Origin: Streptomyces sp. YIM 121038
GTDB taxonomy: Bacteria > Actinomycetota > Actinomycetes > Streptomycetales > Streptomycetaceae
Length of the DNA: 64,000 nucleotides
Reading direction: 5' to 3'
Assembly (NCBI RefSeq): GCF_006088715.1
Contig: NZ_CP030771.1
Coordinates: 4,030,001 to 4,094,000 of the forward strand
Position numbers and translations under genes: made by a program. Below are positions 1 to 64,000 of this stretch, one piece after another; the first letter of the stretch is position 1; each line of letters starts with the position of its first letter. The notes under the pieces are model-generated. The model had not been told where the DNA came from and made no database searches. It worked only from the letters and a program-made list of their open reading frames with translations.

Positions 1-551
1 CCACGGGGCAGATGGCGTACGTGCCCGCGCCGCCGCCGTGGCTCGCGGGGCGGTTCTCCGAGCTCGATCTGTCGGGGGTTCCGGACGGCCTGTGGCTGGC
101 GATACGGCAGTACCTGACGCGCATGGGGCAGTTGGATCCGCAGGTCGGCTGGGGCATGGCGGAGCGCCTCGCGGACGATCTGGTGGCGCGGACGGGCGCT
201 CCGGCTCCGGTGGGGGTGCCGCCGGCCGCGTTCCTGGCCGCCGTGGTGCACGAGCGGCAGGCGCGGGAGGCGCAGCGGGCCTTCGGCGGGGCCGCGACCG
301 AAGGGAGTGCGCCGTACCCGGGCTCCTATACGCCGGTGGCGTACGCCCCGAGTGCGCCCGGCTCCCCCACCCCCGTCCCGTATCCCCCGTCGGCCCCTCA
401 CGCCCCGCTGCCCTCGGCCGGGCAGTGGGCTCCGCCGTCGTCCGGTGCGGCGGACGCGGAGGCGCCCCGGGCCGTACCGCGTGCCGTGCCGGAGTCCGGG
501 CCGCGTGATGAGCCGCGGCAGCCCTCGACGGGCTTCGTGCCGCCGGCGTAG
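1..551 (+). CDS. RDD family membrane protein, C-terminal part (5' end outside window)
   Basis: The frame is already open at the first base, with Thr-Gly-Gln before the first in-frame Met at 12, so this is the 3' end of a longer gene. The visible part is the soluble tail that follows the membrane segments in actinobacterial RDD proteins: a Pro-rich YVPAPPPWLAGR stretch, then an amphipathic region (LSGVPDGLWLAIRQYLTRMG) and a conserved helix (FLAAVVHERQAREAQRAFGG). A low-complexity Pro/Ser/Ala tail ends the protein. Its role is unknown; the family is an integral membrane one. It converges on the next gene with 8 bp between stop codons and no obvious terminator. Confidence 0.7.
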   Translation, partial: TGQMAYVPAPPPWLAGRFSELDLSGVPDGLWLAIRQYLTRMGQLDPQVGWGMAERLADDLVARTGAPAPVGVPPAAFLAAVVHERQAREAQRAFGGAATEGSAPYPGSYTPVAYAPSAPGSPTPVPYPPSAPHAPLPSAGQWAPPSSGAADAEAPRAVPRAVPESGPRDEPRQPSTGFVPPA

Positions 552-559
552 GGCGGGCG

Positions 560-1174
560 TCAGGGGAAGGTCGACGGTGGCGACTCGAGGTGTTCGAGCT
601 CGATGCCGGGGGCCGCGAGGACGACGTCGCCGCTGAGGTGGACGGTGTGCTGCTCCCCCGTGTCCAGGGCTGTGACCTGGTATTCGTCCACGGTCAGCGG
701 GCCGTTGTCAGTGGCGTGTGCTTCTCTCGTCAGCAGGGCCCAGGACTGGTCGAGGGTGCGCGGCGCCAGGACCGGGTCCGTGAAGGCGACCAGGCGGACG
801 CGGGTCGCGGGGGAATCGGGGGTGAGGCGCAGCAGCCGGGCGGTGGCGACGAGGAAGGCGGGGGACGTGCCGGTGAAGGCATGAGCGGGGGCGTTGTTCT
901 CGGTGGCGTGCGCGCCGGTGGCGTCGGTGCGGACCCAGGTGACGCCGTCGAGGGCGGCGGCCCGCACATGCCAGCCGGAGGCGTTCAGTTCGAGACGGAT
1001 GGGGCGGCCCAGTTCGTCGACGGCCAGGTCGACGGAGCCCGTGTGGTCGCCGGAGGGGGCGGTGCGCTGGGCGACGTAGCGCCAGCCGGAGGGGCCGGGC
1101 GCGCACTGGAAGTGTTCTTCAGCCAGGGGGGTGTGATCGTGCGGATCGTGCAGCGAATAGCGACCGCGGGGCAT
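560..1174 (-). CDS. conserved hypothetical protein (204 aa)
   Basis: I do not recognise this family. The protein is 204 residues and soluble, with no signal peptide or membrane segment. It starts MPRGRYSLHDPHDHTPLAEE and contains GWRYVAQR and LNASGWHVRAA motifs and a beta-rich C-terminal half, which suggests a beta-barrel or lipocalin-like ligand-binding fold (inference only). The ATG at 1174 is chosen because AAGGA lies about 10 nt upstream. The frame stays open further upstream, but that part is repetitive and has poor codon structure. It is transcribed away from ahcY and converges on the RDD gene. Confidence 0.6.
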   Translation of the reverse strand: MPRGRYSLHDPHDHTPLAEEHFQCAPGPSGWRYVAQRTAPSGDHTGSVDLAVDELGRPIRLELNASGWHVRAAALDGVTWVRTDATGAHATENNAPAHAFTGTSPAFLVATARLLRLTPDSPATRVRLVAFTDPVLAPRTLDQSWALLTREAHATDNGPLTVDEYQVTALDTGEQHTVHLSGDVVLAAPGIELEHLESPPSTFP

Positions 1175-1692
1175 GGGGCTCGGTCCTTGTCGGGGGACGT
1201 GCGGTAGGGCGTCGTCGACGCTGTGGAGCGTCGGGCAGAGCGTATGGAGCAGCGTATGGAGGTCGTGGGGCGAGCGTACGGAGCCTTCTGAGGCGAGCCG
1301 TCGGAGGGTCCGCGCAGTCGAGTGCCGGGAGCTCGTGAGCTGAGAGCTCGTGAGCCGAGGGCCGGTGGGTCGCAGACCCGTGGGTCGCAGACCCGTGAAG
1401 CAGTGCGCCGTCAGGGATGCGGAGTCGGGCGCCCTGGCGGTGGGGCTGCCGAGGTCTGCCGTGGGGCTGCTGGCCGGCCCTGGGCTTGCGGGGTGACCAC
1501 GACGCGGTCCGCGCCAGTACATCCAGTACATGACGCGGTCCGGGCCAATACGCCGACAGGCCCCCGCCACGACGGCGAGGGCCTGCTGGAGACGTACGGC
1601 CGGAGTCGACCGGACGGGCCGGGCACCGCCCAGGAAGTCGGGAACGGCCCGAGGTGGGCCGCTCCGTGATCAGGGGCGGTACGCGGGCCGGA
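1175..1692. other. 518-bp intergenic region with short repeats
   Basis: No convincing gene. It holds small direct repeats (listed separately), a doubled AGCGTATGGAG near 1240, a doubled CAGTACAT near 1520, and a weak hairpin at 1645-1661 (CGGCCC/GGGCCG) that could end ahcY transcription. The rest shows nothing recognisable. Confidence 0.4.
1329..1394. repeat. two adjacent short tandem duplications
   Basis: GAGCTCGTGAGC occurs at 1329-1340 and 1344-1355. It is followed by a perfect head-to-tail 15-bp duplication GTGGGTCGCAGACCC at 1365-1379 and 1380-1394, each copy containing a GGGT/ACCC mini-hairpin. This looks like recent slippage in intergenic DNA. Confidence 0.7.
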
Positions 1693-3147
<1,455 letters not shown>

Positions 3148-3318
3148 GATGAGCTGCTCCTCGTGATGGGTCGAGGGTGGGCATGGCTGATCTGCGGCGT
3201 CGGGGTACGGAGACACACCGGCGCGCGCAGCGCAGTCCGTCGGAGGCCCTCTCTCCCTCGGCCGGTCCAGGAGCGGACCGCCCGACCGCCATCAGCAGCG
3301 ACGTCTGGCACTGTCACG

Positions 3319-3349
3319 AATCTACACCGATCGGCGCAGTGAGCCACAA
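3319..3349 (-). promoter_or_regulatory. candidate ahcY promoter
   Basis: On the minus strand TTGTGG and TAGATT lie 19 bp apart (17 bp to the overlapping TGTAGA). This would give a leader of about 165 nt. I compared that leader with remembered SAM and SAH riboswitch cores and saw no match. Confidence 0.3.
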
Positions 3350-3399
3350 GGGTGCCGGGAGATGGGCCGTGGCTGAATCACGACCTTGCCCGGGGCTGA

Positions 3400-3444
3400 G
3401 CAAAGGCCATCAGTCCATGATGAACCAGGACCTTTGCGCTTTTA
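3400..3444 (+). promoter_or_regulatory. hairpin plus T-run upstream of the PTS gene
   Basis: GCAAAGG (3400-3406) and CCTTTGC (3431-3437) can pair around a 24-nt loop and are followed by CTTTTAC. The form is like an intrinsic terminator inside the leader of the downstream PTS gene. It could be an attenuator, or the end of an upstream transcript. The remaining intergenic bases 3148-3527 hold nothing else I can name. Confidence 0.3.
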
Positions 3445-3527
3445 CTCCTGTCCCTGTCTGTTGCAGGATGCCTGGAGATCGGGAACATATGCGCGATCTT
3501 GTTCGGTCAAGGCGTTAGGAGAACCAC

Positions 3528-5705
3528 GTGACCAGTCCGGCCGACCCCCCGACCGGCGCCGACGGGCAGAAGAGGCTGAAGCTGCTCGCGGTGACCGCCT
3601 GCCCGACCGGCATCGCCCACACGTACATGGCGGCGGAGAAGCTCCAGCAGGCCGCCGACCGTCTCGGCGTCGACATGAAGGTGGAGACGCAAGGCTCGAT
3701 CGGGGCCGAGAACGTGCTGTCTGACAACGATGTCAGAGAGGCGGACGGCATCATCATCGCGGCCGACAAGGACGTGGACCGCGGCAGGTTCGCGGGCAAG
3801 CGCGTGCTGTCCGTCGGGGCTTCCGAGGGCATCAGCCACCCCGAGCGGCTGATCGAGCGGGTCGGGAGCGCGCCCGTACAGGGCGGCGACGGCGCCGGGA
3901 GCGGCGGCACGGGTGCGGCCACCGGCGGCGGGGGCGGGGGCGGCGGCCGGGAGCGGAGCGTCGCGTACAAGGCGCTGATGAACGGCGTCTCGTACATGAT
4001 CCCGTTCGTCGTGGTCGGCGGTCTGCTGATCGCGATCTCGCTGTCGCTCGGCGGGCACACCGACCCGAAGGGCGGGCTCGTCATCCCGGACGACTCGTTC
4101 TGGATGCACGTGAACCAGATCGGCGTCATCGGGTTCACGCTGATGGTGCCGATCCTGTCGGGGTACATCGCGTACGCGATCGGGGACCGGCCCGCCCTGG
4201 TGCCGGGCATGATCGGCGGCTGGATCGCCAACACCGGTGAGCTGTACGACTCCAAGGCGGGGGCGGGCTTCATCGGGGCGATCGTGACCGGGTTCCTGGC
4301 CGGGTATCTGGTGCTGTGGATCAAGAAGGTCAAGGTCCCGAAGTTCGTCCAGCCGATCATGCCGATCATCGTGATCCCGATCCTGGCGACGAGCGCGCTC
4401 GGGCTCTTCTTCATCTACGTCATCGGCAAACCGATCTCGTGGGTCTTCGAGCATCTGACGGACTGGCTCAGCGGGATGACGGGCACGAGCGCGATCCTGC
4501 TCGGCGCGATCCTGGGGCTGATGATCGCCTTCGACATGGGCGGTCCGGTCAACAAGACGGCGTTCCTGTTCGGCGCGGGGCTCATCGCCACCGGCAACCA
4601 GACCGTCATGGGCATGTGCGCGGCCGCGATTCCGGTGATGCCGCTCGGGCAGGGGCTCGCGACGTTGATCCGCAAGCGGCTGTACACGGAGCAGGAGCGG
4701 GAGACCGGGCTCGCGTCGCTGTTCATGGGGTTGTTCGGGATTTCGGAAGGCGCTATTCCGTTTGCGGCCGCGCGGCCCGCGCAGGTCATTCCCGCGAACA
4801 TGCTCGGCGGTGCCGTGGCCGGTGCGATCGCGGGCCTCGCGAGCGTGAAGGACGCGGTGCCGCACGGCGGGCCGATCGTCGCGGTGCTCGGTGCGGTCGG
4901 CGGTGTGCCGATGTTCTTCGTCGCCGTGGCCGCGGGAACGGCCGTCACCGCCCTCGCCACCGTGTCGCTGGTGGATCTGAGCGAGCGGAGGCGGCGCGGG
5001 GTGCCGGTCGGCGGGGCGGGCGTGGCCGCCGAGCCGGTGCCGGCGGGTGTGGGCGCGGGGGCCGGTGGGGCGGCTGTGGCCGGGGCCGCGGCCGTCGCCG
5101 CACGGACCGGAGGGCGGGAGTCCGCCGCCTCGGCCCCGGTGGCCGCTCCCCCGGTGGCCGCTCCTCCGGTGGCCGCTTCCCCGGTGGCCGCTTCCCCGGT
5201 GGCCGCTTCCCCGGAGGCCGCTTCCCCGGTGGCCGAGGGTGCCGCGCCCGAGGTCCTCTCGGGCTATCTCACCCGGCAGACCGTCAAGGTCGAGCTCGCC
5301 GCCGCCGACAAGGAGGCCGCGATCCGCGAGATGGCCGGACTGCTCGCGCGTACCGGCAAGGTCACCGATGTGGAGGAGCTGGTCCGGACGGCGCTCGCGC
5401 GCGAGGCACAGGGCACCACGGGGCTCGGTGAGGAGATCGCTATCCCGCATGCCAAGACCGACGCGGTGACCTCGCCGGTCGTGGGCTTCGCGCGGTCGGC
5501 CGAGGGCATCGAGTGGGGGTCGCTCGACGGCACGAAGGCCAAGCTGATCTTCATGATCTCCGTGCCTGAGGCCGCCGCGGGCGACGAGCACCTGCGGATC
5601 CTCGCGCTGCTGTCGCGGAAGCTCATGGATGGAGGGTTCCGGGGGCGGCTTGTGGCCGCGGCGGATGAGGCCGCGGTGCTGGAGGTGCTGCGGGAGGTTC
5701 AGTGA
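3528..5705 (+). CDS. fructose-family PTS permease, fused IIB-IIC-IIA
   Basis: Phosphoenolpyruvate-dependent sugar transporter of the fructose superfamily. IIB (about residues 15-115) carries the phosphocysteine loop ACPTGIAHT with Cys25. IIC (about 145-480) is a multi-span channel with the FDMGGPVNK and FGISEGAIPFA motifs. IIA (about 585-725) has GLGEEIAIPHAKTD with the phosphorylatable His641. The B-C-A order differs from the A-B-C order of many fructose permeases. IIC and IIA are joined by a linker of repeated PVAAS/P units. The start is GTG with TAGGAG six bases upstream. No 1-phosphofructokinase or repressor gene is adjacent, so the substrate is not certain. Confidence 0.93.
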   Translation: MTSPADPPTGADGQKRLKLLAVTACPTGIAHTYMAAEKLQQAADRLGVDMKVETQGSIGAENVLSDNDVREADGIIIAADKDVDRGRFAGKRVLSVGASEGISHPERLIERVGSAPVQGGDGAGSGGTGAATGGGGGGGGRERSVAYKALMNGVSYMIPFVVVGGLLIAISLSLGGHTDPKGGLVIPDDSFWMHVNQIGVIGFTLMVPILSGYIAYAIGDRPALVPGMIGGWIANTGELYDSKAGAGFIGAIVTGFLAGYLVLWIKKVKVPKFVQPIMPIIVIPILATSALGLFFIYVIGKPISWVFEHLTDWLSGMTGTSAILLGAILGLMIAFDMGGPVNKTAFLFGAGLIATGNQTVMGMCAAAIPVMPLGQGLATLIRKRLYTEQERETGLASLFMGLFGISEGAIPFAAARPAQVIPANMLGGAVAGAIAGLASVKDAVPHGGPIVAVLGAVGGVPMFFVAVAAGTAVTALATVSLVDLSERRRRGVPVGGAGVAAEPVPAGVGAGAGGAAVAGAAAVAARTGGRESAASAPVAAPPVAAPPVAASPVAASPVAASPEAASPVAEGAAPEVLSGYLTRQTVKVELAAADKEAAIREMAGLLARTGKVTDVEELVRTALAREAQGTTGLGEEIAIPHAKTDAVTSPVVGFARSAEGIEWGSLDGTKAKLIFMISVPEAAAGDEHLRILALLSRKLMDGGFRGRLVAAADEAAVLEVLREVQ
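5136..5240 (+). repeat. seven 15-bp tandem units inside the PTS gene
   Basis: Seven head-to-tail copies of roughly CCGGTGGCCGCTTCC, the inner ones nearly identical, encode the PVAAS linker between IIC and IIA. The 15-bp period keeps frame, so copy-number change would alter linker length without breaking the protein. Confidence 0.85.
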
Positions 5706-5721
5706 GTCCGGTCCTTGGTAC

Positions 5722-5772
5722 GTGAGAGGGGCCCCGCACCTGGTGGTTGGGATGCCGTTGGCGAATTCGGGG
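5722..5772 (+). repeat. left terminal inverted repeat of the IS
   Basis: It matches the reverse complement of 7522-7572 at the outer 19 and inner 24 positions. The 8 bases between (TGGTGGTT, 5741-5748) are instead the exact reverse complement of what the pairing predicts, so this core reads in the same direction at both ends of the element. Confidence 0.88.
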
Positions 5773-5781
5773 CTCTGCGTG

Positions 5782-5824
5782 ACGTCGGCCTTCAAGACCT
5801 GGTTGTGGTCTTGAAGGCCGACGT
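5782..5824 (+). terminator. perfect 18-bp hairpin inside the IS left end
   Basis: ACGTCGGCCTTCAAGACC and its exact reverse complement flank a 7-nt loop (5800-5806). It lies between the left terminal repeat and the transposase start. There is no U-tract. The likely role is to block read-through transcription or translation from outside from raising transposase levels, as described for other IS families; alternatively it is a transposase recognition structure. Confidence 0.6.
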
Positions 5825-5845
5825 TGTCGTATGGGGTGGGTGTCG

Positions 5846-7516
5846 ATGTCGATGCGTCCGATCGGAGATGGGGAGATCCCCGCGGAGACGGTGCGGGTGG
5901 CCCAGGCGGCGTTCCCGAAGGGCAGTCTGGCGATCCGGTTGCGGGATGAGCTGGGGGTGCTGTTCCGGGACGAGCAGTTCGCGGATCTGTTCCCGTCCCG
6001 GGGCAAGCCGGCCTGGTCCCCGGGCCGGCTCGCGCTGGTGTCGGTACTCCAGTTCGCCGAGGGGCTGCCCGATCGGCAGGCGGCCCTGGCGGTGCGGGCC
6101 CGGATCGACTGGAAATACGCCCTGGGCCTGGAGCTTACCGACCCGGGCTTCGACTACTCCGTACTCAGCGAGTTCCGCACCCGGCTGGTCGAGGCGGAAG
6201 CGGGGCAGCAGGTCTTCGACCACGTCCTGGAGTCCGCCCGGAAGGCGGGAATGCTGAAGGCGCCAGGCAGGGCCCGCACCGACTCCACCCACGTACTGGC
6301 CGCGATCCGGTCGCTGAACCGGCTGGAGTTCGTCATCGAGACCCTGCGCGCTGCGCTCAACGCACTCGCCGCTGCGGCCCCCAACTGGCTGTCCGCCCAC
6401 GCTGATCCGGCCTGGTTCGACCGGTATGCCACCCGGCCGGAGGACTACTGGCTGCCCTCCGGCAAGGCCAAGCGGACCGAGTTGGCCGAGCAGACCGGCC
6501 GGGACGGCATGCGCCTGCTGGCCGACGTGCACGCCGCCGGGGCGCCCGTGTGGCTGCGCGAGCTGCCCGCCGTCCAGATCCTGCGCCGGGCCTGGGTTCA
6601 GCAGTACGTGTTCGATACGGAGGGCGAGGTGCGATGGCGGGACCCAAAAGAGTGCCCGCCGGGTGCTCTTCGCCTGGTCAGCCCCTATGACACCGACGCT
6701 CGCGCGAGTGTGAAGCGGGATATCAAGTGGGACGGTTTCAAGGTCCATTTGACCGAGACCTGCGATGCGGACACGTCTCACCTGATCACGAACGTGCTGA
6801 CGCAGGACGCTACCGTCCAGGACAGCACGGCCACCAACCTGGTCCACGACGCCCTCGCCGCCAGGGACCTTCTGCCCGGCGAGCATCTACTGGACGCTGG
6901 CTACATCGACGGACCCCGCATCGTCACCGCCGATCGTCAGTACGGCATCACCCTGACCGGCCCCATCCGCGGCAACACCACTGCCCAGGCCAGCGGCCCC
7001 TACAGCCAGAGCGCCTTCGCCATCGACTGGCAGAGCCAGACCGTGACCTGCCCGAACGGCAAGAACGCCACCCAATGGCGGGACAAGATCTCCGATCGTG
7101 GCGCCCCCATCATCATCGTCCGGTTCTCACCCGCTGACTGCCGCACTTGCCCCGCGCGCCCCGAGTGCGTGAGCTCACCCCGAGCCGCGAGAAGGGAAAT
7201 CACCCTGCGGCCCCGGGCCGAACACGAGGCGATCCAACAGGCCCGTGCAGCCCAGGGCACTCCCGAGTGGCGGGAACGCTACGCGGCCCGCAACGGCATC
7301 GAGGGCACCCTCTCCCACGCTGTTCACACCGCCGGTCTGCGCCGGTGCCGCTACCGCGGACTCGCCAGAACCCGCCTCCAGCACCAGCTCACCGCAACCG
7401 CGATCAACCTTGCCCGCCTCGACGCCCACCTCACCGGAACACCCCTGGCCCGGACCCGCACCAGCCACTTCGCACGACTTCGCCCCGCCGACCAAACGAT
7501 CGACGGGGCGAAGTAG
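5846..7516 (+). CDS. IS1182-family DDE transposase
   Basis: Catalyses excision and insertion of the surrounding element. The protein is 556 residues with an N-terminal DUF772-type DNA-binding region (QFAEGLPDRQAALAVRARID) and an RNase-H-like catalytic core. Likely catalytic residues are Asp146 in RTDSTHV, Asp350 in LLDAGYID and Glu486 in NGIEGT. A four-Cys insertion (CPNGK, CRTCPARPEC) precedes the last acidic residue, as in this family. The frame is uninterrupted, so it is probably active. ATG 5846 is preferred (MSMRP is a common family start); ATG 5831 and 5852 are alternatives, and the ribosome site is weak at all of them. Confidence 0.9.
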   Translation: MSMRPIGDGEIPAETVRVAQAAFPKGSLAIRLRDELGVLFRDEQFADLFPSRGKPAWSPGRLALVSVLQFAEGLPDRQAALAVRARIDWKYALGLELTDPGFDYSVLSEFRTRLVEAEAGQQVFDHVLESARKAGMLKAPGRARTDSTHVLAAIRSLNRLEFVIETLRAALNALAAAAPNWLSAHADPAWFDRYATRPEDYWLPSGKAKRTELAEQTGRDGMRLLADVHAAGAPVWLRELPAVQILRRAWVQQYVFDTEGEVRWRDPKECPPGALRLVSPYDTDARASVKRDIKWDGFKVHLTETCDADTSHLITNVLTQDATVQDSTATNLVHDALAARDLLPGEHLLDAGYIDGPRIVTADRQYGITLTGPIRGNTTAQASGPYSQSAFAIDWQSQTVTCPNGKNATQWRDKISDRGAPIIIVRFSPADCRTCPARPECVSSPRAARREITLRPRAEHEAIQQARAAQGTPEWRERYAARNGIEGTLSHAVHTAGLRRCRYRGLARTRLQHQLTATAINLARLDAHLTGTPLARTRTSHFARLRPADQTIDGAK

Positions 7517-7521
7517 CAGGA

Positions 7522-7572
7522 CCCCGAATTCGCCAACGGCATCCCTGGTGGTTGGTGCGGGGCCCCTCTCAC
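7522..7572 (-). repeat. right terminal inverted repeat of the IS
   Basis: Mate of 5722-5772. On the plus strand the 8-bp core TGGTGGTT lies at 7546-7553, in the same orientation as at the left end, although the flanking 19- and 24-bp arms are inverted. Confidence 0.88.
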
Positions 7573-7640
7573 GTACGCCCTGTTTCAACGGTTGCTCGGC
7601 GCTGTGGGCTGTGCCCCCAGGGGGGAGGGCTTCGGCCCGG

Positions 7641-8573
7641 TCAGCTGCCCGTCGTCGCCGCGTCCTCGCGGTATATGTCCGGCTCCAAGTAGATGACCCG
7701 GGCGATCGGGACCGCCTCGCGGATGCGGGTCTCGGCGGCGTTGATGGCGTCGGCGATCTCGCGGGCGGTGTCGTCGTGCTGGACGGCGATCTTGGCGGCG
7801 ACGAGCAGCTCCTCCGGGCCGAGGTGGAGGGTGCGCATGTGGATGATGCGGGTGACGGTGTCGCCGTCGACGATGGCCTTCTCGATCTTCTCGACCTCTT
7901 CGGTGCCCGCGGCCTCGCCGAGCAGCAGCGACTTGGTCTCGGCCGCGAGGACGATCGCGATGAGGATCAGCAGGGCGCCGATGCAGAGCGTGCCGACGCC
8001 GTCCCAGACGCCGTCGCCCGTGGCGAGCGCGAGGCCGACGCCGCCGAGCGCGAGGACCAGGCCGACGAGGGCGCCGAAGTCCTCCAGGAGGACGACGGGC
8101 AGCTCGGGTGCCTTGGCGCGGCGGATGAAATCCTTCCAGGAGAGCGAGCCGCGCAGGGTGTTGGACTCCTTGATGGCCGTCCGGAAGGAGAACGACTCGG
8201 CGATGATGGCGAACACCAGGACGCCGACCGGCCAGTACCAGTGCTCGATGTCGTGCGGGTGCTTGATCTTCTCGTAGCCCTCGTAGAGGGCGAACATGCC
8301 GCCTACGGAGAAGAGCACGATGGAGACGAGGAACGCGTAGATGTAGCGCTCGCGGCCGTACCCGAAGGGGTGTTGCGGAGTGGCCTCGCGCTGGGCCTTC
8401 TTGCCGCCGAGGAGCAGCAGGCCCTGGTTGCCGGAGTCGGCGAGCGAGTGCACGCTCTCGGCCAGCATCGACGACGAGCCGCTGAAGAGGAACGCCACGA
8501 ACTTGGCCACCGCGATCGCGAGGTTGGCGCCGAGTGCCGCCACGATCGCCTTTGTTCCGCCTGACGCACTCAT
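7641..8573 (-). CDS. cation diffusion facilitator (CDF) family metal exporter
   Basis: Membrane antiporter that moves divalent cations such as Zn2+, Co2+ or Fe2+ out of the cytoplasm in exchange for protons. It has 310 residues. The N-terminal signature SMLAESVHSLADSGNQ supplies the TM2 His/Asp metal site, and EDFGALVGL provides the TM5 acidic residues. About six membrane segments are followed by a cytoplasmic ferredoxin-like domain ending in a regulatory tail. ATG 8573 (MSASGG) is the first Met of the conserved region. It follows manA in the same direction 138 bp downstream and may be read through from the mannose operon. Metal specificity cannot be told. Confidence 0.92.
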   Translation of the reverse strand: MSASGGTKAIVAALGANLAIAVAKFVAFLFSGSSSMLAESVHSLADSGNQGLLLLGGKKAQREATPQHPFGYGRERYIYAFLVSIVLFSVGGMFALYEGYEKIKHPHDIEHWYWPVGVLVFAIIAESFSFRTAIKESNTLRGSLSWKDFIRRAKAPELPVVLLEDFGALVGLVLALGGVGLALATGDGVWDGVGTLCIGALLILIAIVLAAETKSLLLGEAAGTEEVEKIEKAIVDGDTVTRIIHMRTLHLGPEELLVAAKIAVQHDDTAREIADAINAAETRIREAVPIARVIYLEPDIYREDAATTGS

Positions 8574-8711
8574 GTGTGCCCGTTGTCCCTTCCGTTGCGT
8601 GCCGCGCCTGCCGCGTGACACGCGTACGTTCTCCGTTCCGCGACGGCCGGGCGCCGATGGGCCCGGCCGGTGCGGTGCGTCATTGTTGCAGCACGGGAGG
8701 CGTGGGGTGGG

Positions 8712-9863
8712 TCAGGCCACCACGGTGGCGCGGAAAAGGGTGCCGCTGCCGGAGACGTCGGCCTTCTCGTCCGCGGGGACGAACACGGATCCGCCGGGTG
8801 TCAGGGAGAGGTCGCCCACGCGGACCTCGCCCGCCGCGCAGAGCAGGATCTGCGGCGTTCCCGCGGTGAGGTCGTGCCGGGTGTCGCCCTCGGGCAGGAC
8901 GTAGCGGGAGAGCCGGAACTCGTCGATCGGCGTCTCGTAGACCTCTTCGCCGTCGGGGGACGCCTCGGGGCGCAGGATGCCGGGGTCGCTCGCCTCGAAG
9001 CGGACGACGCGCAGGAGTTCGGGCACGTCGACGTGCTTGGGGGTGAGGCCGCAGCGCAGCACGTTGTCGGAGTTGGCCATGATCTCGACGCCCATGCCGT
9101 TGAGGTAGGCGTGCGGGACCCCGGCGCCGAGGTAGAGGGCCTCGCCGGGCTTGAGGGTGACGTGGTTGAGCAGCATGGCGGCGATGACGCCGGGGTCGCC
9201 GGGGAAGTGGCGGGCCGCGTCGGCGTACGGGGCGTAAGGGCCGCCGAGGCGCTCGGCGACGGCCGCGGCCTCGGTGACCGCGCGCGCCATCTCCTCGCGG
9301 TCGGCGGTGAGGACGGCCGTGAGGACCTCGCGGAGGGCCGCGTCCTCGGGCTTGGCGCGCAGCAGGTCGACGTACGGCTTGAGGGAGTCCACGGCGAGGC
9401 CCTCGATGAGGTCGGCGGCCTCGGCGGGCGGGCGGAAGCCGCACAGGCCGTCGAACGGCGTGAGCGCGCAGATCAGTTCGGGCTTGTGGTTGGCGTCCTT
9501 GTAGTTGCGGTGGGGCGCGTCGAGGGGGACGCCGCGGGCCTCTTCGTCCTCGTAGCCCTCGCGGGCCTGCTCCAGGTCCGGGTGCACCTGTACGGACAGG
9601 GGGGCGCCCGCGGCGAGGATCTTCAGGAGGAAGGGCAGGCGCGGGCCGAACTTGTCGACGGCGCGGGGGCCGAGTTCGGCGCGCGGATCCTCGTCGATCA
9701 CCTCGTTGAGCGGCCCGCGCTCGGTGCGCGAGGGCGCGCCCGGGTGGGCGCCCATCCACATCTCGGCCTGCGGTTCGCCGGTCGGCTCGACGCCGAGGAG
9801 ACCCGCGATGGCGGTGGTGGAACCCCAGGCGTAGGGGCGGATGGTGTTGGTGAGGCGGTCCAC
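8712..9863 (-). CDS. manA: mannose-6-phosphate isomerase, class I
   Basis: Interconverts fructose-6-phosphate and mannose-6-phosphate, the entry step to GDP-mannose for lipomannans, glycoproteins and wall glycans. The 383-residue protein carries type I cupin zinc-site motifs: PLSVQVHPDLEQA and the EMWMGAHPGAPS segment, with KPELICAL and a downstream GVPHAYLNG. Members of this family bind zinc through one Gln, two His and a Glu, and those segments are present. It lies downstream of manB, a Trm112-like gene and an SIS gene on the same strand, the order also seen in mycobacteria. Confidence 0.96.
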   Translation of the reverse strand: MDRLTNTIRPYAWGSTTAIAGLLGVEPTGEPQAEMWMGAHPGAPSRTERGPLNEVIDEDPRAELGPRAVDKFGPRLPFLLKILAAGAPLSVQVHPDLEQAREGYEDEEARGVPLDAPHRNYKDANHKPELICALTPFDGLCGFRPPAEAADLIEGLAVDSLKPYVDLLRAKPEDAALREVLTAVLTADREEMARAVTEAAAVAERLGGPYAPYADAARHFPGDPGVIAAMLLNHVTLKPGEALYLGAGVPHAYLNGMGVEIMANSDNVLRCGLTPKHVDVPELLRVVRFEASDPGILRPEASPDGEEVYETPIDEFRLSRYVLPEGDTRHDLTAGTPQILLCAAGEVRVGDLSLTPGGSVFVPADEKADVSGSGTLFRATVVA

Positions 9864-9982
9864 GGAAGGGTCTCCCTTACGGGCGTGCGGGGACGCGGGC
9901 GGGCGCGTCCTTCGGTGCGGGTACGCGCGTGCCCCCTAGGGGTACGGGTGCACGCGGGCGGGCGCCCGTACGGGAGCCGGGG

Positions 9983-11137
9983 TCATGATCGGCTCCCGGA
10001 GGCGAGCGCCAGGTAAACGGCGGCGAAATCCGTGAGGGCGATCAGTTCGGCCAGGCGCTCCAGGTCGTCGCCGTCCTCGGGGTCGAGCTCGCTGAGGGGG
10101 ATGTCGTGGCTCTGGGCGAGCTCACGGGCGGCGGGCGCCGCGGTGAGGCCGCCCGCGTCGGCGGAGCGGTCGCGCAGCAGGACCGCGCGGGCGCGCAGCG
10201 GCCCCGGGTCGTCGACGCGGTCGCGGAAGAAGTCGTCGCTGTCGGCGCCGCCGGTGAGGCCGCGAGCGAGCAGCGAGGCGTGCGCGGGCAGCGCTTCGGG
10301 GAGCTCGGCGGCGAGCGCGGGGTGCCCGGCCAGCTCGGCGAGCGCGGCGGCGAAGCGGCGGCCCACGGGGCCCGCGGTCTCGCCCTCGGTCCAGATCAGC
10401 GGCAGTGCTTCGGCCAGCTCGGTCGCGAGGGTCTTGGCGGGGTTGTGGTAGGTCGCGACGGCGGGGCCGCAGCGCTCCGCGACGCCGTCGAGCCGGTCGG
10501 CGACCTTCTGGAGGGTCTCCACGGGGGCGGCGACCAGGCCGGTGCGGTCGAGCAGGGCGAGCAGCGGGACGAGCAGGGACCACAGGGTGCCGGGGGCGGC
10601 GGCCGGGGCGCCCGTGCCGTCGGCGTCGTCCGTGCTGGGCCGGGGCGCCACGGCCATCGGGACGGTGAGGCCGTGCGAGCCGCTGACGCCCTCGGCGAGC
10701 GGGGAGCGGGCCGGGGCCACGGCGGCGACGGTGCAGCCGCGGCGGTAGGACTGCTCGGCGAGGAGCGAGAGGCCCGGCTCCGTGCCGTCGGGCGTGGCGA
10801 TGAGCAGCAGGTCGACGGGGCCGACCCAGCCGGGCAGGGACCAGCGCAGGGCGCCCGCCGCGGGGGCGACGCCGGTGGGGGCGATCCTGATGACGGGGCA
10901 GCCGGTGCCCACGAGGGCGCCGATGAGGTCGGCGACGCCCGCGGCGGCCGTGCCGGGGCCCGCGATCAGGACGGCGCGGGGGCGGCCGTCCGGTTTCAGC
11001 TCCGTGACCCCGGACTCGGTGGCGTGGCGGACCGCGGTCCGTACGCGGGCACCCGCTTCGGCGGCGCCGCGCAGCAGGTCACGCAGGTCTGCGCGGGCGA
11101 GCTCGTCGGGGGCGTCCAGGAGCGACTCGTCGAGCAT
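9983..11137 (-). CDS. SIS-domain protein, phosphosugar isomerase-like
   Basis: 384 residues. The N-terminal half has a sugar-isomerase fold with a phosphosugar-binding loop near AVLIAGPGTAAAGVADLIGA. The C-terminal half matches the bifunctional phosphoglucose/phosphomannose isomerase type (VATYHNPAKTLATELAEALPLIW). It sits between manA and manB, so a role in mannose-phosphate metabolism is likely, but catalytic competence cannot be judged from sequence. The same gene lies between manA and manB in Mycobacterium. Start: ATG 11137 (MLDESLLD). Confidence 0.85.
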   Translation of the reverse strand: MLDESLLDAPDELARADLRDLLRGAAEAGARVRTAVRHATESGVTELKPDGRPRAVLIAGPGTAAAGVADLIGALVGTGCPVIRIAPTGVAPAAGALRWSLPGWVGPVDLLLIATPDGTEPGLSLLAEQSYRRGCTVAAVAPARSPLAEGVSGSHGLTVPMAVAPRPSTDDADGTGAPAAAPGTLWSLLVPLLALLDRTGLVAAPVETLQKVADRLDGVAERCGPAVATYHNPAKTLATELAEALPLIWTEGETAGPVGRRFAAALAELAGHPALAAELPEALPAHASLLARGLTGGADSDDFFRDRVDDPGPLRARAVLLRDRSADAGGLTAAPAARELAQSHDIPLSELDPEDGDDLERLAELIALTDFAAVYLALASGSRS

Positions 11138-11220
11138 GGGGGTCCGGCCTCCGATCGCCGTGCGCGGCAGGGGTGCGGGCGGGCGTCCGTGCGGGGTGCA
11201 CGCCCGCCCTCTTGTGATCC

Positions 11221-11397
11221 TTACTCGGGGCGGCGGGCCTCGTCGACCAGGAGTACGGGGATGCCGTCGCGGATCGGGTACGCGAGGCCGCAGTCCGTGC
11301 CTTCCGCGGTGCAGACCAGCTCGTCGTCCGTCTCCTTGAGAGGGGCGTGGCAGGCCGGGCAGGCGAGGATCTCCAGGAGGCCGGCTTCGAGCGGCAT
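11221..11397 (-). CDS. Trm112-like small zinc-ribbon protein
   Basis: 58-residue protein with [10 protein letters not shown] followed by two further Cys ([11 protein letters not shown]) and the family's C-terminal [11 protein letters not shown]. Trm112-type proteins act as small zinc-binding partners and activators of methyltransferases; the bacterial partner is not known and none is encoded here. ATG 11397 begins the conserved core. It lies 83 bp upstream of the SIS gene in the mannose cluster. Confidence 0.85.
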
Positions 11398-11608
11398 GGG
11401 GTGGTCCCTTCGGGGTGGGGTCGTGCGGCCCGCCCAGCCTATCGCTGGCCTGGGGGCCTTGGGCGGGGGCGGGCCCCTGGGGGCGGGGGCCCTGCCCGGG
11501 GAGGGGGTGGCTCCGGCCCGCCCCTCCCCCGGTGTCGCTCTGCGGGCCCGGTGGACGTTCATGCCCACCCTTCCCGGGCTCCCGGCTTTGCCGCGAGGCG
11601 CGATGCGG

Positions 11609-12973
11609 CTACGCCCTGATGATCGCCAGAGCCGCGTCGCGGGTCTTCTCCATGGTCTGCCGGTCGCGGGCCTCCGCGTTGAGGCGCAGGAGCGGCTCCG
11701 TGTTGGAGGCGCGGACGTTGAACCACCAGTCGGCCGTCGTGACCGTCAGGCCGTCCAGCTCGTCGAGGGTGACGCCGTCCTGGCCTTCGTACGCGGCCCT
11801 GATCGCGGCGAGGCGGGCCTGCTGGTCGGCCACCGTGGAGTTGATCTCGCCGGAGCCCACATAGCGGTCGTACTGCTCCACGAGGCCCGACAGGGGGCCG
11901 TCCTGGCCGCCGAGGGCGGCCAGGACGTGCAGGGCGGCGAGCATGCCGGTGTCGGCGTTCCAGAAGTCGCGGAAGTAGTAGTGCGCGGAGTGCTCGCCGC
12001 CGAAGATCGCGCCCGACTTGGCCATCTCCTCCTTGATGAAGGAGTGCCCCACGCGCGTGCGGACCGGCGTGCCGCCGTTCTCGCGGACGACCTCGGGGAC
12101 GGTCCAGGAGGTGATCAGGTTGTGGATGACCGTGCCGGAGCCGCCGTGCTTGGCGAGTTCGCGGGCGGCGACCAGGGCGGTGATCGCCGAGGGGGAGACC
12201 GGCTCGCCCCTCTCGTCGACGACGAAGCAGCGGTCGGCGTCGCCGTCGAAGGCGATGCCCAGGTCGGCGCCCTCTTCGCGCACCCGCTGCCGGAGGTCCA
12301 CGATGTTCGCCGGGTCCAGGGGGTTGGCCTCGTGGTTGGGGAAGGTGCCGTCCAGCTCGAAGTACATCGGTACGAGTGTCAGGGGCAGGCCCTCGAAGAC
12401 GGTGGGCACCGTGTGACCGCCCATGCCGTTGCCCGCGTCCACGACCACCTTCAGCGGCCGGATCGCCGACAGGTCGACCAGGGACCGCAAGTGCGCCGCG
12501 TAGTCCCCCAGGGTGTCCTGGCGGGTGAGCGTGCCGGGGGTGGCCGCGGGCTCGGGGGCGCCTTCCTGCGCCCAGCTCTCCACCAGGGCGCGGATGTCGG
12601 CCAGACCGGTGTCCTGGCCGACCGGGGCGGCGCCCGCGCGGCACATCTTGATGCCGTTGTACTGCGCCGGGTTGTGCGAGGCGGTGAACATCGCCCCCGG
12701 CAGGTCCAGGGCGCCCGAGGCGTAGTACAGCTGGTCCGTGGAGCACAGGCCGATCTGGGTGACGTCCACGCCGAGGGCGGCCGCGCCGCGCGCGAAGGCG
12801 CCGGAGAGACCGGGCGACGAGGGCCGCATGTCGTGCCCGACGACGATCGCGGCCGCGCCCGTCACGCGCGCGAAGGCGGCGCCGAACTGCTCGGCCAGAG
12901 TCTCGTCCCACTGGTCCGGGACCACCCCGCGCACGTCGTACGCCTTCACGATCTGGGACAGATCAGCAGCCAC
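11609..12973 (-). CDS. manB: phosphomannomutase
   Basis: Converts mannose-6-phosphate to mannose-1-phosphate, the substrate of ManC encoded at 26.9-28.0 kb. It is a four-domain alpha-D-phosphohexomutase of about 454 residues. Seen are the phosphoserine loop [12 protein letters not shown], the magnesium loop FDGDADRCF, the sugar-specificity loop [10 protein letters not shown] and the C-terminal phosphate-binding region [15 protein letters not shown] 12973 is chosen because GAGAGG lies seven bases before it; the in-frame TTG at 12979 would be too close to that site. Confidence 0.96.
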
Positions 12974-13133
12974 GGCCAAGCCTCTCTTTACGTACGTTCA
13001 GCGACGCGTGGGGGCCCGGGCGGGCGGCCGCACGCGGCGGACTTCGTCGACGGACTTCCTACGGACTTCCTACGGCGCCCCCAAACTACCTCCAACCACT
13101 GACAGCGGGTTGTGGCGGCGTTACACAAGGACG

Positions 13134-14750
13134 TCAGGGAAGCATCCAGCCGAGCACCGCCGTGCTCTGGCCCACCACGATCAGGCACATCACGAGCAGC
13201 AGGCCGAGGCTCCAGGGCAGCACCTTGCGCAGCAGATCGCCCTCCTTGCCCGCGAGTCCGACGGCCGCGCACGCGATGGTCAGGTTCTGCGGGGAGATCA
13301 TCTTGCCGAGCACTCCGCCCGAGCTGTTGGCGGCGGCGAGGAGTTCGGGCGAGAGGCCCGACTGTTCGGCCGCGGTGACCTGGAGGGCGCCGAACAGCGC
13401 GTTCGCCGAGGTGTCCGAGCCGGTCACCGCGACGCCGAACCAGCCGAGCACCGGCGAGAGGAAGGCGAGGCCCGCGCCCGCGTCGGCCACGAAGTGCCCG
13501 ATGGTGGCGGCCTGTCCGGAGAGGTTCATGACGTACGCGAGCGCGAGGACGCTCGTCACCGTCAGGATCGCGAACCGCAGTTCGTGGACGGTCGCCGCCC
13601 ACTCCCGTGCCGCCACGCGCGCGTGGACGCCGAGTACGGCGGCCGTCCCGAACCCGGCGAGCAGCACGAGCGTGCCGCCGGTGGCCACCAGGGGCAGCGA
13701 GAAGACGTTGCCCCCGACCGGGTCGCCCGCGGGGTCGGCGACGTCCAGGAAGGGCCAGTCGAAGGTGCGGGTGGCCTCGGTGAGGAGGTCCTTGACGGGC
13801 GGGATCTGCGCGACGGAGAAGATCGCGACGATCAGGGCGTACGGGGCGTAGGCGCGCAGCACGTCCGCGCGCGGGTCGTCGCGGTCGAGGTCCTCGCTGC
13901 GCGCGCCGGTGAGGACCGCGGCGCGCACGGGCTCGGCGGCGGGCCTGCGCGCGTGCGGCACGGCCACGAGGGCGCCCGCGCCCGCCAAGGCGGCGCCGAT
14001 GTCGGCCAGTTGCGCGGAGACGTAGTTGGAGGCGGCGAACTGCGCGGCGGCGAAGGCGAAGCCGCAGACGAGGGCGGGCTCCCAGGTCTCGCGCAGGCCG
14101 CGCCGCCCGTCGACGAGGGCGACCAGGAGCAGCGGCACGACGAGCGCGAGCAGCGGCGTCTGGCGCCCGACCACGGTGGCGACGGTGTCCAGGGGGATGC
14201 CGGTGACTTGCGCGAGCGTCACTACGGGGGTGCCCATGGCGCCGAAGGCGACGGGCGCGGTGTTGGCGACGAGGGCGACGACCGCGGCGCGCACCGGGTC
14301 GAAGCCGAGCGCCACCAGCATGACCGCGCTGATCGCGACGGGCGCACCGAAGCCCGCGAGCGCTTCGAGCAGCGCGCCGAAGCAGAAGGCGACGACGAGC
14401 GCCTGGATGCGCGGGTCGTCGGAGAGTCGCCCGAAGGAGCGTCTGAGGATGTCGAAGTGCCGGGTGCGGACGGTCATCCGGTACACCCACAGGGCGTTGA
14501 CGACGATCCACAGGATGGGGAAGAGCCCGAAGACGGCCCCCTGGGCGGCGCTGGACGCGGTCTGGCCGAGGGGCATGCCGAACACGAGCCAGGCGACGGC
14601 CACGGCCGCGCAGAGGCCGATGAGCCCGGCCCGGTGCGCCTTCATGCGGACGGCGCCGAGGAGGACGAGGACGGTGAGCAGGGGAAGGGTCGCGACGAGT
14701 GCGGACAGGCCGAGCGAGTCGGCCACGGGCTCCAGTTGCTGCACGAACAC
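13134..14750 (-). CDS. lldP: L-lactate permease (LctP family)
   Basis: Proton-linked uptake of lactate or a related 2-hydroxy acid across the cytoplasmic membrane. It has 538 residues and about 12-14 hydrophobic segments. Family motifs include GFGAPVAISAVMLVALGFDP, ANTAPVAFGAMGTPV, GSDTSANALFG and SPQNLTIACAAVGLAGKEGD. GTG 14750 is supported by GGGAGG five bases upstream. No lactate dehydrogenase or LldR-type regulator is adjacent, so it may be constitutive or controlled elsewhere. Confidence 0.93.
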   Translation of the reverse strand: MFVQQLEPVADSLGLSALVATLPLLTVLVLLGAVRMKAHRAGLIGLCAAVAVAWLVFGMPLGQTASSAAQGAVFGLFPILWIVVNALWVYRMTVRTRHFDILRRSFGRLSDDPRIQALVVAFCFGALLEALAGFGAPVAISAVMLVALGFDPVRAAVVALVANTAPVAFGAMGTPVVTLAQVTGIPLDTVATVVGRQTPLLALVVPLLLVALVDGRRGLRETWEPALVCGFAFAAAQFAASNYVSAQLADIGAALAGAGALVAVPHARRPAAEPVRAAVLTGARSEDLDRDDPRADVLRAYAPYALIVAIFSVAQIPPVKDLLTEATRTFDWPFLDVADPAGDPVGGNVFSLPLVATGGTLVLLAGFGTAAVLGVHARVAAREWAATVHELRFAILTVTSVLALAYVMNLSGQAATIGHFVADAGAGLAFLSPVLGWFGVAVTGSDTSANALFGALQVTAAEQSGLSPELLAAANSSGGVLGKMISPQNLTIACAAVGLAGKEGDLLRKVLPWSLGLLLVMCLIVVGQSTAVLGWMLP

Positions 14751-14935
14751 GGGTGCCTCCCTGGATGATCCCTTGATCACGGGGTGGCGAAATAGTCGTG
14801 GCCTCGACAAACAGCCGTCAATCCGTGTGCCGGTGAGGATTCACTCACGGGCGTGCGGACCGCGCGCCCGGCGGCGCGGGAAGGGGCTGGCCGGAACGTG
14901 CCCCGGTCGCCCTCAGCCGTCGGGCGAGGGCTGTG

Positions 14936-15019
14936 CTCAGCCGCCAGGGCTCAGCTGTCCGGACTCAGCCGCCAGGGCTCAGCTGTCCGGACTCAGCTGT
15001 CCGGACTCAGTTGTCCGGC
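14936..15019. repeat. six 14-bp tandem repeats overlapping the DUF3499 stop codon
   Basis: Units begin at 14936, 14950, 14964, 14978, 14992 and 15006. They alternate between CTCAGCCGCCAGGG and CTCAGCTGTCCGGA, and the last is CTCAGTTGTCCGGC. A degenerate extra unit lies at 14912-14925. The array begins at the DUF3499 stop codon, and every unit offers a TGA on the minus strand, so expansion would not lengthen the protein. The rest of 14751-14935 shows nothing recognisable. Confidence 0.88.
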
Positions 15020-15429
15020 GAGCGCAGCACCCGCAGATGGCCGCGGCGCGCGACCTCCATGGGGTCCGCTCCGCGTGACCCGCCGCCCGCCCCGGCGGCG
15101 CGCTCCTGGGGCCGTGCGGCCTCCCGCACGGCGTTGGCGAGGGCTTCGAGATCGTCGCCGCTGGGCCGGGCGGGGCCCGAGGCGTCGGCGAGCCGGACGA
15201 CCTCCCAGCCGCGCGGCGCGGTCAGGCGCTCGGAGTGCTCGGCGCACAGGTCGTAGCAGTGGGGTTCGGCGTAGGTGGCGAGGGGGCCGAGGACCGCGGT
15301 CGAGTCGGCGTAGACGTACGTCAGCGTCGCGACGGCGGGTCGGCCGCAAGCGGTGCGCGAACAGCGACGTACAGGGCTCACGACGTTGGACGGTACCGCA
15401 CTCTTGAGCGGGCCGCGACGACTCTCCAC
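15007..15429 (-). CDS. DUF3499 family zinc-ribbon-like protein
   Basis: 140-residue actinobacterial protein of unknown function. It has four conserved cysteines in two pairs, RCSRTACGRPAVATLTYVYA and CYDLCAEHSERLTAPRGWEV, which probably hold a metal or a zinc-ribbon fold. The C-terminal 40 residues are Gly/Ala/Arg-rich. GTG 15429 has GGGGAG about eight bases upstream. It is divergent from the zincin-like gene; the same pair stands next to manB and whiB in Mycobacterium, which argues for an old functional link. Confidence 0.85.
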   Translation of the reverse strand: MESRRGPLKSAVPSNVVSPVRRCSRTACGRPAVATLTYVYADSTAVLGPLATYAEPHCYDLCAEHSERLTAPRGWEVVRLADASGPARPSGDDLEALANAVREAARPQERAAGAGGGSRGADPMEVARRGHLRVLRSPDN

Positions 15430-15691
15430 CAGGTCACTCCCCCGTGTCGTGCGGTACCACCGTGCGTGGCGTGTCCGGAAAGCACCGCTCTGACCTGCGG
15501 AGACACAAGGGACCAACGGGGCCTGTGGTGTTGAACCCGGTCACCACTCGGAACAAATACTGCCAATCAGGGCGAGATCGGCAGTACAGGAGAGATGCAC
15601 AATCGTGCCCAAGCGTGGCTGGAATGGTCAGGAAGCGACATGCCGTGCTCCGCGCGGAAAGGGCGATCTCGGGGACTACGCTTCGTCAGTG

Positions 15692-16147
15692 ATGGACGAC
15701 CCCGTACAGCCCGGCTCCGCCGAGCCGAGGCCCCGCCGACGCGACCGCCACGGCAGGGGCATGCGCGGCCCCGTGGCGCCGCCGCAGGTCCCCCTGTCCA
15801 CGAGCCGTGCCGAGGCCTTCACCGACCTCGTGCAGGACTCGGTGGAGCGCCTGGAGCGGCGCTGGCCGCAGCTCACCGAGATCGACTTCCTGGTGCTCGA
15901 GGTGCCCCCCGTCAGCGGCGGCGCCCCGGACGAGGAGTGGACCGCGGAGACCGTGCCGCTCGGGGGGACCGTGTCCGCCTCCGAGGGGCGGCCCGCGCGG
16001 GTCGTCATCTACCGGCGGCCCGTGGAGATCCGGACCAAGGGGCGGGACGAGCGGGCCGCACTCGTCCACGAGGTGGTCGTCGAGCAGGTCGCCGAGCTCC
16101 TCGGGCTCTCCCCGGAGTCGGTGGACCCGCGCTACGGCGAGGACTGA
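15692..16147 (+). CDS. metallopeptidase-fold (zincin-like) protein with degenerate zinc motif
   Basis: 151 residues, related to the small minimal-zincin metallopeptidase family. Where active members have HExxH, this protein reads HEVVVEQVAELLGL: His-Glu is kept but the second His is Val, so zinc-dependent proteolysis is doubtful. The first 40 residues are a basic, disordered-looking tail. ATG 15692 is used; an in-frame GTG at 15689 sits six bases after a TACGCT -10-like hexamer (15677-15682), so a leaderless start there is possible. It is convergent with the DUF5719 gene. Confidence 0.8.
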   Translation: MDDPVQPGSAEPRPRRRDRHGRGMRGPVAPPQVPLSTSRAEAFTDLVQDSVERLERRWPQLTEIDFLVLEVPPVSGGAPDEEWTAETVPLGGTVSASEGRPARVVIYRRPVEIRTKGRDERAALVHEVVVEQVAELLGLSPESVDPRYGED

Positions 16148-16162
16148 CCCGCCGGCCCCGCG

Positions 16163-17647
16163 CTACTTCTGCAGTACCTCCAGGTCCTGCTTCGCCCTCG
16201 GCACCTCCACCGTGCCCCTGTCGTCCGGCAGGGACTGGATCGTGAACATGGGGATGCCGTTCTCGGGGACCTCCAGCATGCGGGAGGCGTAGACAGGGGC
16301 GTCCGACTGGGGCTCCAGGGTGAGGGCGTAGGAGCCCCGCAGGCCGGAGGGCACCGGCGGGGCGACGGCGAGCGTGGTGCCCGCCTTGACCGTGTACGTC
16401 TTGCTGGTGGCCTCGCCCGCCTCCGTGCCCGGGGACGCGGTCACCTTGACGCGGGTGGTCTTGTCGGGGGCCGTCAGGGAGAGCGTGGTGCCCTTGGCGC
16501 GGTTGTCGGCGACGGTGGCGCGGTCGCCCACGGGGGCGGTCGCCGGGATGAACGCCGTCTCCTGCTTGGCGCCCTTGCCGCGCGTGACGCGGAGCGCCGC
16601 CACGACCGGAACGGAGTCCTCCGTAGGAGTGAGGACCAGCGAACCCGCCTCCCCCTTCGTCACGTCACCCAGGTCCACCGCCGCCGTCATGCCCGACTTC
16701 ACGTGCAGGTTCTCGTGCCCGGCCGGGGTGATCGAGCCGGTGGGCGAGGCGAGTTGGACCTTCAGGTCGGCGTCGTCGGCGCCGGGCGCGAAGGCGACGA
16801 GGCGAACCGAGGTCGCGTCCTTCGGGATGCCCGGCAGCACCAGACGGGGCGCCGGGTCGGCGGCGGCGGGCAGCCAGTCGCCGCCCAGCGCCTCGTCCGA
16901 CGACTGCACGGCGGCGGCGACGCGGCCGCTGCGCGCGGTGACGTGCATCGTGAGGTTGGTCTGCGGCTTGGGCGTGAGCGTGGACAGGAGCACGGGGACG
17001 CTGGAGCGCGGCTGGATCTGGATGGACTCGCCGACCTCGGCCTTCAGGGCGCCTCCGGGGCCGTACAGCTCGATGTCCACGACCGCCGCCGCGTCGTCGG
17101 GGTTCATCAGGTGGACGTAGTCGTTGCGGCCCTTGGCGGTGCCGGCGCCCGGGAACCAGAAGTCGGTGTCCGGGGCGGTGCAGTTGGTGCCGTGCAGACC
17201 GCGTCCCGCGCCCGCGCTGACCGACGTCGTCTGCTGGGCGGTCCAGCCGGGCGCGAGGCGGCCGTCGGCGCTGCCGATGAGCGTGGGGGCCTCCGCGCCC
17301 GACTCCTCGCCGGAGACCGGCTTCCCGGGCTCCTTCTGGGTCAGGAACGGCTTGGCACCCTTGCCCTTGCCGCCCTGCGGCGCGTCCGTGAGCTGCTTGA
17401 CGACGGGGAACAGCGCGGCCCCGCCCACGCGCCCCGAGGCCCGCGACGCGGGCGTGAACGCCGTGTACGTCGTCTCCGCGAGGTCGGACGTGCTGGGCTC
17501 CGGGCACAGCAGGCTCGTGCGCTCCACGGGCAGCCGCTTCGCCGCGGCGGCGGCGTCGTCGCCCGCGGGGGCGTTGACGGCGGCGAAACCGGTCACGGCG
17601 GCCAGGGCCGCCGCCGCGGCGATCAGGGACAGGGTGGTGCGGTTCAC
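16163..17647 (-). CDS. DUF5719 family secreted/anchored protein
   Basis: 494-residue exported protein. An N-terminal signal or anchor (MNRTTLSLIAAAAALAAVTG) is followed by repeated beta-sandwich-like stretches; one segment reads YVHLMNPDDAAAVVDIELYG. The function is unknown. Its ATG overlaps the stop of the large glycosyltransferase upstream by four bases (ATGA, 17644-17647), so the two are translationally coupled and probably work together in envelope glycan assembly. Confidence 0.85.
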   Translation of the reverse strand: MNRTTLSLIAAAAALAAVTGFAAVNAPAGDDAAAAAKRLPVERTSLLCPEPSTSDLAETTYTAFTPASRASGRVGGAALFPVVKQLTDAPQGGKGKGAKPFLTQKEPGKPVSGEESGAEAPTLIGSADGRLAPGWTAQQTTSVSAGAGRGLHGTNCTAPDTDFWFPGAGTAKGRNDYVHLMNPDDAAAVVDIELYGPGGALKAEVGESIQIQPRSSVPVLLSTLTPKPQTNLTMHVTARSGRVAAAVQSSDEALGGDWLPAAADPAPRLVLPGIPKDATSVRLVAFAPGADDADLKVQLASPTGSITPAGHENLHVKSGMTAAVDLGDVTKGEAGSLVLTPTEDSVPVVAALRVTRGKGAKQETAFIPATAPVGDRATVADNRAKGTTLSLTAPDKTTRVKVTASPGTEAGEATSKTYTVKAGTTLAVAPPVPSGLRGSYALTLEPQSDAPVYASRMLEVPENGIPMFTIQSLPDDRGTVEVPRAKQDLEVLQK

Positions 17648-20600
17648 TGCTGGCTCCCGTCGGGACGCTCACTGTCGGTGCCGTGCGGGGGGCGCGGCGG
17701 CACCGGCGGGTGCTGCGGGTGGGCGGTGTCCGTGGCGTCGTAGGAGCCGTAGGTCTGGCCGTAACCGGGGTTCGTCTCGTACGTGCCGTACGTGCCTTCG
17801 TAGGCGTACGGGTCGTACTGGGCGCCCTGGTAGGGGTCCGCCTGGTACGCGTGGTCGTAGCCTCCGGAGGCGTACTGGCCGCTCTGGTGGTGCTGTTCGC
17901 CGCCGTACGCGCCCTGGTCGGCGCCCGCGTGGGCGGGGGTCTGCCACTCCCCCTGGGCGGGCGCGCGCTGGGGCGGCGCGGGGGTGTGCTGGGGCGGGAC
18001 CGCGCCCAGGGCGGCCTCTTCGGGGATGCCGTCGGGGAACGCGCCCTCCTGGCCACCCTGTTCGCCCTGGGCCCGCAGCCTGCGCGCCCTGCGGCCCTCG
18101 CCCGCGGCCGCCTGCGCGGGCACCAGCTGCTCCTCCGGGAGGTCGTCGTCCACGTCACGGCGGCGGCCGGGCAGCGCGAGGACCACCAGGACGAGCGCGA
18201 GGGCGCCCTGCGTCCACAGCAGCGCCGTGTGGGTGGCCGGGGGCTCGTACGTGATGTCCAAGCGGCCGCCCGACGCGGGCAGTTCGAAGCCCTGGGCCCA
18301 GCCGTCCACGGTGGTCCTGGTCAGCGCGTGGCCGTCCAGGGTCGCCGTCCAGCCCGGGTCCGCCGCGTCGGCGAGGCGCAGCACGCGGCCCTCAGCACCG
18401 GACGGGACCTTCGTGTGCACCTCCACGGGGCCCGCGGCGACCGGCTCGGGGTCCTGGGAGCCGGACACGACGGCCGCGCGGGCGACCTGCCGGTCCACGC
18501 GCCACAGGGCGCTGCCGTCCTCCTGGCTGAGCCGGGTCAGGCCCGGCGTGGTGTCCAGGGTGCGGCTGAGCTGGCGCGGCGCGCCGTCGCGGACGAGGAC
18601 GTAGCGCACCGCGTAGCCGCCGAGCTGGTCGGCCTGGTCGGCGCCGGAGCCCGCGAGGAGGCGGGCGACGATGCGGTCGAGGCGGGCGTCCGTGCCGTCC
18701 TTCGCGGCGAGTTCGGCGTCACCGAGGCGGGCGCCGGAGCCGCGGACCAGCATGTAGGCGACCTCGGCCGGGGACGCGCTGTCCAGGACGAGCGTGCGGG
18801 CCTGGTCCTGGGTGCGGCTCTCCTCGGCGACGAACGCGGGCACCTGCACCGGGTCGCGGCGCTCCAGCGGGCCGTCGGCGCCGCGGATCATCCACCCGGC
18901 GGCGGCGAGCAGCGGCCCCGCGGCCGTGGCGAACGCGATGAGCGCGGCCACCGGCTGGCGCCAGCCGAAGCTCTGCTCGGCGACGCGCGCGCGTGCGCCG
19001 TCGGCGCCGAGCGCGGCGGCGGCGAGCAGCGCGATGCCGTACGCGAGCGTGGCCGGGCCCGCCCACGCCGAGCCGTTCGACAGGGCGGCGAAGACCAGCG
19101 CGACCAGGGCGACGGCCCAGGCGGTGCGGACGGCCAGCTGCCGCTCGGCGCGCAGCAGGGCGGCGAGCGCGGCCAGGACGATGCCGATGAGCAGCAGGCC
19201 GTGCACGGTGCCGGGGCCGCCGGGGCTGCCGCCGAGCAGGTCGAGCGCGGACGCGGAGCCCGTGCCGTACGCGAGGCCTGCCTCCTTGAAGAAGCCGGTC
19301 GGCAGCAGCGTGAGGGACCAGGGCGCGAGGACGAGCAGCGGCGTGCCGAGGGCGGCGAGGAAGCGCGTGCCGTACGCGACGAGGTCGGCGCGGCGCAGGG
19401 CGAGCACCAGGAGGCCGACGACGGCGGCGATGGGCCACACGATGGGCGTGAAGGCCGTGGTGACGGTGAGCAGCAGCGCGTACGCCCACGTGGCGCGCCA
19501 GCTGCCGCGGCCGCCGTCCTGGGACGTGAGCCCGGCGGCCGAGGCTCCCGCGCGCGCGATGAGCGGCAGCAGGACGGCGAGGACGGCGGTGCCGACGCGC
19601 CCGCCCGCGAGCGCGCCGGTGGTGGCGGGCAGGAAGGCGTACGCGACGGAGGCCCAGGCGCGCAGCAGCCGGGAGGTGACCAGGGGCCGGGACGCGAAGT
19701 AGGCGGTGAAGCCCGCGAGCGGCACCGAGCCGATCAGGAGGACGGTGACGGCGAGCCCGGTGGAGCCGAACAGGAGCGTCGACAGGCCGCCCAGGAGGGC
19801 CAGGTAAGGGGGTGCCGCGTCCGTGCCGCCGATGCCCACGGGGTGCCACGCGTCCGCGTACCGGGACCACAGGTCCGAGGCGTCGGCGGGCGCGGGCAGG
19901 AGCGCGCCGCCCGCGAGCGCGCCGCCGCCGAGCAGGGACCGGCACGCGACGAGCGACACGAAGAGCAGGATGACGAAGAGCAGCGGTCCGGGTTTGCGGG
20001 CGACGCGCTTGAGGCGCGCGAACTGCTCGATCTCCAGGAAGTCGGCGTCGTCTCCGCCGGGACCGGACTCGACGGCTCCGTGCCGTCCGGCGGCGGAGAC
20101 CTCGGGGTCGGAGTCGCCGCCGAGGTGGCCCGCGACCTGCTCGACGGTGGCGCGCAGCGTGGCGCCGGGCGGCGGGAACAGGGGGCGCATCTCGCCGGCG
20201 GTCGGCTGCGGCCTGCCGCGCTTCTTGCGGGCGGCGAGGATCCGCTCGGGCCGCAGCAGCGTGCCGAAGAGCCCGGCGACCTCGTCGAGGGCCTGGCCGG
20301 GCGCCTTGCCGAGGAGCAGGCCGAGCGTGCGCAGCAGGGTGCCGACGACGAGCCGGACGAGGACCCAGGGCAGTACGGCGGTGCGGGTGTTGGCGAGCAG
20401 GGCGTAGACCGCCCCCGCCTTGTCGACGCGGTGCGGCGAGGTCGCCGTACGGCCCACGCAGTCGACGGTGCGGCGCTCGCGCGAGGCGGCCTCCGCGTGC
20501 CGCACGACGGCGTCGGGGGCGACCAGGACGCGGTGTCCCGCCGCGTGGGCGCGCCAGCACAGGTCGACGTCGTCGCGCATGAGGGGCAGCCGGCGGTCGA

Positions 20601-21366
20601 ACCCGCCGAGCCGCTCGAAGACCTCACGGCGGATCAGCATGCCCGCGGTGGACACGGAGAGCACGGGCCGTACGTGGTCGTGCTGGCCCTGGTCCTGTTC
20701 GCGCCGGTCGAGGCCGGTCCAGCGGCGGCCCGAGTGGGCGATGGAGACGCCGACTTCGAGCAGCTGTCTGCGGTCGTACCAGCCGCGGAGCTTGGGTCCT
20801 ACGACCGCGACCTCGTTGCCCGCCTCGCGCTCGGCCTCGACGGCGCGCAGCAGTTCGGCGAGGGCGCCGGGCTCGGGCGCGCAGTCGTCGTGCAGGAGCC
20901 ACAGCCACTGCTCGGGCTCGCCGTGCGGCAGGTCCGGCAGGTCGTAGGCCTCGTCGCGCCAGGTGCGGCTCACCGGGTCCCAGCCGCTGGGGCGCTTCAG
21001 GTACGGCAGGTCCTCCGGGGTGAGGAGGGGGGCCGTGCGCACGGCCTCGTCGACGGCGGTGCCGAAGCCGGAGCGGCGGGCCAGGTGCAGCACGCGGTCG
21101 TCGCCGAGGGCCTCGGTGACCAGGCGCGCGGAGTCGTCGGCGCTGCCGGTGTCGGCCGCGATCGCGTTCTGTACGGGGCGGTCCTGGCCGAGCAGTCCGG
21201 CGAGCGCGTCGGGCAGCCAGCGGGCGCCGTCGTGGGAGACGAGCACCGCTGTCACGACGTGCCGCGGGAACTCGGGTGGGCTCGCCGGGTCGAACCCGGC
21301 CGCGCGGGACGGGTCGAACCCGGCGGCGGCGCCGTCGTGGTCTGAGGGGTGGCTGTGCACGGACAT
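17644..21366 (-). CDS. large membrane glycosyltransferase, family 2 (1240 aa)
   Basis: The N-terminal GT2 domain (about residues 38-300) begins VTAVLVSHDGARWLPDALAG, has the metal-binding acidic cluster LLHDDCAPEPG and an acceptor-side MRDDVDLCWRAHAAG motif. A cytoplasmic linker is followed by a long hydrophobic region with many membrane segments (about 470-830), then an extracytoplasmic region (about 830-1090) and one last membrane segment before an Arg-rich stretch. The C-terminal 120 residues are low-complexity and rich in Tyr, Gln and Gly. It probably transfers a sugar to a lipid-linked or extracellular acceptor. Donor and product are unknown. Confidence 0.88.
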   Translation of the reverse strand: MSVHSHPSDHDGAAAGFDPSRAAGFDPASPPEFPRHVVTAVLVSHDGARWLPDALAGLLGQDRPVQNAIAADTGSADDSARLVTEALGDDRVLHLARRSGFGTAVDEAVRTAPLLTPEDLPYLKRPSGWDPVSRTWRDEAYDLPDLPHGEPEQWLWLLHDDCAPEPGALAELLRAVEAEREAGNEVAVVGPKLRGWYDRRQLLEVGVSIAHSGRRWTGLDRREQDQGQHDHVRPVLSVSTAGMLIRREVFERLGGFDRRLPLMRDDVDLCWRAHAAGHRVLVAPDAVVRHAEAASRERRTVDCVGRTATSPHRVDKAGAVYALLANTRTAVLPWVLVRLVVGTLLRTLGLLLGKAPGQALDEVAGLFGTLLRPERILAARKKRGRPQPTAGEMRPLFPPPGATLRATVEQVAGHLGGDSDPEVSAAGRHGAVESGPGGDDADFLEIEQFARLKRVARKPGPLLFVILLFVSLVACRSLLGGGALAGGALLPAPADASDLWSRYADAWHPVGIGGTDAAPPYLALLGGLSTLLFGSTGLAVTVLLIGSVPLAGFTAYFASRPLVTSRLLRAWASVAYAFLPATTGALAGGRVGTAVLAVLLPLIARAGASAAGLTSQDGGRGSWRATWAYALLLTVTTAFTPIVWPIAAVVGLLVLALRRADLVAYGTRFLAALGTPLLVLAPWSLTLLPTGFFKEAGLAYGTGSASALDLLGGSPGGPGTVHGLLLIGIVLAALAALLRAERQLAVRTAWAVALVALVFAALSNGSAWAGPATLAYGIALLAAAALGADGARARVAEQSFGWRQPVAALIAFATAAGPLLAAAGWMIRGADGPLERRDPVQVPAFVAEESRTQDQARTLVLDSASPAEVAYMLVRGSGARLGDAELAAKDGTDARLDRIVARLLAGSGADQADQLGGYAVRYVLVRDGAPRQLSRTLDTTPGLTRLSQEDGSALWRVDRQVARAAVVSGSQDPEPVAAGPVEVHTKVPSGAEGRVLRLADAADPGWTATLDGHALTRTTVDGWAQGFELPASGGRLDITYEPPATHTALLWTQGALALVLVVLALPGRRRDVDDDLPEEQLVPAQAAAGEGRRARRLRAQGEQGGQEGAFPDGIPEEAALGAVPPQHTPAPPQRAPAQGEWQTPAHAGADQGAYGGEQHHQSGQYASGGYDHAYQADPYQGAQYDPYAYEGTYGTYETNPGYGQTYGSYDATDTAHPQHPPVPPRPPHGTDSERPDGSQQ

Positions 21367-21600
21367 CGAGGTACGGGCCCCGGTTCGCTGGACTGCGGTG
21401 GACGCCCGTGCCCTGTGGGGGCGCCGTGGCGTCTCGGACGGGGCCCCACACTAACGGCTGGGAACACAACGGCCCGCCGCCTGTGGACAACTGGGGAGTG
21501 CCTGGCCGGTATGCCGTGCGGGTGCGTCACACGGCGCCGCCCACCCGTCCCTGGTAGGGGCGGATGGGCGGACGGAGGGACGGTTCCGGGAGGGGGCGGA

Positions 21601-21864
21601 TCAGACGGCCGCTTTCTTCAGGCGGCGGCGCTCGCGCTCCGAGAGGCCGCCCCAGATGCCGAAGCGTTCGTCGTTCGCAAGCGCGTACTCAAGGCATTCC
21701 GAGCGGACCTCGCAGGCGAGGCAGACCTTCTTGGCCTCGCGGGTGGAGCCGCCCTTCTCGGGGAAGAAGGACTCGGGGTCGGTCTGGGCGCACAGTGCGC
21801 GCTCCTGCCAGCCGAGTTCGTCGTCCGCGTCTTCGACCAGCAGTTCCTGAACCAGCTCGGTCAT
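21601..21864 (-). CDS. whiB: sporulation transcription factor WhiB
   Basis: Iron-sulfur WhiB-like regulator needed, with WhiA, for aerial hyphae to stop growing and septate. The 87-residue length and sequence match the Streptomyces WhiB as I know it. The [4Fe-4S] ligands are Cys25, Cys48, Cys51 and Cys57 (KKVCLACEVRSEC). The GIWGG turn (69-73) is followed by a basic C-terminal tail RERRRLKKAAV. ATG 21864 has GAGGGG upstream. It is the mycobacterial WhiB2 equivalent and lies next to fbiA in both genera apart from the cysteine dioxygenase insertion here. Confidence 0.97.
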   Translation of the reverse strand: MTELVQELLVEDADDELGWQERALCAQTDPESFFPEKGGSTREAKKVCLACEVRSECLEYALANDERFGIWGGLSERERRRLKKAAV

Positions 21865-21936
21865 ATGCGCCCCTCGTCTGTCTTCGCGTCCCCGTGGTGC
21901 TGCCGTTACCGATTTCGGCTGAACGACACGAGTGAA

Positions 21937-21966
21937 ATTACAAGTGTGCCGATCCGGGGCAGTCAA
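21937..21966 (-). promoter_or_regulatory. whiB promoter (vegetative-type)
   Basis: On the minus strand TTGACT (21961-21966) and TGTAAT (21937-21942) are 18 bp apart, which would give a leader of about 65 nt. A GACAC pentamer, the core reported for WhiA binding, lies just downstream near 21925 on the plus strand; that link is inference. Confidence 0.55.
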
Positions 21967-22060
21967 GCCGGGATCTGCTATTGAGCCCCTTATTCACTCT
22001 GCGGAACCAAGGCTTTGCGGAAAGTGTTCATATCTACCTAAACCATGACACTCGCCAGCG

Positions 22061-22075
22061 ACCTGTCCGACAGGT
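22061..22075. promoter_or_regulatory. 15-bp palindrome between whiB and cysteine dioxygenase
   Basis: ACCTGTCCGACAGGT has two perfect 7-bp arms around one base. It lies in the 774-bp region between divergent genes and is a possible operator; the regulator is unknown. The stretch 22076-22334 has no other clear signal. Confidence 0.4.
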
Positions 22076-22334
22076 GTCCCATCGCCCGGCAGGCATCGCG
22101 TCACGTCCACTCACCGACAGGGACGCCACGACTCGCACTCCCGTTGCAGCGAACTCGCCGAAGCGAACCGGATCACATGTGGATCACGGGGTCGCGACGG
22201 CGGCCGAGCGCCGGTTGACGCGCCGGTTCGAGCGCCGGTTGGTGCGGCTTGTGTCCCCTGAAGCGCCGCACAAACCTTTCCCCTGACAGAACAACCGGAT
22301 GCGGTGAAACATTGTCCACATTCCGGACATCGAG

Positions 22335-22363
22335 TTGACAGGTGAGGTGTAAGCCGCTGTCCT
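22335..22363 (+). promoter_or_regulatory. promoter for leaderless cysteine leader peptide
   Basis: A consensus TTGACA (22335-22340) is followed 17 bp later by TGTCCT (22358-22363). The expected transcription start falls at about 22370-22371, the A of the leader-peptide ATG, so the message would begin directly with the start codon. Confidence 0.5.
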
Positions 22364-22370
22364 GGTGGGC

Positions 22371-22475
22371 ATGCTCGCGAACTTGGCGCTTTCCGTGACC
22401 CGCAACAGCGGGTCTGCCGGTGCTGCCCCCGCGCGCTGTCGCTGTACCTGTGCGTGTGCCTGTTCCAGCTGTTGA
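22371..22475 (+). CDS. polycysteine leader peptide (34 aa) of the cysteine dioxygenase gene
   Basis: A short frame starting MLANLALSVTR and ending CRCTCACACSSC just before TGA at 22473-22475. Six of the last 12 residues are Cys, and all six use TGT, the disfavoured Cys codon in high-G+C Streptomyces. It is 163 bp upstream of a cysteine dioxygenase gene and has no ribosome site but a well-placed promoter, so it is probably leaderless. Polycysteine leaderless leader peptides that sense cysteine supply are known from mycobacteria. By analogy, ribosome speed through this tract should report Cys-tRNA charging and control the downstream gene. The direction of control is not evident from the sequence. 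Confidence 0.7.
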   Translation: MLANLALSVTRNSGSAGAAPARCRCTCACACSSC

Positions 22476-22626
22476 GCCACACCGTCTCCAGCCGTTGAAC
22501 CGCTGAGCCACCGCCAGGCCCCGGTCACCCCGCTCCCCGGCGCCCGCTCCGCACCCGGCCCGCACCCCCGAGCAGCACCTCTCCGCTTTCTGCCCCGCGA
22601 CACCCCAGCACTCTTACGTTGAGGAA
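22476..22626 (+). promoter_or_regulatory. C-rich, G-poor spacer between leader peptide and cysteine dioxygenase
   Basis: After the leader stop codon the message is strikingly richer in C than in G (for example CACCCGGCCCGCACCCCCG and CTCTCCGCTTTCTGCCCCGC) and shows no strong hairpin with a T-run. That is what a Rho loading region looks like. It ends in GAGGAA (22621-22626), the likely ribosome site of the next gene. Confidence 0.4.
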
Positions 22627-22638
22627 CCACCGCACCCC

Positions 22639-23154
22639 ATGAACAGCGACAGCGACCTCCAGATCGCCGGCGACATCCTCGAAGTCCCCCACCTCCTCCA
22701 GCCCCCGCGCGAGCACCCCGAAACCGTCGCGGAGTTCGCCGGACTCGCCCGCGCCATCGCCGCCGACCGCGCCCAGTGGGCACCCCTCGTCCAGTACGAC
22801 GCCACCAGCCGCTGGTACCACCGCCTGCGCACCGCGCCCGGCTACGAGGTGTGGCTGCTCTCCTGGGTGCCGGGACAGAGCAGCGGCTTCCACGGCCACG
22901 GCCGCTCCTCCGGCGTACTGACCCTCCTGGAAGGCCGGTTGACCGAACGCACCCGGCGCGGCAGCCGCACCCTCGCCGCGGGGGCGCAGCGCGTCTTCGC
23001 GCCCGGCTACGACCACGAAGTCGTCAACGACTCCCTGGAACCCGCCGTGAGCCTGCACGTCTACTACCCCGGCCTCACCGAAATGCCGATGCACACGGCC
23101 CGTTGCGAGGCACACGCGCCGCGGGACCCGGCGCGCGACGCACTCACCGCGTAG
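22639..23154 (+). CDS. cysteine dioxygenase
   Basis: Cupin iron enzyme that oxidises L-cysteine with O2 to cysteine sulfinate, controlling free cysteine and starting its breakdown. It has 171 residues. Fe(II) ligands are likely His85 and His87 in SGFHGHGRSSG and His126 in APGYDHEVVNDS. GAGGAA lies 12 bases before ATG 22639. In its usual form the first motif is GFHDHG; here it is GFHGHG. Its neighbours are whiB and fbiA; the gene is absent at that place in the mycobacterial order. The polycysteine leader upstream fits its substrate. Confidence 0.92.
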   Translation: MNSDSDLQIAGDILEVPHLLQPPREHPETVAEFAGLARAIAADRAQWAPLVQYDATSRWYHRLRTAPGYEVWLLSWVPGQSSGFHGHGRSSGVLTLLEGRLTERTRRGSRTLAAGAQRVFAPGYDHEVVNDSLEPAVSLHVYYPGLTEMPMHTARCEAHAPRDPARDALTA

Positions 23155-23242
23155 GGCGCGCAACCGGCGCGATCCCGCCGACGTCACAGCCGATCCCCCG
23201 GCCGCCTGCCGCACTGTCACACCCGCCTGCGATGCTGGGCAC

Positions 23243-24211
23243 ATGCGCATTGTGGTTCTGGCCGGCGGCATCGGCGGCGCCCGTTTCCTCCGCGGCCTCA
23301 AGAAGGCCGCGCCCGACGCGGCGATCACCGTCATCGGCAACACCGGTGACGACATCCACCTGTTCGGCCTGAAGGTCTGCCCCGACCTCGACACGGTGAT
23401 GTACACGCTCGGCGGCGGCATCAACGAGGAACAGGGCTGGGGCCGCGAGGACGAGACCTTCAAGGTGAAGGAGGAGCTCGCGGCCTACGGCGTCGGACCC
23501 GAGTGGTTCGGCCTCGGCGACCGCGACTTCGCCACGCACATCGTGCGGACCCAGATGCTCGCCGCGGGCTATCCGCTCAGCGCCGTCACCGAGGCGCTGT
23601 GCGAGCGCTGGCAGCCCGGCGTGCGGCTCATCCCCATGTCGGACGACCGCGTCGAGACCCACGTGGCCATCACCGTGCCCGACAGCGACTCCGGCGAGCG
23701 CAAGGCCGTGCACTTCCAGGAGTACTGGGTCCGCCTGCGGGCCTCCGTCGACGCCCACGCGATCGTGCCCGTCGGCGCCGAACAGGCCAAGCCCGCGCCC
23801 GGCGTCCTCGAAGCCATCGCCGAGGCCGACGTCATCCTCTTCCCGCCGTCCAACCCCGTCGTCAGCGTCGGCACGATCCTCGCCGTGCCCGGCATCCGCG
23901 AGGCCATCGCCGAGGCCGGGGTGCCCGTGGTGGGCCTGTCCCCCATCGTCGGGGACGCGCCCGTGCGCGGCATGGCCGACAAGGTGCTCGCCGCCGTGGG
24001 CGTCGACTCGACGGCCGCCGCCGTCGCCGAGCACTACGGCAGCGGACTGCTCGACGGCTGGCTCGTCGACACCGTGGACGCCGCCACCGTGGAGCGCGTC
24101 GAGACCGCGGGCATCCGGTGCCGCGCCATCCCGCTGATGATGACGGACGTCGACGCCACCGCGGCCATGGCCCGCGAGGCACTCGCCCTCGCCGAGGAGG
24201 TCCGCGCGTGA
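23243..24211 (+). CDS. fbiA: F420 biosynthesis transferase FbiA (CofD family)
   Basis: Transfers the phosphoenolpyruvyl (or phospholactyl) group of its activated guanosine donor to FO, giving dehydro-F420-0 or F420-0. It has 322 residues, with nucleotide-binding [14 protein letters not shown] at the start, the family signature [12 protein letters not shown] and [16 protein letters not shown] later. No ribosome site is seen, but GATGCT lies six bases before ATG 23243, so it may be a leaderless transcript. Its stop overlaps the fbiB start by four bases. Confidence 0.96.
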
Positions 24212-25524
24212 CCGCCCCGGCGTTCCGGGCCTGGGCCGTGCCCGGACTGCCCGAGGTCCGCGAGGGCGACGACCTGGCGAAGCTGATCGCCACGGCCGAG
24301 CCCGGCCTCGCCGACGGGGACGTCGTCCTCGTCACCTCGAAGGTCGTCAGCAAGGCCGAGGGGCGCGTCGTCGCCGCCGCCGACCGCGAGGCCGCGATCG
24401 ACGCGGAGACCGTCCGCGTCGTGGCCCGCCGCGGCACCCTGCGCATCGTCGAGAACCGCCAGGGCCTGGTGATGGCCGCCGCCGGGGTCGACGCCTCCAA
24501 CACCCCCGCGGGGACCGTCCTGCTGCTGCCCGAGGACCCCGACGCGTCCGCGCGCGCCCTGCGCGAGGGCCTGCGCGACGCGCTCGGCGTCGACGTCGGC
24601 GTCCTCGTCACCGACACCTTCGGGCGCCCCTGGCGCTCCGGCCTGACGGACGTCGCCATCGGCGCCGCCGGGGTGCGCGTACTCGACGACCTGCGCGGCG
24701 GCGTCGACTCGTACGGGAATCCGCTCCAGGCCACCGTCGTCGCCACCGCCGACGAGCTGGCCGCCGCCGGTGACCTCGTGAAGGGCAAGGCCGCCGGGCT
24801 TCCCGTCGCGGTCGTACGGGGGCTGCCGCACGCGGTGCGCGGCGCGGACACCCCCGACGACACCGACACCGGGGCGCGGGCCCTGGTGCGCGACGCCCGC
24901 GACGACATGTTCCGGCTCGGTACGAGCGAGGCCGTGCGGGAGGCGCTCGCGCTGCGGCGCACGGTGCGGGAGTTCACCGACGAGCCCGTCGACCCCGGGG
25001 CCGTGCGGCGCGCCGTCGCCGCCGCCGTGACCGCGCCCGCTCCGCACCACACGACACCCTGGCGGTTCGTGCTCCTGGAGTCGGCGGAGTCCCGGCTGCG
25101 GCTGCTCGACGCCATGCGGGAGGCGTGGATCGCCGACCTGCGGCGGGACGGCAAGTCCGAGGAGTCCATCGCCCGCCGCGTGCGCCGCGGCGACGTCCTG
25201 CGCAACGCGCCCTATCTGGTGGTCCCCTGCCTCGTCACGGACGGCGCGCACACGTACGGCGACGAGCGGCGGGACACCGCCGAGCGGGAGATGTTCGTCG
25301 TCGCCGCGGGCGCGGGGGTGCAGAACCTCCTGGTGGCCCTCGCCGGGGAGCGACTCGGGTCCGCGTGGGTGTCCTCGACGATGTTCTGCCGTGACGTGGT
25401 GCGGGACGTGCTGGGCCTGCCGCCGGAGTGGGAGCCGATGGGGGCCGTCGCGGTGGGGCACCCCGCGGGGGCGCCGGGGGCGCGGGTCGGTCGGGACGCG
25501 GAGGAGTTCCTCGTCGTGCGGTAG
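24208..25524 (+). CDS. fbiB: F420 gamma-glutamyl ligase / nitroreductase fusion FbiB
   Basis: Two-domain enzyme of 438 residues. The N-terminal half (to about 240) is the F420-0:L-glutamate ligase that adds the poly-gamma-glutamate tail ([37 protein letters not shown]). The C-terminal half (about 245-438) is a nitroreductase-fold FMN domain ([29 protein letters not shown]) that in mycobacteria reduces dehydro-F420-0. The GTG start overlaps the fbiA stop in GTGA (24208-24211), so the two are coupled. FbiC and FbiD are not in the window. Confidence 0.97.
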
Positions 25525-25567
25525 CCGGGCCCTCGCGGGGGCGCCCCAGGCCCGCCCCTTCCCGATC

Positions 25568-25600
25568 CGGGGGCTGCCGCCCCCGTGCCCCCGCTCTTTT
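25568..25600 (+). terminator. terminator after fbiB
   Basis: A CGGGGGC/GCCCCCG stem with a 4-nt loop (25568-25585) is followed nine bases later by CTCTTTT. It is followed by CGTCCTCAAACGCCGGAC, half of a hairpin repeat common between Streptomyces genes. Confidence 0.55.
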
Positions 25601-25663
25601 CGGCGCTCCGCGCCTCGTCCTCAAACGCCGGACAGGCTGATTGGTGCCGGGCGGGCTCGTGGC

Positions 25664-26668
25664 TCAGAGGGCCGCGATGTCGGCTTTCGGCATCTTGGGC
25701 TTGCGGCGCGGCGGGGTGTGGCCGCTGAGGCAGATCAGCCGGGCCGCGCGGTGGCGCTGGCCCGCGTAGGGGGCCAGGAGTTCCAGCATGCGGGCGTCGT
25801 CGGCGTCGCGTTCGCCCGCCAGGGCGTAGCCGATGATGCCGGGCAGGTGCAGATCGCCGACGGTGACGGCGTCGGGGGCGCCGTTGCTGCGCTGGACCGT
25901 CTCCGCCGAGGTCCAGGGGCCGATGCCGGGGACCAGTTCGAGCCGGGCCCGGGCCTCTTCCACGGGCATCGCCGCCGCCTCCTCCAGGCGGGCGGCCACC
26001 CGCGCGGCCCGCAGGATCGCCGAGGCCCGCTTGTCGTCCACCCCTGCCCTGTGCCACTCCCAGGACGGGATGCGGCGCCACGTCTCCGGATCCGGCATCA
26101 CGTGCATGCGGGCCTGCGGGGGCGTCGGGCCCGGGGCCGGTTCGCCGTACGCGCGGACCAGCAGGCGCCAGGCGCGGTACGCCTCGTCCGTGGTGACCTT
26201 CTGTTCGAGCACCGACGGGATCAGGGACTCGAGCACCAGGCCCGTACGGGTCAGGCGCAGGCCCTGGCGGCGGCGCTCCGTGTGCGCGACCAGGCGGTGG
26301 CTGGCGGTGAAGCCGTCCGGGGCGTCCGCCGCGCCGAGCAGGTCGGGCAGGGTGTCCAGGGCCCAGTCCGCGCCCGGACCCCAGGCCTCCGCCTCCGCCG
26401 TGCCCGCGCGCAGCGCCACGCGCAGGGTCGCGGGGCCCTGCGGGGTGCGGGTCGCCCGCCAGACCGAGCCGTCCGGGGTGGTGCGGAAGGTGGGGTCGGC
26501 GGGGCCCCGGCGCAGCGGGCCCAGGGTGAGGCCCAGGTGCAGCGGGGCCTCGGGGGTCCAGGTGCGGCGCATGGCCGCGGTGGCGGGCCGGGGGCTCGCC
26601 ACGGGGACACGGGTTTCGCCGCCGCGCACGGTGGTGCGGGTGGGGCGGGGGGCGAAACGGGAGGACAT
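25664..26668 (-). CDS. AlkA-type DNA-3-methyladenine glycosylase
   Basis: Base-excision repair enzyme that removes alkylated purines. It has 334 residues. The helix-hairpin-helix/GPD motif is near the C-terminus (LVPGIGPWTSAETVQRSNG) with the catalytic Asp in AVTVGDLHLPG. An upstream AlkA-like segment reads LEQKVTTDEAYRAWR. ATG 26668 follows TACCCT by six bases and has no ribosome site, a pattern that fits a leaderless message. It is transcribed in the same direction as manC but separated from it by repeats. Confidence 0.88.
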   Translation of the reverse strand: MSSRFAPRPTRTTVRGGETRVPVASPRPATAAMRRTWTPEAPLHLGLTLGPLRRGPADPTFRTTPDGSVWRATRTPQGPATLRVALRAGTAEAEAWGPGADWALDTLPDLLGAADAPDGFTASHRLVAHTERRRQGLRLTRTGLVLESLIPSVLEQKVTTDEAYRAWRLLVRAYGEPAPGPTPPQARMHVMPDPETWRRIPSWEWHRAGVDDKRASAILRAARVAARLEEAAAMPVEEARARLELVPGIGPWTSAETVQRSNGAPDAVTVGDLHLPGIIGYALAGERDADDARMLELLAPYAGQRHRAARLICLSGHTPPRRKPKMPKADIAAL

Positions 26669-26740
26669 CCGTCGAGGGTAGCCCCGCCGGAAGCCCGCAC
26701 GCCCGCCCCTTCCCGAAGACGGGGCCCACGCCCCGGGCGA

Positions 26741-26873
26741 CCTGCCCGAACCCGGGGGTCCGCCCACCCGGAGAGCCCACCCGAACACGGGGGGGGCCAC
26801 CCGCCGGAGAGCCCGCCCGAACACGAGGGTCCGCCCACCGGAGAGCCGCCCGAGCACGGGGGCCACCCGGCGG
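26741..26873. repeat. degenerate ~34-bp tandem repeats between manC and the glycosylase gene
   Basis: About four units built on the pattern CCCGCCCGAACACGGGGGTC followed by CGCCCACCGGAGAG. They diverge by a few substitutions and small indels. They lie downstream of manC and upstream of the glycosylase promoter. No coding role is seen. Confidence 0.75.
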
Positions 26874-26894
26874 TCCGTCCCGCCCGAAGGCGCC

Positions 26895-27977
26895 CTACTG
26901 GTCCGAGGAGAAGCGGACCGCTCCCGCCGGGAGCGTGGCCTCGCACCAGACGCGTACGCCGTCCCGCAGTTCGTTGTCCGCGCCGATGCGGGCGCCGTCG
27001 CCCACCACCGCGCCGGTGAGGACCGAGCGGGCCCCGACCGAGGCGCGGGCCCCGATGAGGGAGTCGGTGATGACGGCGCCGGGCTCGATGACCGCGCCGG
27101 ACAGGATCGTGCTGCCGTACAGCCGGGCGCCCTCGCCCACCACCGCGTGTTCGCCGATCACCGTGCCGCCGGTCAGCTTCGCGTCGGAGGCGACCCGGGC
27201 GGACGGCAGGACCAGGCGGTCGCCGCAGCGGCCGGGCACCGCGGGCGAGGGGGCGCGGCCGAGGACGAGGTCGGCGGAGCCGCGCACGAAGGCCTGCGGG
27301 GTGCCGAGGTCCAGCCAGTACGTCGAGTCGACCAGGCCCTGCAGATGCGCGCCGGAGGCGAGCAGCTCGGGGAAGGTCTCGCGCTCGACGGAGACGGGGC
27401 GGCCCGCGGGGATGGTGTCGATGACCGAGCGGCGGAACACGTACGCGCCCGCGTTGATCTGGTCGGTGACGATCTCCTCGGGCGTCTGCGGCTTCTCCAG
27501 GAAGGCGAGGACCTTGCCCGTCCCGTCGGTGGGGACGAGGCCGTACGCGCGCGGGTCCGTGACCCGGGTCAGATGGAGCGAGACGTCCGCCCGCGTCCGC
27601 TCGTGCTCGGCGACCAGGGCACGGATGTCCAGGCCCGTGAGGATGTCGCCGTTGAAGACGAGGACGGGATCCTGCGGCCCGGAGCGCAGCCGCGACGCCA
27701 CGTTGCGGAGGGCGCCGCCGGTGCCCAGGGGCTCCTCCTCGGTGACGTACTCGATGTGGAGACCGAACGCCGAGCCGTCGCCGAAGTACGGCTCGAACAC
27801 CTCCGCCAGGTACGACGTGGCGAGGACGATGTGGTCCACACCCGCCGCACGGGCCCTGGCCAGCTGGTGGGTGAGGAACGGGACGCCCGCCGCCGGGACC
27901 ATGGGCTTGGGTGTGTTCACCGTGAGCGGCCGCAACCGGGTGCCCTTGCCGCCGACCAGGAGGATCGCTTCTGTCAC
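26895..27977 (-). CDS. manC: mannose-1-phosphate guanylyltransferase (GDP-mannose pyrophosphorylase)
   Basis: Makes GDP-mannose from mannose-1-phosphate and GTP, the last step after ManA and ManB. It has 360 residues: an N-terminal Rossmann nucleotidyltransferase domain with VGGKGTRLRPLTVNTPKPM and the metal site VFNGDIL, and a C-terminal left-handed beta-helix of hexapeptide repeats (GGTVIGEHAVVGEGARLYGS). GDP specificity is inferred from the mannose genes nearby; the family also includes glucose and N-acetylglucosamine uridylyltransferases. The GTG start has a weak ribosome site. Confidence 0.85.
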   Translation of the reverse strand: MTEAILLVGGKGTRLRPLTVNTPKPMVPAAGVPFLTHQLARARAAGVDHIVLATSYLAEVFEPYFGDGSAFGLHIEYVTEEEPLGTGGALRNVASRLRSGPQDPVLVFNGDILTGLDIRALVAEHERTRADVSLHLTRVTDPRAYGLVPTDGTGKVLAFLEKPQTPEEIVTDQINAGAYVFRRSVIDTIPAGRPVSVERETFPELLASGAHLQGLVDSTYWLDLGTPQAFVRGSADLVLGRAPSPAVPGRCGDRLVLPSARVASDAKLTGGTVIGEHAVVGEGARLYGSTILSGAVIEPGAVITDSLIGARASVGARSVLTGAVVGDGARIGADNELRDGVRVWCEATLPAGAVRFSSDQ

Positions 27978-28071
27978 CTGTCGTCTCTGCTTCCTGCTGG
28001 GGCCGGCCGAACTCTGTTTCGGCCGGCCAGTGTATGCAGACGTGTATGCGGGCCGTGCGGTGCGATCGGGG

Positions 28072-29601
28072 TCAGCGGCCCTGGTAGCGCGCCGACGCGG
28101 TACGGGCCGTGCCGAGTTTGCTGTAAAGGCGGCGACCCGGGCACTCGGTGGCGAAACCGTCCCGGTGGCCGGAGATCACATGCAGCCGGACCTTCGTGCC
28201 TTTCGAGTAGAGGTTGCCACCTCCCGACTTCAGGTATGTCGTTCCGCGGGGATTCGCCCCGAACAGGCCCAGCTTCCACGCCGTGAGGCGGGCGACGGCG
28301 GTGACCGCGGCCTTCGGCGGGGCGGCACTGGTGTAGGTGCCGAGGACGGCGATGCCCATGCTGTTGGTGTTGAAACCGAGCGTGTGGGCGCCGAGGACGG
28401 CCTTCGCCACGCCACCGGCGCGGCCTTCGTAGATGTTTCCGCACTTGTCGACGGCGAAGTTGTAGCCGATGTCGCGCCAGCCACTGCTCTCGACGTGGTA
28501 GCGGTAGATACTGCGCAGGACGGAGGGCGCCTGTGAGCAGCGGTAGTTGTTGCCGGTGGCGCTGTGGTGCACGAAGGCGGCCTTGACGGTCTTCGTGTAC
28601 GCGAAGTTCCGTTCGCGAAGCCGCTCGTCGGCGCCCCAGCCGCGGCGCGTGACGATGCGCGGGCGCGGGCCGACGTAGGGCCGGGCCCCGGTGGCGCCGG
28701 GCAGGCCGCGGGCGGCGAGCAGGTCCGCGCGGGTGCGCTCCTTCGTCAGCTCGGGGACGGCCAGGGCGCCCAGTGGGGCGAGGTCGGCGTTCACGGCGGA
28801 GGAGGCCGCGGCCTCGGCGGTCAGGGTGGTGGCGCGCGGGGCGTCGGCCGGGGCGCCGCCGGGCGGGGGCTCCGCCCCGGGATCCACGAGCTCCAGGCGC
28901 AGCCCGGCGGGGAGGAGCCCCGGGGAGCCGTCCGCCGGGGCACCGTCCGCCGAGGTCCGGCCTTCCACGCCGTCCGTCGGGGTCCGCCCTTCCACGCCGT
29001 CCGCCGAGGTCCGGCCTCCCCCGTCGCCTGCCGGGGCCCGGCCCTCCGCGTCGGCCGTCGAAGCGTGGGCGTGCGACGCCGGGGCGCGGTCGCGCGCGGT
29101 GTCCGGTCGTCCGGCGCGTGCGCCCGTCGCGGGCTCCGCGCCGCGCGCCCGTACGCGTACCTCCACTCCGTCCGAGTCCCCCACCCACAGGGGCGCCGTC
29201 GCCCCGCGCACCCGGCCCGAGCCGCGCTCGGCCGCGCCGGGGTCCGCGGCGTGCTCGTGGTTGTGCGTCTCGACGTCCTGCCAGGCGGACCAGACCGTGG
29301 TGCCGGTGGCGCGGGTGCGGACCTGGACGGTGCCGCGCAGCTCGGCGTCCGCGTCGTCCCAGACCACGCCGAGCAGCGAGAACGGCCGTACGTCACGCCG
29401 CGGCAGGCCCTCCGCCCGCGGCCCGCCGCCCGCCCGGTCGGAGCCGAGCGGGGCCAGCGGGAGCGACTGGGTACTGCCGGGCAGCGCGCCCGCCGCGGGC
29501 GGCCCGGCGGCCGTGGCGGCGGCCGTCGACGGAAGGGCGACGGGCAGGGCCAGCGCCGCCGCACAGGTGACACCGATCGAGGAAGCAAGGAATCCACGCA
29601 T
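28072..29601 (-). CDS. secreted PGRP/N-acetylmuramoyl-L-alanine amidase
   Basis: Exported peptidoglycan amidase of about 509 residues. The signal peptide MRGFLASSIGVTCAAALALP is followed by a beta-rich domain, then a repetitive linker (GVEGRTPTDGVEGRTSADG), and a C-terminal peptidoglycan-recognition domain. Zinc ligands look intact: FVHHSATGNNYRC, GAHTLGFNTNSMGIA and SGHRDGFATECPGRR (His and Cys). ATG 29601 is chosen because it gives the cleanest signal peptide; in-frame ATGs at 29619 and 29628 are alternatives. It lies between manC and the LCP genes and would act on the wall they modify. Confidence 0.88.
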   Translation of the reverse strand: MRGFLASSIGVTCAAALALPVALPSTAAATAAGPPAAGALPGSTQSLPLAPLGSDRAGGGPRAEGLPRRDVRPFSLLGVVWDDADAELRGTVQVRTRATGTTVWSAWQDVETHNHEHAADPGAAERGSGRVRGATAPLWVGDSDGVEVRVRARGAEPATGARAGRPDTARDRAPASHAHASTADAEGRAPAGDGGGRTSADGVEGRTPTDGVEGRTSADGAPADGSPGLLPAGLRLELVDPGAEPPPGGAPADAPRATTLTAEAAASSAVNADLAPLGALAVPELTKERTRADLLAARGLPGATGARPYVGPRPRIVTRRGWGADERLRERNFAYTKTVKAAFVHHSATGNNYRCSQAPSVLRSIYRYHVESSGWRDIGYNFAVDKCGNIYEGRAGGVAKAVLGAHTLGFNTNSMGIAVLGTYTSAAPPKAAVTAVARLTAWKLGLFGANPRGTTYLKSGGGNLYSKGTKVRLHVISGHRDGFATECPGRRLYSKLGTARTASARYQGR

Positions 29602-29739
29602 GCAGACGATCGTCCGCATACCGGTCATATCTGTCCATTGGGGAACTGACGGTCCGTCGGCCCGGAGTCGGCCGAACCGGTGTCCCCAACTGCCCCGCCC
29701 GCACCGGCGGCACGCGGGCCCCCGCGTACCCTTGCGGCC

Positions 29740-30492
29740 GTGAACGCCAACGACCGCACCCCTGCCGACCTGCTGCGATCCGCGCTCGCCGCCGACCCGG
29801 CGCGCCCGCTCGTCACGTACTACGACGACGCCACCGGTGAGCGCGTGGAATTGTCCGTGGCCACCTTCGCCAATTGGGTGGCCAAGACCGCCAACCTGCT
29901 CCAGGGCGACCTCGCCGCCGAGCCCGGCGACCGGCTCGCCCTGCTCCTTCCCGCGCACTGGCAGACCGCCGTGTGGCTGCTCGCCTGCTCCTCGGTGGGC
30001 GTCGTCGCGGACGTCGGCGGCGACCCGGCCGGCGCCGACCTCGTCGTCAGCGGCCCCGACACCCTCGAAGCCGCGCGGGCCTGCTCCGGGGAGCGGGTGG
30101 CGCTCGCGCTGCGGCCGCTCGGCGGGCGCTTCCCCGAGGCCCCGGACGGGTTCGCCGACTACGCGGTGGAGGTGCCGAGCCAGGGCGACCGCTTCGCGCC
30201 GTACGCGCCCGTGGACCCGGACGGACCCGCCCTGGCCGTCGGCGGGGCCGAGCTGACCGGGGCCGAGGTGGTGGCGCGGGCCCTGGACGACGCCGCCGGG
30301 CTCGGGCTCGCGGCCGGGGCGCGGCTGCTGTCCGGCCGCCCCTACGACAGCTGGGACGGGCTGAGCGCCGGGCTGTACGCACCGCTCGCCTCCGGCGGCT
30401 CCGTGGTGCTGTGCCGCCACCTCGACCGGGCCCCGGAGGGCGGCCTGGAGAAGCGGGTGGAGGCGGAGCGGGTCACCGTGACGGTGCGGTAG
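29740..30492 (+). CDS. TIGR03089 family protein
   Basis: 250-residue actinobacterial protein resembling the N-terminal part of ANL-superfamily AMP ligases (VTYYDDATGERVELSVATFANWVAKTAN; GDRLALLLPAHWQTAVWLLA) but lacking their ATP-binding core, so adenylation is unlikely. The function is unknown. It sits next to an LCP gene here and in mycobacteria, so an envelope role is possible. The GTG start follows TACCCT by seven bases with no ribosome site: a probable leaderless transcript. Confidence 0.82.
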   Translation: MNANDRTPADLLRSALAADPARPLVTYYDDATGERVELSVATFANWVAKTANLLQGDLAAEPGDRLALLLPAHWQTAVWLLACSSVGVVADVGGDPAGADLVVSGPDTLEAARACSGERVALALRPLGGRFPEAPDGFADYAVEVPSQGDRFAPYAPVDPDGPALAVGGAELTGAEVVARALDDAAGLGLAAGARLLSGRPYDSWDGLSAGLYAPLASGGSVVLCRHLDRAPEGGLEKRVEAERVTVTVR

Positions 30493-30652
30493 CCGGGGCG
30501 GGCCGGTGGCCGGTGAGAGCCGGTGGCCGGTGAGAGCCGGCCCCGGGGCCCCTCACCCGTTCGGCCCTCCATCCGCGAGCCCCCCGCCCCCGGCCGGGTC
30601 ATGGTCGTAGGAGCGCCATGCACCGACGCAGCCACGAGGGGTGGATCCACAC

Positions 30653-31960
30653 GTGACCGACAGCACGTACGGACCGGGCGCGGGAGCGAGTCCGTCGGGG
30701 CTCGCCGCGCGGCGCCGCAGACGACGCTGGCTGCGGTACGCCGGGGTCGGCACGGCCGTGGTCGTACTGGCGGCGGGCGGTGTCGGCTGGGCCGTGTACC
30801 AGAAGCTCGACGGGAACATCACGGAGGACACCGACGCCGCCGCCGAGCTCGCGCGGTACGAGAAGGAGCGGCCGACGCCGCTCGTGCACGACGCCCAGAA
30901 CATCCTGCTGATCGGCTCGGACACCCGCTCGGGGCGCGGCAACCACAAGTACGGGCGCGACCTCGGCACCCAGCGCTCGGACACCACGATCCTGCTGCAC
31001 CTGGCCGCCGACCGGCAGAGCGCCACCGCGGTGTCGCTGCCGCGCGACCTGATGGTGCGGATCCCGAGCTGCCGCCGCCCGGACGGCTCCCGCACGCGGG
31101 CCCAATTCGCGCAGTTCAACTGGGCGTTCGAGTTCGGCGGCACGGCCTGCACGATCCGTACGGTGGAGAAGCTCACGAACATCCGGGTCGACCACCACAT
31201 GGTCGTGGACTTCGCCGGGTTCAAGGACATGGTGGACGCCGTCGACGGCGTGCAGGTGTGCCTCAAGGCGCCGGTGGACGACGCGGCCGCGAAGCTGCGG
31301 CTCCCCGCCGGACGGCAGACCCTCAACGGCGAGCAGGCCCTCGGATTCGTCCGCGCCCGCAAGTCGCTCGGCAACGGCAGCGACACCGAACGCATGGACC
31401 GGCAGCAGGAGTTCCTCGGCGCGCTCGTCAACAAAGTGCGCAGCAACGACGTCCTGCTGAATCCGGTGAAGCTCTATCCCGTTCTGGACGCGGCCACGTC
31501 GTCGCTCACCACCGACCCGGGACTCGCGAGCCTGCGCGGTTTGTACGAACTGGTGCGCGGACTACGCAATATCCCCACAGAACGGGTTCAATTCCTCACG
31601 GTGCCACGCCGCTCTTACACGTACGACGCGAATCGCGACGAGCTGGTGGAACCCGCGGCCGACGAACTCTTCACCCGGCTCCGCACGGACGAGCCGGTGC
31701 AGGTCACCCGCGCCCGGCCGGACGTATCGAATGCCTCAGCCACCTCGAACAGTGACGGATCCTCGTACGAGAACGGCGACGACGGCGGGGAGTACGAAGA
31801 AGAGGACGACTCCGGCGACGGAGCCGATGAGTACACGGACTCCGGGGACTACGAAGACGGCGGCGAGTGGAGCGACGAGAAGCCGGACGACCCCACGCAC
31901 ACGCCGAGTCCGGCACCCACATTCCGGGGCAACACGGCCGCCGGATCCACCTGTGCGTAA
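30653..31960 (+). CDS. LytR-CpsA-Psr (LCP) family protein 1, with acidic tail
   Basis: LCP enzymes transfer lipid-linked glycopolymers (teichoic acid-like polymers, capsule, arabinogalactan) to peptidoglycan from outside the membrane. This one has 435 residues: an Arg-rich cytoplasmic start, one membrane segment (AGVGTAVVVLAAGGVGWAVY), and an LCP domain (about 75-345) with LLIGSDTRSG, SDTTILLHL and SLPRDLMVRIP. It has no LytR_C domain. Instead the last 75 residues are strongly acidic and Tyr/Ser-rich (GEYEEEDDSGDGADEYTDSG). GTG 30653 has GAGGGG about 11 bases upstream. Confidence 0.93.
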   Translation: MTDSTYGPGAGASPSGLAARRRRRRWLRYAGVGTAVVVLAAGGVGWAVYQKLDGNITEDTDAAAELARYEKERPTPLVHDAQNILLIGSDTRSGRGNHKYGRDLGTQRSDTTILLHLAADRQSATAVSLPRDLMVRIPSCRRPDGSRTRAQFAQFNWAFEFGGTACTIRTVEKLTNIRVDHHMVVDFAGFKDMVDAVDGVQVCLKAPVDDAAAKLRLPAGRQTLNGEQALGFVRARKSLGNGSDTERMDRQQEFLGALVNKVRSNDVLLNPVKLYPVLDAATSSLTTDPGLASLRGLYELVRGLRNIPTERVQFLTVPRRSYTYDANRDELVEPAADELFTRLRTDEPVQVTRARPDVSNASATSNSDGSSYENGDDGGEYEEEDDSGDGADEYTDSGDYEDGGEWSDEKPDDPTHTPSPAPTFRGNTAAGSTCA

Positions 31961-32186
31961 TCCGAACACCGGGTGGACAGGGCCTCGCGGCCAAGAAATT
32001 GGGCGGATTGCCCAGTTGTAGGGGAGTGGAATTTGTCACCGGCGTCGCTGGACGCTGAACTGGGCGGATAGTGTGAGCCGATCCGGTGTCCGGCCGATGG
32101 GCCGCACACCGCTGGTACGACTGGACCGAGCGCCTTCTTGAGGGGGGAAAGGCGCCGCGTGGCCCTGACGGAGGACGCAAACAACC

Positions 32187-33971
32187 GTGGACGCGCAAGG
32201 CCGTGGGCGGGCGGAGAACATCGATCCCGCAGACCAGTGGGTACTCAATCCGCAGACCGGCGACTACGAACTGCGACTGAGCCCTTCCGCTGAGCAGTCG
32301 GCGCCCCAGACCGGCGTGCCGGGCCCGCGCAGGGGGGCGCCCCGGCGGGGAGCCCCGCGCCCGGCGGATCCGCAGCAGAGCACGCCGCAGCAGGGCGCCC
32401 CGCGCCCGGGTACGCGCGGGCCCGAGCGCCCGGGCGGCCGGGAGCAGCAGGTGCCGGGCCAGCGCAGGCGCCGCGCCGCGCAGCCGGAGGCGGCGGGCAG
32501 CCGCCGCAAGGGCAAGACCAAGAAGAAGAAGTCCACGGGCAAGCGGATACTGGCGTGGACGGGGGGCACGGTCGCCTTCGTGATCGTCGCGGCCGGCGTC
32601 GGCGGCTATCTGTACTACCAGCACCTCAACGACAACATCACGGCGGTCTCCGACGACGGCGCCGGCACCGGCGGGTTCAGCAAGGACCGCGCGATCAACA
32701 TCCTGCTCGTGGGCACGGACGAGCGCAGCGGCGACGGCAACAAGGGCTACGGCGATGAGGGCAGCGTCGGGCACGCGGACACCACGATCCTGCTGCACGT
32801 GTCCAAGGACCGGTCCAACGCGACCGCGCTGAGCATCCCCCGGGACCTGATCACCGACATCCCGGACTGCCCCACCAAGCAGGACGACGGCTCCACCAAG
32901 ACGATCCCGGGCTCGCAGAAGGTCCGCTTCAACGAGAGCCTCGGGCAGAACGAGCGCACGCCCAGCTGTGTCATGCGCACGGTCACGCAGATCACCGGCA
33001 TAGAGCTCGACCACTTCATGGTGGCCGACTTCAACGCGGTCAAGACGCTGTCCAGCGCGGTCGACGGCGTGGACGTATGCCTCGCCAAGGACTTCGACGA
33101 CCCCAAGTCGCATCTGAAGCTGCCCGCGGGCAAGCACTCGATCGAGGGCGAGGAGGCGCTGGCGTTCGTCCGGACCCGGTACACCGTGGGCACCGGCGGT
33201 GACCTCAGCCGGATCCAGCTGCAGCAGCAGTTCCTCAGCTCGCTGATGCGCAAGCTGAAGTCGAAGGGCACGCTGACCAGCCCGACGAAGATCATAAGTC
33301 TGGCGGAGGCGGGCACGAAGGCGCTGACCGTCGACTCCAAGATCAAGGACATACTGAAGCTCCGCGACCTCGGCATGGAACTCGGCAAGTTCGACATGAA
33401 GAACCTGACCTTCGCGACGACCCCGGTGATCGACAACCCCGCCGAGAAGAAGCCCGTCACGGTCGTGCTGAACAAGGCCAAGTCCGACGAGCTGTTCTCG
33501 ATGCTGCGCGAGGACGTGTCGCTGACCGAGGTCAAGAAGAAGGAGAAGAAGGAGAAGGCCGCCGTGGCCGCGCGGCTCAAGGGCCCGCGCGCCGAGGCCG
33601 CCGACGTCCGCGTCGACGTCTACAACGGCAGCGACCGCAACGGCGCCGCTCAGGAAACTCTCAGCTGGCTGCAGAACACTGAGGGCGTGACGAAGTCCAG
33701 CCAGCTCGGCAACGCCGGCAAACAGGGCAAGACGACCGTGGAGTACAGCGCCGGGCAGGCCGACGAGGCCCGGAAGCTGGCCGACCTCATGGGGCTGCCC
33801 GCCGCCGCCCTGAAGCCGGGCAAGAGCGAGAAGAACGCGCAGGGCCTGCCGGCGATCGTGCTGACCCTCGGTGCCGACTTCAAGGGCGCGGGGGTGCCCG
33901 TCAAGGCCCCGTCGAAGGCTCCGGACGGCATCCAGAAGGTCGAGGCCGACAAAACCGTGTGTGCCAAGTGA
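32187..33971 (+). CDS. LCP family protein 2, with LytR_C domain
   Basis: 594 residues. The disordered cytoplasmic start holds DPADQWVLNPQTGDYELRL and then a Gln/Pro/Arg-rich stretch, followed by a Lys-rich run and one membrane segment (TVAFVIVAAGVGGYLYY). The LCP domain (about 165-440) shows ILLVGTDERSG, HADTTILLHV and SIPRDLITDIP. A C-terminal LytR_C domain starts at DVRVDVYNGSDRNGAA. GTG 32187 follows GGAGG by 12 bases. It is one of five LCP genes within 10.3 kb; target polymer unknown. Confidence 0.94.
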   Translation: MDAQGRGRAENIDPADQWVLNPQTGDYELRLSPSAEQSAPQTGVPGPRRGAPRRGAPRPADPQQSTPQQGAPRPGTRGPERPGGREQQVPGQRRRRAAQPEAAGSRRKGKTKKKKSTGKRILAWTGGTVAFVIVAAGVGGYLYYQHLNDNITAVSDDGAGTGGFSKDRAINILLVGTDERSGDGNKGYGDEGSVGHADTTILLHVSKDRSNATALSIPRDLITDIPDCPTKQDDGSTKTIPGSQKVRFNESLGQNERTPSCVMRTVTQITGIELDHFMVADFNAVKTLSSAVDGVDVCLAKDFDDPKSHLKLPAGKHSIEGEEALAFVRTRYTVGTGGDLSRIQLQQQFLSSLMRKLKSKGTLTSPTKIISLAEAGTKALTVDSKIKDILKLRDLGMELGKFDMKNLTFATTPVIDNPAEKKPVTVVLNKAKSDELFSMLREDVSLTEVKKKEKKEKAAVAARLKGPRAEAADVRVDVYNGSDRNGAAQETLSWLQNTEGVTKSSQLGNAGKQGKTTVEYSAGQADEARKLADLMGLPAAALKPGKSEKNAQGLPAIVLTLGADFKGAGVPVKAPSKAPDGIQKVEADKTVCAK

Positions 33972-34114
33972 CCTGAGGCGGTCGTTTCACGTCTCACAGA
34001 ACGCCCCGGTGGTTGAAGCGTGACATACCGCGCCGGCCGCCGGGGCGGCGGCAGCGTGCCGCAAGTGGCCACGGGTGGGCCACACTTGGGAAGCACGGCG
34101 GGGAGGGACAGGGG

Positions 34115-35890
34115 ATGGGGCAGAACAGCGTGCGTGGGGAGGGAGTGTCCTCGGGGGCGGGCACCCACGAGGCCACGAGTGAGCGGTCCCGCGCGGAAGG
34201 CGACCGTCCGGACAGCGATGCCAAGGACGCGGAGCCACACGCGCGGGACACCGCGGAGCCACACGCGCGGGACACGAAGGCCCCGGGGCCGTCCCGCGGC
34301 ACAGCGGGCGGGGGGCGCTCCCGCGGAAAAGGCGACGCGGAAGGCGAGGGCCGCTCCCGCCGCAAAGAGGCCCGGGGCTCCCGCAGCCGCACGCGCCGCG
34401 CGGCGCCCCGGCGCAAGCGGCGGGTGCTGCGCTGGTCGGCGACCGTCCTGGCCGTACTGATACTCGGCACCGCGGGGGCCGGATACCTCTACTACCAGCA
34501 CCTCAACAGCAACCTCGAAACGGACGACCTGAACCTGGGCGACCACCGGGCGCCCGCGCCCACGCCCAACGCCGCGGGCCAGACCCCGCTCAACATCCTC
34601 CTGATCGGCTCGGACGCGCGGGACTCCAAGGCGAACCAGAAGCTCGGCGGCGCCAAGGACACCTTCGGCGGCCCCCCGCTCGCGGACGTGCAGATGCTGC
34701 TCCACCTGTCGGCGGACCGCACCAACATGTCGATGGTCAGCATGCCCCGCGACACGCTCCTGACCATCCCCAAGTGCACGGACCCGGACGACGGCAAGGT
34801 GTACGACGAGCTCGGGCCGCGGGCGATGACGAACGAGTCCCTGGGCCGCGGCGGCCCCGGCTGCACGGTCGCCACCTGGGAGAAGCTGACCAACATCCGC
34901 ATCGACCACTTCATGATGGTCGACTTCTCCGGCGTGGTGTCGATGGCCGACGCCATCGGCGGCGTCCCCGTGTGCGTGGACAAGAACATCCACTCGCGCA
35001 CCCGCGCGGGCAAGGGCTCCGGTCTGAAGCTGCCCAAGGGCACCTCGAAGATCCAGGGCGAGCAGGCCCTCCAGTGGCTGCGCACGCGCTACGGCTTCGA
35101 GGACGGCAGCGACATCGGCCGCGCCAAGGCCCAGCACATGTACATGAACTCGCTGGTCCGCACCCTGCGCGACAACGCGAGCCTGACCAGCCCGAACCGG
35201 CTGCGCAAGCTCGCCGAGAACGCCACGAAGGCCCTGAAGGTCGACCCGGGCCTCGGCTCGGTCCTCAAGCTGTACGACCTCGGCAACGAGCTGAAGAAGG
35301 TCTCGCCGGAGCGCACGACGATGACCACGATGCCGTTCGAGTACTCCGGTTCGCGCGTGGTGCCCAAGCCGGGCGACGCCGAGCAGCTCTTCCGCCTCGT
35401 ACGCGACGACATCCCCCTGGACGGCAAGGGCAAGAAGAAGAAGCCGAAGGAGAAGCCGTCCGACGACCCGGCCGCGCCGGACGCCGACATCGCGGTGCAG
35501 GTCCAGAACGGCACCCGCACCGCCACCGAGCCGCCGGTCAGCGGCCGGGCGAGCACGGTCGCGCAGCTGCTCGCCGCGGCGGGCTTCAGCAAGGCGGCGC
35601 CGGACACGGCGACGGCCCTCACCGAGGCCAGGACGGTGGTGCGCTATCCGTCGGTCGACCTGGAGGGCGACGCCCAGCGGGTCGCGAAGTCCCTGGGCCT
35701 GCCGCTGAGCGCGGCCAAGAGGTCGACCGACGTCTCCGGCGTGACGCTGGTCGTGGGCGCCGACTGGCGCGAGGGCGACAAGCCGGAGAAGGCGAAGAGG
35801 CAGGACGACTCGACGCCGAAGTCGGCGGACGCGCTCAACGGCTCCGACAAGAAGGCGTGCATGAAGGTGGACCCGAACTTCACCTGGTGA
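34115..35890 (+). CDS. LCP family protein 3, with LytR_C domain
   Basis: 591 residues. A long charged cytoplasmic region includes a duplicated AEPHARDT (24-bp DNA duplication near 34237-34280) and ends in an Arg-rich run before one membrane segment (LAVLILGTAGAGYLYYQHL). The LCP domain has ILLIGSDARDS, SMPRDTLLTIP and MVDFSGVVSMADAIGG. A LytR_C domain starts at IAVQVQNGTRT. ATG 34115 is supported by GGGAGGGACAGGGG. The membrane-proximal YLYYQHLN is shared with LCP2, which suggests they arose by duplication. Confidence 0.93.
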   Translation: MGQNSVRGEGVSSGAGTHEATSERSRAEGDRPDSDAKDAEPHARDTAEPHARDTKAPGPSRGTAGGGRSRGKGDAEGEGRSRRKEARGSRSRTRRAAPRRKRRVLRWSATVLAVLILGTAGAGYLYYQHLNSNLETDDLNLGDHRAPAPTPNAAGQTPLNILLIGSDARDSKANQKLGGAKDTFGGPPLADVQMLLHLSADRTNMSMVSMPRDTLLTIPKCTDPDDGKVYDELGPRAMTNESLGRGGPGCTVATWEKLTNIRIDHFMMVDFSGVVSMADAIGGVPVCVDKNIHSRTRAGKGSGLKLPKGTSKIQGEQALQWLRTRYGFEDGSDIGRAKAQHMYMNSLVRTLRDNASLTSPNRLRKLAENATKALKVDPGLGSVLKLYDLGNELKKVSPERTTMTTMPFEYSGSRVVPKPGDAEQLFRLVRDDIPLDGKGKKKKPKEKPSDDPAAPDADIAVQVQNGTRTATEPPVSGRASTVAQLLAAAGFSKAAPDTATALTEARTVVRYPSVDLEGDAQRVAKSLGLPLSAAKRSTDVSGVTLVVGADWREGDKPEKAKRQDDSTPKSADALNGSDKKACMKVDPNFTW

Positions 35891-35924
35891 GGCGGGAGTC
35901 CGGGTCCGGCCGCGGGCCCCGGGG

Positions 35925-36965
35925 TCAGGCTTCCTGGGGCTTGCGGTCCGTGCCGAGGACCGCGGGGCGGCGCGAGGCGATGACCTTCTTGGCGAGCGAG
36001 CGCGGGCTGGTGAGGAAGCCCCAGCCCCACGACATGTGCATCGTCGCGAGGGCCACGGGGATCTGGAGGCGCGCCTTCAGGGGCAGGCCCTTGCCCGCGG
36101 GCACGGACCCGGCGGCGATCGCCGCCAGATAGCCGCCGGGGATCACCAGGCCCCACGGCGTCAGGGCCGCGCCCACGACCAGGCCCGCGGCGATGGCGCA
36201 CACGGCCGTCGGCGGCGCGAGGTAGCGCAGGTTGATGGAGCCCTCGTGGTAGCGGGCGACGACGTGCCGCCAGCGGCCGTAGTCCTTGTACTGCTTGGCG
36301 AGGGCCTTCACGCTGGGGCGCGGCCGGTAGGAGACCTTCAGCTCCGGCGAGAACCAGATGAGGCCGCCCGCCTCGCGGATGCGGAAGTTCAGCTCCCAGT
36401 CCTGGGCGCGGATGAACTCCTCGTTGTACCCGCCCTGTTGTTCGAGGGCCTCGCGGCGGAAGACGCCCAGATAGACCGTCTCGGCCTGCTGGGCGTCGCC
36501 GCCGGTGTGGAAGGCGGCGTTGCCGACGCCGATCTTCGAGGTCATGGCGGCGGCGACGGCGTGCTCCCAGTCGTTCTCGCCCTCGGCGTGCATGATGCCG
36601 CCGACGTTCATCGCGCCGGTCTCCTCCAGGAGGCGCACGGCGGTGGTGATGTACCCCGGCGAGAGCGCGGCATGGCCGTCCACGCGCACCACGATCGGGT
36701 GACGCGAGGCCTTGATGGCCGCGTTCAGGGCCGCGGGCGTACGCCCCGTCGGATTCGGGACCGTGTGCACACGGGGGTCCTCGGCGACCAGCTCGGCGGC
36801 GATCTCGTCCGTGCGGTCGGTGGAGGGGCCGAGTGCGACGACGACCTCCATCTCACCCGCGTACTCCTGCTTGAGGATCGCGTGGACGGCTTCGCGCAGA
36901 TGCCGCTCCTCGTTGAGGACCGGCATGATCACGGAGACGGCGGGAGGCTGACCGTCAGAATTCAC
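35925..36965 (-). CDS. ExoA-like family 2 glycosyltransferase
   Basis: 346 residues. The GT2 domain (about 10-235) begins VSVIMPVLNEERHLREAVHA, has the metal-binding VRVDGHAAL, and an acceptor-side RAQDWELNFRIREAGG. It is followed by two or three membrane segments (AVCAIAAGLVVGAALTPWGL). It resembles ExoA-type transferases of exopolysaccharide assembly. It is convergent with LCP3 and divergent from LCP4, so it may build the glycan those proteins attach. GTG 36965 has AAGGAAAC upstream. Confidence 0.88.
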   Translation of the reverse strand: MNSDGQPPAVSVIMPVLNEERHLREAVHAILKQEYAGEMEVVVALGPSTDRTDEIAAELVAEDPRVHTVPNPTGRTPAALNAAIKASRHPIVVRVDGHAALSPGYITTAVRLLEETGAMNVGGIMHAEGENDWEHAVAAAMTSKIGVGNAAFHTGGDAQQAETVYLGVFRREALEQQGGYNEEFIRAQDWELNFRIREAGGLIWFSPELKVSYRPRPSVKALAKQYKDYGRWRHVVARYHEGSINLRYLAPPTAVCAIAAGLVVGAALTPWGLVIPGGYLAAIAAGSVPAGKGLPLKARLQIPVALATMHMSWGWGFLTSPRSLAKKVIASRRPAVLGTDRKPQEA

Positions 36966-37163
36966 GTGCGGAGTTTCCTTCTCGTCTCGCGGCCCGGGTT
37001 CCCGGGGGACGCCCCCGGAGAATGCAGCATCGGGCGTCACGTTACCGCGAACGGGGGACACGGGCGCGCGCCGTCCGGGTCGCTACCCCGGGCCGCAGAT
37101 CGTATGGGCCTACGGTTCTGGCGTCCCCCGGCTCACGCCGCGACCGCGGAGGTGTCCTCGCAC

Positions 37164-38651
37164 GTGCCCGCACCGCACCGCTCCCCCGCCCCGCCCCCGC
37201 GCCGACCCCACCCGCCGCGGCCGCCGCGCCCCCCGGCCCGACCGGCGGCCCGGCGGACGCGGCGGCCGCGCTGGGCGATGCGGATCGCGACGGCGCTGTC
37301 CGTCACGGTGCTGGGCGCCGCCGGGATCGGGCATTCCGTGGTGTCCAGCCTGGACACCGGCATCAGGCGCGTCGACGCCTTCAAGGACATGAAGAACCGG
37401 CCCGAGGGCAGCCACGGCACGAACGTGCTGCTCGTCGGCACGGACGGGCGCGACCGGATCAGCCGCGCGGAGAAGAGGAAGTACCGGCTCGGCGGCGCCC
37501 CCTGCCACTGCACGGACACGATCATGATCGTGCACATCTCGGAGGACCGGGAGCGCGCCAGCGTGGTGAGCCTGCCCCGGGACTCGTACGCGGAGCTGCC
37601 GCCGCACGTCGACCAGAACTCGCGCAAGCACCACAGGTCGCACCCCGTGAAGATCAACGCGGCGTACGCGGAGGGCGGCCCCAACCTCACGGTCCGCACG
37701 GTCGAGCGCATGACGAAGGTGAAGATCGACCACTATCTGGAGGTCGACTTCACCAGCTTCATGAAGACCGTCGACGTCGTCGGCGGCGTGGAGATCTGCA
37801 CCGCGATCCCCCTGAAGGACTCCTACACGGGCCTCGACCTGTCCGTCGGTACGCACCAGCTCAGCGGGGGCCAGGCGCTGCAGTACGTCCGCTCGCGGCA
37901 CATCGACGGGGCCGCCGACCTCGGGCGGATGCAGCGCCAGCAGCGGTTCCTCGCGGCGCTCATCGCGAAGGCCACGAGCAGCGGCGTGCTGTTGAATCCG
38001 GTCAAGTTCCGCGACGTCTCGAAGACGCTGCTCGGCTCGGTGCGGGCCGACGACGGCTTCGGTACGACGGACATGCTGGCGCTCGGCCGGGCCATGCGGA
38101 ACTTCTCGCCCTCGTCGTCGGAGTTCACGACCGTGCCGCTGGCGCCCAAGGGGCAGCTGATCCCCGGTGTCGGGTCGACGCTGAAGTGGGACCCGCAGAA
38201 GTCCGCGAAGCTGTTCCAGGCGCTGCGCGACGACAAGCCGCTGGCTCCGCACCGGGAGCGGCGGAAGGCGGCGCTCGTGCCGGTCTCCCCCGGGCAGATC
38301 CGGGTGCAGGTCGACAACGGCACGCGGACGTCCGGGCTCGGGCGGCGGGTGGACTCGGCGCTGCGCAAGTCCGGCTTCCGCACCTCCGGGGTGCCCGGCT
38401 CCGTCCCCCTCGCCCCCGGCGCCGGGCCCCTCGCCCGCACGGTCGTCGCCTACGACCCGCGCTGGGACCGCTCCGCGAAGTCCCTGGCCACCGCGTTGCC
38501 CGGCTGCGAGATGCGGCGGGTGAACGGGCAGGGGCCGACGCTGAAGGTGCTGGCCGGGGCGGATTTCCGCGGGGTCCGCGCGGTCCGGGCGGAGGACGCC
38601 CACCAGGGCGAGTTCGGCGCCATCACCGGCGACCAGGTGATCTGCCCCTGA
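37164..38651 (+). CDS. LCP family protein 4, with LytR_C domain
   Basis: About 495 residues. A Pro/Arg-rich N-terminus, one membrane segment (RIATALSVTVLGAAGIGHSV), then an LCP domain with VLLVGTDGRDR, DTIMIVHISEDRERASVVSL and MTKVKIDHYLEVDF. A C-terminal LytR_C domain starts at IRVQVDNGTRTSGLG. GTG 37164 lies about 10 bases after GGAGGT; the open frame upstream has a likely -10 (TACGGT near 37112), which argues against an earlier start. It is divergent from the glycosyltransferase gene. Confidence 0.9.
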   Translation: MPAPHRSPAPPPRRPHPPRPPRPPARPAARRTRRPRWAMRIATALSVTVLGAAGIGHSVVSSLDTGIRRVDAFKDMKNRPEGSHGTNVLLVGTDGRDRISRAEKRKYRLGGAPCHCTDTIMIVHISEDRERASVVSLPRDSYAELPPHVDQNSRKHHRSHPVKINAAYAEGGPNLTVRTVERMTKVKIDHYLEVDFTSFMKTVDVVGGVEICTAIPLKDSYTGLDLSVGTHQLSGGQALQYVRSRHIDGAADLGRMQRQQRFLAALIAKATSSGVLLNPVKFRDVSKTLLGSVRADDGFGTTDMLALGRAMRNFSPSSSEFTTVPLAPKGQLIPGVGSTLKWDPQKSAKLFQALRDDKPLAPHRERRKAALVPVSPGQIRVQVDNGTRTSGLGRRVDSALRKSGFRTSGVPGSVPLAPGAGPLARTVVAYDPRWDRSAKSLATALPGCEMRRVNGQGPTLKVLAGADFRGVRAVRAEDAHQGEFGAITGDQVICP

Positions 38652-38730
38652 CCCCGGGGACCTCCGGTCCGCTGGGGCCTCACGGATGCCGCGCCCCCAC
38701 CGGCCCCGTGGGACGCGACGCGCGGGCGCT

Positions 38731-38889
38731 CCGCGTCGGGGCCGGGCCTCGCGCAGCCGGGGAGGGACGGGTGGGCGGGTGGGAGAACCGCCGCGGTAGC
38801 GGCGGAAACGGGGACGGCGCCACGCGCAGGCGCACCGCGTCGGGGCCCGGCCTCGCGCAGCCGGGGAGGGACGGGTGGGCGGGTGGGAG
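38731..38889. repeat. 55-bp direct repeat between LCP4 and the thioesterase gene
   Basis: 38731-38785 and 38835-38889 are identical apart from one base and share CTCGCGCAGCCGGGGAGGGA and GGGTGGGCGGGTGGGAG. The period is 104 bp. The 269-bp gap holds nothing else recognisable. Confidence 0.85.
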
Positions 38890-38920
38890 GAAGCCCCGGC
38901 GGGGAAGGCGGGGCCGGGGC

Positions 38921-39469
38921 TCAGTCCTCGTAGCCCTCCCGGGCCCGGGCTTCGCGGAGGTCCTTGATGGCCCGACGCCGGGCCAGCCGGTGGGTGCGGC
39001 GGATCTGCGCCTCCTGGTAGCGCCGCCGGTCCCGGTCGGTCTCGGGCTCGACCGGCGGCACGAGCCGCGGCTTGCCGTCGGCGTCGACCGCGGCGAAGAC
39101 CAGGTACGCGGAGCCCACCTGCTGCGCGGGCGTCGACTCGTTCCAGCGCTCGGCGAGCACCCGTACGCCGACCTCCATGGAGGTGCGCCCGGTCCAGTTG
39201 ACCTGGGCTTTCACATGGACGAGGTCGCCGACGCGCACGGGCGAGAGGAAGGCCATCTCGTCCATGGAGGCGGTCACCGCGGGCCCGCCGGAGTGGCGCC
39301 CGGCGACGGCGCCCGCCGCGTCGTCCACGAGCTTCATGATCACGCCACCGTGCACCGTGCCGAGGAGGTTGGTGTCGGCGTGGGTCATGATGTGGCTGAG
39401 GGTGGTGCGGGACACCGAGGTCGGCTTGCCCGGAATCTCCGGCTCCGGAGCAGTGGCCTGATCTGTCAT
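38921..39469 (-). CDS. acyl-CoA thioesterase, hotdog fold
   Basis: Cytoplasmic hydrolase of acyl-CoA esters, 182 residues. The single hotdog domain (about 20-150) has the conserved NLLGTVHGGVIMKLVDDAAG, with the helix Asp/Asn region expected to activate water, and SMDEMAFLSPVRVGDLVHV. A charged Arg-rich C-terminal tail follows. ATG 39469 follows TAGGGT by seven bases, so the transcript may be leaderless, although GGAGGG within that gap could also serve as a ribosome site. The physiological acyl-CoA is unknown. Confidence 0.9.
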   Translation of the reverse strand: MTDQATAPEPEIPGKPTSVSRTTLSHIMTHADTNLLGTVHGGVIMKLVDDAAGAVAGRHSGGPAVTASMDEMAFLSPVRVGDLVHVKAQVNWTGRTSMEVGVRVLAERWNESTPAQQVGSAYLVFAAVDADGKPRLVPPVEPETDRDRRRYQEAQIRRTHRLARRRAIKDLREARAREGYED

Positions 39470-39553
39470 GCCCTCCACCCTATGTCGCCGGGGGCATCGT
39501 GCCGGTTACGGGCGCATTGCCACAGCTCTGCAACAGGCGTGACCCGAAATCAC

Positions 39554-39574
39554 GCCCTCCCTGTAAGGGAGGGC
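39554..39574. promoter_or_regulatory. 21-bp inverted repeat between thioesterase and LCP5 genes
   Basis: GCCCTCCC and GGGAGGGC form perfect 8-bp arms around TGTAA. It sits about 25-45 bases before the LCP5 ATG, where a -35 region or operator would be, and between divergent genes. Confidence 0.4.
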
Positions 39575-39598
39575 TCGCGGCACTGCACACTAAGCCAC

Positions 39599-40936
39599 AT
39601 GAGCGATTGGCCAGACGCGCGGAACGGCAACAACGGGGACCGCCACGGGTACGGCAGCGGCAACGCACAGCCCGAGGGCGCCCGCGTGATGCGCCACGTC
39701 CAGCGGCCCGACGGAGTCCCGCGCCAGCCCTCGTACGACGACAACGTGTACGACGACCTGTACCGCGACCAGCGGGCCCAGCCCGGGCAGCAGCACGGCC
39801 AGCAGCACGCCCAGGGCCCCGGCGGCCCGGAGGGCTACGACAGCGGCTACAACACCGGCCAGGTGTACGGCTCGCCCGGCGGGCCCCGCCGCGGCCAGGC
39901 GCCCGGCGGCCCGCAGGGACCGGGCGGCCCGCCCGCCCCGCCGCGCCCGAAGCCCCCGGTGAACTGGAAGAAGCGGATCACCTGGGGCCTGGTGACGTTC
40001 CTCGCGCTGCTGATCGTGGTCTCCGTGAGCACGTACTTCTGGGCGGACTCCAAGCTCAAGCGCGAGGTCGACCTGTCGAAGGTGATCGAGCGGCCCGCGG
40101 GCGGCAAGGGCACGAACTACCTGATCGTCGGCTCGGACAGCCGCGCGGGCATGTCCGACGAGGAGAAGAAGAAGCTCCACACCGGCTCGGCCGAGGGCAA
40201 GCGGACCGACTCGATGATGATCCTGCACGTCGCGGACGACGGCGGGAACACGATGGTCTCGCTGCCGCGCGACTCGAACGTCACGATCCCGTCCTTCAAG
40301 GGAGCCGAGTCCGGCAAGCTCTACCCGGCCACGGGCCGCCAGACGAAGCTGAACGCCGCGTACGCCGAGGACGGCCCCGAGCTGCTCGTCCGGACCGTCG
40401 AGGCCAACACGGGCCTGCGCATCGACCACTACGCGGAGATCGGCTTCGGCGGCTTCGCGAAGATCGTGGACTCGGTCGGCGGCGTCGAGATGAACATCCC
40501 CAAGGACTTCAAGGACAAGTGGTCGGGCGCCGACTTCAAGAAGGGCAAGCAGAAGCTGAGCGGCCAGGAGGCGCTCGCCTTCGTCCGCACCCGGCACGCC
40601 TTCGGCAGCGACCTGGAGCGTACGAAGAACCAGCAGAAGTTCCTCTCGGCCCTCGCCCACCAGGTGGCGACGCCCGGCACCGTCATGAATCCGTTCAAGC
40701 TCTACCCCACGATGGGCGCGGGCCTGGACACGCTGATCGTCGACAAGGACATGGGCCTGTTCGACGTGGCGTCGATGTTCTGGGCGATGAAGGGCGTCAC
40801 GGGCGGCGACGGCAAGTCCATGAACATGCCGATCTCGGGCTCGGTCGGCAGCAACCTCGTCTGGGACAAGGCGAAGGTCAAGCAGCTCGTCGAGCAGCTC
40901 AACAACGACGAGACGGTGACCGTGTCGGACAACTGA
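39599..40936 (+). CDS. LCP family protein 5
   Basis: 445 residues. A long Gly/Gln/Pro-rich cytoplasmic region (to about 118) precedes one membrane segment (LVTFLALLIVVSVSTYFWA). The LCP domain (about 155-400) carries YLIVGSDSRAGMS, TDSMMILHVADDGGNTMVSL and LRIDHYAEIGFGGFAKIVD. It has no LytR_C domain and ends soon after the LCP core. No ribosome site precedes ATG 39599, so the start may be leaderless. A strong terminator follows. Confidence 0.92.
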   Translation: MSDWPDARNGNNGDRHGYGSGNAQPEGARVMRHVQRPDGVPRQPSYDDNVYDDLYRDQRAQPGQQHGQQHAQGPGGPEGYDSGYNTGQVYGSPGGPRRGQAPGGPQGPGGPPAPPRPKPPVNWKKRITWGLVTFLALLIVVSVSTYFWADSKLKREVDLSKVIERPAGGKGTNYLIVGSDSRAGMSDEEKKKLHTGSAEGKRTDSMMILHVADDGGNTMVSLPRDSNVTIPSFKGAESGKLYPATGRQTKLNAAYAEDGPELLVRTVEANTGLRIDHYAEIGFGGFAKIVDSVGGVEMNIPKDFKDKWSGADFKKGKQKLSGQEALAFVRTRHAFGSDLERTKNQQKFLSALAHQVATPGTVMNPFKLYPTMGAGLDTLIVDKDMGLFDVASMFWAMKGVTGGDGKSMNMPISGSVGSNLVWDKAKVKQLVEQLNNDETVTVSDN

Positions 40937-40952
40937 CCGGACACCCGAAGCC

Positions 40953-40987
40953 CGCGGGCCCCGCCGTCACCGACGGCGGGGCCCGCG
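40953..40987 (+). terminator. hairpin after LCP5
   Basis: A perfect 16-bp stem CGCGGGCCCCGCCGTC with a 3-nt loop (40969-40971). It has no U-tract, as is usual for Streptomyces terminators. Confidence 0.6.
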
Positions 40988-41097
40988 GCGTTCCGGCGGC
41001 GGCATACCCCGAACGCTCCGCCCGCCGCGAAGCCGCGGGCTCGCCGTGCGACGGTGGTGGACCAGCGAGAAAGTGCCCACCGGACCGCGGAGCTGCC

Positions 41098-42219
41098 ATG
41101 GCGGACCTGCAGGACGAATTCGACACCACCGCAGAGGCCGGAGAGCTCGACCGGCTGCCGGACGCCGTACCGGGCGCCGGGGCGGCCGAGCCCGAGCCCG
41201 GCGCGCGCCTAGACGACGCCGACGGGCGGGCCCGTGCCCTGCTGGCCGCCCATCCCGTCGCCGACGGCTACAGCGGCCTGCCGTGGGCGCTGCGCGGCCT
41301 TCCGTACTGCGACCTGGAGCCCGGCGACAGCTGTTTGGAGACCGATGTGCCAAGGCTGAGAGCGGGTGCGGTCGGCGCGCAGTTCTGGTCGCTGCACGTG
41401 CCCGAGGACCTCGCCGGTGACCGTGCGGTGAGCGCGACCCTCGAACAGCTCGACCTGGTGCGCCACGTCGTCACCCGCTACGGCGACGACCTGCGGCTCG
41501 CCCGGGACGCCTCCGAGGCCGCCGACGCCCGCAACCACGGCCGCGTCGCCACCGTCGTCGGCCCGGCGAGCGCCCGCGCCATCGGCGACTCGCTGGGCGC
41601 GCTGCGCTCGCTGCACGCGCTCGGCCTGAGCGTCCTCACGCTCGCCGGTACGTCGTGGGCGGGCGGGGACGGGCTGAGCGCCTTCGGCGAGGAGGTCGTA
41701 CGGGAGATGAACCGGCTCGGCGTCCTCGCCGATCTGTCCGGGGCGCCCGAGGAGACCGCGCGCCGGGTGCTCTCGGTGTCCAGGGCGCCGGTCCTGTTCA
41801 CCCGGTCCGGGGCGCGGGCGCTGTGCGAGCACCCCGCGAACCTCGGTGACGACCTGCTCGCCGCCGTGGGCGCGGCGAAGGGCCTGTGCCTGGTGCCGTT
41901 CGCGACCGAGCAGACGGGGACCTCGGTACGGGACGTCGTGAGCCATCTGGAGCACGTGCGCCGGATCGCGGGGCCGGAGTGCGTGGGGATCGCGGGCACG
42001 TACGACACCACGGCCGCGCACCCCGAGGAGCTCGACGACGCCTCGCGCTTCCCCCGGCTCGTCACCGAGCTGCTCGGGCAGGGCTGGAGCGATGCCGAGA
42101 TCGGGGCGCTCACCTGGGGCAACGTCCAACGGGCGCTGCGCGGGGCGGACTTCACGGCCCGGGCGGCGCGGGAGCGCAGGGAGGCGTCGACGGCGACGAT
42201 CGGCCGGCTCGACGGCTAG
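41098..42219 (+). CDS. M19 membrane-dipeptidase homologue lacking all zinc ligands
   Basis: 373 residues with the overall M19 (renal dipeptidase) fold, but every metal ligand is replaced when set against the intact paralogue at 46107-47303. [12 protein letters not shown] becomes ADGYSGLPWALR (His to Tyr58, Asp to Gly60). The bridging Glu of MGAEGGHS is lost in VGPASARA. DLSH becomes DLSG, FSHSS becomes FTRSG, and GIGGDYDG becomes GIAGTYDT. Structural segments such as REMNRLGVLADLS are kept. It is therefore unlikely to hydrolyse dipeptides and may be regulatory or ligand-binding. The start has CGGAG six bases upstream. Confidence 0.88.
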   Translation: MADLQDEFDTTAEAGELDRLPDAVPGAGAAEPEPGARLDDADGRARALLAAHPVADGYSGLPWALRGLPYCDLEPGDSCLETDVPRLRAGAVGAQFWSLHVPEDLAGDRAVSATLEQLDLVRHVVTRYGDDLRLARDASEAADARNHGRVATVVGPASARAIGDSLGALRSLHALGLSVLTLAGTSWAGGDGLSAFGEEVVREMNRLGVLADLSGAPEETARRVLSVSRAPVLFTRSGARALCEHPANLGDDLLAAVGAAKGLCLVPFATEQTGTSVRDVVSHLEHVRRIAGPECVGIAGTYDTTAAHPEELDDASRFPRLVTELLGQGWSDAEIGALTWGNVQRALRGADFTARAARERREASTATIGRLDG

Positions 42220-42240
42220 CCGGGCGGCGCCGGGCCCGGG

Positions 42241-43566
42241 TCAGGCCACCGGCCTGCCCATGGCGCGGTACGTCCAGCCTCCGGCGCGCCAGCGCTCCGG
42301 GTCGAGCGCGTTGCGCCCGTCCAGCAGGACGCGGTGTCCGGCGACGGCCCCGAGCGCCTCGGGGTCGAGGTCGCGGAACTCCCGCCACTCCGTGAGGTGC
42401 AGGACGACGTCGGCGCCCCGGACCGCCTCCTCGGCGGAGGCGGCGTACCCGAGGGTCGGGAAGAGGCGGCGGGCGTTGTCCATGCCCTTGGGGTCGTAGA
42501 CGGTGACCTGGCCGCCCTGGAGGTGGATCTGCCCGGCGACGTTCAGGGCGGGCGAGTCGCGCACGTCGTCCGAGTCGGGCTTGAAGGTGGCGCCGAGGAC
42601 GGCCACCCGCTTGCCGAGGAAGGAGCCGCCGCCGACGGCCTCGCGGGCCAGCTCCACCATGTGTCCGCGGCGGCGCATGTTGATGGAGTCGACCTCGCGC
42701 AGGAAGGTGAGGGCCTGGTCGGCGCCCAGCTCGCCGGCGCGCGCCATGAACGCGCGGATGTCCTTGGGCAGACAGCCGCCGCCGAAGCCGATCCCGGCGC
42801 GCAGGAACTTGGCGCCGATGCGGTCGTCGTACCCGAGGGCCTCGGCCAGCTTCACCACGTCGCCGCCCGCGGCCTCGCACACCTCGGCCATGGCGTTGAT
42901 GAAGGAGATCTTCGTGGCGAGGAAGGAGTTCGCCGCCGTCTTCACGAGTTCGGCCGTGGGGAAGTCCGTCACGACGAAGGGGGTGCCCTCGGCGACGGGC
43001 TTCGCGTAGACGTCGCGGAGCAGCTTCTCGGCCCGCTCGCTGTCCACGCCGACCACGATCCGGTCCGGGTGCAGCGTGTCGTCCACGGCGAAGCCCTCGC
43101 GCAGGAACTCCGGGTTCCACGCCAGCTCCGTGCCCTCGGGAAGGAGCCCGGACAGGCGCTGGGCCGAGCCGACCGGCACCGTCGACTTGCCGACGACCAG
43201 CGCGCCCGGCTTCAGGTGCGGGGCGAGGGAGGAGAAGGCGGCGTCGACGTAGCTCATGTCGCAGGCGTACTCGCCGTGCTTCTGCGGGGTGTTCACGCAG
43301 ACGAAGTGGACGTCGCCGAACTCCGCGGCCTCGGCGAAGTCCATCGTGAAGCGCAGCCGGCCGCTGGATCCCTCGATCCCGGCGACGTGGCGGCGCAGCA
43401 GCTCCTCCAGGCCGGGTTCGTACATGGGGACTTCGCCCCGCGTGAGCATCTCGATCTTCTCGGGCACGACGTCGAGCCCGAGGACCTCGAAGCCGAGCTC
43501 CGCCATGGCCGCGGCGTGCGTGGCGCCGAGGTAGCCGGTGCCGATCACGGTGATCTTCAGGGCCAT
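42241..43566 (-). CDS. UDP-glucose 6-dehydrogenase
   Basis: Oxidises UDP-glucose to UDP-glucuronate with two NAD+, supplying uronic acid for envelope glycans. It has 441 residues: N-terminal NAD domain with ITVIGTGYLGATHAAAMAE, the catalytic Cys in GFGGGCLPKDIRAF, and a C-terminal UDP-binding domain with LGATFKPDSDDVRDSPAL. ATG 43566 has GGAG seven bases upstream. It converges on the M19-like gene. GDP-mannose dehydrogenase is a related alternative, but the length and loops fit the UDP-glucose enzyme better. Confidence 0.92.
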   Translation of the reverse strand: MALKITVIGTGYLGATHAAAMAELGFEVLGLDVVPEKIEMLTRGEVPMYEPGLEELLRRHVAGIEGSSGRLRFTMDFAEAAEFGDVHFVCVNTPQKHGEYACDMSYVDAAFSSLAPHLKPGALVVGKSTVPVGSAQRLSGLLPEGTELAWNPEFLREGFAVDDTLHPDRIVVGVDSERAEKLLRDVYAKPVAEGTPFVVTDFPTAELVKTAANSFLATKISFINAMAEVCEAAGGDVVKLAEALGYDDRIGAKFLRAGIGFGGGCLPKDIRAFMARAGELGADQALTFLREVDSINMRRRGHMVELAREAVGGGSFLGKRVAVLGATFKPDSDDVRDSPALNVAGQIHLQGGQVTVYDPKGMDNARRLFPTLGYAASAEEAVRGADVVLHLTEWREFRDLDPEALGAVAGHRVLLDGRNALDPERWRAGGWTYRAMGRPVA

Positions 43567-43724
43567 GAAGTGCTCCAGAGGTGTACTGGCCGGGGTGCGC
43601 TGCCCGAGCATAGTCGGGGCGCGGTCAGGCGTGCCCAGGGCTCTCACCGGGCACGTTTCCCCCTGTCGTCAAGCTCACGTATCCGTGGCGCGGGCGGCAC
43701 CCTAAAATTCGAGTACCCATCGTG

Positions 43725-43758
43725 TTACTTAACGGTAATTAGCAAGGGTGACTAGCGT
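43725..43758 (+). promoter_or_regulatory. acyl-CoA dehydrogenase promoter with overlapping operator-like repeat
   Basis: TTAACG (43729-43734) and TAGCGT (43753-43758) are 18 bp apart. TTAC/GTAA arms (43725-43728 and 43735-43738) bracket the -35 in an unusually A/T-rich stretch, as a repressor site would. The regulator is not in the window. Confidence 0.4.
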
Positions 43759-43786
43759 CCACAGCGTCCTTGGAGCGTGAGAGACC

Positions 43787-44944
43787 TTGGCCGGATCGGC
43801 TGACTTCGACCTGTACCGCCCGTCCGATGAGCACGTCATGCTCCGCGACACGATCCGCTCGCTCGCCGAGTCGAAGATCGCGCCGTTCGCCGCCGCCGTG
43901 GACGAGGAGGCCCGCTTCCCGCAGGAGGCCCTGGACGCCCTGGTGGCCTCCGACCTGCACGCGGTGCACGTACCGGAGAGCTACGGCGGTGGCGGCGCCG
44001 ACGCGCTCGCCACGGTCATCGTGATCGAGGAGGTGGCCCGCGTCTGCGCGTCGTCCTCCCTCATCCCGGCCGTGAACAAGCTGGGTTCGCTGCCCGTGAT
44101 CCTCTCCGGCTCCGAGGAGCTGAAGAAGAAGTACATGACGCCGCTGGCCAAGGGCGAGGGCATGTTCTCGTACTGCCTCTCGGAGCCGGACGCCGGTTCG
44201 GACGCGGCGGGCATGAAGACGAAGGCCGTGCGCGACGGCGACTCCTACGTCCTGAACGGCGTGAAGCGCTGGATCACCAACGCGGGCGTCTCCGAGTACT
44301 ACACGGTCATGGCCGTCACCGACCCGGAGAAGCGCTCCAAGGGCATCAGCGCCTTCGTCGTGGAGAAGGGCGACGAGGGCGTCTCCTTCGGCGCCCCGGA
44401 GAAGAAGCTCGGCATCAAGGGCTCGCCGACCCGCGAGGTCTACCTCGACAACGTGCGCATCCCCGCCGACCGCATGATCGGCGAGGAGGGCACGGGCTTC
44501 GCCACGGCGATGAAGACGCTCGACCACACCCGCATCACGATCGCCGCCCAGGCCCTCGGCATCGCCCAGGGCGCCCTCGACTACGCCAAGGGCTACGTCC
44601 AGGAGCGCAAGCAGTTCGGCAAGCCGATCGCCGACTTCCAGGGCATCCAGTTCATGCTCGCCGACATGGCGATGAAGATCTCCGCCGCCCGCGCCCTGAC
44701 CTACCAGGCCGCGGCCGCCTCCGAGCGCGGCGACGCCGACCTCACCTACCTCGGCGCCGCGGCCAAGTGCTTCGCCTCCGACATCGCCATGGAGGTCACC
44801 ACGGACGCCGTCCAGCTCCTCGGCGGCTACGGCTACACCCGTGACTACCCGGTCGAGCGCATGATGCGCGACGCAAAGATCACGCAGATCTACGAGGGCA
44901 CGAACCAGGTCCAGCGGATCGTGATGGCCCGCAACCTGCCGTAG
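43787..44944 (+). CDS. acyl-CoA dehydrogenase
   Basis: FAD enzyme that introduces the first double bond in acyl-CoA beta-oxidation or branched-chain degradation. It has 385 residues. Signature FSYCLSEPDAGSDAAGMKT and the C-terminal QLLGGYGYTRDYPVERMMRD, with the catalytic Glu expected in QIYEGTNQVQR. The likely start is TTG 43787 (LAGSADFD...), with a weak ribosome site GTGAGAG. The mycobacterial counterpart (fadE25) also stands close to purE/purK. Confidence 0.95.
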   Translation: MAGSADFDLYRPSDEHVMLRDTIRSLAESKIAPFAAAVDEEARFPQEALDALVASDLHAVHVPESYGGGGADALATVIVIEEVARVCASSSLIPAVNKLGSLPVILSGSEELKKKYMTPLAKGEGMFSYCLSEPDAGSDAAGMKTKAVRDGDSYVLNGVKRWITNAGVSEYYTVMAVTDPEKRSKGISAFVVEKGDEGVSFGAPEKKLGIKGSPTREVYLDNVRIPADRMIGEEGTGFATAMKTLDHTRITIAAQALGIAQGALDYAKGYVQERKQFGKPIADFQGIQFMLADMAMKISAARALTYQAAAASERGDADLTYLGAAAKCFASDIAMEVTTDAVQLLGGYGYTRDYPVERMMRDAKITQIYEGTNQVQRIVMARNLP

Positions 44945-44955
44945 CCCGACCGGAC

Positions 44956-44988
44956 CGGCCCCTTCCCGCGCTCACGGGGAGGGGGCCG
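44956..44988. terminator. bidirectional terminator between convergent genes
   Basis: CGGCCCCTTCCC pairs with GGGGAGGGGGCCG with one bulge. It lies between the ends of the acyl-CoA dehydrogenase and hydrolase genes. Confidence 0.5.
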
Positions 44989-45042
44989 ATCCGTCGGCGG
45001 GGCAGGCGAGTCGGCGCCCTTCCGGCTCGGCTTCACGGTGCG

Positions 45043-45963
45043 TCAGGCGAAGAACTCCACCAGCTCCGCCGTCACCTGCTCCGGCCGCTCCTCGGGGAGG
45101 TAGTGGCCGCTGCCCTCGATCCGCCGGAGGCGGAAGTCCTCGGCGTGGCCGGGCAGGATGGCGCGCAGATACGCGTGGCTGCGGTCGCCCGCGAGCGCGA
45201 GGACGGGGACGCCCACCCGGTCGTACGTCTCGAAGTCCTCGACGTCCTGAAGGAAGGTCTGGTACCAGGCGTTGCCCGCGCGGACCGCGTCGGGCGTGGC
45301 GTAGGCCGCCGCGTACACCGCGCGCGAGCGCTCGTCGATCGTGGACTGGTCCTGGAGCAGATAGCCGAAGAGCCAGTCGACGAGGACGTCGGTCCGGCCG
45401 GCGAGCAGCCGCTCCGGCAACCCCTTGACCTGGTTGAACGCGAACCACCAGAGATAGACGCCACCAGGGGTGGTCTCCCACTCGGCCCCGTCGCCGACCG
45501 GGAGCAGGGTGAGCTCGCGCAGGCTCGGGTCGGGGTGGGCCACGTCCAGGAGGGCCAGCTTCCGGGTGGCTTCGGGGTGGTTGACGGCGAAGGCGTGGGC
45601 GACCATCGCGCCGATGTCGTGCCCGGCGAGGTGCACGCGGTCGTGGCCGAGGTGGCGGACCAGCGCGTGGATGTCCTCGGCCATCGTCTTCTTGTCGTAG
45701 CCGGACGGCGGCTTCGCGGAGCCGCCCATGCCGCGCAGGTCCACGGCTATGACGCGGTAGCGGCGCGCGAGGGCCGGCATGACCTTGTGGAACTGCCACC
45801 AGGTCTGCGGCCAGCCGCCGAGCAGGACGAGCGGGTCGCCGCTGCCGCCCGCCACGTAGTGCAGCCGGACGCCGTTCACCTCGGCGTACGCGCTGGTGAA
45901 GTCGCCCTCCAGGGAGTGGGCCAGCTCCTCGTCGGTGGGCACGGCGGGAACGGCGTCGGACAT
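45043..45963 (-). CDS. alpha/beta hydrolase, epoxide-hydrolase type
   Basis: 306 residues. The nucleophile is Asp in LAGHDIGAMVAHAFA, the arrangement of epoxide hydrolases and haloalkane dehalogenases rather than serine esterases. The oxyanion motif is LGGWPQTWWQFH where HGxP is usual. The catalytic His is in EGSGHYLPEERP. ATG 45963 has AGGAGA six bases upstream. The gene has its own promoter region with a palindrome. The substrate is unknown. Confidence 0.88.
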   Translation of the reverse strand: MSDAVPAVPTDEELAHSLEGDFTSAYAEVNGVRLHYVAGGSGDPLVLLGGWPQTWWQFHKVMPALARRYRVIAVDLRGMGGSAKPPSGYDKKTMAEDIHALVRHLGHDRVHLAGHDIGAMVAHAFAVNHPEATRKLALLDVAHPDPSLRELTLLPVGDGAEWETTPGGVYLWWFAFNQVKGLPERLLAGRTDVLVDWLFGYLLQDQSTIDERSRAVYAAAYATPDAVRAGNAWYQTFLQDVEDFETYDRVGVPVLALAGDRSHAYLRAILPGHAEDFRLRRIEGSGHYLPEERPEQVTAELVEFFA

Positions 45964-45987
45964 GGGAGTCTCCTCCGAGAGTTTTAG

Positions 45988-45997
45988 ACTGATCAGT
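45988..45997. promoter_or_regulatory. palindromic operator-like site upstream of the hydrolase gene
   Basis: ACTGATCAGT is a perfect 10-bp palindrome 24 bases before the start codon, in an A/T-rich stretch where the promoter should lie. Its form suits a TetR-type repressor, but no such gene is adjacent. Confidence 0.4.
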
Positions 45998-46059
45998 TCA
46001 TAACCTCTGCGAGGACGGTAGCCCATCCAGACCGATCGTTCAAGAATGAGGGACGACGA

Positions 46060-46087
46060 AGGGGCGCGGCCCTGCGGCCGCGCCCCT
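46060..46087 (-). terminator. terminator after the M19 dipeptidase gene
   Basis: A perfect 12-bp stem AGGGGCGCGGCC with a CTGC loop, 19 bases past the dipeptidase stop codon. On the minus strand it is followed by a T-rich stretch. Confidence 0.6.
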
Positions 46088-46106
46088 GACGCCCGGTGAT
46101 GACCCG

Positions 46107-47303
46107 TCAGCCGTCGAGCTGCTCCAGGGTCGCGATCGACGGGCCCCTGCGGGCCTTCGCCGCGCGGGCCACGTCCTCCGCCGCGCCCAGGACCCGGGCC
46201 GCGTTCCGCCAGGTCAGCTTGGCGAGGTCGGGCTCGGACCAGCCGCGGTCGAGGAGCTCCGCGACGAGGTTCGGATAGCCGGAGACGTCGTCGAGGCCGG
46301 ACGGGGTGAACGCCGTGCCGTCGTAGTCCCCGCCGATGCCGATGTGGTCGACGCCCGCGACCTCCCGCATGTGGTCGAGGTGGTCGGCCACCGTCGCCGC
46401 GGTGGCGACGGGGCGCGGGTGCGACTCCTCGAAGGCCGCGTGCACCTTCATGGCCTCCGGGGTGGTGTCCAGGTGGTGGAAGCCGTGCGCCCGCATGTTC
46501 TCGTCGGCCGCGAGGGTCCAGTCGACCGCCGCCTGGAGGACGAACTTCGGCACGAAGGTGGCCATCGCCACGCCGCCGTTCGCGGGCAGCCGCTCCAGGA
46601 CGTCGTCCGGGATGTTGCGCGGGTGGTCGCACACCGCGCGGGACGAGGAGTGCGAGAAGATCACCGGCGCCTCGGAGGTGTCCAGGGCCGCCCGCATCGT
46701 CGTCGCCGCCACGTGCGAGAGGTCCACCAGCATGCCGAGCCGGTTCATCTCGCGGACCACCTCGCGGCCGAACGCGGACAGGCCGCCGACGCCCGGGACG
46801 TCCGTCGCCGAGTCCGCCCAGGCGATGTTGTCGTTGTGCGTCAGCGTCATGTAGCGCACGCCGAGGGCGTACAACGCCCGCAGCGTGGCGAGGGAGTTGT
46901 TGATCGAGTGGCCGCCCTCGGCGCCCATCAGGGACGCGATGCGGCCCTCCGCGCGGGCCGCCTCCAGGTCGGCGGCGGTCAGCGCGGGGCGCAGCTCCTC
47001 CGGGTGGCGGGCGAGCAGCCGCTGGACGCAGTCGATCTGCTCCAGCGTGGCGCTGACCGCGTCGTCGCCCGCCATGTCGCTGCGCACGTACACCGACCAG
47101 TACTGCGCGCCGACGCCGCCCGCGCGAAGGCGTGCCAGGTCGGTGTGGAGCCGGCCCGACTGGTCGGCGCCGACGTCCAGGCGGTCGAGGTCGTACCCGG
47201 CCTTCTCGCGCAGCGCCCACGGCAGGTCGTTGTGCCCGTCCACGACGGGGAACTCGGCGAGCAGGGAGCGGGCTCGGGCCAGGGAATCGGTCAGCGTCGT
47301 CAT
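46107..47303 (-). CDS. membrane dipeptidase, peptidase family M19
   Basis: Di-zinc metallopeptidase that hydrolyses dipeptides, including those with a C-terminal D-residue. It has 398 residues. All ligands are present: His24 and Asp26 in [13 protein letters not shown], the bridging Glu in [10 protein letters not shown], His in DLSHVA and in [10 protein letters not shown], and the GIGGDYDG acidic motif. No signal peptide is visible, so despite the family name it is probably cytoplasmic. It is the intact paralogue of the zinc-less protein at 41098-42219. ATG 47303. Confidence 0.93.
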
Positions 47304-47342
47304 GCGGCCACTGTTCCCTCGATCGCGCGCGCTGTCACGGGG

Positions 47343-47882
47343 TCACTTCCCGAAGCCGAAGCCGGACCCCGCGCCCTCGACCTTGGCGCGCAGGCGCTTG
47401 CCCTTCTCGGTCGCCTGCTCGTTCAGCTCCTGCTGGAACTCGCGCATCCGGCCGAGCAGTTCGGCGTCGTGCGCGGCGAGGGTCCGCGCGGCGAGCAGGC
47501 CCGCGTTGCGCGCGCCGCCCACCGAGACCGTCGCGACCGGCACGCCCGCGGGCATCTGCACGATGGAGAGCAGGGAGTCCATGCCGTCGAGGTACTTCAG
47601 CGGCACGGGCACGCCGATCACCGGCAGCGGGGTCACCGACGCCAGCATGCCCGGCAGGTGCGCGGCGCCGCCCGCGCCCGCGATGATCACCTTCAGGCCG
47701 CGGCCGGCGGCCTCCTCGCCGTACGCGATCATCTCGCGCGGCATGCGGTGCGCGGACACCACGTCCACCTCGTACGGGATCTCGAACTCGTCGAGGGCCT
47801 TGGCGGCGGCCTCCATGACGGGCCAGTCGGAGTCCGAGCCCATGACGATGCCGACGACGGGACTGCTCACGGATGTGCTCAT
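47343..47882 (-). CDS. purE: N5-carboxyaminoimidazole ribonucleotide mutase
   Basis: Converts N5-CAIR to CAIR in purine synthesis, using the product of PurK. It has 179 residues with [13 protein letters not shown], the [11 protein letters not shown] loop (catalytic His) and [14 protein letters not shown]. The ATG overlaps the purK stop by four bases (ATGA, 47879-47882), so translation is coupled. Confidence 0.97.
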
Positions 47883-49030
47883 TCGGTGATCGTTCCTCGG
47901 AGGTAGCCGGCAGCGTGACGGGCGCGGTCGAGGACCTCGTCCAGGTCGTCGCCGTAGGTGTTGACGTGTCCGACCTTGCGGCCGGGCTTCACGTCCTTGC
48001 CGTACATGTGGATCTTCAGCTGCGGGTCCCGCGCCATGCAGTGCAGGTACGCGGTGTACATGTCGGGGTAGTCGCCGCCCAGGACGTTCGTCATGACCGT
48101 CCACTTCGCGCGCGGGCGCGGGTCGCCCAGCGGCAGGTCGAGGACCGCGCGGACGTGGTTGGCGAACTGGGAGGTCACGGCGCCGTCCTGGCTCCAGTGG
48201 CCGGAATTGTGCGGTCGCATCGCGAGCTCGTTGACCAGGACGCGGCCGTCGCGGGTCTCGAACAGCTCCACGGCGAGGTGTCCGACCACGCCGAGCTCCT
48301 GGGCCACGCGGAGCGCCAGCTCCTGGGCCCGACCGGCGAGTTCGTCGCTGAGGTCGGGGGCGGGCGCGATCACGGTGTCGCAGACGCCGTCGACCTGCCG
48401 GGACTCCACGACCGGGTACGCCACGGCCTGGCCGTGCGGCGAGCGCACGACGTTCGCCGCCAGCTCCCTGGCGAAGTCGACCATCTCCTCGGCGAGGACA
48501 GGCACGCCCGCGCGGAACGGCTCGGCGGCGTCGGCCGCGGAGCGCACGACCCAGACGCCCTTGCCGTCGTACCCGCCGCGCACGGTCTTCAGGATGACCG
48601 GGAAGCCGTCACCCTCCGTGGCCCCTTCCGCCGCGAAGGCCACGACGTCCGCCGGGTCCTCCACGATGCGGTGGCGTGGGCACGGCACTCCGAGCTCATC
48701 CAGCTTCGCGCGCATCACCCCCTTGTCCTGGGCGTGCACCAAGGCGTCGGGCCCCGGGCGCACGGGGATGCCGTCCGCCTCCAGGGCCCGTAGATGCTCG
48801 GTGGGTACATGTTCGTGATCGAAGGTGATCACGTCGCAGCCCCGCGCGAAGTCACGCAGCGTGTCCAGGTCGCGATAGTCGCCGATGACGACGTCGCTGA
48901 CGACCTGCGCCGCGGAATCCTGCGGAGTGTCACTGAGGAGCTTGAACCTGATGCCTAGCGGGATGCCCGCCTCGTGGGTCATACGAGCGAGCTGCCCCCC
49001 GCCGACCATGCCGACTACCGGGAACGTCAC
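47879..49030 (-). CDS. purK: N5-carboxyaminoimidazole ribonucleotide synthase
   Basis: ATP-grasp enzyme that carboxylates AIR with bicarbonate to N5-CAIR. It has 383 residues, with [17 protein letters not shown] at the start, ATP-grasp strands around [13 protein letters not shown], and [14 protein letters not shown] near the substrate site. GTG 49030 follows TACCCT by six bases with no ribosome site, so the purKE message is probably leaderless. Divergent from the GtrA gene. Confidence 0.97.
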
Positions 49031-49288
49031 ACCCACAGGGTATCGGCCATCCGGGAACGGCCCGATCCCGTGCACTGGCGTCACAGCCGTGCCACGGATT
49101 GGACGGCGTCCCCGCGCACCACCGGGAGGGGCTGGTTAGCATGGCTGGGTTGACGCGACCGGGGAAACCGCAAACGAGGCGGGCGCGGCACCACAGGAGC
49201 GGCACCACCGGCACGACCCGCCGGCAGGGCCGGCCGACACGGGCAACACGACCGATGGACACCAAACACGGGGCTGGGGCGACCAACC

Positions 49289-49819
49289 ATGACGGACCGC
49301 GGCGCACTGCGGGTGCGAATGGACCGGCTCACGCGGGAAGTGGCCAAGTTCGGGGCCGTGGGCGCGGTGGGGACGCTGGTGAACTTCGCCGTCTTCAACC
49401 TCGTGCGCCACCTCACCGACCTCCAGGTGGTGCGCGCCAGCGTCATCGCGACGGTGGTCGCGATCTGCTGCAACTACGTGGGGTTCCGCTACTTCACCTA
49501 CCGTGACCGCGACAAGAACGGCCGCACCAAGGAGCTGACGCTCTTCCTGCTGTTCAGCGTCGTCGGCCTGGTGATCGAGAACGGCGTCCTGTACGTCGCG
49601 ACGTACGGCTTCGAGTGGGACAGCAAGCTCCAGGCGAACGTCTTCAAGTTCCTCGGCATGGGCATCGCCACGCTGTTCCGCTTCTGGTCGTACCGCACCT
49701 GGGTGTTCCGGGCGCTGCCCGCGCGCGCCGCGGTCGCCGATGCCGAATCGTTCCTGGAGGACGCCCCGGCGGCCGACGGCGGGCGACCGGCCGCGTCGGG
49801 CGGGCGCCGCCAGGCCTGA
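49289..49819 (+). CDS. GtrA family membrane protein
   Basis: 176 residues with four hydrophobic segments (for example FGAVGAVGTLVNFAVFNLV and LFLLFSVVGLVIENGVLYVA). GtrA-type proteins are thought to flip or position polyprenyl-phosphate-linked sugars for glycosyltransferases. It lies beside purK as in mycobacteria. The cytoplasmic C-terminal tail is Ala/Gly-rich. In the upstream region 49031-49288 a possible -10 (TAGCAT near 49136) is the only signal noted. Confidence 0.88.
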   Translation: MTDRGALRVRMDRLTREVAKFGAVGAVGTLVNFAVFNLVRHLTDLQVVRASVIATVVAICCNYVGFRYFTYRDRDKNGRTKELTLFLLFSVVGLVIENGVLYVATYGFEWDSKLQANVFKFLGMGIATLFRFWSYRTWVFRALPARAAVADAESFLEDAPAADGGRPAASGGRRQA

Positions 49820-49863
49820 CCTGCGCCGACCCCGGCCCTCGGGCCCCGGGGGCGCGGGGGCAC

Positions 49864-51135
49864 TCAGCGCACCGTCTCGTCCTCGTGGCGCTCCTCGCGG
49901 TGCGTCGGCGTCCGCGAGAGGAAAAGACCGAACACCGGCGGCTTGCCCTGGAGCATCTCCAGGCGGCCGCCGTCCGCTTCGGCCAGATCCCGGGCCACGG
50001 CGAGGCCGATCCCCGTCGAATTGCGGCCGCTGATGGTGCGCTCGAAGATCCGCGCGCCGAGGTCGGCGGGCACGCCCGGGCCGCTGTCCGTGACCTCGAC
50101 GACCGCCTGGTTGCCGGTGACGCGGGTGCGCAGGGCCACGGTGCCGCCGCCGTGCATCAGCGAGTTCTCGATCAGCGCCGCGAGGACCTGGGCGACCGCG
50201 CCCGGCGTGCCGACCGCCTGGAGGTGGCGCTTGCCGGAGCTGACGATGGCGCGGCCCGCGCTGCGGTAGGCGGGGCGCCACTCCTCCAGCTGCTGCTTGA
50301 TCACCTCGTCCAGGTCGAAGGAGACCGCGGAGCCCGTGCGGGGGTCGCGGGAGTTGGTGAGCAGCCGCTCCACGACGTCGGTGAGCCGCTCCACCTGGGT
50401 CAGGGCGATCGTCGCCTCCTCCTTCACCGTGTCCAGGTCGTCGGTCACGGCGACCTCCTCCAGGCGCATGGACAGGGCGGTCAGCGGGGTGCGCAGCTGG
50501 TGCGAGGCGTCGGCGGCGAGGCGGCGCTCGGCGGTGAGCATGCGGGCGATCCGCTCCGCGCTGGCGTCCAGGACGTCCGCGACCCGGTCGAGCTCCGGTA
50601 CGCCGTAGCGGCGGTGGCGGGGGCGCGGGTCGCCCGAGCCAAGGCGTTCGGCGGTCTCCGCGAGGTCCGTGAGCGGGGAGGCGAGGCGGTTCGCCTGGCG
50701 TACGGCGAGCAGGACCGCGGCGATGATGGCGAGCAGGGCCACGCCGCCGATGATCAGCAGGGTGCGGCCGACCTCCTGGGTGACGGCGGTGCGGGGCTCC
50801 TCGACGGTGACCTTCTCGCCCTCCTCGCCGTCCTCCGTGGCCCGGATGACGTCGCCCGTAGGGCGGGTGCCGACCTCGATGGGGGCGCGGCCCGGGATGT
50901 CGATGCGGGCGTACCGGTCGGTGTCCACCTGTTCCCGCAGGATCGCCCCGCTGACGCGCTCGTCGCTGATCAGACGGCTGTCCACGATGCTCGCGAGGCG
51001 GACGGCCTCGGAGTTCACGCGTTCCTGGGCGCTGTTGCTGATCGTGCGGGTCTCGACGATCACCAGTGAGACGCCGAAGACGGCGATCACTACGAGTACG
51101 ACGGCGAGGGTCGAGTTGATGAGGCGACGGCGCAC
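49864..51135 (-). CDS. draK: sensor histidine kinase DraK
   Basis: Two membrane segments (about 9-28 and 124-146) enclose an extracytoplasmic sensor of about 95 residues. HAMP follows, then a HisKA domain with His212 in ADASHQLRTPLTAL, and a HATPase domain with ALIENSLMHGG, DSGPGVP and TGIGLAVARDLAEADGG. It has 423 residues. Gene order and the POT transporter next door match DraR/DraK of S. coelicolor, reported to control antibiotic production under nitrogen excess; that identification is from context. GTG 51135 follows GGAGGG. Confidence 0.85.
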   Translation of the reverse strand: MRRRLINSTLAVVLVVIAVFGVSLVIVETRTISNSAQERVNSEAVRLASIVDSRLISDERVSGAILREQVDTDRYARIDIPGRAPIEVGTRPTGDVIRATEDGEEGEKVTVEEPRTAVTQEVGRTLLIIGGVALLAIIAAVLLAVRQANRLASPLTDLAETAERLGSGDPRPRHRRYGVPELDRVADVLDASAERIARMLTAERRLAADASHQLRTPLTALSMRLEEVAVTDDLDTVKEEATIALTQVERLTDVVERLLTNSRDPRTGSAVSFDLDEVIKQQLEEWRPAYRSAGRAIVSSGKRHLQAVGTPGAVAQVLAALIENSLMHGGGTVALRTRVTGNQAVVEVTDSGPGVPADLGARIFERTISGRNSTGIGLAVARDLAEADGGRLEMLQGKPPVFGLFLSRTPTHREERHEDETVR

Positions 51136-51473
51136 GGGGCCCTCCGGCCGGGCAGGGGGACGGACCTGACCAGTGTGCCCCTCCCCCGCGGGGCCCTGGT
51201 GACCCCGGGCCCTTGCCCTGGCCTGGGCGGGGCCTCACCTTCCGGTCGCCCGGGGCGCCGTGCCGCCGCTGCCGCGGCGGGGCCTTTCCCACCCGCCCGC
51301 CCGGAACTCCCCGGCTGCGCGGGACCGGCCCCGACGCGGAGCGCCGCCGGCGAGTGGTCGCCTGCCCGGGTGGGGGCGGGTGGGTGGGCCCCCTCCGGGC
51401 GCGCGCAGCGCGGCCACGGTGCGCGGATCGCGTGCAGCCCGGCCCCGGCACGCGCCCCCGCAGGGAAGCGCGG
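51136..51473. other. 338-bp spacer between draR and draK
   Basis: A very G+C-rich stretch with G-runs and C-runs and several possible hairpins (for example GCCGCCGCTGCCGCGGC near 51267). No gene is seen. A spacer this long is unusual inside a two-component pair, so draK may have its own promoter. Confidence 0.4.
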
Positions 51474-52151
51474 CTACGACTTCTCGAAGCGGAAGCCGAC
51501 TCCTCGGACCGTGGCGATGTAGCGGGGGTTCGCCGCGTCGTCGCCGAGCTTCTTGCGGAGCCAGGAGATGTGCATGTCGAGGGTCTTGGTGGAGGACCAC
51601 CACGTCGTGTCCCAGACCTCGCGCATCAGCTGGTCCCGGGTGACGACCCGGCCCGCGTCCCGGACGAGTACCCGCAGGAGGTCGAACTCCTTCGCCGTGA
51701 GCTGGAGTTCCTCCTCGCCCATCCAGGCCCGGTGCGACTCGACGTCGATCCGCACCCCGTGCGTGGCGGGCGGCTGCGCCGACTCCGTGGCGCCGCGCCG
51801 CAGCAGGGCCCGGACCCGGGCGAGCAGCTCGGCGAGCCGGAACGGTTTGGTGACGTAGTCGTCGGCGCCCGCGTCGAGCCCGACGACCGTGTCGACCTCG
51901 TCGGCGCGCGCGGTGAGGATGAGGATCGGCACCGTGTGCCCCTCGGCGCGCAGCCGCCTCGCGACCTCCAGGCCGTCCATGCCGGGCAGGCCCAGGTCGA
52001 GCACGACCAGGTCCACGCTGCCCTGCAGCCCGGCGTCGAGGGCGGTGGGACCGTCCTCGCGCACTTCGACCTCGTAGCCCTCGCGGCGCAGTGCGCGGGC
52101 CAGCGGCTCCGAGATGGACGCGTCGTCCTCGGCGAGCAGTACACGGGTCAT
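51474..52151 (-). CDS. draR: response regulator DraR (OmpR/PhoB type)
   Basis: 225 residues. The receiver domain has acidic Asp9/Asp10, the phosphoacceptor Asp52 in VVLDLGLPGMDG and the YVTKPF loop. The C-terminal winged helix ends in ISWLRKKLGDDAANPRYIAT and GVGFRFEKS. ATG 52151 follows TACCAT by six bases with no ribosome site, which fits a leaderless transcript. Partner of the kinase downstream and divergent from the peptide transporter. Confidence 0.88.
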   Translation of the reverse strand: MTRVLLAEDDASISEPLARALRREGYEVEVREDGPTALDAGLQGSVDLVVLDLGLPGMDGLEVARRLRAEGHTVPILILTARADEVDTVVGLDAGADDYVTKPFRLAELLARVRALLRRGATESAQPPATHGVRIDVESHRAWMGEEELQLTAKEFDLLRVLVRDAGRVVTRDQLMREVWDTTWWSSTKTLDMHISWLRKKLGDDAANPRYIATVRGVGFRFEKS

Positions 52152-52340
52152 GGAGTGATGGTAGTCCGCTGCGGACGGCCGTCGAAGGGTGATCGCCAGG
52201 AGCGGGCGCGGCATGCGCCGGGGGCCCGTACGGGGCGGCCCCCCGGTACCGGAAGATCACAATCCAGGATGCGATCCTTGGATACATCTAGGGGACACCT
52301 TGGAATGTGTTCCATTGGTTCCTAGGTCACCTGTGATCCA

Positions 52341-52400
52341 TGTCTCAACTCCTTCCAAATCACGCTCTGTCGTGGCGTATGGTGGCGAGACGCCTGTAGC
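52341..52400 (+). CDS. possible 19-residue leader peptide upstream of the POT transporter
   Basis: ATG 52341 opens a frame reading MSQLLPNHALSWRMVARRL and ending TAG at 52398-52400. Nearly half of its codons end in A or T, unlike genes here. No ribosome site is visible. It is followed eight bases later by a strong hairpin, an arrangement like an attenuator. It may be chance in an A/T-rich control region. Confidence 0.3.
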
Positions 52401-52407
52401 ACTACTC

Positions 52408-52445
52408 AAGGACCTTTGGCCCGCTATTGCGCGCCAAGGGTCCTT
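52408..52445 (+). promoter_or_regulatory. 12-bp stem hairpin in the POT transporter leader
   Basis: AAGGACCTTTGG (52408-52419) pairs with CCAAGGGTCCTT (52434-52445) through one G-U pair, with a 14-nt loop. Candidate attenuator or RNA control element. The upstream 52250-52340 region also has small palindromes (GGAATGTGTTCC). Confidence 0.5.
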
Positions 52446-52454
52446 CTGTGTGTG

Positions 52455-52472
52455 GGCTGGTGATCACCAGCC
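52455..52472. promoter_or_regulatory. 18-bp perfect palindrome upstream of the POT transporter
   Basis: GGCTGGTGATCACCAGCC lies 210 bp before the transporter start and 10 bp after the leader hairpin. TGGTNNNNACCA-type half-sites suit GntR or LacI-type regulators. The region from 52500 to 52681 returns to normal G+C and shows nothing further. Confidence 0.5.
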
Positions 52473-52681
52473 TGAAAGCAATGACCTGTGGTCGGGCCCC
52501 GCTCGCGACGATGCGTCCGGGGTGTGGATCTCGGTGTCGCCGTCTCTCGTGCTCCGCCCAGCGGACCGGTTCCCCTCGCAGGCGTGGGGGGTGGACGGTC
52601 CGGCGCCGGTGCCGACCGCCCCCACCGGGCGCGCCCACGGCGGCCTCGCCACGCGCGTCCCGACACCACGAGGATCGACCC

Positions 52682-54172
52682 ATGGCGTCCAGCCTGACGA
52701 AGGACTCGGCCAGCACTCCTGGCTCCGAGAAGACCTTCTTCGGCCACCCCCGCGGCCTGGCCACTCTCTTCATGACCGAGATGTGGGAGCGCTTCAGCTT
52801 CTACGGCATGAAGGCCCTGCTCCCCTTGTACCTGGTCGCGCCCGGCGGCATGGACATGAACGCCGCCACAGCCACGGCGATCTTCTCGATCTACATGGCG
52901 ATGGTCTATCTGCTCGCCCTGCCGGGCGGCTGGTTCGCGGACCGCCTGTGGGGCCCGCGCAAGACGATCACGATAGCCGCTCTGGTGATCATGCTCGGTC
53001 ACCTCACGCTCGCGCTGCCGGGCCAGGCGATGTTCTTCCTCGGCCTGGTCTTCGTGGCGATCGGCTCCGGCCTCCTGAAGGCCAACATCTCCACGATGGT
53101 CGGCCACCTCTACAACGGCCCGGACGACCCGCGCCGCGACGGCGGCTTCACGGTCTTCTACATCGGCATCAACCTGGGCGCCTTCTTCGCCCCGCTGGCC
53201 ATCGGCACCGTCGGCGAGAAGGTCAACTGGCACCTCGGCTTCGCCATCGCCGCCTTCGGCATGGGCCTCGGCCTGATCCAGTTCCTGCTCGGCGGCCGCC
53301 ACCTGAGCCCGCAGAGCAGCGTCGTGCCGAAGCCGGTGCCGCGCGCCGAGCTGATGGGCCTGGTCCGCAAGGCCATGCTGTGGATCATCGCCGCCGTCGT
53401 CTTCTACGGCGTCGCCGTCGCCACGGACGTCTACACCCTGAACTGGGCCATCGTCCCGATCACGGTCTCCGGTCTGCTCATCCCGATCTGGGTCCTGACC
53501 AAGATCAAGCGCGACAAGTCGCTGAACGAGACCGAGCAGTCCAAGATGACGGCGTACATCTGGTTCTTCGTGGCCGCCGCGGTCTTCTGGATGATCTACG
53601 ACCAGGGCGCGTCCACCGTGGCCCTGTTCGGCAAGAACTCCACCGACACCTCGATCCTCGGCTTCGACTTCCCGGTCTCCTGGTTCCAGTCGGTCAACCC
53701 CGTCCTGATCATGGCCCTCGCCCCGGTCGTCGCCTGGATCTGGCTGGCGCTCAACCGGCGCGGCCAGGAGCCGAACTCGGTCGTGAAGTTCGCCTCCGGT
53801 CTCTTCATCGTCGGCATCTCGTTCTTCGTCTTCCTGATCCCGCTGTCCATGGCGGGCGACGGCGACAAGGTCGGCGCGTACTGGATCGTCGCGATCTACT
53901 TCATCCACACCGTCGGTGAGCTGTGCGTCTCCCCCGTCGGCCTGTCGGTCACCACGAAGATGGCCCCGGAGAAGTACGCCTCCCAGATGCTGGGCGTCTG
54001 GTTCCTCGCCGTCACCGCCGGTGACTGCACCACGGGTCTGCTCTCCATCGCGGGCGTCGACCTGAACAAGTCCGGTGTGGTCGCCATGGAGGCCACGATG
54101 GCGGTCATCGCGGCCGTCGCGGTGTTCATGTACCGCAAGAAGGTCAAGGCGCTCATGGGCGACGTCCACTAA
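52682..54172 (+). CDS. POT/PTR family peptide MFS transporter
   Basis: Proton-driven uptake of di- and tripeptides. It has 496 residues with 12-14 membrane segments. PTR signatures: the N-terminal FMTEMWERFSFYGMKALLPL (the ExxER-type proton site) and GSGLLKANISTMVGHLYNG, with the second motif DGGFTVFYIGINLGAFFAPL. ATG 52682 has GAGGA about eight bases upstream. The 530-bp upstream region shared with draR holds several control-like structures. A strong terminator follows. Confidence 0.95.
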   Translation: MASSLTKDSASTPGSEKTFFGHPRGLATLFMTEMWERFSFYGMKALLPLYLVAPGGMDMNAATATAIFSIYMAMVYLLALPGGWFADRLWGPRKTITIAALVIMLGHLTLALPGQAMFFLGLVFVAIGSGLLKANISTMVGHLYNGPDDPRRDGGFTVFYIGINLGAFFAPLAIGTVGEKVNWHLGFAIAAFGMGLGLIQFLLGGRHLSPQSSVVPKPVPRAELMGLVRKAMLWIIAAVVFYGVAVATDVYTLNWAIVPITVSGLLIPIWVLTKIKRDKSLNETEQSKMTAYIWFFVAAAVFWMIYDQGASTVALFGKNSTDTSILGFDFPVSWFQSVNPVLIMALAPVVAWIWLALNRRGQEPNSVVKFASGLFIVGISFFVFLIPLSMAGDGDKVGAYWIVAIYFIHTVGELCVSPVGLSVTTKMAPEKYASQMLGVWFLAVTAGDCTTGLLSIAGVDLNKSGVVAMEATMAVIAAVAVFMYRKKVKALMGDVH

Positions 54173-54276
54173 GCGCTTCGCCGGTGCCGCGGTGGTGAAC
54201 CTGCGGGCCGTCCGTGGCCGGTCGCGCTCGCGCGGCGGACCACGTCTGCCCGCCGCACGCCGCACCCGTACGAACT

Positions 54277-54318
54277 GAGGGCCGCCGCACCACCCGGTGC
54301 GGTGGCCCTCGGGCCTTT
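54277..54318 (+). terminator. intrinsic terminator after the peptide transporter
   Basis: A 15-bp stem (54277-54291 with 54296-54310, one G-U pair) and 4-nt loop are followed by GGGCCTTTTC. Confidence 0.75.
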
Positions 54319-54357
54319 TCGGGGGCGGCGCCGCGGCCGCCGGTGCAGCATCGGGCC

Positions 54358-55209
54358 ATGACCGTACGCCGGACGCTCCTCACCCTCGCCCTGTGCGGCA
54401 CGCTCCTGTCCTCCAGCGCGGCCGCCGAGGCCTCGCACGCGCCCGGACGCGCCTACTCCTACGGGGCGCACCCGCGCCAGACCGTGACCGTGTACGGCCA
54501 CGGCGGCACGGCCCTGGTGATCCTGCACGGCGGCTCGTGGGCGCGGGACAACGACTGGAGCGGCTGGTCCCGGTGGTTCGCCGCGCGCGGCTTCACCGTG
54601 TACGAGACCGACTACCGGCTCTCCTCGGACGCCGTCTGGCCCGCGCAGCGCACCGACGTCCTGGCCGCGCTGCGCTGGATCGCCCGCCGCGAGGGGCCGG
54701 GCGCGCCCCGGCCCCTGCTGCTCGGCTCGTCGGCGGGCGGGCACCTGGCCGTGAGCGTCGGGGCGTACCGCGACGGGCGCGCGTACACCCGGGGCGTGGC
54801 CGCCCTCTCCCCCGTCGCCTCGCCGTACCGGGCCTGGCGCGACGGCACCGCGCCGGGCGCCCCGGACCGGCGGCGGGCGCTCGCCCGGGCGGCGAAACGT
54901 CTCGCCGGGTGCGACCCGGACCGCGCCGGACAGCCCTGCCGGGAGCGCTGGGACGACCTGTCGGCCGCCTCCCACGCGTCGGGCCCGCGGGACGCTCCGC
55001 TGTACCTGGCGCACTCGGCGGGCGACTTCGTGCCGCCCGCGCACTCCGCGGACCTCGCCGCCGCGCAGCGCCGCGCGGGGCTGCGGGACGTGACCGTGCG
55101 TACGCTGCCGGGCGCGGCGCACGGCGGGGCTCTGCTGCGGGAGCGGGGGCTCGCCGCGGGCGTCCTGCGGTGGCTGCGGGAGCACGCCGGGCTGCCCCGG
55201 GGCCGGTGA
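54358..55209 (+). CDS. secreted alpha/beta hydrolase (esterase/lipase-like)
   Basis: 283 residues. The signal peptide MTVRRTLLTLALCGTLLSSS ends near AAAEASHA. The oxyanion motif is VILHGGSWARDNDWSGW and the nucleophile Ser is in LLGSSAGGHLAVS. The Asp and His of the triad are likely in HSAGDFVPPAHS and PGAAHGGALL. HGG plus GxSxG places it near hormone-sensitive-lipase/BD-FAE esterases. Two Cys (GCDPDRAGQPC) may form a disulfide outside the cell. Substrate unknown. Confidence 0.85.
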   Translation: MTVRRTLLTLALCGTLLSSSAAAEASHAPGRAYSYGAHPRQTVTVYGHGGTALVILHGGSWARDNDWSGWSRWFAARGFTVYETDYRLSSDAVWPAQRTDVLAALRWIARREGPGAPRPLLLGSSAGGHLAVSVGAYRDGRAYTRGVAALSPVASPYRAWRDGTAPGAPDRRRALARAAKRLAGCDPDRAGQPCRERWDDLSAASHASGPRDAPLYLAHSAGDFVPPAHSADLAAAQRRAGLRDVTVRTLPGAAHGGALLRERGLAAGVLRWLREHAGLPRGR

Positions 55210-55291
55210 CCGGCTGCGGGTTCGCCGTGGCTGGTCGCGCCCGCGCGGCGGAGCCGCACAGAGACACAGCCCCGCGCCCCTTCGGGGCGCT

Positions 55292-56752
55292 TCAGCGCAG
55301 CCGCCGCCTCCCGCGCGGCAGGAACGTGAACACCGCGCCGCCCAGGAGGACCGCCGTGCCCGCGACCAGGCCGAGCGCCCGCAGCGCGCCGTTGTCGTCG
55401 GCACCGGTGTCGGCGAGGCCGCCGCCGGACGCGTCACCGGCACCGCCCGCGGAGCCGCCGCCGGAGCCCGAGCCGGACCCCGAACCCGAGCCCGAACCCG
55501 AGCCGCCTGCCGCGCCGCCCGGCTGCGCCGAGGTGTCGAGCACCAGGGACACCCCGGTCTTCACGGGCGTACAGGTGGTGGTCGTGCCGAGGGCCTTCAC
55601 GGTGAGGACACCGGGCGAGAGCGTCGCTTTGCCGTCGGCGCCCGGGGTGTAGGTGCCGGTCAGGTCCGGGACGGCGATGGGCGCGCCGGACTTGATGGGC
55701 TCCTTGTTGGCGGGGCCCTCGACGGGCACCGTGCCTTTGTCGGCGCCGCCGAGGAGCACGGCCATGGAGGGCTTCACCGCGCCCTTGGGGATGTCGACCG
55801 GGCTGTCCATCACGGACTTCTTGAACCGCACGGTCAGGCCGTACTTCCCGCCGTCCTTCCGGGCGTCGATCTGCACCGGCGAGGTCGCCTCCTTGTCGCC
55901 GATCGGCGTCTTGCACTTGTACGGGACCTGCACCTCCTTGCCGGGGAAGTCGGTCTGGCCGTCGCCGCCGCCGGAGGAGCCACCGGCGGAGCCACCCGAC
56001 GAGCCGCCCGTCGTCCCGCCCGACGTACCGCCGCTGTCACCGCCGCTGTCACCGCCGCCGGAGGTCGTACCGCCGGAGGACCCACCGGACGTCGTACCAC
56101 CGGACGTCCCGCCCGAGGAGCCCCCGGACGTGCCGCCGCCGTCGGTCACCTTGATGGTCACGGCGGGCTTCACGGCCTCCTCGGGCTTGCACGGGGTGTC
56201 CGTGGAGATCGGCTTGTTCACGTTGATGGCGTACGCGCCCGGAGTCAGCGTCACCTCGCCCGGCGCGGTCAGCTTCAGCTTGCCCTTCATGTCGGACAGG
56301 ACCATCGCGCCGCCCTTGGGGATGGGCGGATTGGTGCGGGTCCCCTCGACCTTCAGGTCGCCGCTCTGGGCACCGCCCACCGTGACGGTGCCGGTCGGCA
56401 GGACGGTGTCCTCGCCGAGGTCGAGGATGTCGGGGTTCTTGGAGGCGGCCTCGACCGTCTTCCACACCACCTCGACCTCGTCGCCGACCTTCGCCTCGGC
56501 GGGCGCCGTCACGTCCGCCTTCGTGGTGCCGTGCACCGGCGGCAGCTGGGAGATGGGCGGCGGCACGCACTCGGTCCTGTAGGCGACCTCGGCTGCGCTC
56601 GCCGGGCCCGCCGCGCCGAGCACGGCGAGGCCCGCGCCGCCGAGCGCCAGGGCGACCGAGGCCGCGGCCGCTCTCGTCCGGGGTGGTGCGCCCCTTCCCG
56701 GTCTGCCCGCTCTTCCCGCTCTCGCGCTCCGTTGCGTCGGCTTCCTCGTCAC
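55292..56752 (-). CDS. LAxTG sortase-anchored surface protein with two related domains
   Basis: 486 residues. Signal peptide to about 53 (ending GPASAAEV). The first beta-type domain (about 54-200) has one Cys pair (TECVPPP, TPCKPEE). A linker of about 60 Gly/Ser/Thr residues follows, then a second domain (about 265-400) opening YKCKTPIGDKEATSP and closing ALGTTTTCTPVKTG, and a Gly-Ser tail. The sorting signal is GLADTGADDNG, a hydrophobic span and RGRRRLR. It is probably linked to peptidoglycan by a class E-type sortase encoded elsewhere. The second domain is clearly homologous to that of the protein at 58880-59629. GTG 56752 overlaps the upstream stop. Confidence 0.88.
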   Translation of the reverse strand: MTRKPTQRSARAGRAGRPGRGAPPRTRAAAASVALALGGAGLAVLGAAGPASAAEVAYRTECVPPPISQLPPVHGTTKADVTAPAEAKVGDEVEVVWKTVEAASKNPDILDLGEDTVLPTGTVTVGGAQSGDLKVEGTRTNPPIPKGGAMVLSDMKGKLKLTAPGEVTLTPGAYAINVNKPISTDTPCKPEEAVKPAVTIKVTDGGGTSGGSSGGTSGGTTSGGSSGGTTSGGGDSGGDSGGTSGGTTGGSSGGSAGGSSGGGDGQTDFPGKEVQVPYKCKTPIGDKEATSPVQIDARKDGGKYGLTVRFKKSVMDSPVDIPKGAVKPSMAVLLGGADKGTVPVEGPANKEPIKSGAPIAVPDLTGTYTPGADGKATLSPGVLTVKALGTTTTCTPVKTGVSLVLDTSAQPGGAAGGSGSGSGSGSGSGSGGGSAGGAGDASGGGLADTGADDNGALRALGLVAGTAVLLGGAVFTFLPRGRRRLR

Positions 56753-57903
56753 GGCTTTCCTTTCGTCGGGGGGCCGTTGTCGGACGGTGCGGAGAGCTGT
56801 CCCGCCGGGGCGCCCGGGTCGGTGTCCGGGGTGAACCACGGCAGGCCGGTGGAGGTGGACCCGGTGTCCCGGGAGGTGGGTGCCGGGTCGTCGGCGGCGG
56901 TGTCCGTCCTTCTGAGCAGCGCCGCCTTGGCGAGCAGGGCGCTCTTCGTGAGCCGGGTGCCGCCGGGCAGGGCCGCGGTGACGCGCCGCGTGCGGTGGCG
57001 GCCCTGCGGGCGGCCGCCGGGCCCCTTGGCGGGGCGGAGCCGGTCGACGGCCACCATGCCGACGCGGAAGACGGCCGCGGGCACGACGAGGGCGAGGAGC
57101 ACCCAGAACAGCGTCACGCCCCAGGGCCGCCCCACGCCCCACGGCTGCTCGGCGAGGACGTCGCTGCCGTACCGGAGCGAGACCAGGTAGTCGCCGTGGG
57201 CGCCCGCGGGCAGCTCGACCGGCAGCCTGATCCTCGCCTTCGCGCCGGGCGCGATGGTGCCGCGCCACTGCTGCTGCTCCCACTGCGGGGCGAACACGCC
57301 GTGGGAGGTGCCGACCTGGAAGACCGGGTTCCTGACCGGCGCGGTGCCCAGGTTGCCCACGGTGACCACCAGCTGCCGCGAGGGCGGGGAGCCGAACCAC
57401 GTGAGGAGGCCGCTCGACCCGTCGAGCCGGGTGTCCGCGAGCACCGCGAGCCGCCCGCCGCGCGGCTTGCGCAACGGCTTCACCGGATGCCCCGCGACCT
57501 TGAACGCCGCGTCCACCGCGGCCTTCCCGCCGGTCACCGTGGCGACGTGCACGACGCACGGGCAGGGCTTCGGCGGCTCGGCCACGGGCAGCCGCTTGCG
57601 GAACCTGCCGTCGCCGCCGGTGGTGACGGCACGGCCCTCGGCGTTGGCGCAGGAGTTGGTGCCGCCGGGCACCCCCGCGGCGGGCGTGCCCTGCCCGCAG
57701 ACGAGCATCATGAGCAGCGCGCGCGGCCGCCACCCCTTGCCGGTCACGGTGACCGAGCCCCCGGCCCCCGCCTGGGACGCGGAGAGCGTCACCGTCGGCT
57801 TCGGCTCGGCCGCGGCGTCCGGCACGGCCCCGAGCAGCGCGCAGGCCAGGGCGAGGACCAGGGCCGACGCGCAGCCGCGCGGCCACGTCCGCTGTCCGTT
57901 CAC
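56749..57903 (-). CDS. secreted, membrane-anchored protein with neocarzinostatin-like domain
   Basis: 384 residues: signal peptide (to about 32, AVPDAAAEP), an Ig-like domain (about 34-140) opening PTVTLSASQAGAGGSVTVTG and holding four Cys (69, 84, 114, 116), as in the neocarzinostatin-like family, a second beta domain (about 150-250) with VTVGNLGTAPVRNPVF, one membrane span (about 261-283), and a basic cytoplasmic tail. It is the third gene of the operon; GTGA overlaps at both ends (57900-57903 and 56749-56752) mean tight translational coupling. The function is unknown; it could hold the complex at the membrane. Confidence 0.82.
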   Translation of the reverse strand: MNGQRTWPRGCASALVLALACALLGAVPDAAAEPKPTVTLSASQAGAGGSVTVTGKGWRPRALLMMLVCGQGTPAAGVPGGTNSCANAEGRAVTTGGDGRFRKRLPVAEPPKPCPCVVHVATVTGGKAAVDAAFKVAGHPVKPLRKPRGGRLAVLADTRLDGSSGLLTWFGSPPSRQLVVTVGNLGTAPVRNPVFQVGTSHGVFAPQWEQQQWRGTIAPGAKARIRLPVELPAGAHGDYLVSLRYGSDVLAEQPWGVGRPWGVTLFWVLLALVVPAAVFRVGMVAVDRLRPAKGPGGRPQGRHRTRRVTAALPGGTRLTKSALLAKAALLRRTDTAADDPAPTSRDTGSTSTGLPWFTPDTDPGAPAGQLSAPSDNGPPTKGKP

Positions 57904-58862
57904 GGCTTGCCTCCCGTCCCCGTGGCCGTCGGCTCCCGCTCCGCCGCCGCCTCCGCTTCCGCTGCCGTCTCCGCCGCCGCTGTCGCTTCCGCCGCCGCCT
58001 CCGCTGTCGCTGCCGTCTCCGCCGGTGCGCCGGCGTCCCGTCTCCGGCGGCGTACGGCGTGCCGTACGGCGCACCACGCGGCGACGCCCGCCGCGACGGC
58101 ACCGGCGCCCGCGCCCGCGGCGGCGGGCCACGGCACGAGGCGTGCGGACGCGGACCCCTCGGCCCGCACCCCGCCCGCCGCCGTGACCGTCAGGCGCACG
58201 TCCACGGCGTCGAACGACGGCACGCCGGGCCACGGCTCGCTCAGCGCGACCCGGCTGCCGGGCGCGACACGCACGGGCACGCGGTGCGGCGCCCGGTCGA
58301 GCAGTTCCCCGAAGACGCCGTCGGCCCGCACCGCGACGCGCGGCGCCAGCACCGTGGTGCCCCGGTTCACCAGCTCGTACGTGATCCGCTCCGCGTCCGC
58401 GTCGAGGCGTACGCGCTCCACGGTCAGCGCGGCCAGGGCGGGCCCGGCCACCCGCAGGCGCAGGGGCACCCGGGCGTCCCGGCCACCGCCGCGCGCGACG
58501 ACCGCGCCGGAGCGGTCGCCCGGCGCGGCCCCCTTCGGCACCGCCACGGTGAACGGGACGTCGGCCCGGGTGCGCGGCGGCACCGTCACCTTCCGCCGGG
58601 CGAAGGCCAGCCACGCCCCGATGCCGTCGGGGCCGGTGCCGCGCAGGGTCACCGTGCGGGGCCGCGCGCTCCGGTTCGTGACGGACACCTTGTCCTCCAG
58701 GACGGCACCGGGCGCGCCCTCCGCGTACAGGGACGGCCGTGCGGAGCCCGCGGGGTCGAGCGACCAGCCGTCGCCGTCGGCCGCGCGGGCGAGGGGCGCG
58801 GCAGCGCACCCGAGCAGCGCGCCGGCCGCGGCGAGCGCCCGCGCGGCGGCCCGCACCCGCAT
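57900..58862 (-). CDS. secreted DUF916-like Ig-domain protein with C-terminal membrane anchor
   Basis: 320 residues. Signal peptide (to about 28). A beta-sandwich domain resembling the DUF916/WxL-interacting type follows, opening with GAVLEDKVSVTNRSARPRTV and including GDRSGAVVARGGG. A second beta domain has YELVNRGTTVLAPRVAVRA. One membrane span near 245-265 is followed by Arg-rich residues and an Ala/Glu-rich tail. ATG 58862 is 17 bases after the upstream stop. Assignment to DUF916 is by pattern, not by search. Confidence 0.75.
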   Translation of the reverse strand: MRVRAAARALAAAGALLGCAAAPLARAADGDGWSLDPAGSARPSLYAEGAPGAVLEDKVSVTNRSARPRTVTLRGTGPDGIGAWLAFARRKVTVPPRTRADVPFTVAVPKGAAPGDRSGAVVARGGGRDARVPLRLRVAGPALAALTVERVRLDADAERITYELVNRGTTVLAPRVAVRADGVFGELLDRAPHRVPVRVAPGSRVALSEPWPGVPSFDAVDVRLTVTAAGGVRAEGSASARLVPWPAAAGAGAGAVAAGVAAWCAVRHAVRRRRRDAGAPAETAATAEAAAEATAAAETAAEAEAAAEREPTATGTGGKP

Positions 58863-58879
58863 CGCCCGCGTCCCCGCCC

Positions 58880-59629
58880 TCAGCGCGGCGCCTGGTTCCG
58901 GCGCGTCAGCCACAGCACCCCGGCCGCGCCCGCGAGCAGCACCGTGCCGCCGAGCGTGCCGAGCGCGATCGCGGAGTCGGCGGGTCCGGTCTGCGGCAGG
59001 TCCTCGCCGCCGGACGGCGTGCCCCGCGCGCCGTCGGACGCGTCGCCGGAGCCGGAGCCCGTCCCGGAACCGGAACCGGCGTCGGATCCCGAGCCCGCGC
59101 CGGAGCCGGCGTCCGAGCCGCTCCCCTTCACGTTCAGGGTCAGCGACGGCTTCGGGTCGTTCGCGGGCGTGCACGTCGTCGTCGTACCGAGCGCCTTGAT
59201 GGTCAGGACACCGGCGGTGAAGGTGACCTTGCCGGACTTCTTGGGCGTGTACGTGCCCGTCAGGGTGCTGATCTTGATGGGCGTGTTGGCCGGGACGGGC
59301 CCGGAGTTGGGCGGCCCCGACACCGGGACGGTGCCGCTCTCCGCGCCGCCGAGCTCGATGAGCGCGCTCGGCTTCATGGCGCCCTTGCCCAGCTCGACGG
59401 GGCTGGAGGAGACGCCCTTCTGGAAGGACATCGTGAGCTTGTAGCCGCTGCCGCTCTTGACGCTCTTGATGTCGATCGGCGAGACGGCGCCCTTGTTCCC
59501 GATGGGCGTCTTGCACTGGTAGTCGACGTCCTGGACCTCGGCCCGTGCGGCGGGTGCGGTCAGCAGCAGCGCCGATCCGGCCAGGGCGGCGGTGAGTGCG
59601 AGCGCGGTGGGTTTCCTCTGGTACGGCAC
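58880..59629 (-). CDS. LPxTG sortase-anchored surface protein
   Basis: 249 residues and the first gene of the operon. Signal peptide (to about 30, APAARAEV), a single domain (about 31-165) opening YQCKTPIGNKGAVSP and closing ALGTTTTCTPANDP with one Cys pair, a Gly/Ser/Asp linker, and a full sorting signal: DLPQTGPADS, a hydrophobic span and RRNQAPR. GTG 59629 has GAGGGG about eight bases upstream. Its domain recurs in the last gene of the operon. A role in surface adhesion or ligand binding is inferred from architecture alone. Confidence 0.88.
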   Translation of the reverse strand: MPYQRKPTALALTAALAGSALLLTAPAARAEVQDVDYQCKTPIGNKGAVSPIDIKSVKSGSGYKLTMSFQKGVSSSPVELGKGAMKPSALIELGGAESGTVPVSGPPNSGPVPANTPIKISTLTGTYTPKKSGKVTFTAGVLTIKALGTTTTCTPANDPKPSLTLNVKGSGSDAGSGAGSGSDAGSGSGTGSGSGDASDGARGTPSGGEDLPQTGPADSAIALGTLGGTVLLAGAAGVLWLTRRNQAPR

Positions 59630-59681
59630 CTCGTGGTCCCCTCATGCCGGTGGCGAAATCCGTGCCGCGCGCACTGATTTG

Positions 59682-59696
59682 CTGACGGCACATCAG
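59682..59696. promoter_or_regulatory. imperfect palindrome upstream of the surface-protein operon
   Basis: CTGACGGCACATCAG has 6-bp arms with one mismatch, 53 bp before the first start codon. It may be an operator or promoter motif for the four-gene operon. Confidence 0.4.
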
Positions 59697-59740
59697 ATCG
59701 GGCGCTCAAGGTACGCCGGGGACCTTGTCGAGGGAAGACA

Positions 59741-59778
59741 AAGGACGCGCCGGATCCGTGGAGATCCGGCGCGTCCTT
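59741..59778 (-). terminator. terminator after prsI
   Basis: A perfect 16-bp stem AAGGACGCGCCGGATC with a 6-nt loop. On the minus strand it is followed by TTTGTCTTCC. It separates the sigma-regulator genes from the surface-protein operon. Confidence 0.8.
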
Positions 59779-59816
59779 CGAACCGCGGGTAACCCTTGTG
59801 ACTCCGGGCGCGGGCG

Positions 59817-60332
59817 CTAGCCCGGCGCCTCCAGCTCCGCCCACACCGTCTTGCCCGTCGCCCCAGGGGTCCGCACAACCCCCCAGTCCAGACAGAGCCG
59901 CTGCACGATGAACATGCCGTGCCCGCCGGGCCGCCCGGCCCGGTGCGGCGTGCGCGGCGCGGGCTGTCCGGCACCGCGGTCGGAGACCTCGATGCGCAGC
60001 ACCTTCCGGCCGCCGTCACAGGACAGCCAGAGCTCGTCGGGGCCCTCGGCGTGCAGGCAGGCGTTGGTGACCAGCTCGGAGACCACGAGCAGGACGTCCT
60101 CCGCCGCGGCGCGCCGGTCGGCGGTGGCCGCGGGCAGCCAGCCCCAGGCGTGCAGCGCCTCGCGGGTGAAGTCCCGCGAGAGCGGGACCACGCCGCTCGC
60201 GCCGTCCAGGCTCAGCCTGCGGACCTGGCGGCCGCCGGGCCCGGGGGTGGCCGCGTGCGCGGGAGCGTCCGCGACAGCGGCCTCCGGCTCCGGGCCACGG
60301 TCGCCCGGCGAGTAAGGCCGGGTGGCGCTCAT
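59817..60332 (-). CDS. prsI: anti-sigma factor, RsbW-like serine kinase (PrsI type)
   Basis: 171 residues with a GHKL-type HATPase_c domain: N-box VVSELVTNACLHA, G1-type DRGAG and a GGHGMFIVQ box. It is expected to bind SigI and to phosphorylate the STAS antagonist next to it. The match to the PrsI/ArsI/SigI partner switch of S. coelicolor rests on gene order and families. ATG 60332 is preferred over GTG 60338, which sits too close to GAGGTGAA. Confidence 0.82.
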   Translation of the reverse strand: MSATRPYSPGDRGPEPEAAVADAPAHAATPGPGGRQVRRLSLDGASGVVPLSRDFTREALHAWGWLPAATADRRAAAEDVLLVVSELVTNACLHAEGPDELWLSCDGGRKVLRIEVSDRGAGQPAPRTPHRAGRPGGHGMFIVQRLCLDWGVVRTPGATGKTVWAELEAPG

Positions 60333-60688
60333 CAGCACTTCACCTCACCGACAAGAGGACTCTGGACAAGGACGGACCACGGGAGCCCGGCGGCGGGGCC
60401 TCCGCCCGCCCGGCCGCTCCCCGGCCGCTTGCCATTTCTGACGTTTGATCCGACGTTGGTCTGGCTGTGTTGGTCTGCTGTTCGGTCCGGCGCCCGCCGG
60501 ACGACGGCCGACTCCGGATTCAGGGTGACTCCTGCCCGGCCGAACCGGACGAACACCCATGGATTCGGTGAGAACCGTGTGACGCTGGTAACGCATTGGT
60601 CACACAGCGGCAACTGACACATAACGCTTCACGTCACCCGTCATATCGCCCCCACACATCCCGTTCTCCCCGCGAAAAGAGGTCCGGC
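60333..60688. other. 356-bp region between prsI and arsI
   Basis: No gene seen. It contains a 7-bp inverted repeat GTGTGAC/GTCACAC (60577-60605, 15-nt spacing), a possible operator for prsI. The gap suggests prsI has its own promoter rather than being only co-transcribed with arsI. Confidence 0.4.
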
Positions 60689-61057
60689 TCAGTCGGCCAG
60701 TGCCGCTTCGAGCGTCTCGTGGACGGTGAAGACGGCGTCGGCCCCCGTGATCTCGAACACCCTGGCCACCACCGGCAGCATCCCGGCGAGATGCACGCCG
60801 CCGCCCGCGGCCTCGGCCTTGAGGCGGGCCCCGAGGAGCACGTTGAGACCCGTGGAATCACAGAACTCCAACCGTGAGCAGTCGACCACGAGGCGCGAGA
60901 AGCCCTCGTCGACGCAGCCCTCGAGCGGTTCGCGCAGCACATCGGCGGTGTGGTGATCGAGCTCACCCGCCGGAGTCACGACGGCGCTGCGGCCCTCTTT
61001 CCGGACTTCGACCGAAAGTCGGCCCCTGTGTGCGCTGCCGACCGTCCCGCGGTCCAT
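60689..61057 (-). CDS. arsI: STAS-domain anti-anti-sigma factor (ArsI type)
   Basis: 122 residues forming one STAS domain (about 12-115). The phosphorylatable Ser68 lies in LEFCDSTGLNVLLGA. In its unphosphorylated form it should bind the anti-sigma kinase and free SigI. ATG 61057 has GGAAGAGAG upstream. It is divergent from sigI with 271 bp between, so the switch can be set at both promoters. Confidence 0.85.
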   Translation of the reverse strand: MDRGTVGSAHRGRLSVEVRKEGRSAVVTPAGELDHHTADVLREPLEGCVDEGFSRLVVDCSRLEFCDSTGLNVLLGARLKAEAAGGGVHLAGMLPVVARVFEITGADAVFTVHETLEAALAD

Positions 61058-61328
61058 GCCGTCACTCTCTTCCGACCGTTGGGCTGTTACTGGCGCGCGC
61101 CGTGACGCGCGATGACGCCCTTGAACATTACGCCTTCCGTACGCCCCGGGGTACCCGAACATCCCCCTGAATTCGGACATTTCGCCACGCACCGCACTTG
61201 CGACTCCGCGTCGGAAGCGGGTAGGGGTAGAAGAGACATCACCCGACCCGGACGGCCATGGAGGCGCCGCACACCGCAGTGCACGTAGTGGCATCGGCAG
61301 CCATATGCCGAGAACGATGGAGGACACC

Positions 61329-62282
61329 ATGTCACCCCGGCTCGACGAATCGCGTACTGACCAAGCGACGTCGACACCCCCGCCGAACCGCACCCGAACC
61401 TCGATCCCCGGCCCCGCCGAAGAGGCCCTGCCGGCGGCCGCGACGGACCCGTCGCGCCCCGACGAGCGGCCCGAGTCACTCTCCGGGCTCCCCGAGATCC
61501 CCCCGTTCGACGAGGTGGGCCCCCTCGACGCGCGAGCCCTGTCCAAGACGCTCTTCGAGCGGCTCGAGTCCCTCGAAGAGGGCACCCACGCCCACGCGTA
61601 CGTACGCAACACCCTCGTCGAGCTCAACCTCGCCCTGGTGAAGTTCGCCGCCTCCCGGTTCCGCTCCCGCAGCGAGCCGATGGAGGACATCATCCAGGTC
61701 GGCACCATCGGCCTGATCAAGGCGATCGACCGCTTCGAGCTCAGCCGCGGCGTCGAGTTCCCCACCTTCGCGATGCCGACCATCGTCGGCGAGATCAAGC
61801 GCTTCTTCCGCGACACCTCGTGGTCGGTGCGCGTGCCGCGACGGCTCCAGGAGCTCCGCCTCGACCTCGCCAAGGCGGGTGACGAACTCGCTCAGCAGCT
61901 CGACCGCTCGCCGACGGTGGCCGAGCTCGCCGAGCGCCTCGGCCTCTCGCCCGACGAGGTCGTCGAAGGCATGGCGGCGTCCAACGCCTACACCGCGAGC
62001 TCGCTCGACGCGCAGCCCGAGGACGACGACTCCGAAGGCGCGCTCGCCGACCGCATCGGCTACGAGGACCACGGGCTCGAAGGCATCGAGTACGTCGAGT
62101 CGTTGAAGCCGCTGATCGCCGAACTGCCGCCGCGGGACCGGAAGATCCTCTCCCTGCGGTTCGTGGCGAACATGACCCAGTCGGAGATCGGTGAGGAGCT
62201 GGGCATCTCCCAGATGCACGTCTCGCGTCTGCTGTCCCGCACGCTGGTGCGGCTGCGCAGAGCGCTGACGGTCGAGGAGTAA
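61329..62282 (+). CDS. sigI: SigB/SigF-family RNA polymerase sigma factor (SigI)
   Basis: 317 residues. The disordered N-terminus is followed by region 2 (ALVKFAASRFRSRSEPMEDI and QVGTIGLIKAIDRFE), region 3 (RLQELRLDLAKAGDELAQQL) and region 4 (QSEIGEELGISQMHVSRLLS). It belongs to the stress-response group 3 sigma factors; SigI in S. coelicolor is linked to osmotic stress. ATG 61329 is chosen over ATGs at 61305 and 61317 because GGAGG lies five bases before it. Confidence 0.9.
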   Translation: MSPRLDESRTDQATSTPPPNRTRTSIPGPAEEALPAAATDPSRPDERPESLSGLPEIPPFDEVGPLDARALSKTLFERLESLEEGTHAHAYVRNTLVELNLALVKFAASRFRSRSEPMEDIIQVGTIGLIKAIDRFELSRGVEFPTFAMPTIVGEIKRFFRDTSWSVRVPRRLQELRLDLAKAGDELAQQLDRSPTVAELAERLGLSPDEVVEGMAASNAYTASSLDAQPEDDDSEGALADRIGYEDHGLEGIEYVESLKPLIAELPPRDRKILSLRFVANMTQSEIGEELGISQMHVSRLLSRTLVRLRRALTVEE

Positions 62283-62306
62283 CAGCGCCCCGTCGTCGCT
62301 CCGCGC

Positions 62307-62386
62307 CCCGGAACTCGAACGCCGGAGGAGCCGGACGGTGCCGCTCGCGGCAGCGTTCGCCCCCTCCGGCGTTCGAGTTCCGGGGC
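62307..62386. terminator. long inverted repeat terminating sigI and the permease gene
   Basis: A perfect 23-bp inverted repeat (arms 62307-62329 and 62364-62386, core CTCGAACGCCGGAGG) with a 34-nt loop between convergent genes. This type of repeat recurs between Streptomyces genes and acts as a bidirectional terminator. Confidence 0.8.
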
Positions 62387-62400
62387 CCCCTCCGCCGCGG

Positions 62401-63768
62401 TCAGGCCTCCGTACGCGCCCGCATCACCAGCTTGTTCACCGCCCACAGGGCGATGCCGATCGCGAGCAGCACGCCCGCGCGGACGTAGACGTCGGCCGGG
62501 CGGTCGGCGAGCGGGCTCGCGAGGACGAGCGCGGTGATCGCGCCGAGCACGGGCAGGGCCGTGGGCGTGCGGAAGTGGTCGTGGTCCACGGGGTCCCTGC
62601 GCAGCACCAGGACCGCGACGTTGACGACGGCGAACACGCACAGGAGCAGGAACGCCGTGGTGTCGCCGAGGCCCTCGATCTCGCCGGTGGAGACCAGGCC
62701 GATGGCGAGCAGGGACACGAACGCGATGCCCACGACGGGCGTGCGGCGACCGGCCAGGACGCGGCCCATGGAGCGCGGCAGGATGCGCTCGTTGGCCATG
62801 CCGTAGCAGAGGCGGGACGCCATCATGATGTTGATGAGGGCGGAGTTGGTGACCGCGAACAGGGCGATGAGCGCGAAGAGTTTGTGCGGGAAGTCCACGC
62901 CGCCCGCCTTCACCACCTCCAGGAGCGGTCCGCTGGAGCCCTCCAGGGTCCTGTAGTCCACCAGGAGCGAGGAGACCAGGGCGACCAGGACGTAGATGGT
63001 GCCGGTCACCGCCACGCCGATGAAGATCGCGCGCGGGAAGGTGCGGGTGGGGTCCTTGGTCTCCTCGGCCATGTTCACCGAGTCCTCGAAGCCGACGAAG
63101 GCGAAGAAGCCGAGCGCGGTGGCCCCGAGGACTCCCGTGAACAGGGCGTATCCGGTGCCGCTCGACTCGAACTCGGTGAGCCGCGACGGCTCCCCGTCCC
63201 CCGTGAGCACGGCCCACGCGCCGATCGCGAGGATGATCAGCAGACCGGTCAGCTCGACCGCGGTCAGCACGACGTTCGCCTTCACCGACTCCGACACGCC
63301 CCGCAGGTTCAGCGCGGCGAGGGCGAGGACGAACGCGATCGCCACCAGCGTCGGCGGCAGCGCGTCATCGGTCAGCTCGCTCAGGTAGTCCCCGCTGAAG
63401 GCGCGGGCGGCCGCGCTCGCGGACGACAGGCCCGAGCACATCACCATGAACGCGATGATGAAGGTCAGGAAGGGGACCTTGAAGGCCTTCTGGGTGTAGA
63501 GCGCGGCACCCGCCGCCTTGGGGTACTTGCCGACCAGTTCCACGTACGACGCGGCCGTCAGGATCGCCACGACGAAGCCGATGAGGAACGGCACCCACAG
63601 GGCGCCGCCCACCTTTCCCGCCACCTTGCCGGTGGTGGCGTAGATGCCGGTGCCGAGGATGTCGCCGATCACGAAGAGGATCAGCAGCTTGGGGCCGAGG
63701 ACCCGGCGCAGGCCGGGCTCCTCCTCGGCCGGATGCGTGGTGGTACCGCTCGTTCCTGAAGTCGTCAC
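62401..63768 (-). CDS. APC-family amino acid permease
   Basis: 455 residues with about 12 membrane segments. The family's first-helix loop reads VIGDILGTGIYATTGKVAGK and helix 6 reads FFAFVGFEDSVNMAEETKDP. It is an amino-acid or polyamine transporter of the basic/neutral APC group; the substrate cannot be read from sequence. GTG 63768 is preceded by GGGGGAGG five bases upstream. Convergent with sigI. Confidence 0.9.
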   Translation of the reverse strand: MTTSGTSGTTTHPAEEEPGLRRVLGPKLLILFVIGDILGTGIYATTGKVAGKVGGALWVPFLIGFVVAILTAASYVELVGKYPKAAGAALYTQKAFKVPFLTFIIAFMVMCSGLSSASAAARAFSGDYLSELTDDALPPTLVAIAFVLALAALNLRGVSESVKANVVLTAVELTGLLIILAIGAWAVLTGDGEPSRLTEFESSGTGYALFTGVLGATALGFFAFVGFEDSVNMAEETKDPTRTFPRAIFIGVAVTGTIYVLVALVSSLLVDYRTLEGSSGPLLEVVKAGGVDFPHKLFALIALFAVTNSALINIMMASRLCYGMANERILPRSMGRVLAGRRTPVVGIAFVSLLAIGLVSTGEIEGLGDTTAFLLLCVFAVVNVAVLVLRRDPVDHDHFRTPTALPVLGAITALVLASPLADRPADVYVRAGVLLAIGIALWAVNKLVMRARTEA

Positions 63769-63872
63769 AGGAGCCTCCCCCGAACGTGACCGGGAACTTC
63801 GGAAGGATCTCTTGCCCGTGACACGCCGGGACGATGCGGGAGTTGAGCAACATCAGAGCCCGTGGCGGCGCC

Positions 63873-64000
63873 TCACAGCCCGTTCAGCGCGTCCGGTACG
63901 CCGCCGCCGGCCTCCTCGACCAGCTCCGCCACCGGCTGCGGCGCGCGCACGGTGGCGAAGCGGACCGTGCCGTCCGCCCCCGCGGCGAAGCCGTGGATCC
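63873..64000 (-). CDS. unidentified protein, C-terminal 41 residues (5' end outside window)
   Basis: The frame is open to the window edge and ends GGGVPDALNGL before TGA. The visible part begins IHGFAAGADGTVRFATVRA. G/C third-position bias and frame continuity support a real gene. No family recognised. Confidence 0.5.
   Translation of the reverse strand, partial: IHGFAAGADGTVRFATVRAPQPVAELVEEAGGGVPDALNGL

Follow-up and report, generated by a model that had tools for sequence, protein, structure and literature searches.

The window, a stretch of 64,000 nucleotides from Streptomyces sp. YIM 121038, covers positions 4030001–4094000 of a genome of 11.1 Mb. It contains a gene identified in the preliminary description as a cysteine dioxygenase (CDO), an assignment confirmed by a match to PF05995 (CDO_I, E 5.1e-16), and this gene is preceded by a short leader frame (Table 1). 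Translation bears out what had been described for this frame, namely 34 codons with six cysteines in the final 12, all encoded by TGT, and a C-terminal end that reads CRCTCACACSSC; the gap of 163 nt between the leader and the CDO ATG (22639) is also as claimed. TGT is indeed the rare cysteine codon, with 23 occurrences against 326 of TGC in a background of four window genes and fbiA-like genes taken from the fetched loci. On the other side of the leader from CDO lies a divergent gene (21601–21966, minus strand), which we take, from a reading of its sequence, to be whiB-like. The leader peptide has no match in Pfam, and an Rfam search of the locus returned only three matches, all of them below threshold.

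Table 1. Features of the leader and CDO locus, with positions in the window.
Feature	Position	Strand	Basis
Conserved DNA element, possible activator site, consensus about ACCGGATGAGGTGAAACATGTCCCACAT	22293..22321	+	Columns -78..-50 from leader ATG, 99 sequences
-35-like hexamer TTGACA	22335..22340	+	Columns -36..-31 each at least 0.92 (99 sequences)
-10-like hexamer TGTCCT, ending 7 nt 5' of ATG	22358..22363	+	Fixed spacing; columns 0.84–0.99 (99 sequences)
Leader ORF, 34 codons, MLANLALSVTRNSGSAGAAPARCRCTCACACSSC followed by stop	22371..22475	+	Frame translation; ATG context common to 99 relatives
CGCTGTCGCTGT (Arg-Cys-Arg-Cys) within the Cys tract, perfectly complementary to CDO start over 12 nt	22434..22445	+	Complement search
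Six Cys codons, all TGT (22437, 22443, 22449, 22455, 22461, 22470)	22437..22472	+	Codon reading
Spacer, 163 nt, C-rich; 74–277 nt in relatives	22476..22638	+	Composition and length across relatives
Possible short hairpin at leader stop, 3' side (CTCCAGCCG)	22486..22494	+	Motif CTCCRGCYG
Shine-Dalgarno-like GAGGAA of CDO	22621..22626	+	GAGGR near CDO start in relatives
CDO gene, proposed target	22639..23154	+	PF05995 match
CDO codons 2–6, ACAGCGACAGCG, partner of Cys tract	22643..22654	+	Complement search; AGC bias of Ser codons

The spacer is C-rich and G-poor, as had been noted, with 52% C and 21% G in the window and means of 48% C and 23% G in relatives (96 sequences; the sequence sets are described below). 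No intrinsic terminator was detected in it or elsewhere between 22200 and 22760, so that the locus lacks the terminator of a classical transcription attenuator. The motif CTCCRGCYG occurs within 60 nt of the leader stop in 69 of 97 sequences and a 5-bp hairpin at the stop is retained in 64 of 97; RNAalifold shows only a weak local stem at this place. In 89 of 97 sequences, GAGGR lies no more than 25 nt from the start of CDO.

A consensus TTGACA followed by a 17-nt spacer had been proposed as the leader promoter. Both are present and conserved in 99 sequences, but the second hexamer, TGTCCT, agrees with TATAAT at only three of six positions; a strict sigma-70 scan found no promoter at the leader. 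The distance from the hexamers to the ATG is conserved in the same 99 sequences, alongside the hexamers themselves. Judging from the sequence, the leader transcript is probably leaderless, starting at or near the leader ATG.

Conservation of the leader

Upstream regions were compared for the best 80 among at least 400 confirmed loci for CDO in GTDB genomes and the best 30 from a genus draw of 295 genomes (294 of which have a CDO match), the window (L001) being included. Of these 110 loci, 109 were usable, one (L059) having just 32 nt upstream, and they comprise 99 distinct upstream sequences, a set that leans toward close relatives.

In all 99 sequences, the best frame has three to seven cysteines among its final 20 residues, and an in-frame ATG, which the script sought, lies 27–45 codons 5' of the leader stop. 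The leader ends in Cys-TGA in 97; the exceptions are L005, which ends in Arg, and L077, in which the Cys run is interrupted and the frame is longer. L077 is the locus of S. tagetis, where the standard tail has been lost and now reads RRSCRCSFCTACRACPARRGR before the stop, providing a natural variant for comparison. One clade has another N-terminus (e.g. MPATSAPSATHTRGYRSAVQARCCCCCSSC in L129) with a tail of similar type. For the leader body (codons 1–21, 89 sequences), the synonymous share of substitutions is 36% in frame, compared with 32% and 47% when the two alternative frames are read; selection of the protein type is weak here, and conservation lies in the frame, the Cys codons and the nucleotides.

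In the preliminary description, a Streptomyces alignment that kept the Cys codons, the preference for TGT and the place of the stop between variable flanks was to count as support. This is largely what is seen: the first three are kept and the 3' spacer is variable, but the upstream promoter flank is conserved as well. The leader is real and conserved beyond chance, and its description as a polycysteine leader before CDO is supported by the 99 Cys-rich frames, with a leaderless start as the probable arrangement.

Among more distant Streptomyces (L113–L131, chosen from a class draw), 18 of 19 loci have at least three Cys in the final 16 codons, L114 being the sole exception, and the terminal Cys is absent in L113, L117 and L121. 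Elsewhere in the family, genera outside Streptomyces likewise have Cys-rich frames 5' of CDO. More distant homologues of CDO within the class (L133–L152, with the upstream sequence counted from the match rather than from a called start, and the CDO paralogue L132 omitted) showed no comparable frame in 19 of 20 loci. In L143, from another family of the class, a short frame about 90 nt 5' of the CDO match ends in GGRCCRCC before its stop, and is a possible independent Cys leader.

Cys tract, CDO start and predicted folds

In folds of whole leaders from five species, the Cys codons lie in most cases opposite the first CDO codons, AUGAACAGCGACAGCGAC. The window's pairing involves just the first two of the six Cys codons. 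In sets of 1500 each, its 12-nt match was attained by 7 synonymous leaders, 165 synonymous CDO starts and 1 shuffled leader. Across relatives, pairing was evaluated in 97 sequences, L005 and L077 being excluded, or in 96 when one more with a mis-called start was dropped. With G-U pairs allowed, the leader's longest complement within CDO positions -20 to +39 begins at CDO offsets 2–5 in 93 of the 97. The longest complement averages 12.84 nt, compared with 6.75 nt for later CDO windows and 6.10 nt for synonymously resampled leaders. With leader positions -21 to -8 set in a fixed register against CDO positions +3 to +16, 91% of the cells are paired (96 sequences), compared with 70% for the best of the other slides between -3 and +9 (96 sequences). 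Pairs at the helix ends are often broken, with 70% paired at -21 and 67% at -9.

The duplex energy is -35.4, compared with -28.4 when the leader is resampled and -29.1 when CDO is resampled; in 67 of the 97 sequences it surpasses 95% of the synonymously resampled leaders, but in only 20 of the 97 does it surpass 95% of the synonymously resampled CDO starts. Equally strong duplex energies arise at some windows further into CDO, and duplex energy alone was therefore rejected as evidence of pairing. Swapping the partners hardly changes the value (-33.9, compared with -34.3 for native pairs), and this comparison is uninformative.

Codon choice is constrained on both sides of the duplex. The Cys codon at -4 is TGT in 91 sequences and TGC in 3, that at -5 is TGC in 68 and TGT in 6, and that at -6 is TGT in 89 and TGC in 5, while serines among CDO codons 2–6 are encoded by AGC in 164 of 165 cases, compared with 241 of 752 in the remainder of the gene. 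Both the TGT/TGC pattern and the AGC serines fit the complementarity between the tract and the CDO start. Where tracts have diverged, the match shifts to another tract position, as in the window, where it falls on Arg-Cys-Arg-Cys. The final Cys codon is TGT in 96 of 97 sequences, yet it lies outside the CDO pairing and is hence unexplained by it. On the tree, the CDO side of the 14 pairs changed eight times (four of them at +14) and pairing was retained in six of the eight; no CDO-side change among the 14 pairs fell on the same branch as a leader change. Combinations at -19/+14 are CG in 44 sequences, TG in 22, TA in 22 and CA in 5 (p 2.8e-5, with relatedness ignored). The complementarity and the codon-choice bias, like the frame and its conservation, are shown by the sequences.

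A stalled ribosome was represented by a footprint mask on the leader, and the unpaired fraction of positions -18 to +18 around the CDO AUG was calculated from equilibrium folds, which do not describe kinetics. Over 96 sequences, a mask at the middle Cys raised the mean unpaired fraction from 0.42 to 0.54, with a rise of more than 0.08 in 68 and a fall in none. Masks at the first Cys (up in 54, down in 2) and at the stop, where the mask overlaps the tract (up in 48, down in 0), each raised it from 0.42 to 0.51. Masks placed elsewhere left the mean at 0.42, both at the 5' end of the leader (none up, none down) and in the spacer (3 up, 7 down). The effect of the middle-Cys mask falls on the start region, which opens from 0.33 to 0.58, while the Shine-Dalgarno part goes from 0.53 to 0.45 (96 sequences). 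The window shows the reverse, the mask lifting the Shine-Dalgarno part from 0.24 to 0.52–0.54 and the start region merely from 0.36 to 0.37–0.40; smaller masks at its first two Cys codons leave the AUG less free (0.69 to 0.44–0.46). Hiding of the Shine-Dalgarno GAGG by the tract was considered as a rule for Streptomyces and rejected, access to it being no higher when the 5' part was removed (0.21 to 0.16–0.18, 89 sequences).

For the remaining loci, start calling resolved 40 of 59, comprising 17 of 19 from Streptomyces and 23 of 40 from other genera. The mask opens the start region in 15 of the 17 more distant Streptomyces loci. In a related genus, g120, it opens the Shine-Dalgarno region and not the start in eight of nine loci with MYSD-type starts (e.g. 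0.25 to 0.54), and the start in both loci of MNSD type. In eight g120 loci (L194, L199, L219–L223 and L231), the tract has the Shine-Dalgarno region of CDO as its pairing partner in place of the start region, so that the partner is switched and the logic kept; the partner-switch loci are all from this one genus. Among the 12 resolved loci of genera beyond g120 and Streptomyces, several of which have doubtful starts, the mask opens neither region in 10 and the Shine-Dalgarno region in 2. Wherever an effect is seen, the mask opens the CDO initiation region, and a stalled ribosome should therefore turn CDO on.

A candidate cysteine-sensing attenuator and its alternatives

Polycysteine attenuators encoded by leaderless small ORFs of mycobacteria were reportedly described by Canestrari et al. 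in 2020, a study cited in PMC13236596 and PMC9094748. In leaders of this type, a short leaderless ORF carries Cys codons near its stop, the tract masks the downstream ribosome-binding region, and the target is ON at cysteine limitation, in a way that depends on the Cys codons. Mycobacteria and Streptomyces belong to different orders of Actinobacteria. The CDO leader resembles these attenuators in being a short and possibly leaderless frame whose Cys codons cluster right before the stop, 5' of a cysteine-metabolism gene, and a short ORF with several Cys near the stop before such a gene was found in all 99 regions. In both, the downstream ribosome-binding region should be released when a ribosome stalls; masking of this region by the tract is seen in the computed folds of Streptomyces and g120, but not in 10 of the 12 loci of other genera. 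The CDO leader differs in that its target in Streptomyces is a cysteine-degrading enzyme, and in that the Streptomyces tract has complementarity to the region around the target's start codon and to its opening codons. It most likely works like the mycobacterial polycysteine attenuators, and what is new is the lineage, the target and the pairing partner.

Candidate cys-operon leaders in Mycobacterium, P. acnes and B. longum also have Cys-codon runs near the stop and lack a terminator hairpin (Seliverstov et al. 2005, PMC1262725). Unlike here, Rho was suggested for them, and the accessible part of that article gives no leader for Streptomyces cysteine genes or CDO (PMC1262725). Two NCBIfam models, NF042934 (cis_reg_atten) and NF042933 (leader_Ms5788A), likewise describe putative Cys-rich leaders; neither matched the window leader or a representative Streptomyces leader at E up to 1, and five CDO leaders of other genera and one MPAT-type Streptomyces leader were also without a match. 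The accessible text of the open-licence PMC literature yielded no report of this CDO leader, which is also not among the eight S. lividans leaders named in the corresponding portion of PMC8079986.

We consider it probable that the leader is a cis-acting cysteine sensor that controls CDO by translational attenuation and turns it on at cysteine shortage. In the mechanism that we infer, which comprises a leaderless start, a stall, refolding and the sign of the response, transcription would begin at or close to the leader ATG. With ample Cys-tRNA, ribosomes would pass the Cys codons fast and then depart, and the freed tract would pair with the CDO start region, leaving little CDO translation; to judge from the window's own folds, the pairing may also reduce access to the Shine-Dalgarno sequence. 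With Cys-tRNA scarce, a ribosome would stall at the Cys codons and occupy the tract, and the CDO initiation region would open. Cysteine shortage would then turn CDO on, as it does cysteine-biosynthesis genes, and Rho would not be required. It is odd that a cysteine-degrading enzyme should be induced by cysteine shortage, and this counts against the mechanism. The preliminary description had reasoned that an enzyme of this kind would need a response opposite to the mycobacterial one; this is not supported, since the RNA anatomy predicts the same sign, with stalling as the ON state.

The tryptophanase leader of E. coli, tnaC, senses free tryptophan through nascent-chain arrest, which blocks Rho. 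The CDO leader is like tnaC in preceding an amino-acid-degrading enzyme, but its codon run and its pairing with the start region point to codon starvation and control of translation. In a Rho-dependent alternative, whose sign may be the reverse one known from the tna operon, full translation of the leader would protect or alter a C-rich, rut-like spacer, with CDO made when cysteine is plentiful. This agrees with catabolic logic and with a C-rich, G-poor spacer in which no intrinsic terminator was found, and Rho has been proposed, as a weak prediction, for mycobacterial cys leaders (Seliverstov 2005, PMC1262725). The spacer, however, varies in length from 74 to 277 nt whereas the complementarity between tract and start is retained, and Rho control leaves the TGT/TGC positions unexplained, as it does the AGC serines. 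The Rho-type attenuator put forward in the preliminary description thus finds nothing specific in its favor, whereas the complementarity supplies a mechanism, and we regard it as unlikely.

A transcription factor bound at the conserved upstream element could instead be the main control of CDO, with the leader fine-tuning expression or being a by-product. Positions -78 to -50 from the ATG are strongly conserved, and published H2O2 data concern mRNA levels, the induction being absent in an HbpS-SenS-SenR mutant (PMC4991794). Against this, when a 17-base version of the element was sought in the fetched cysI, CysA, CDO2 and metN loci of the same genome, no close match came up (best, four mismatches), and the conservation of the Cys codons and the complementarity would be left unexplained; this explanation appears quite unlikely. 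It is very improbable that the pairing is incidental and that the nascent Cys-rich peptide itself acts, by metal or thiol binding or as an arrest peptide, for although nearly all leaders (97 of 99) keep the Cys that precedes the stop, which lies outside the CDO pairing, the Cys arrangement varies freely (CRCTCACACSSC, CSCCCCSSC, CCCSSC) and synonymous choices are constrained.

Expression data and other Cys-rich leaders of the genome

In RNA-seq of wild-type S. coelicolor treated with H2O2, SCO3035 rises 6.54-fold and SCO5772 8.0-fold, according to Table 1 of PMC4991794. SCO3035, annotated there as hypothetical (PMC4991794), is taken to be the CDO studied here because of its position next after SCO3034 (whiB), and SCO5772 is a putative cysteine dioxygenase, the second CDO (PMC3087709). 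The same source reports that cysN/D/C/H/I, cysA, cysM and metNIQ rise alongside, and that a mutant without HbpS-SenS-SenR no longer responds (PMC4991794). These mRNA data agree indirectly with CDO being ON at cysteine shortage, H2O2 not being a test of cysteine starvation. Another Streptomyces grown on Cys-rich feather is reported to induce cdo1 50.2-fold and cdo2 8.3-fold (PMC7181669); this induction, in which no correspondence to the present CDO genes is assumed, is against a simple reading of ON at shortage.

Both CDO genes of the genome have Cys-rich leaders, namely the one studied here and one of NF042934 type. Streptomycetes may thus place cysteine destruction within the cysteine-starvation response, shortage of Cys-tRNA or oxidation raising both CDO genes together with sulfate assimilation; we hold this wider view tentatively, as a possibility somewhat short of probable. 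If it is true, CDO would serve in sulfur salvage (e.g. through sulfite that breaks extracellular disulfides) or act on another thiol substrate, rather than merely remove excess cysteine. If the leader works as proposed, an amino-acid attenuator would precede an enzyme that degrades the same amino acid, with a sign contrary to metabolic logic. Cysteine-sensing ORFs would be extended from mycobacteria to Streptomyces, and a leader would silence its target through start-codon pairing, constraining both codon usage and the N-terminus of the enzyme. Antibiotic producers would carry a readable reporter of Cys-tRNA status, and what bacterial CDO does when sulfur is limiting would become directly testable.

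NF042934 matches the genome above cut-off at six places, four of which precede genes for a sulfite reductase, a cysteine-synthase-like protein, a thiosulfate-sulfurtransferase-like protein and the second CDO. Genes that follow leaders and have no family match carry names presumed from a reading of their sequences. Together, the Cys-containing leaders give the impression of a single cysteine-sensing set to which both CDO genes belong. The leader of the second CDO (L174, L181; genome positions 6918812–6919933), MTDTAVRLWRRVHMDLVRYAGCVCQPSC up to its stop, matches NF042934 with 37.1 bits (cut-off 27), and a rhodanese gene follows this second CDO gene. A metN-like locus (L173, genome positions 2065000–2068000) has a leader ending in GARCMCRMCAF. 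The S. lividans metL leader (MSTTSDRTPATEATTTPGARCMCRRMCAF) contains three Cys and is described as methionine-dependent (PMC8079986); it may sense cysteine. Two more NF042934 leaders above cut-off lie at 4708290 (L182) and 8862162 (L184), and the gene after the former may be a sulfatase, a guess from an out-of-frame reading.
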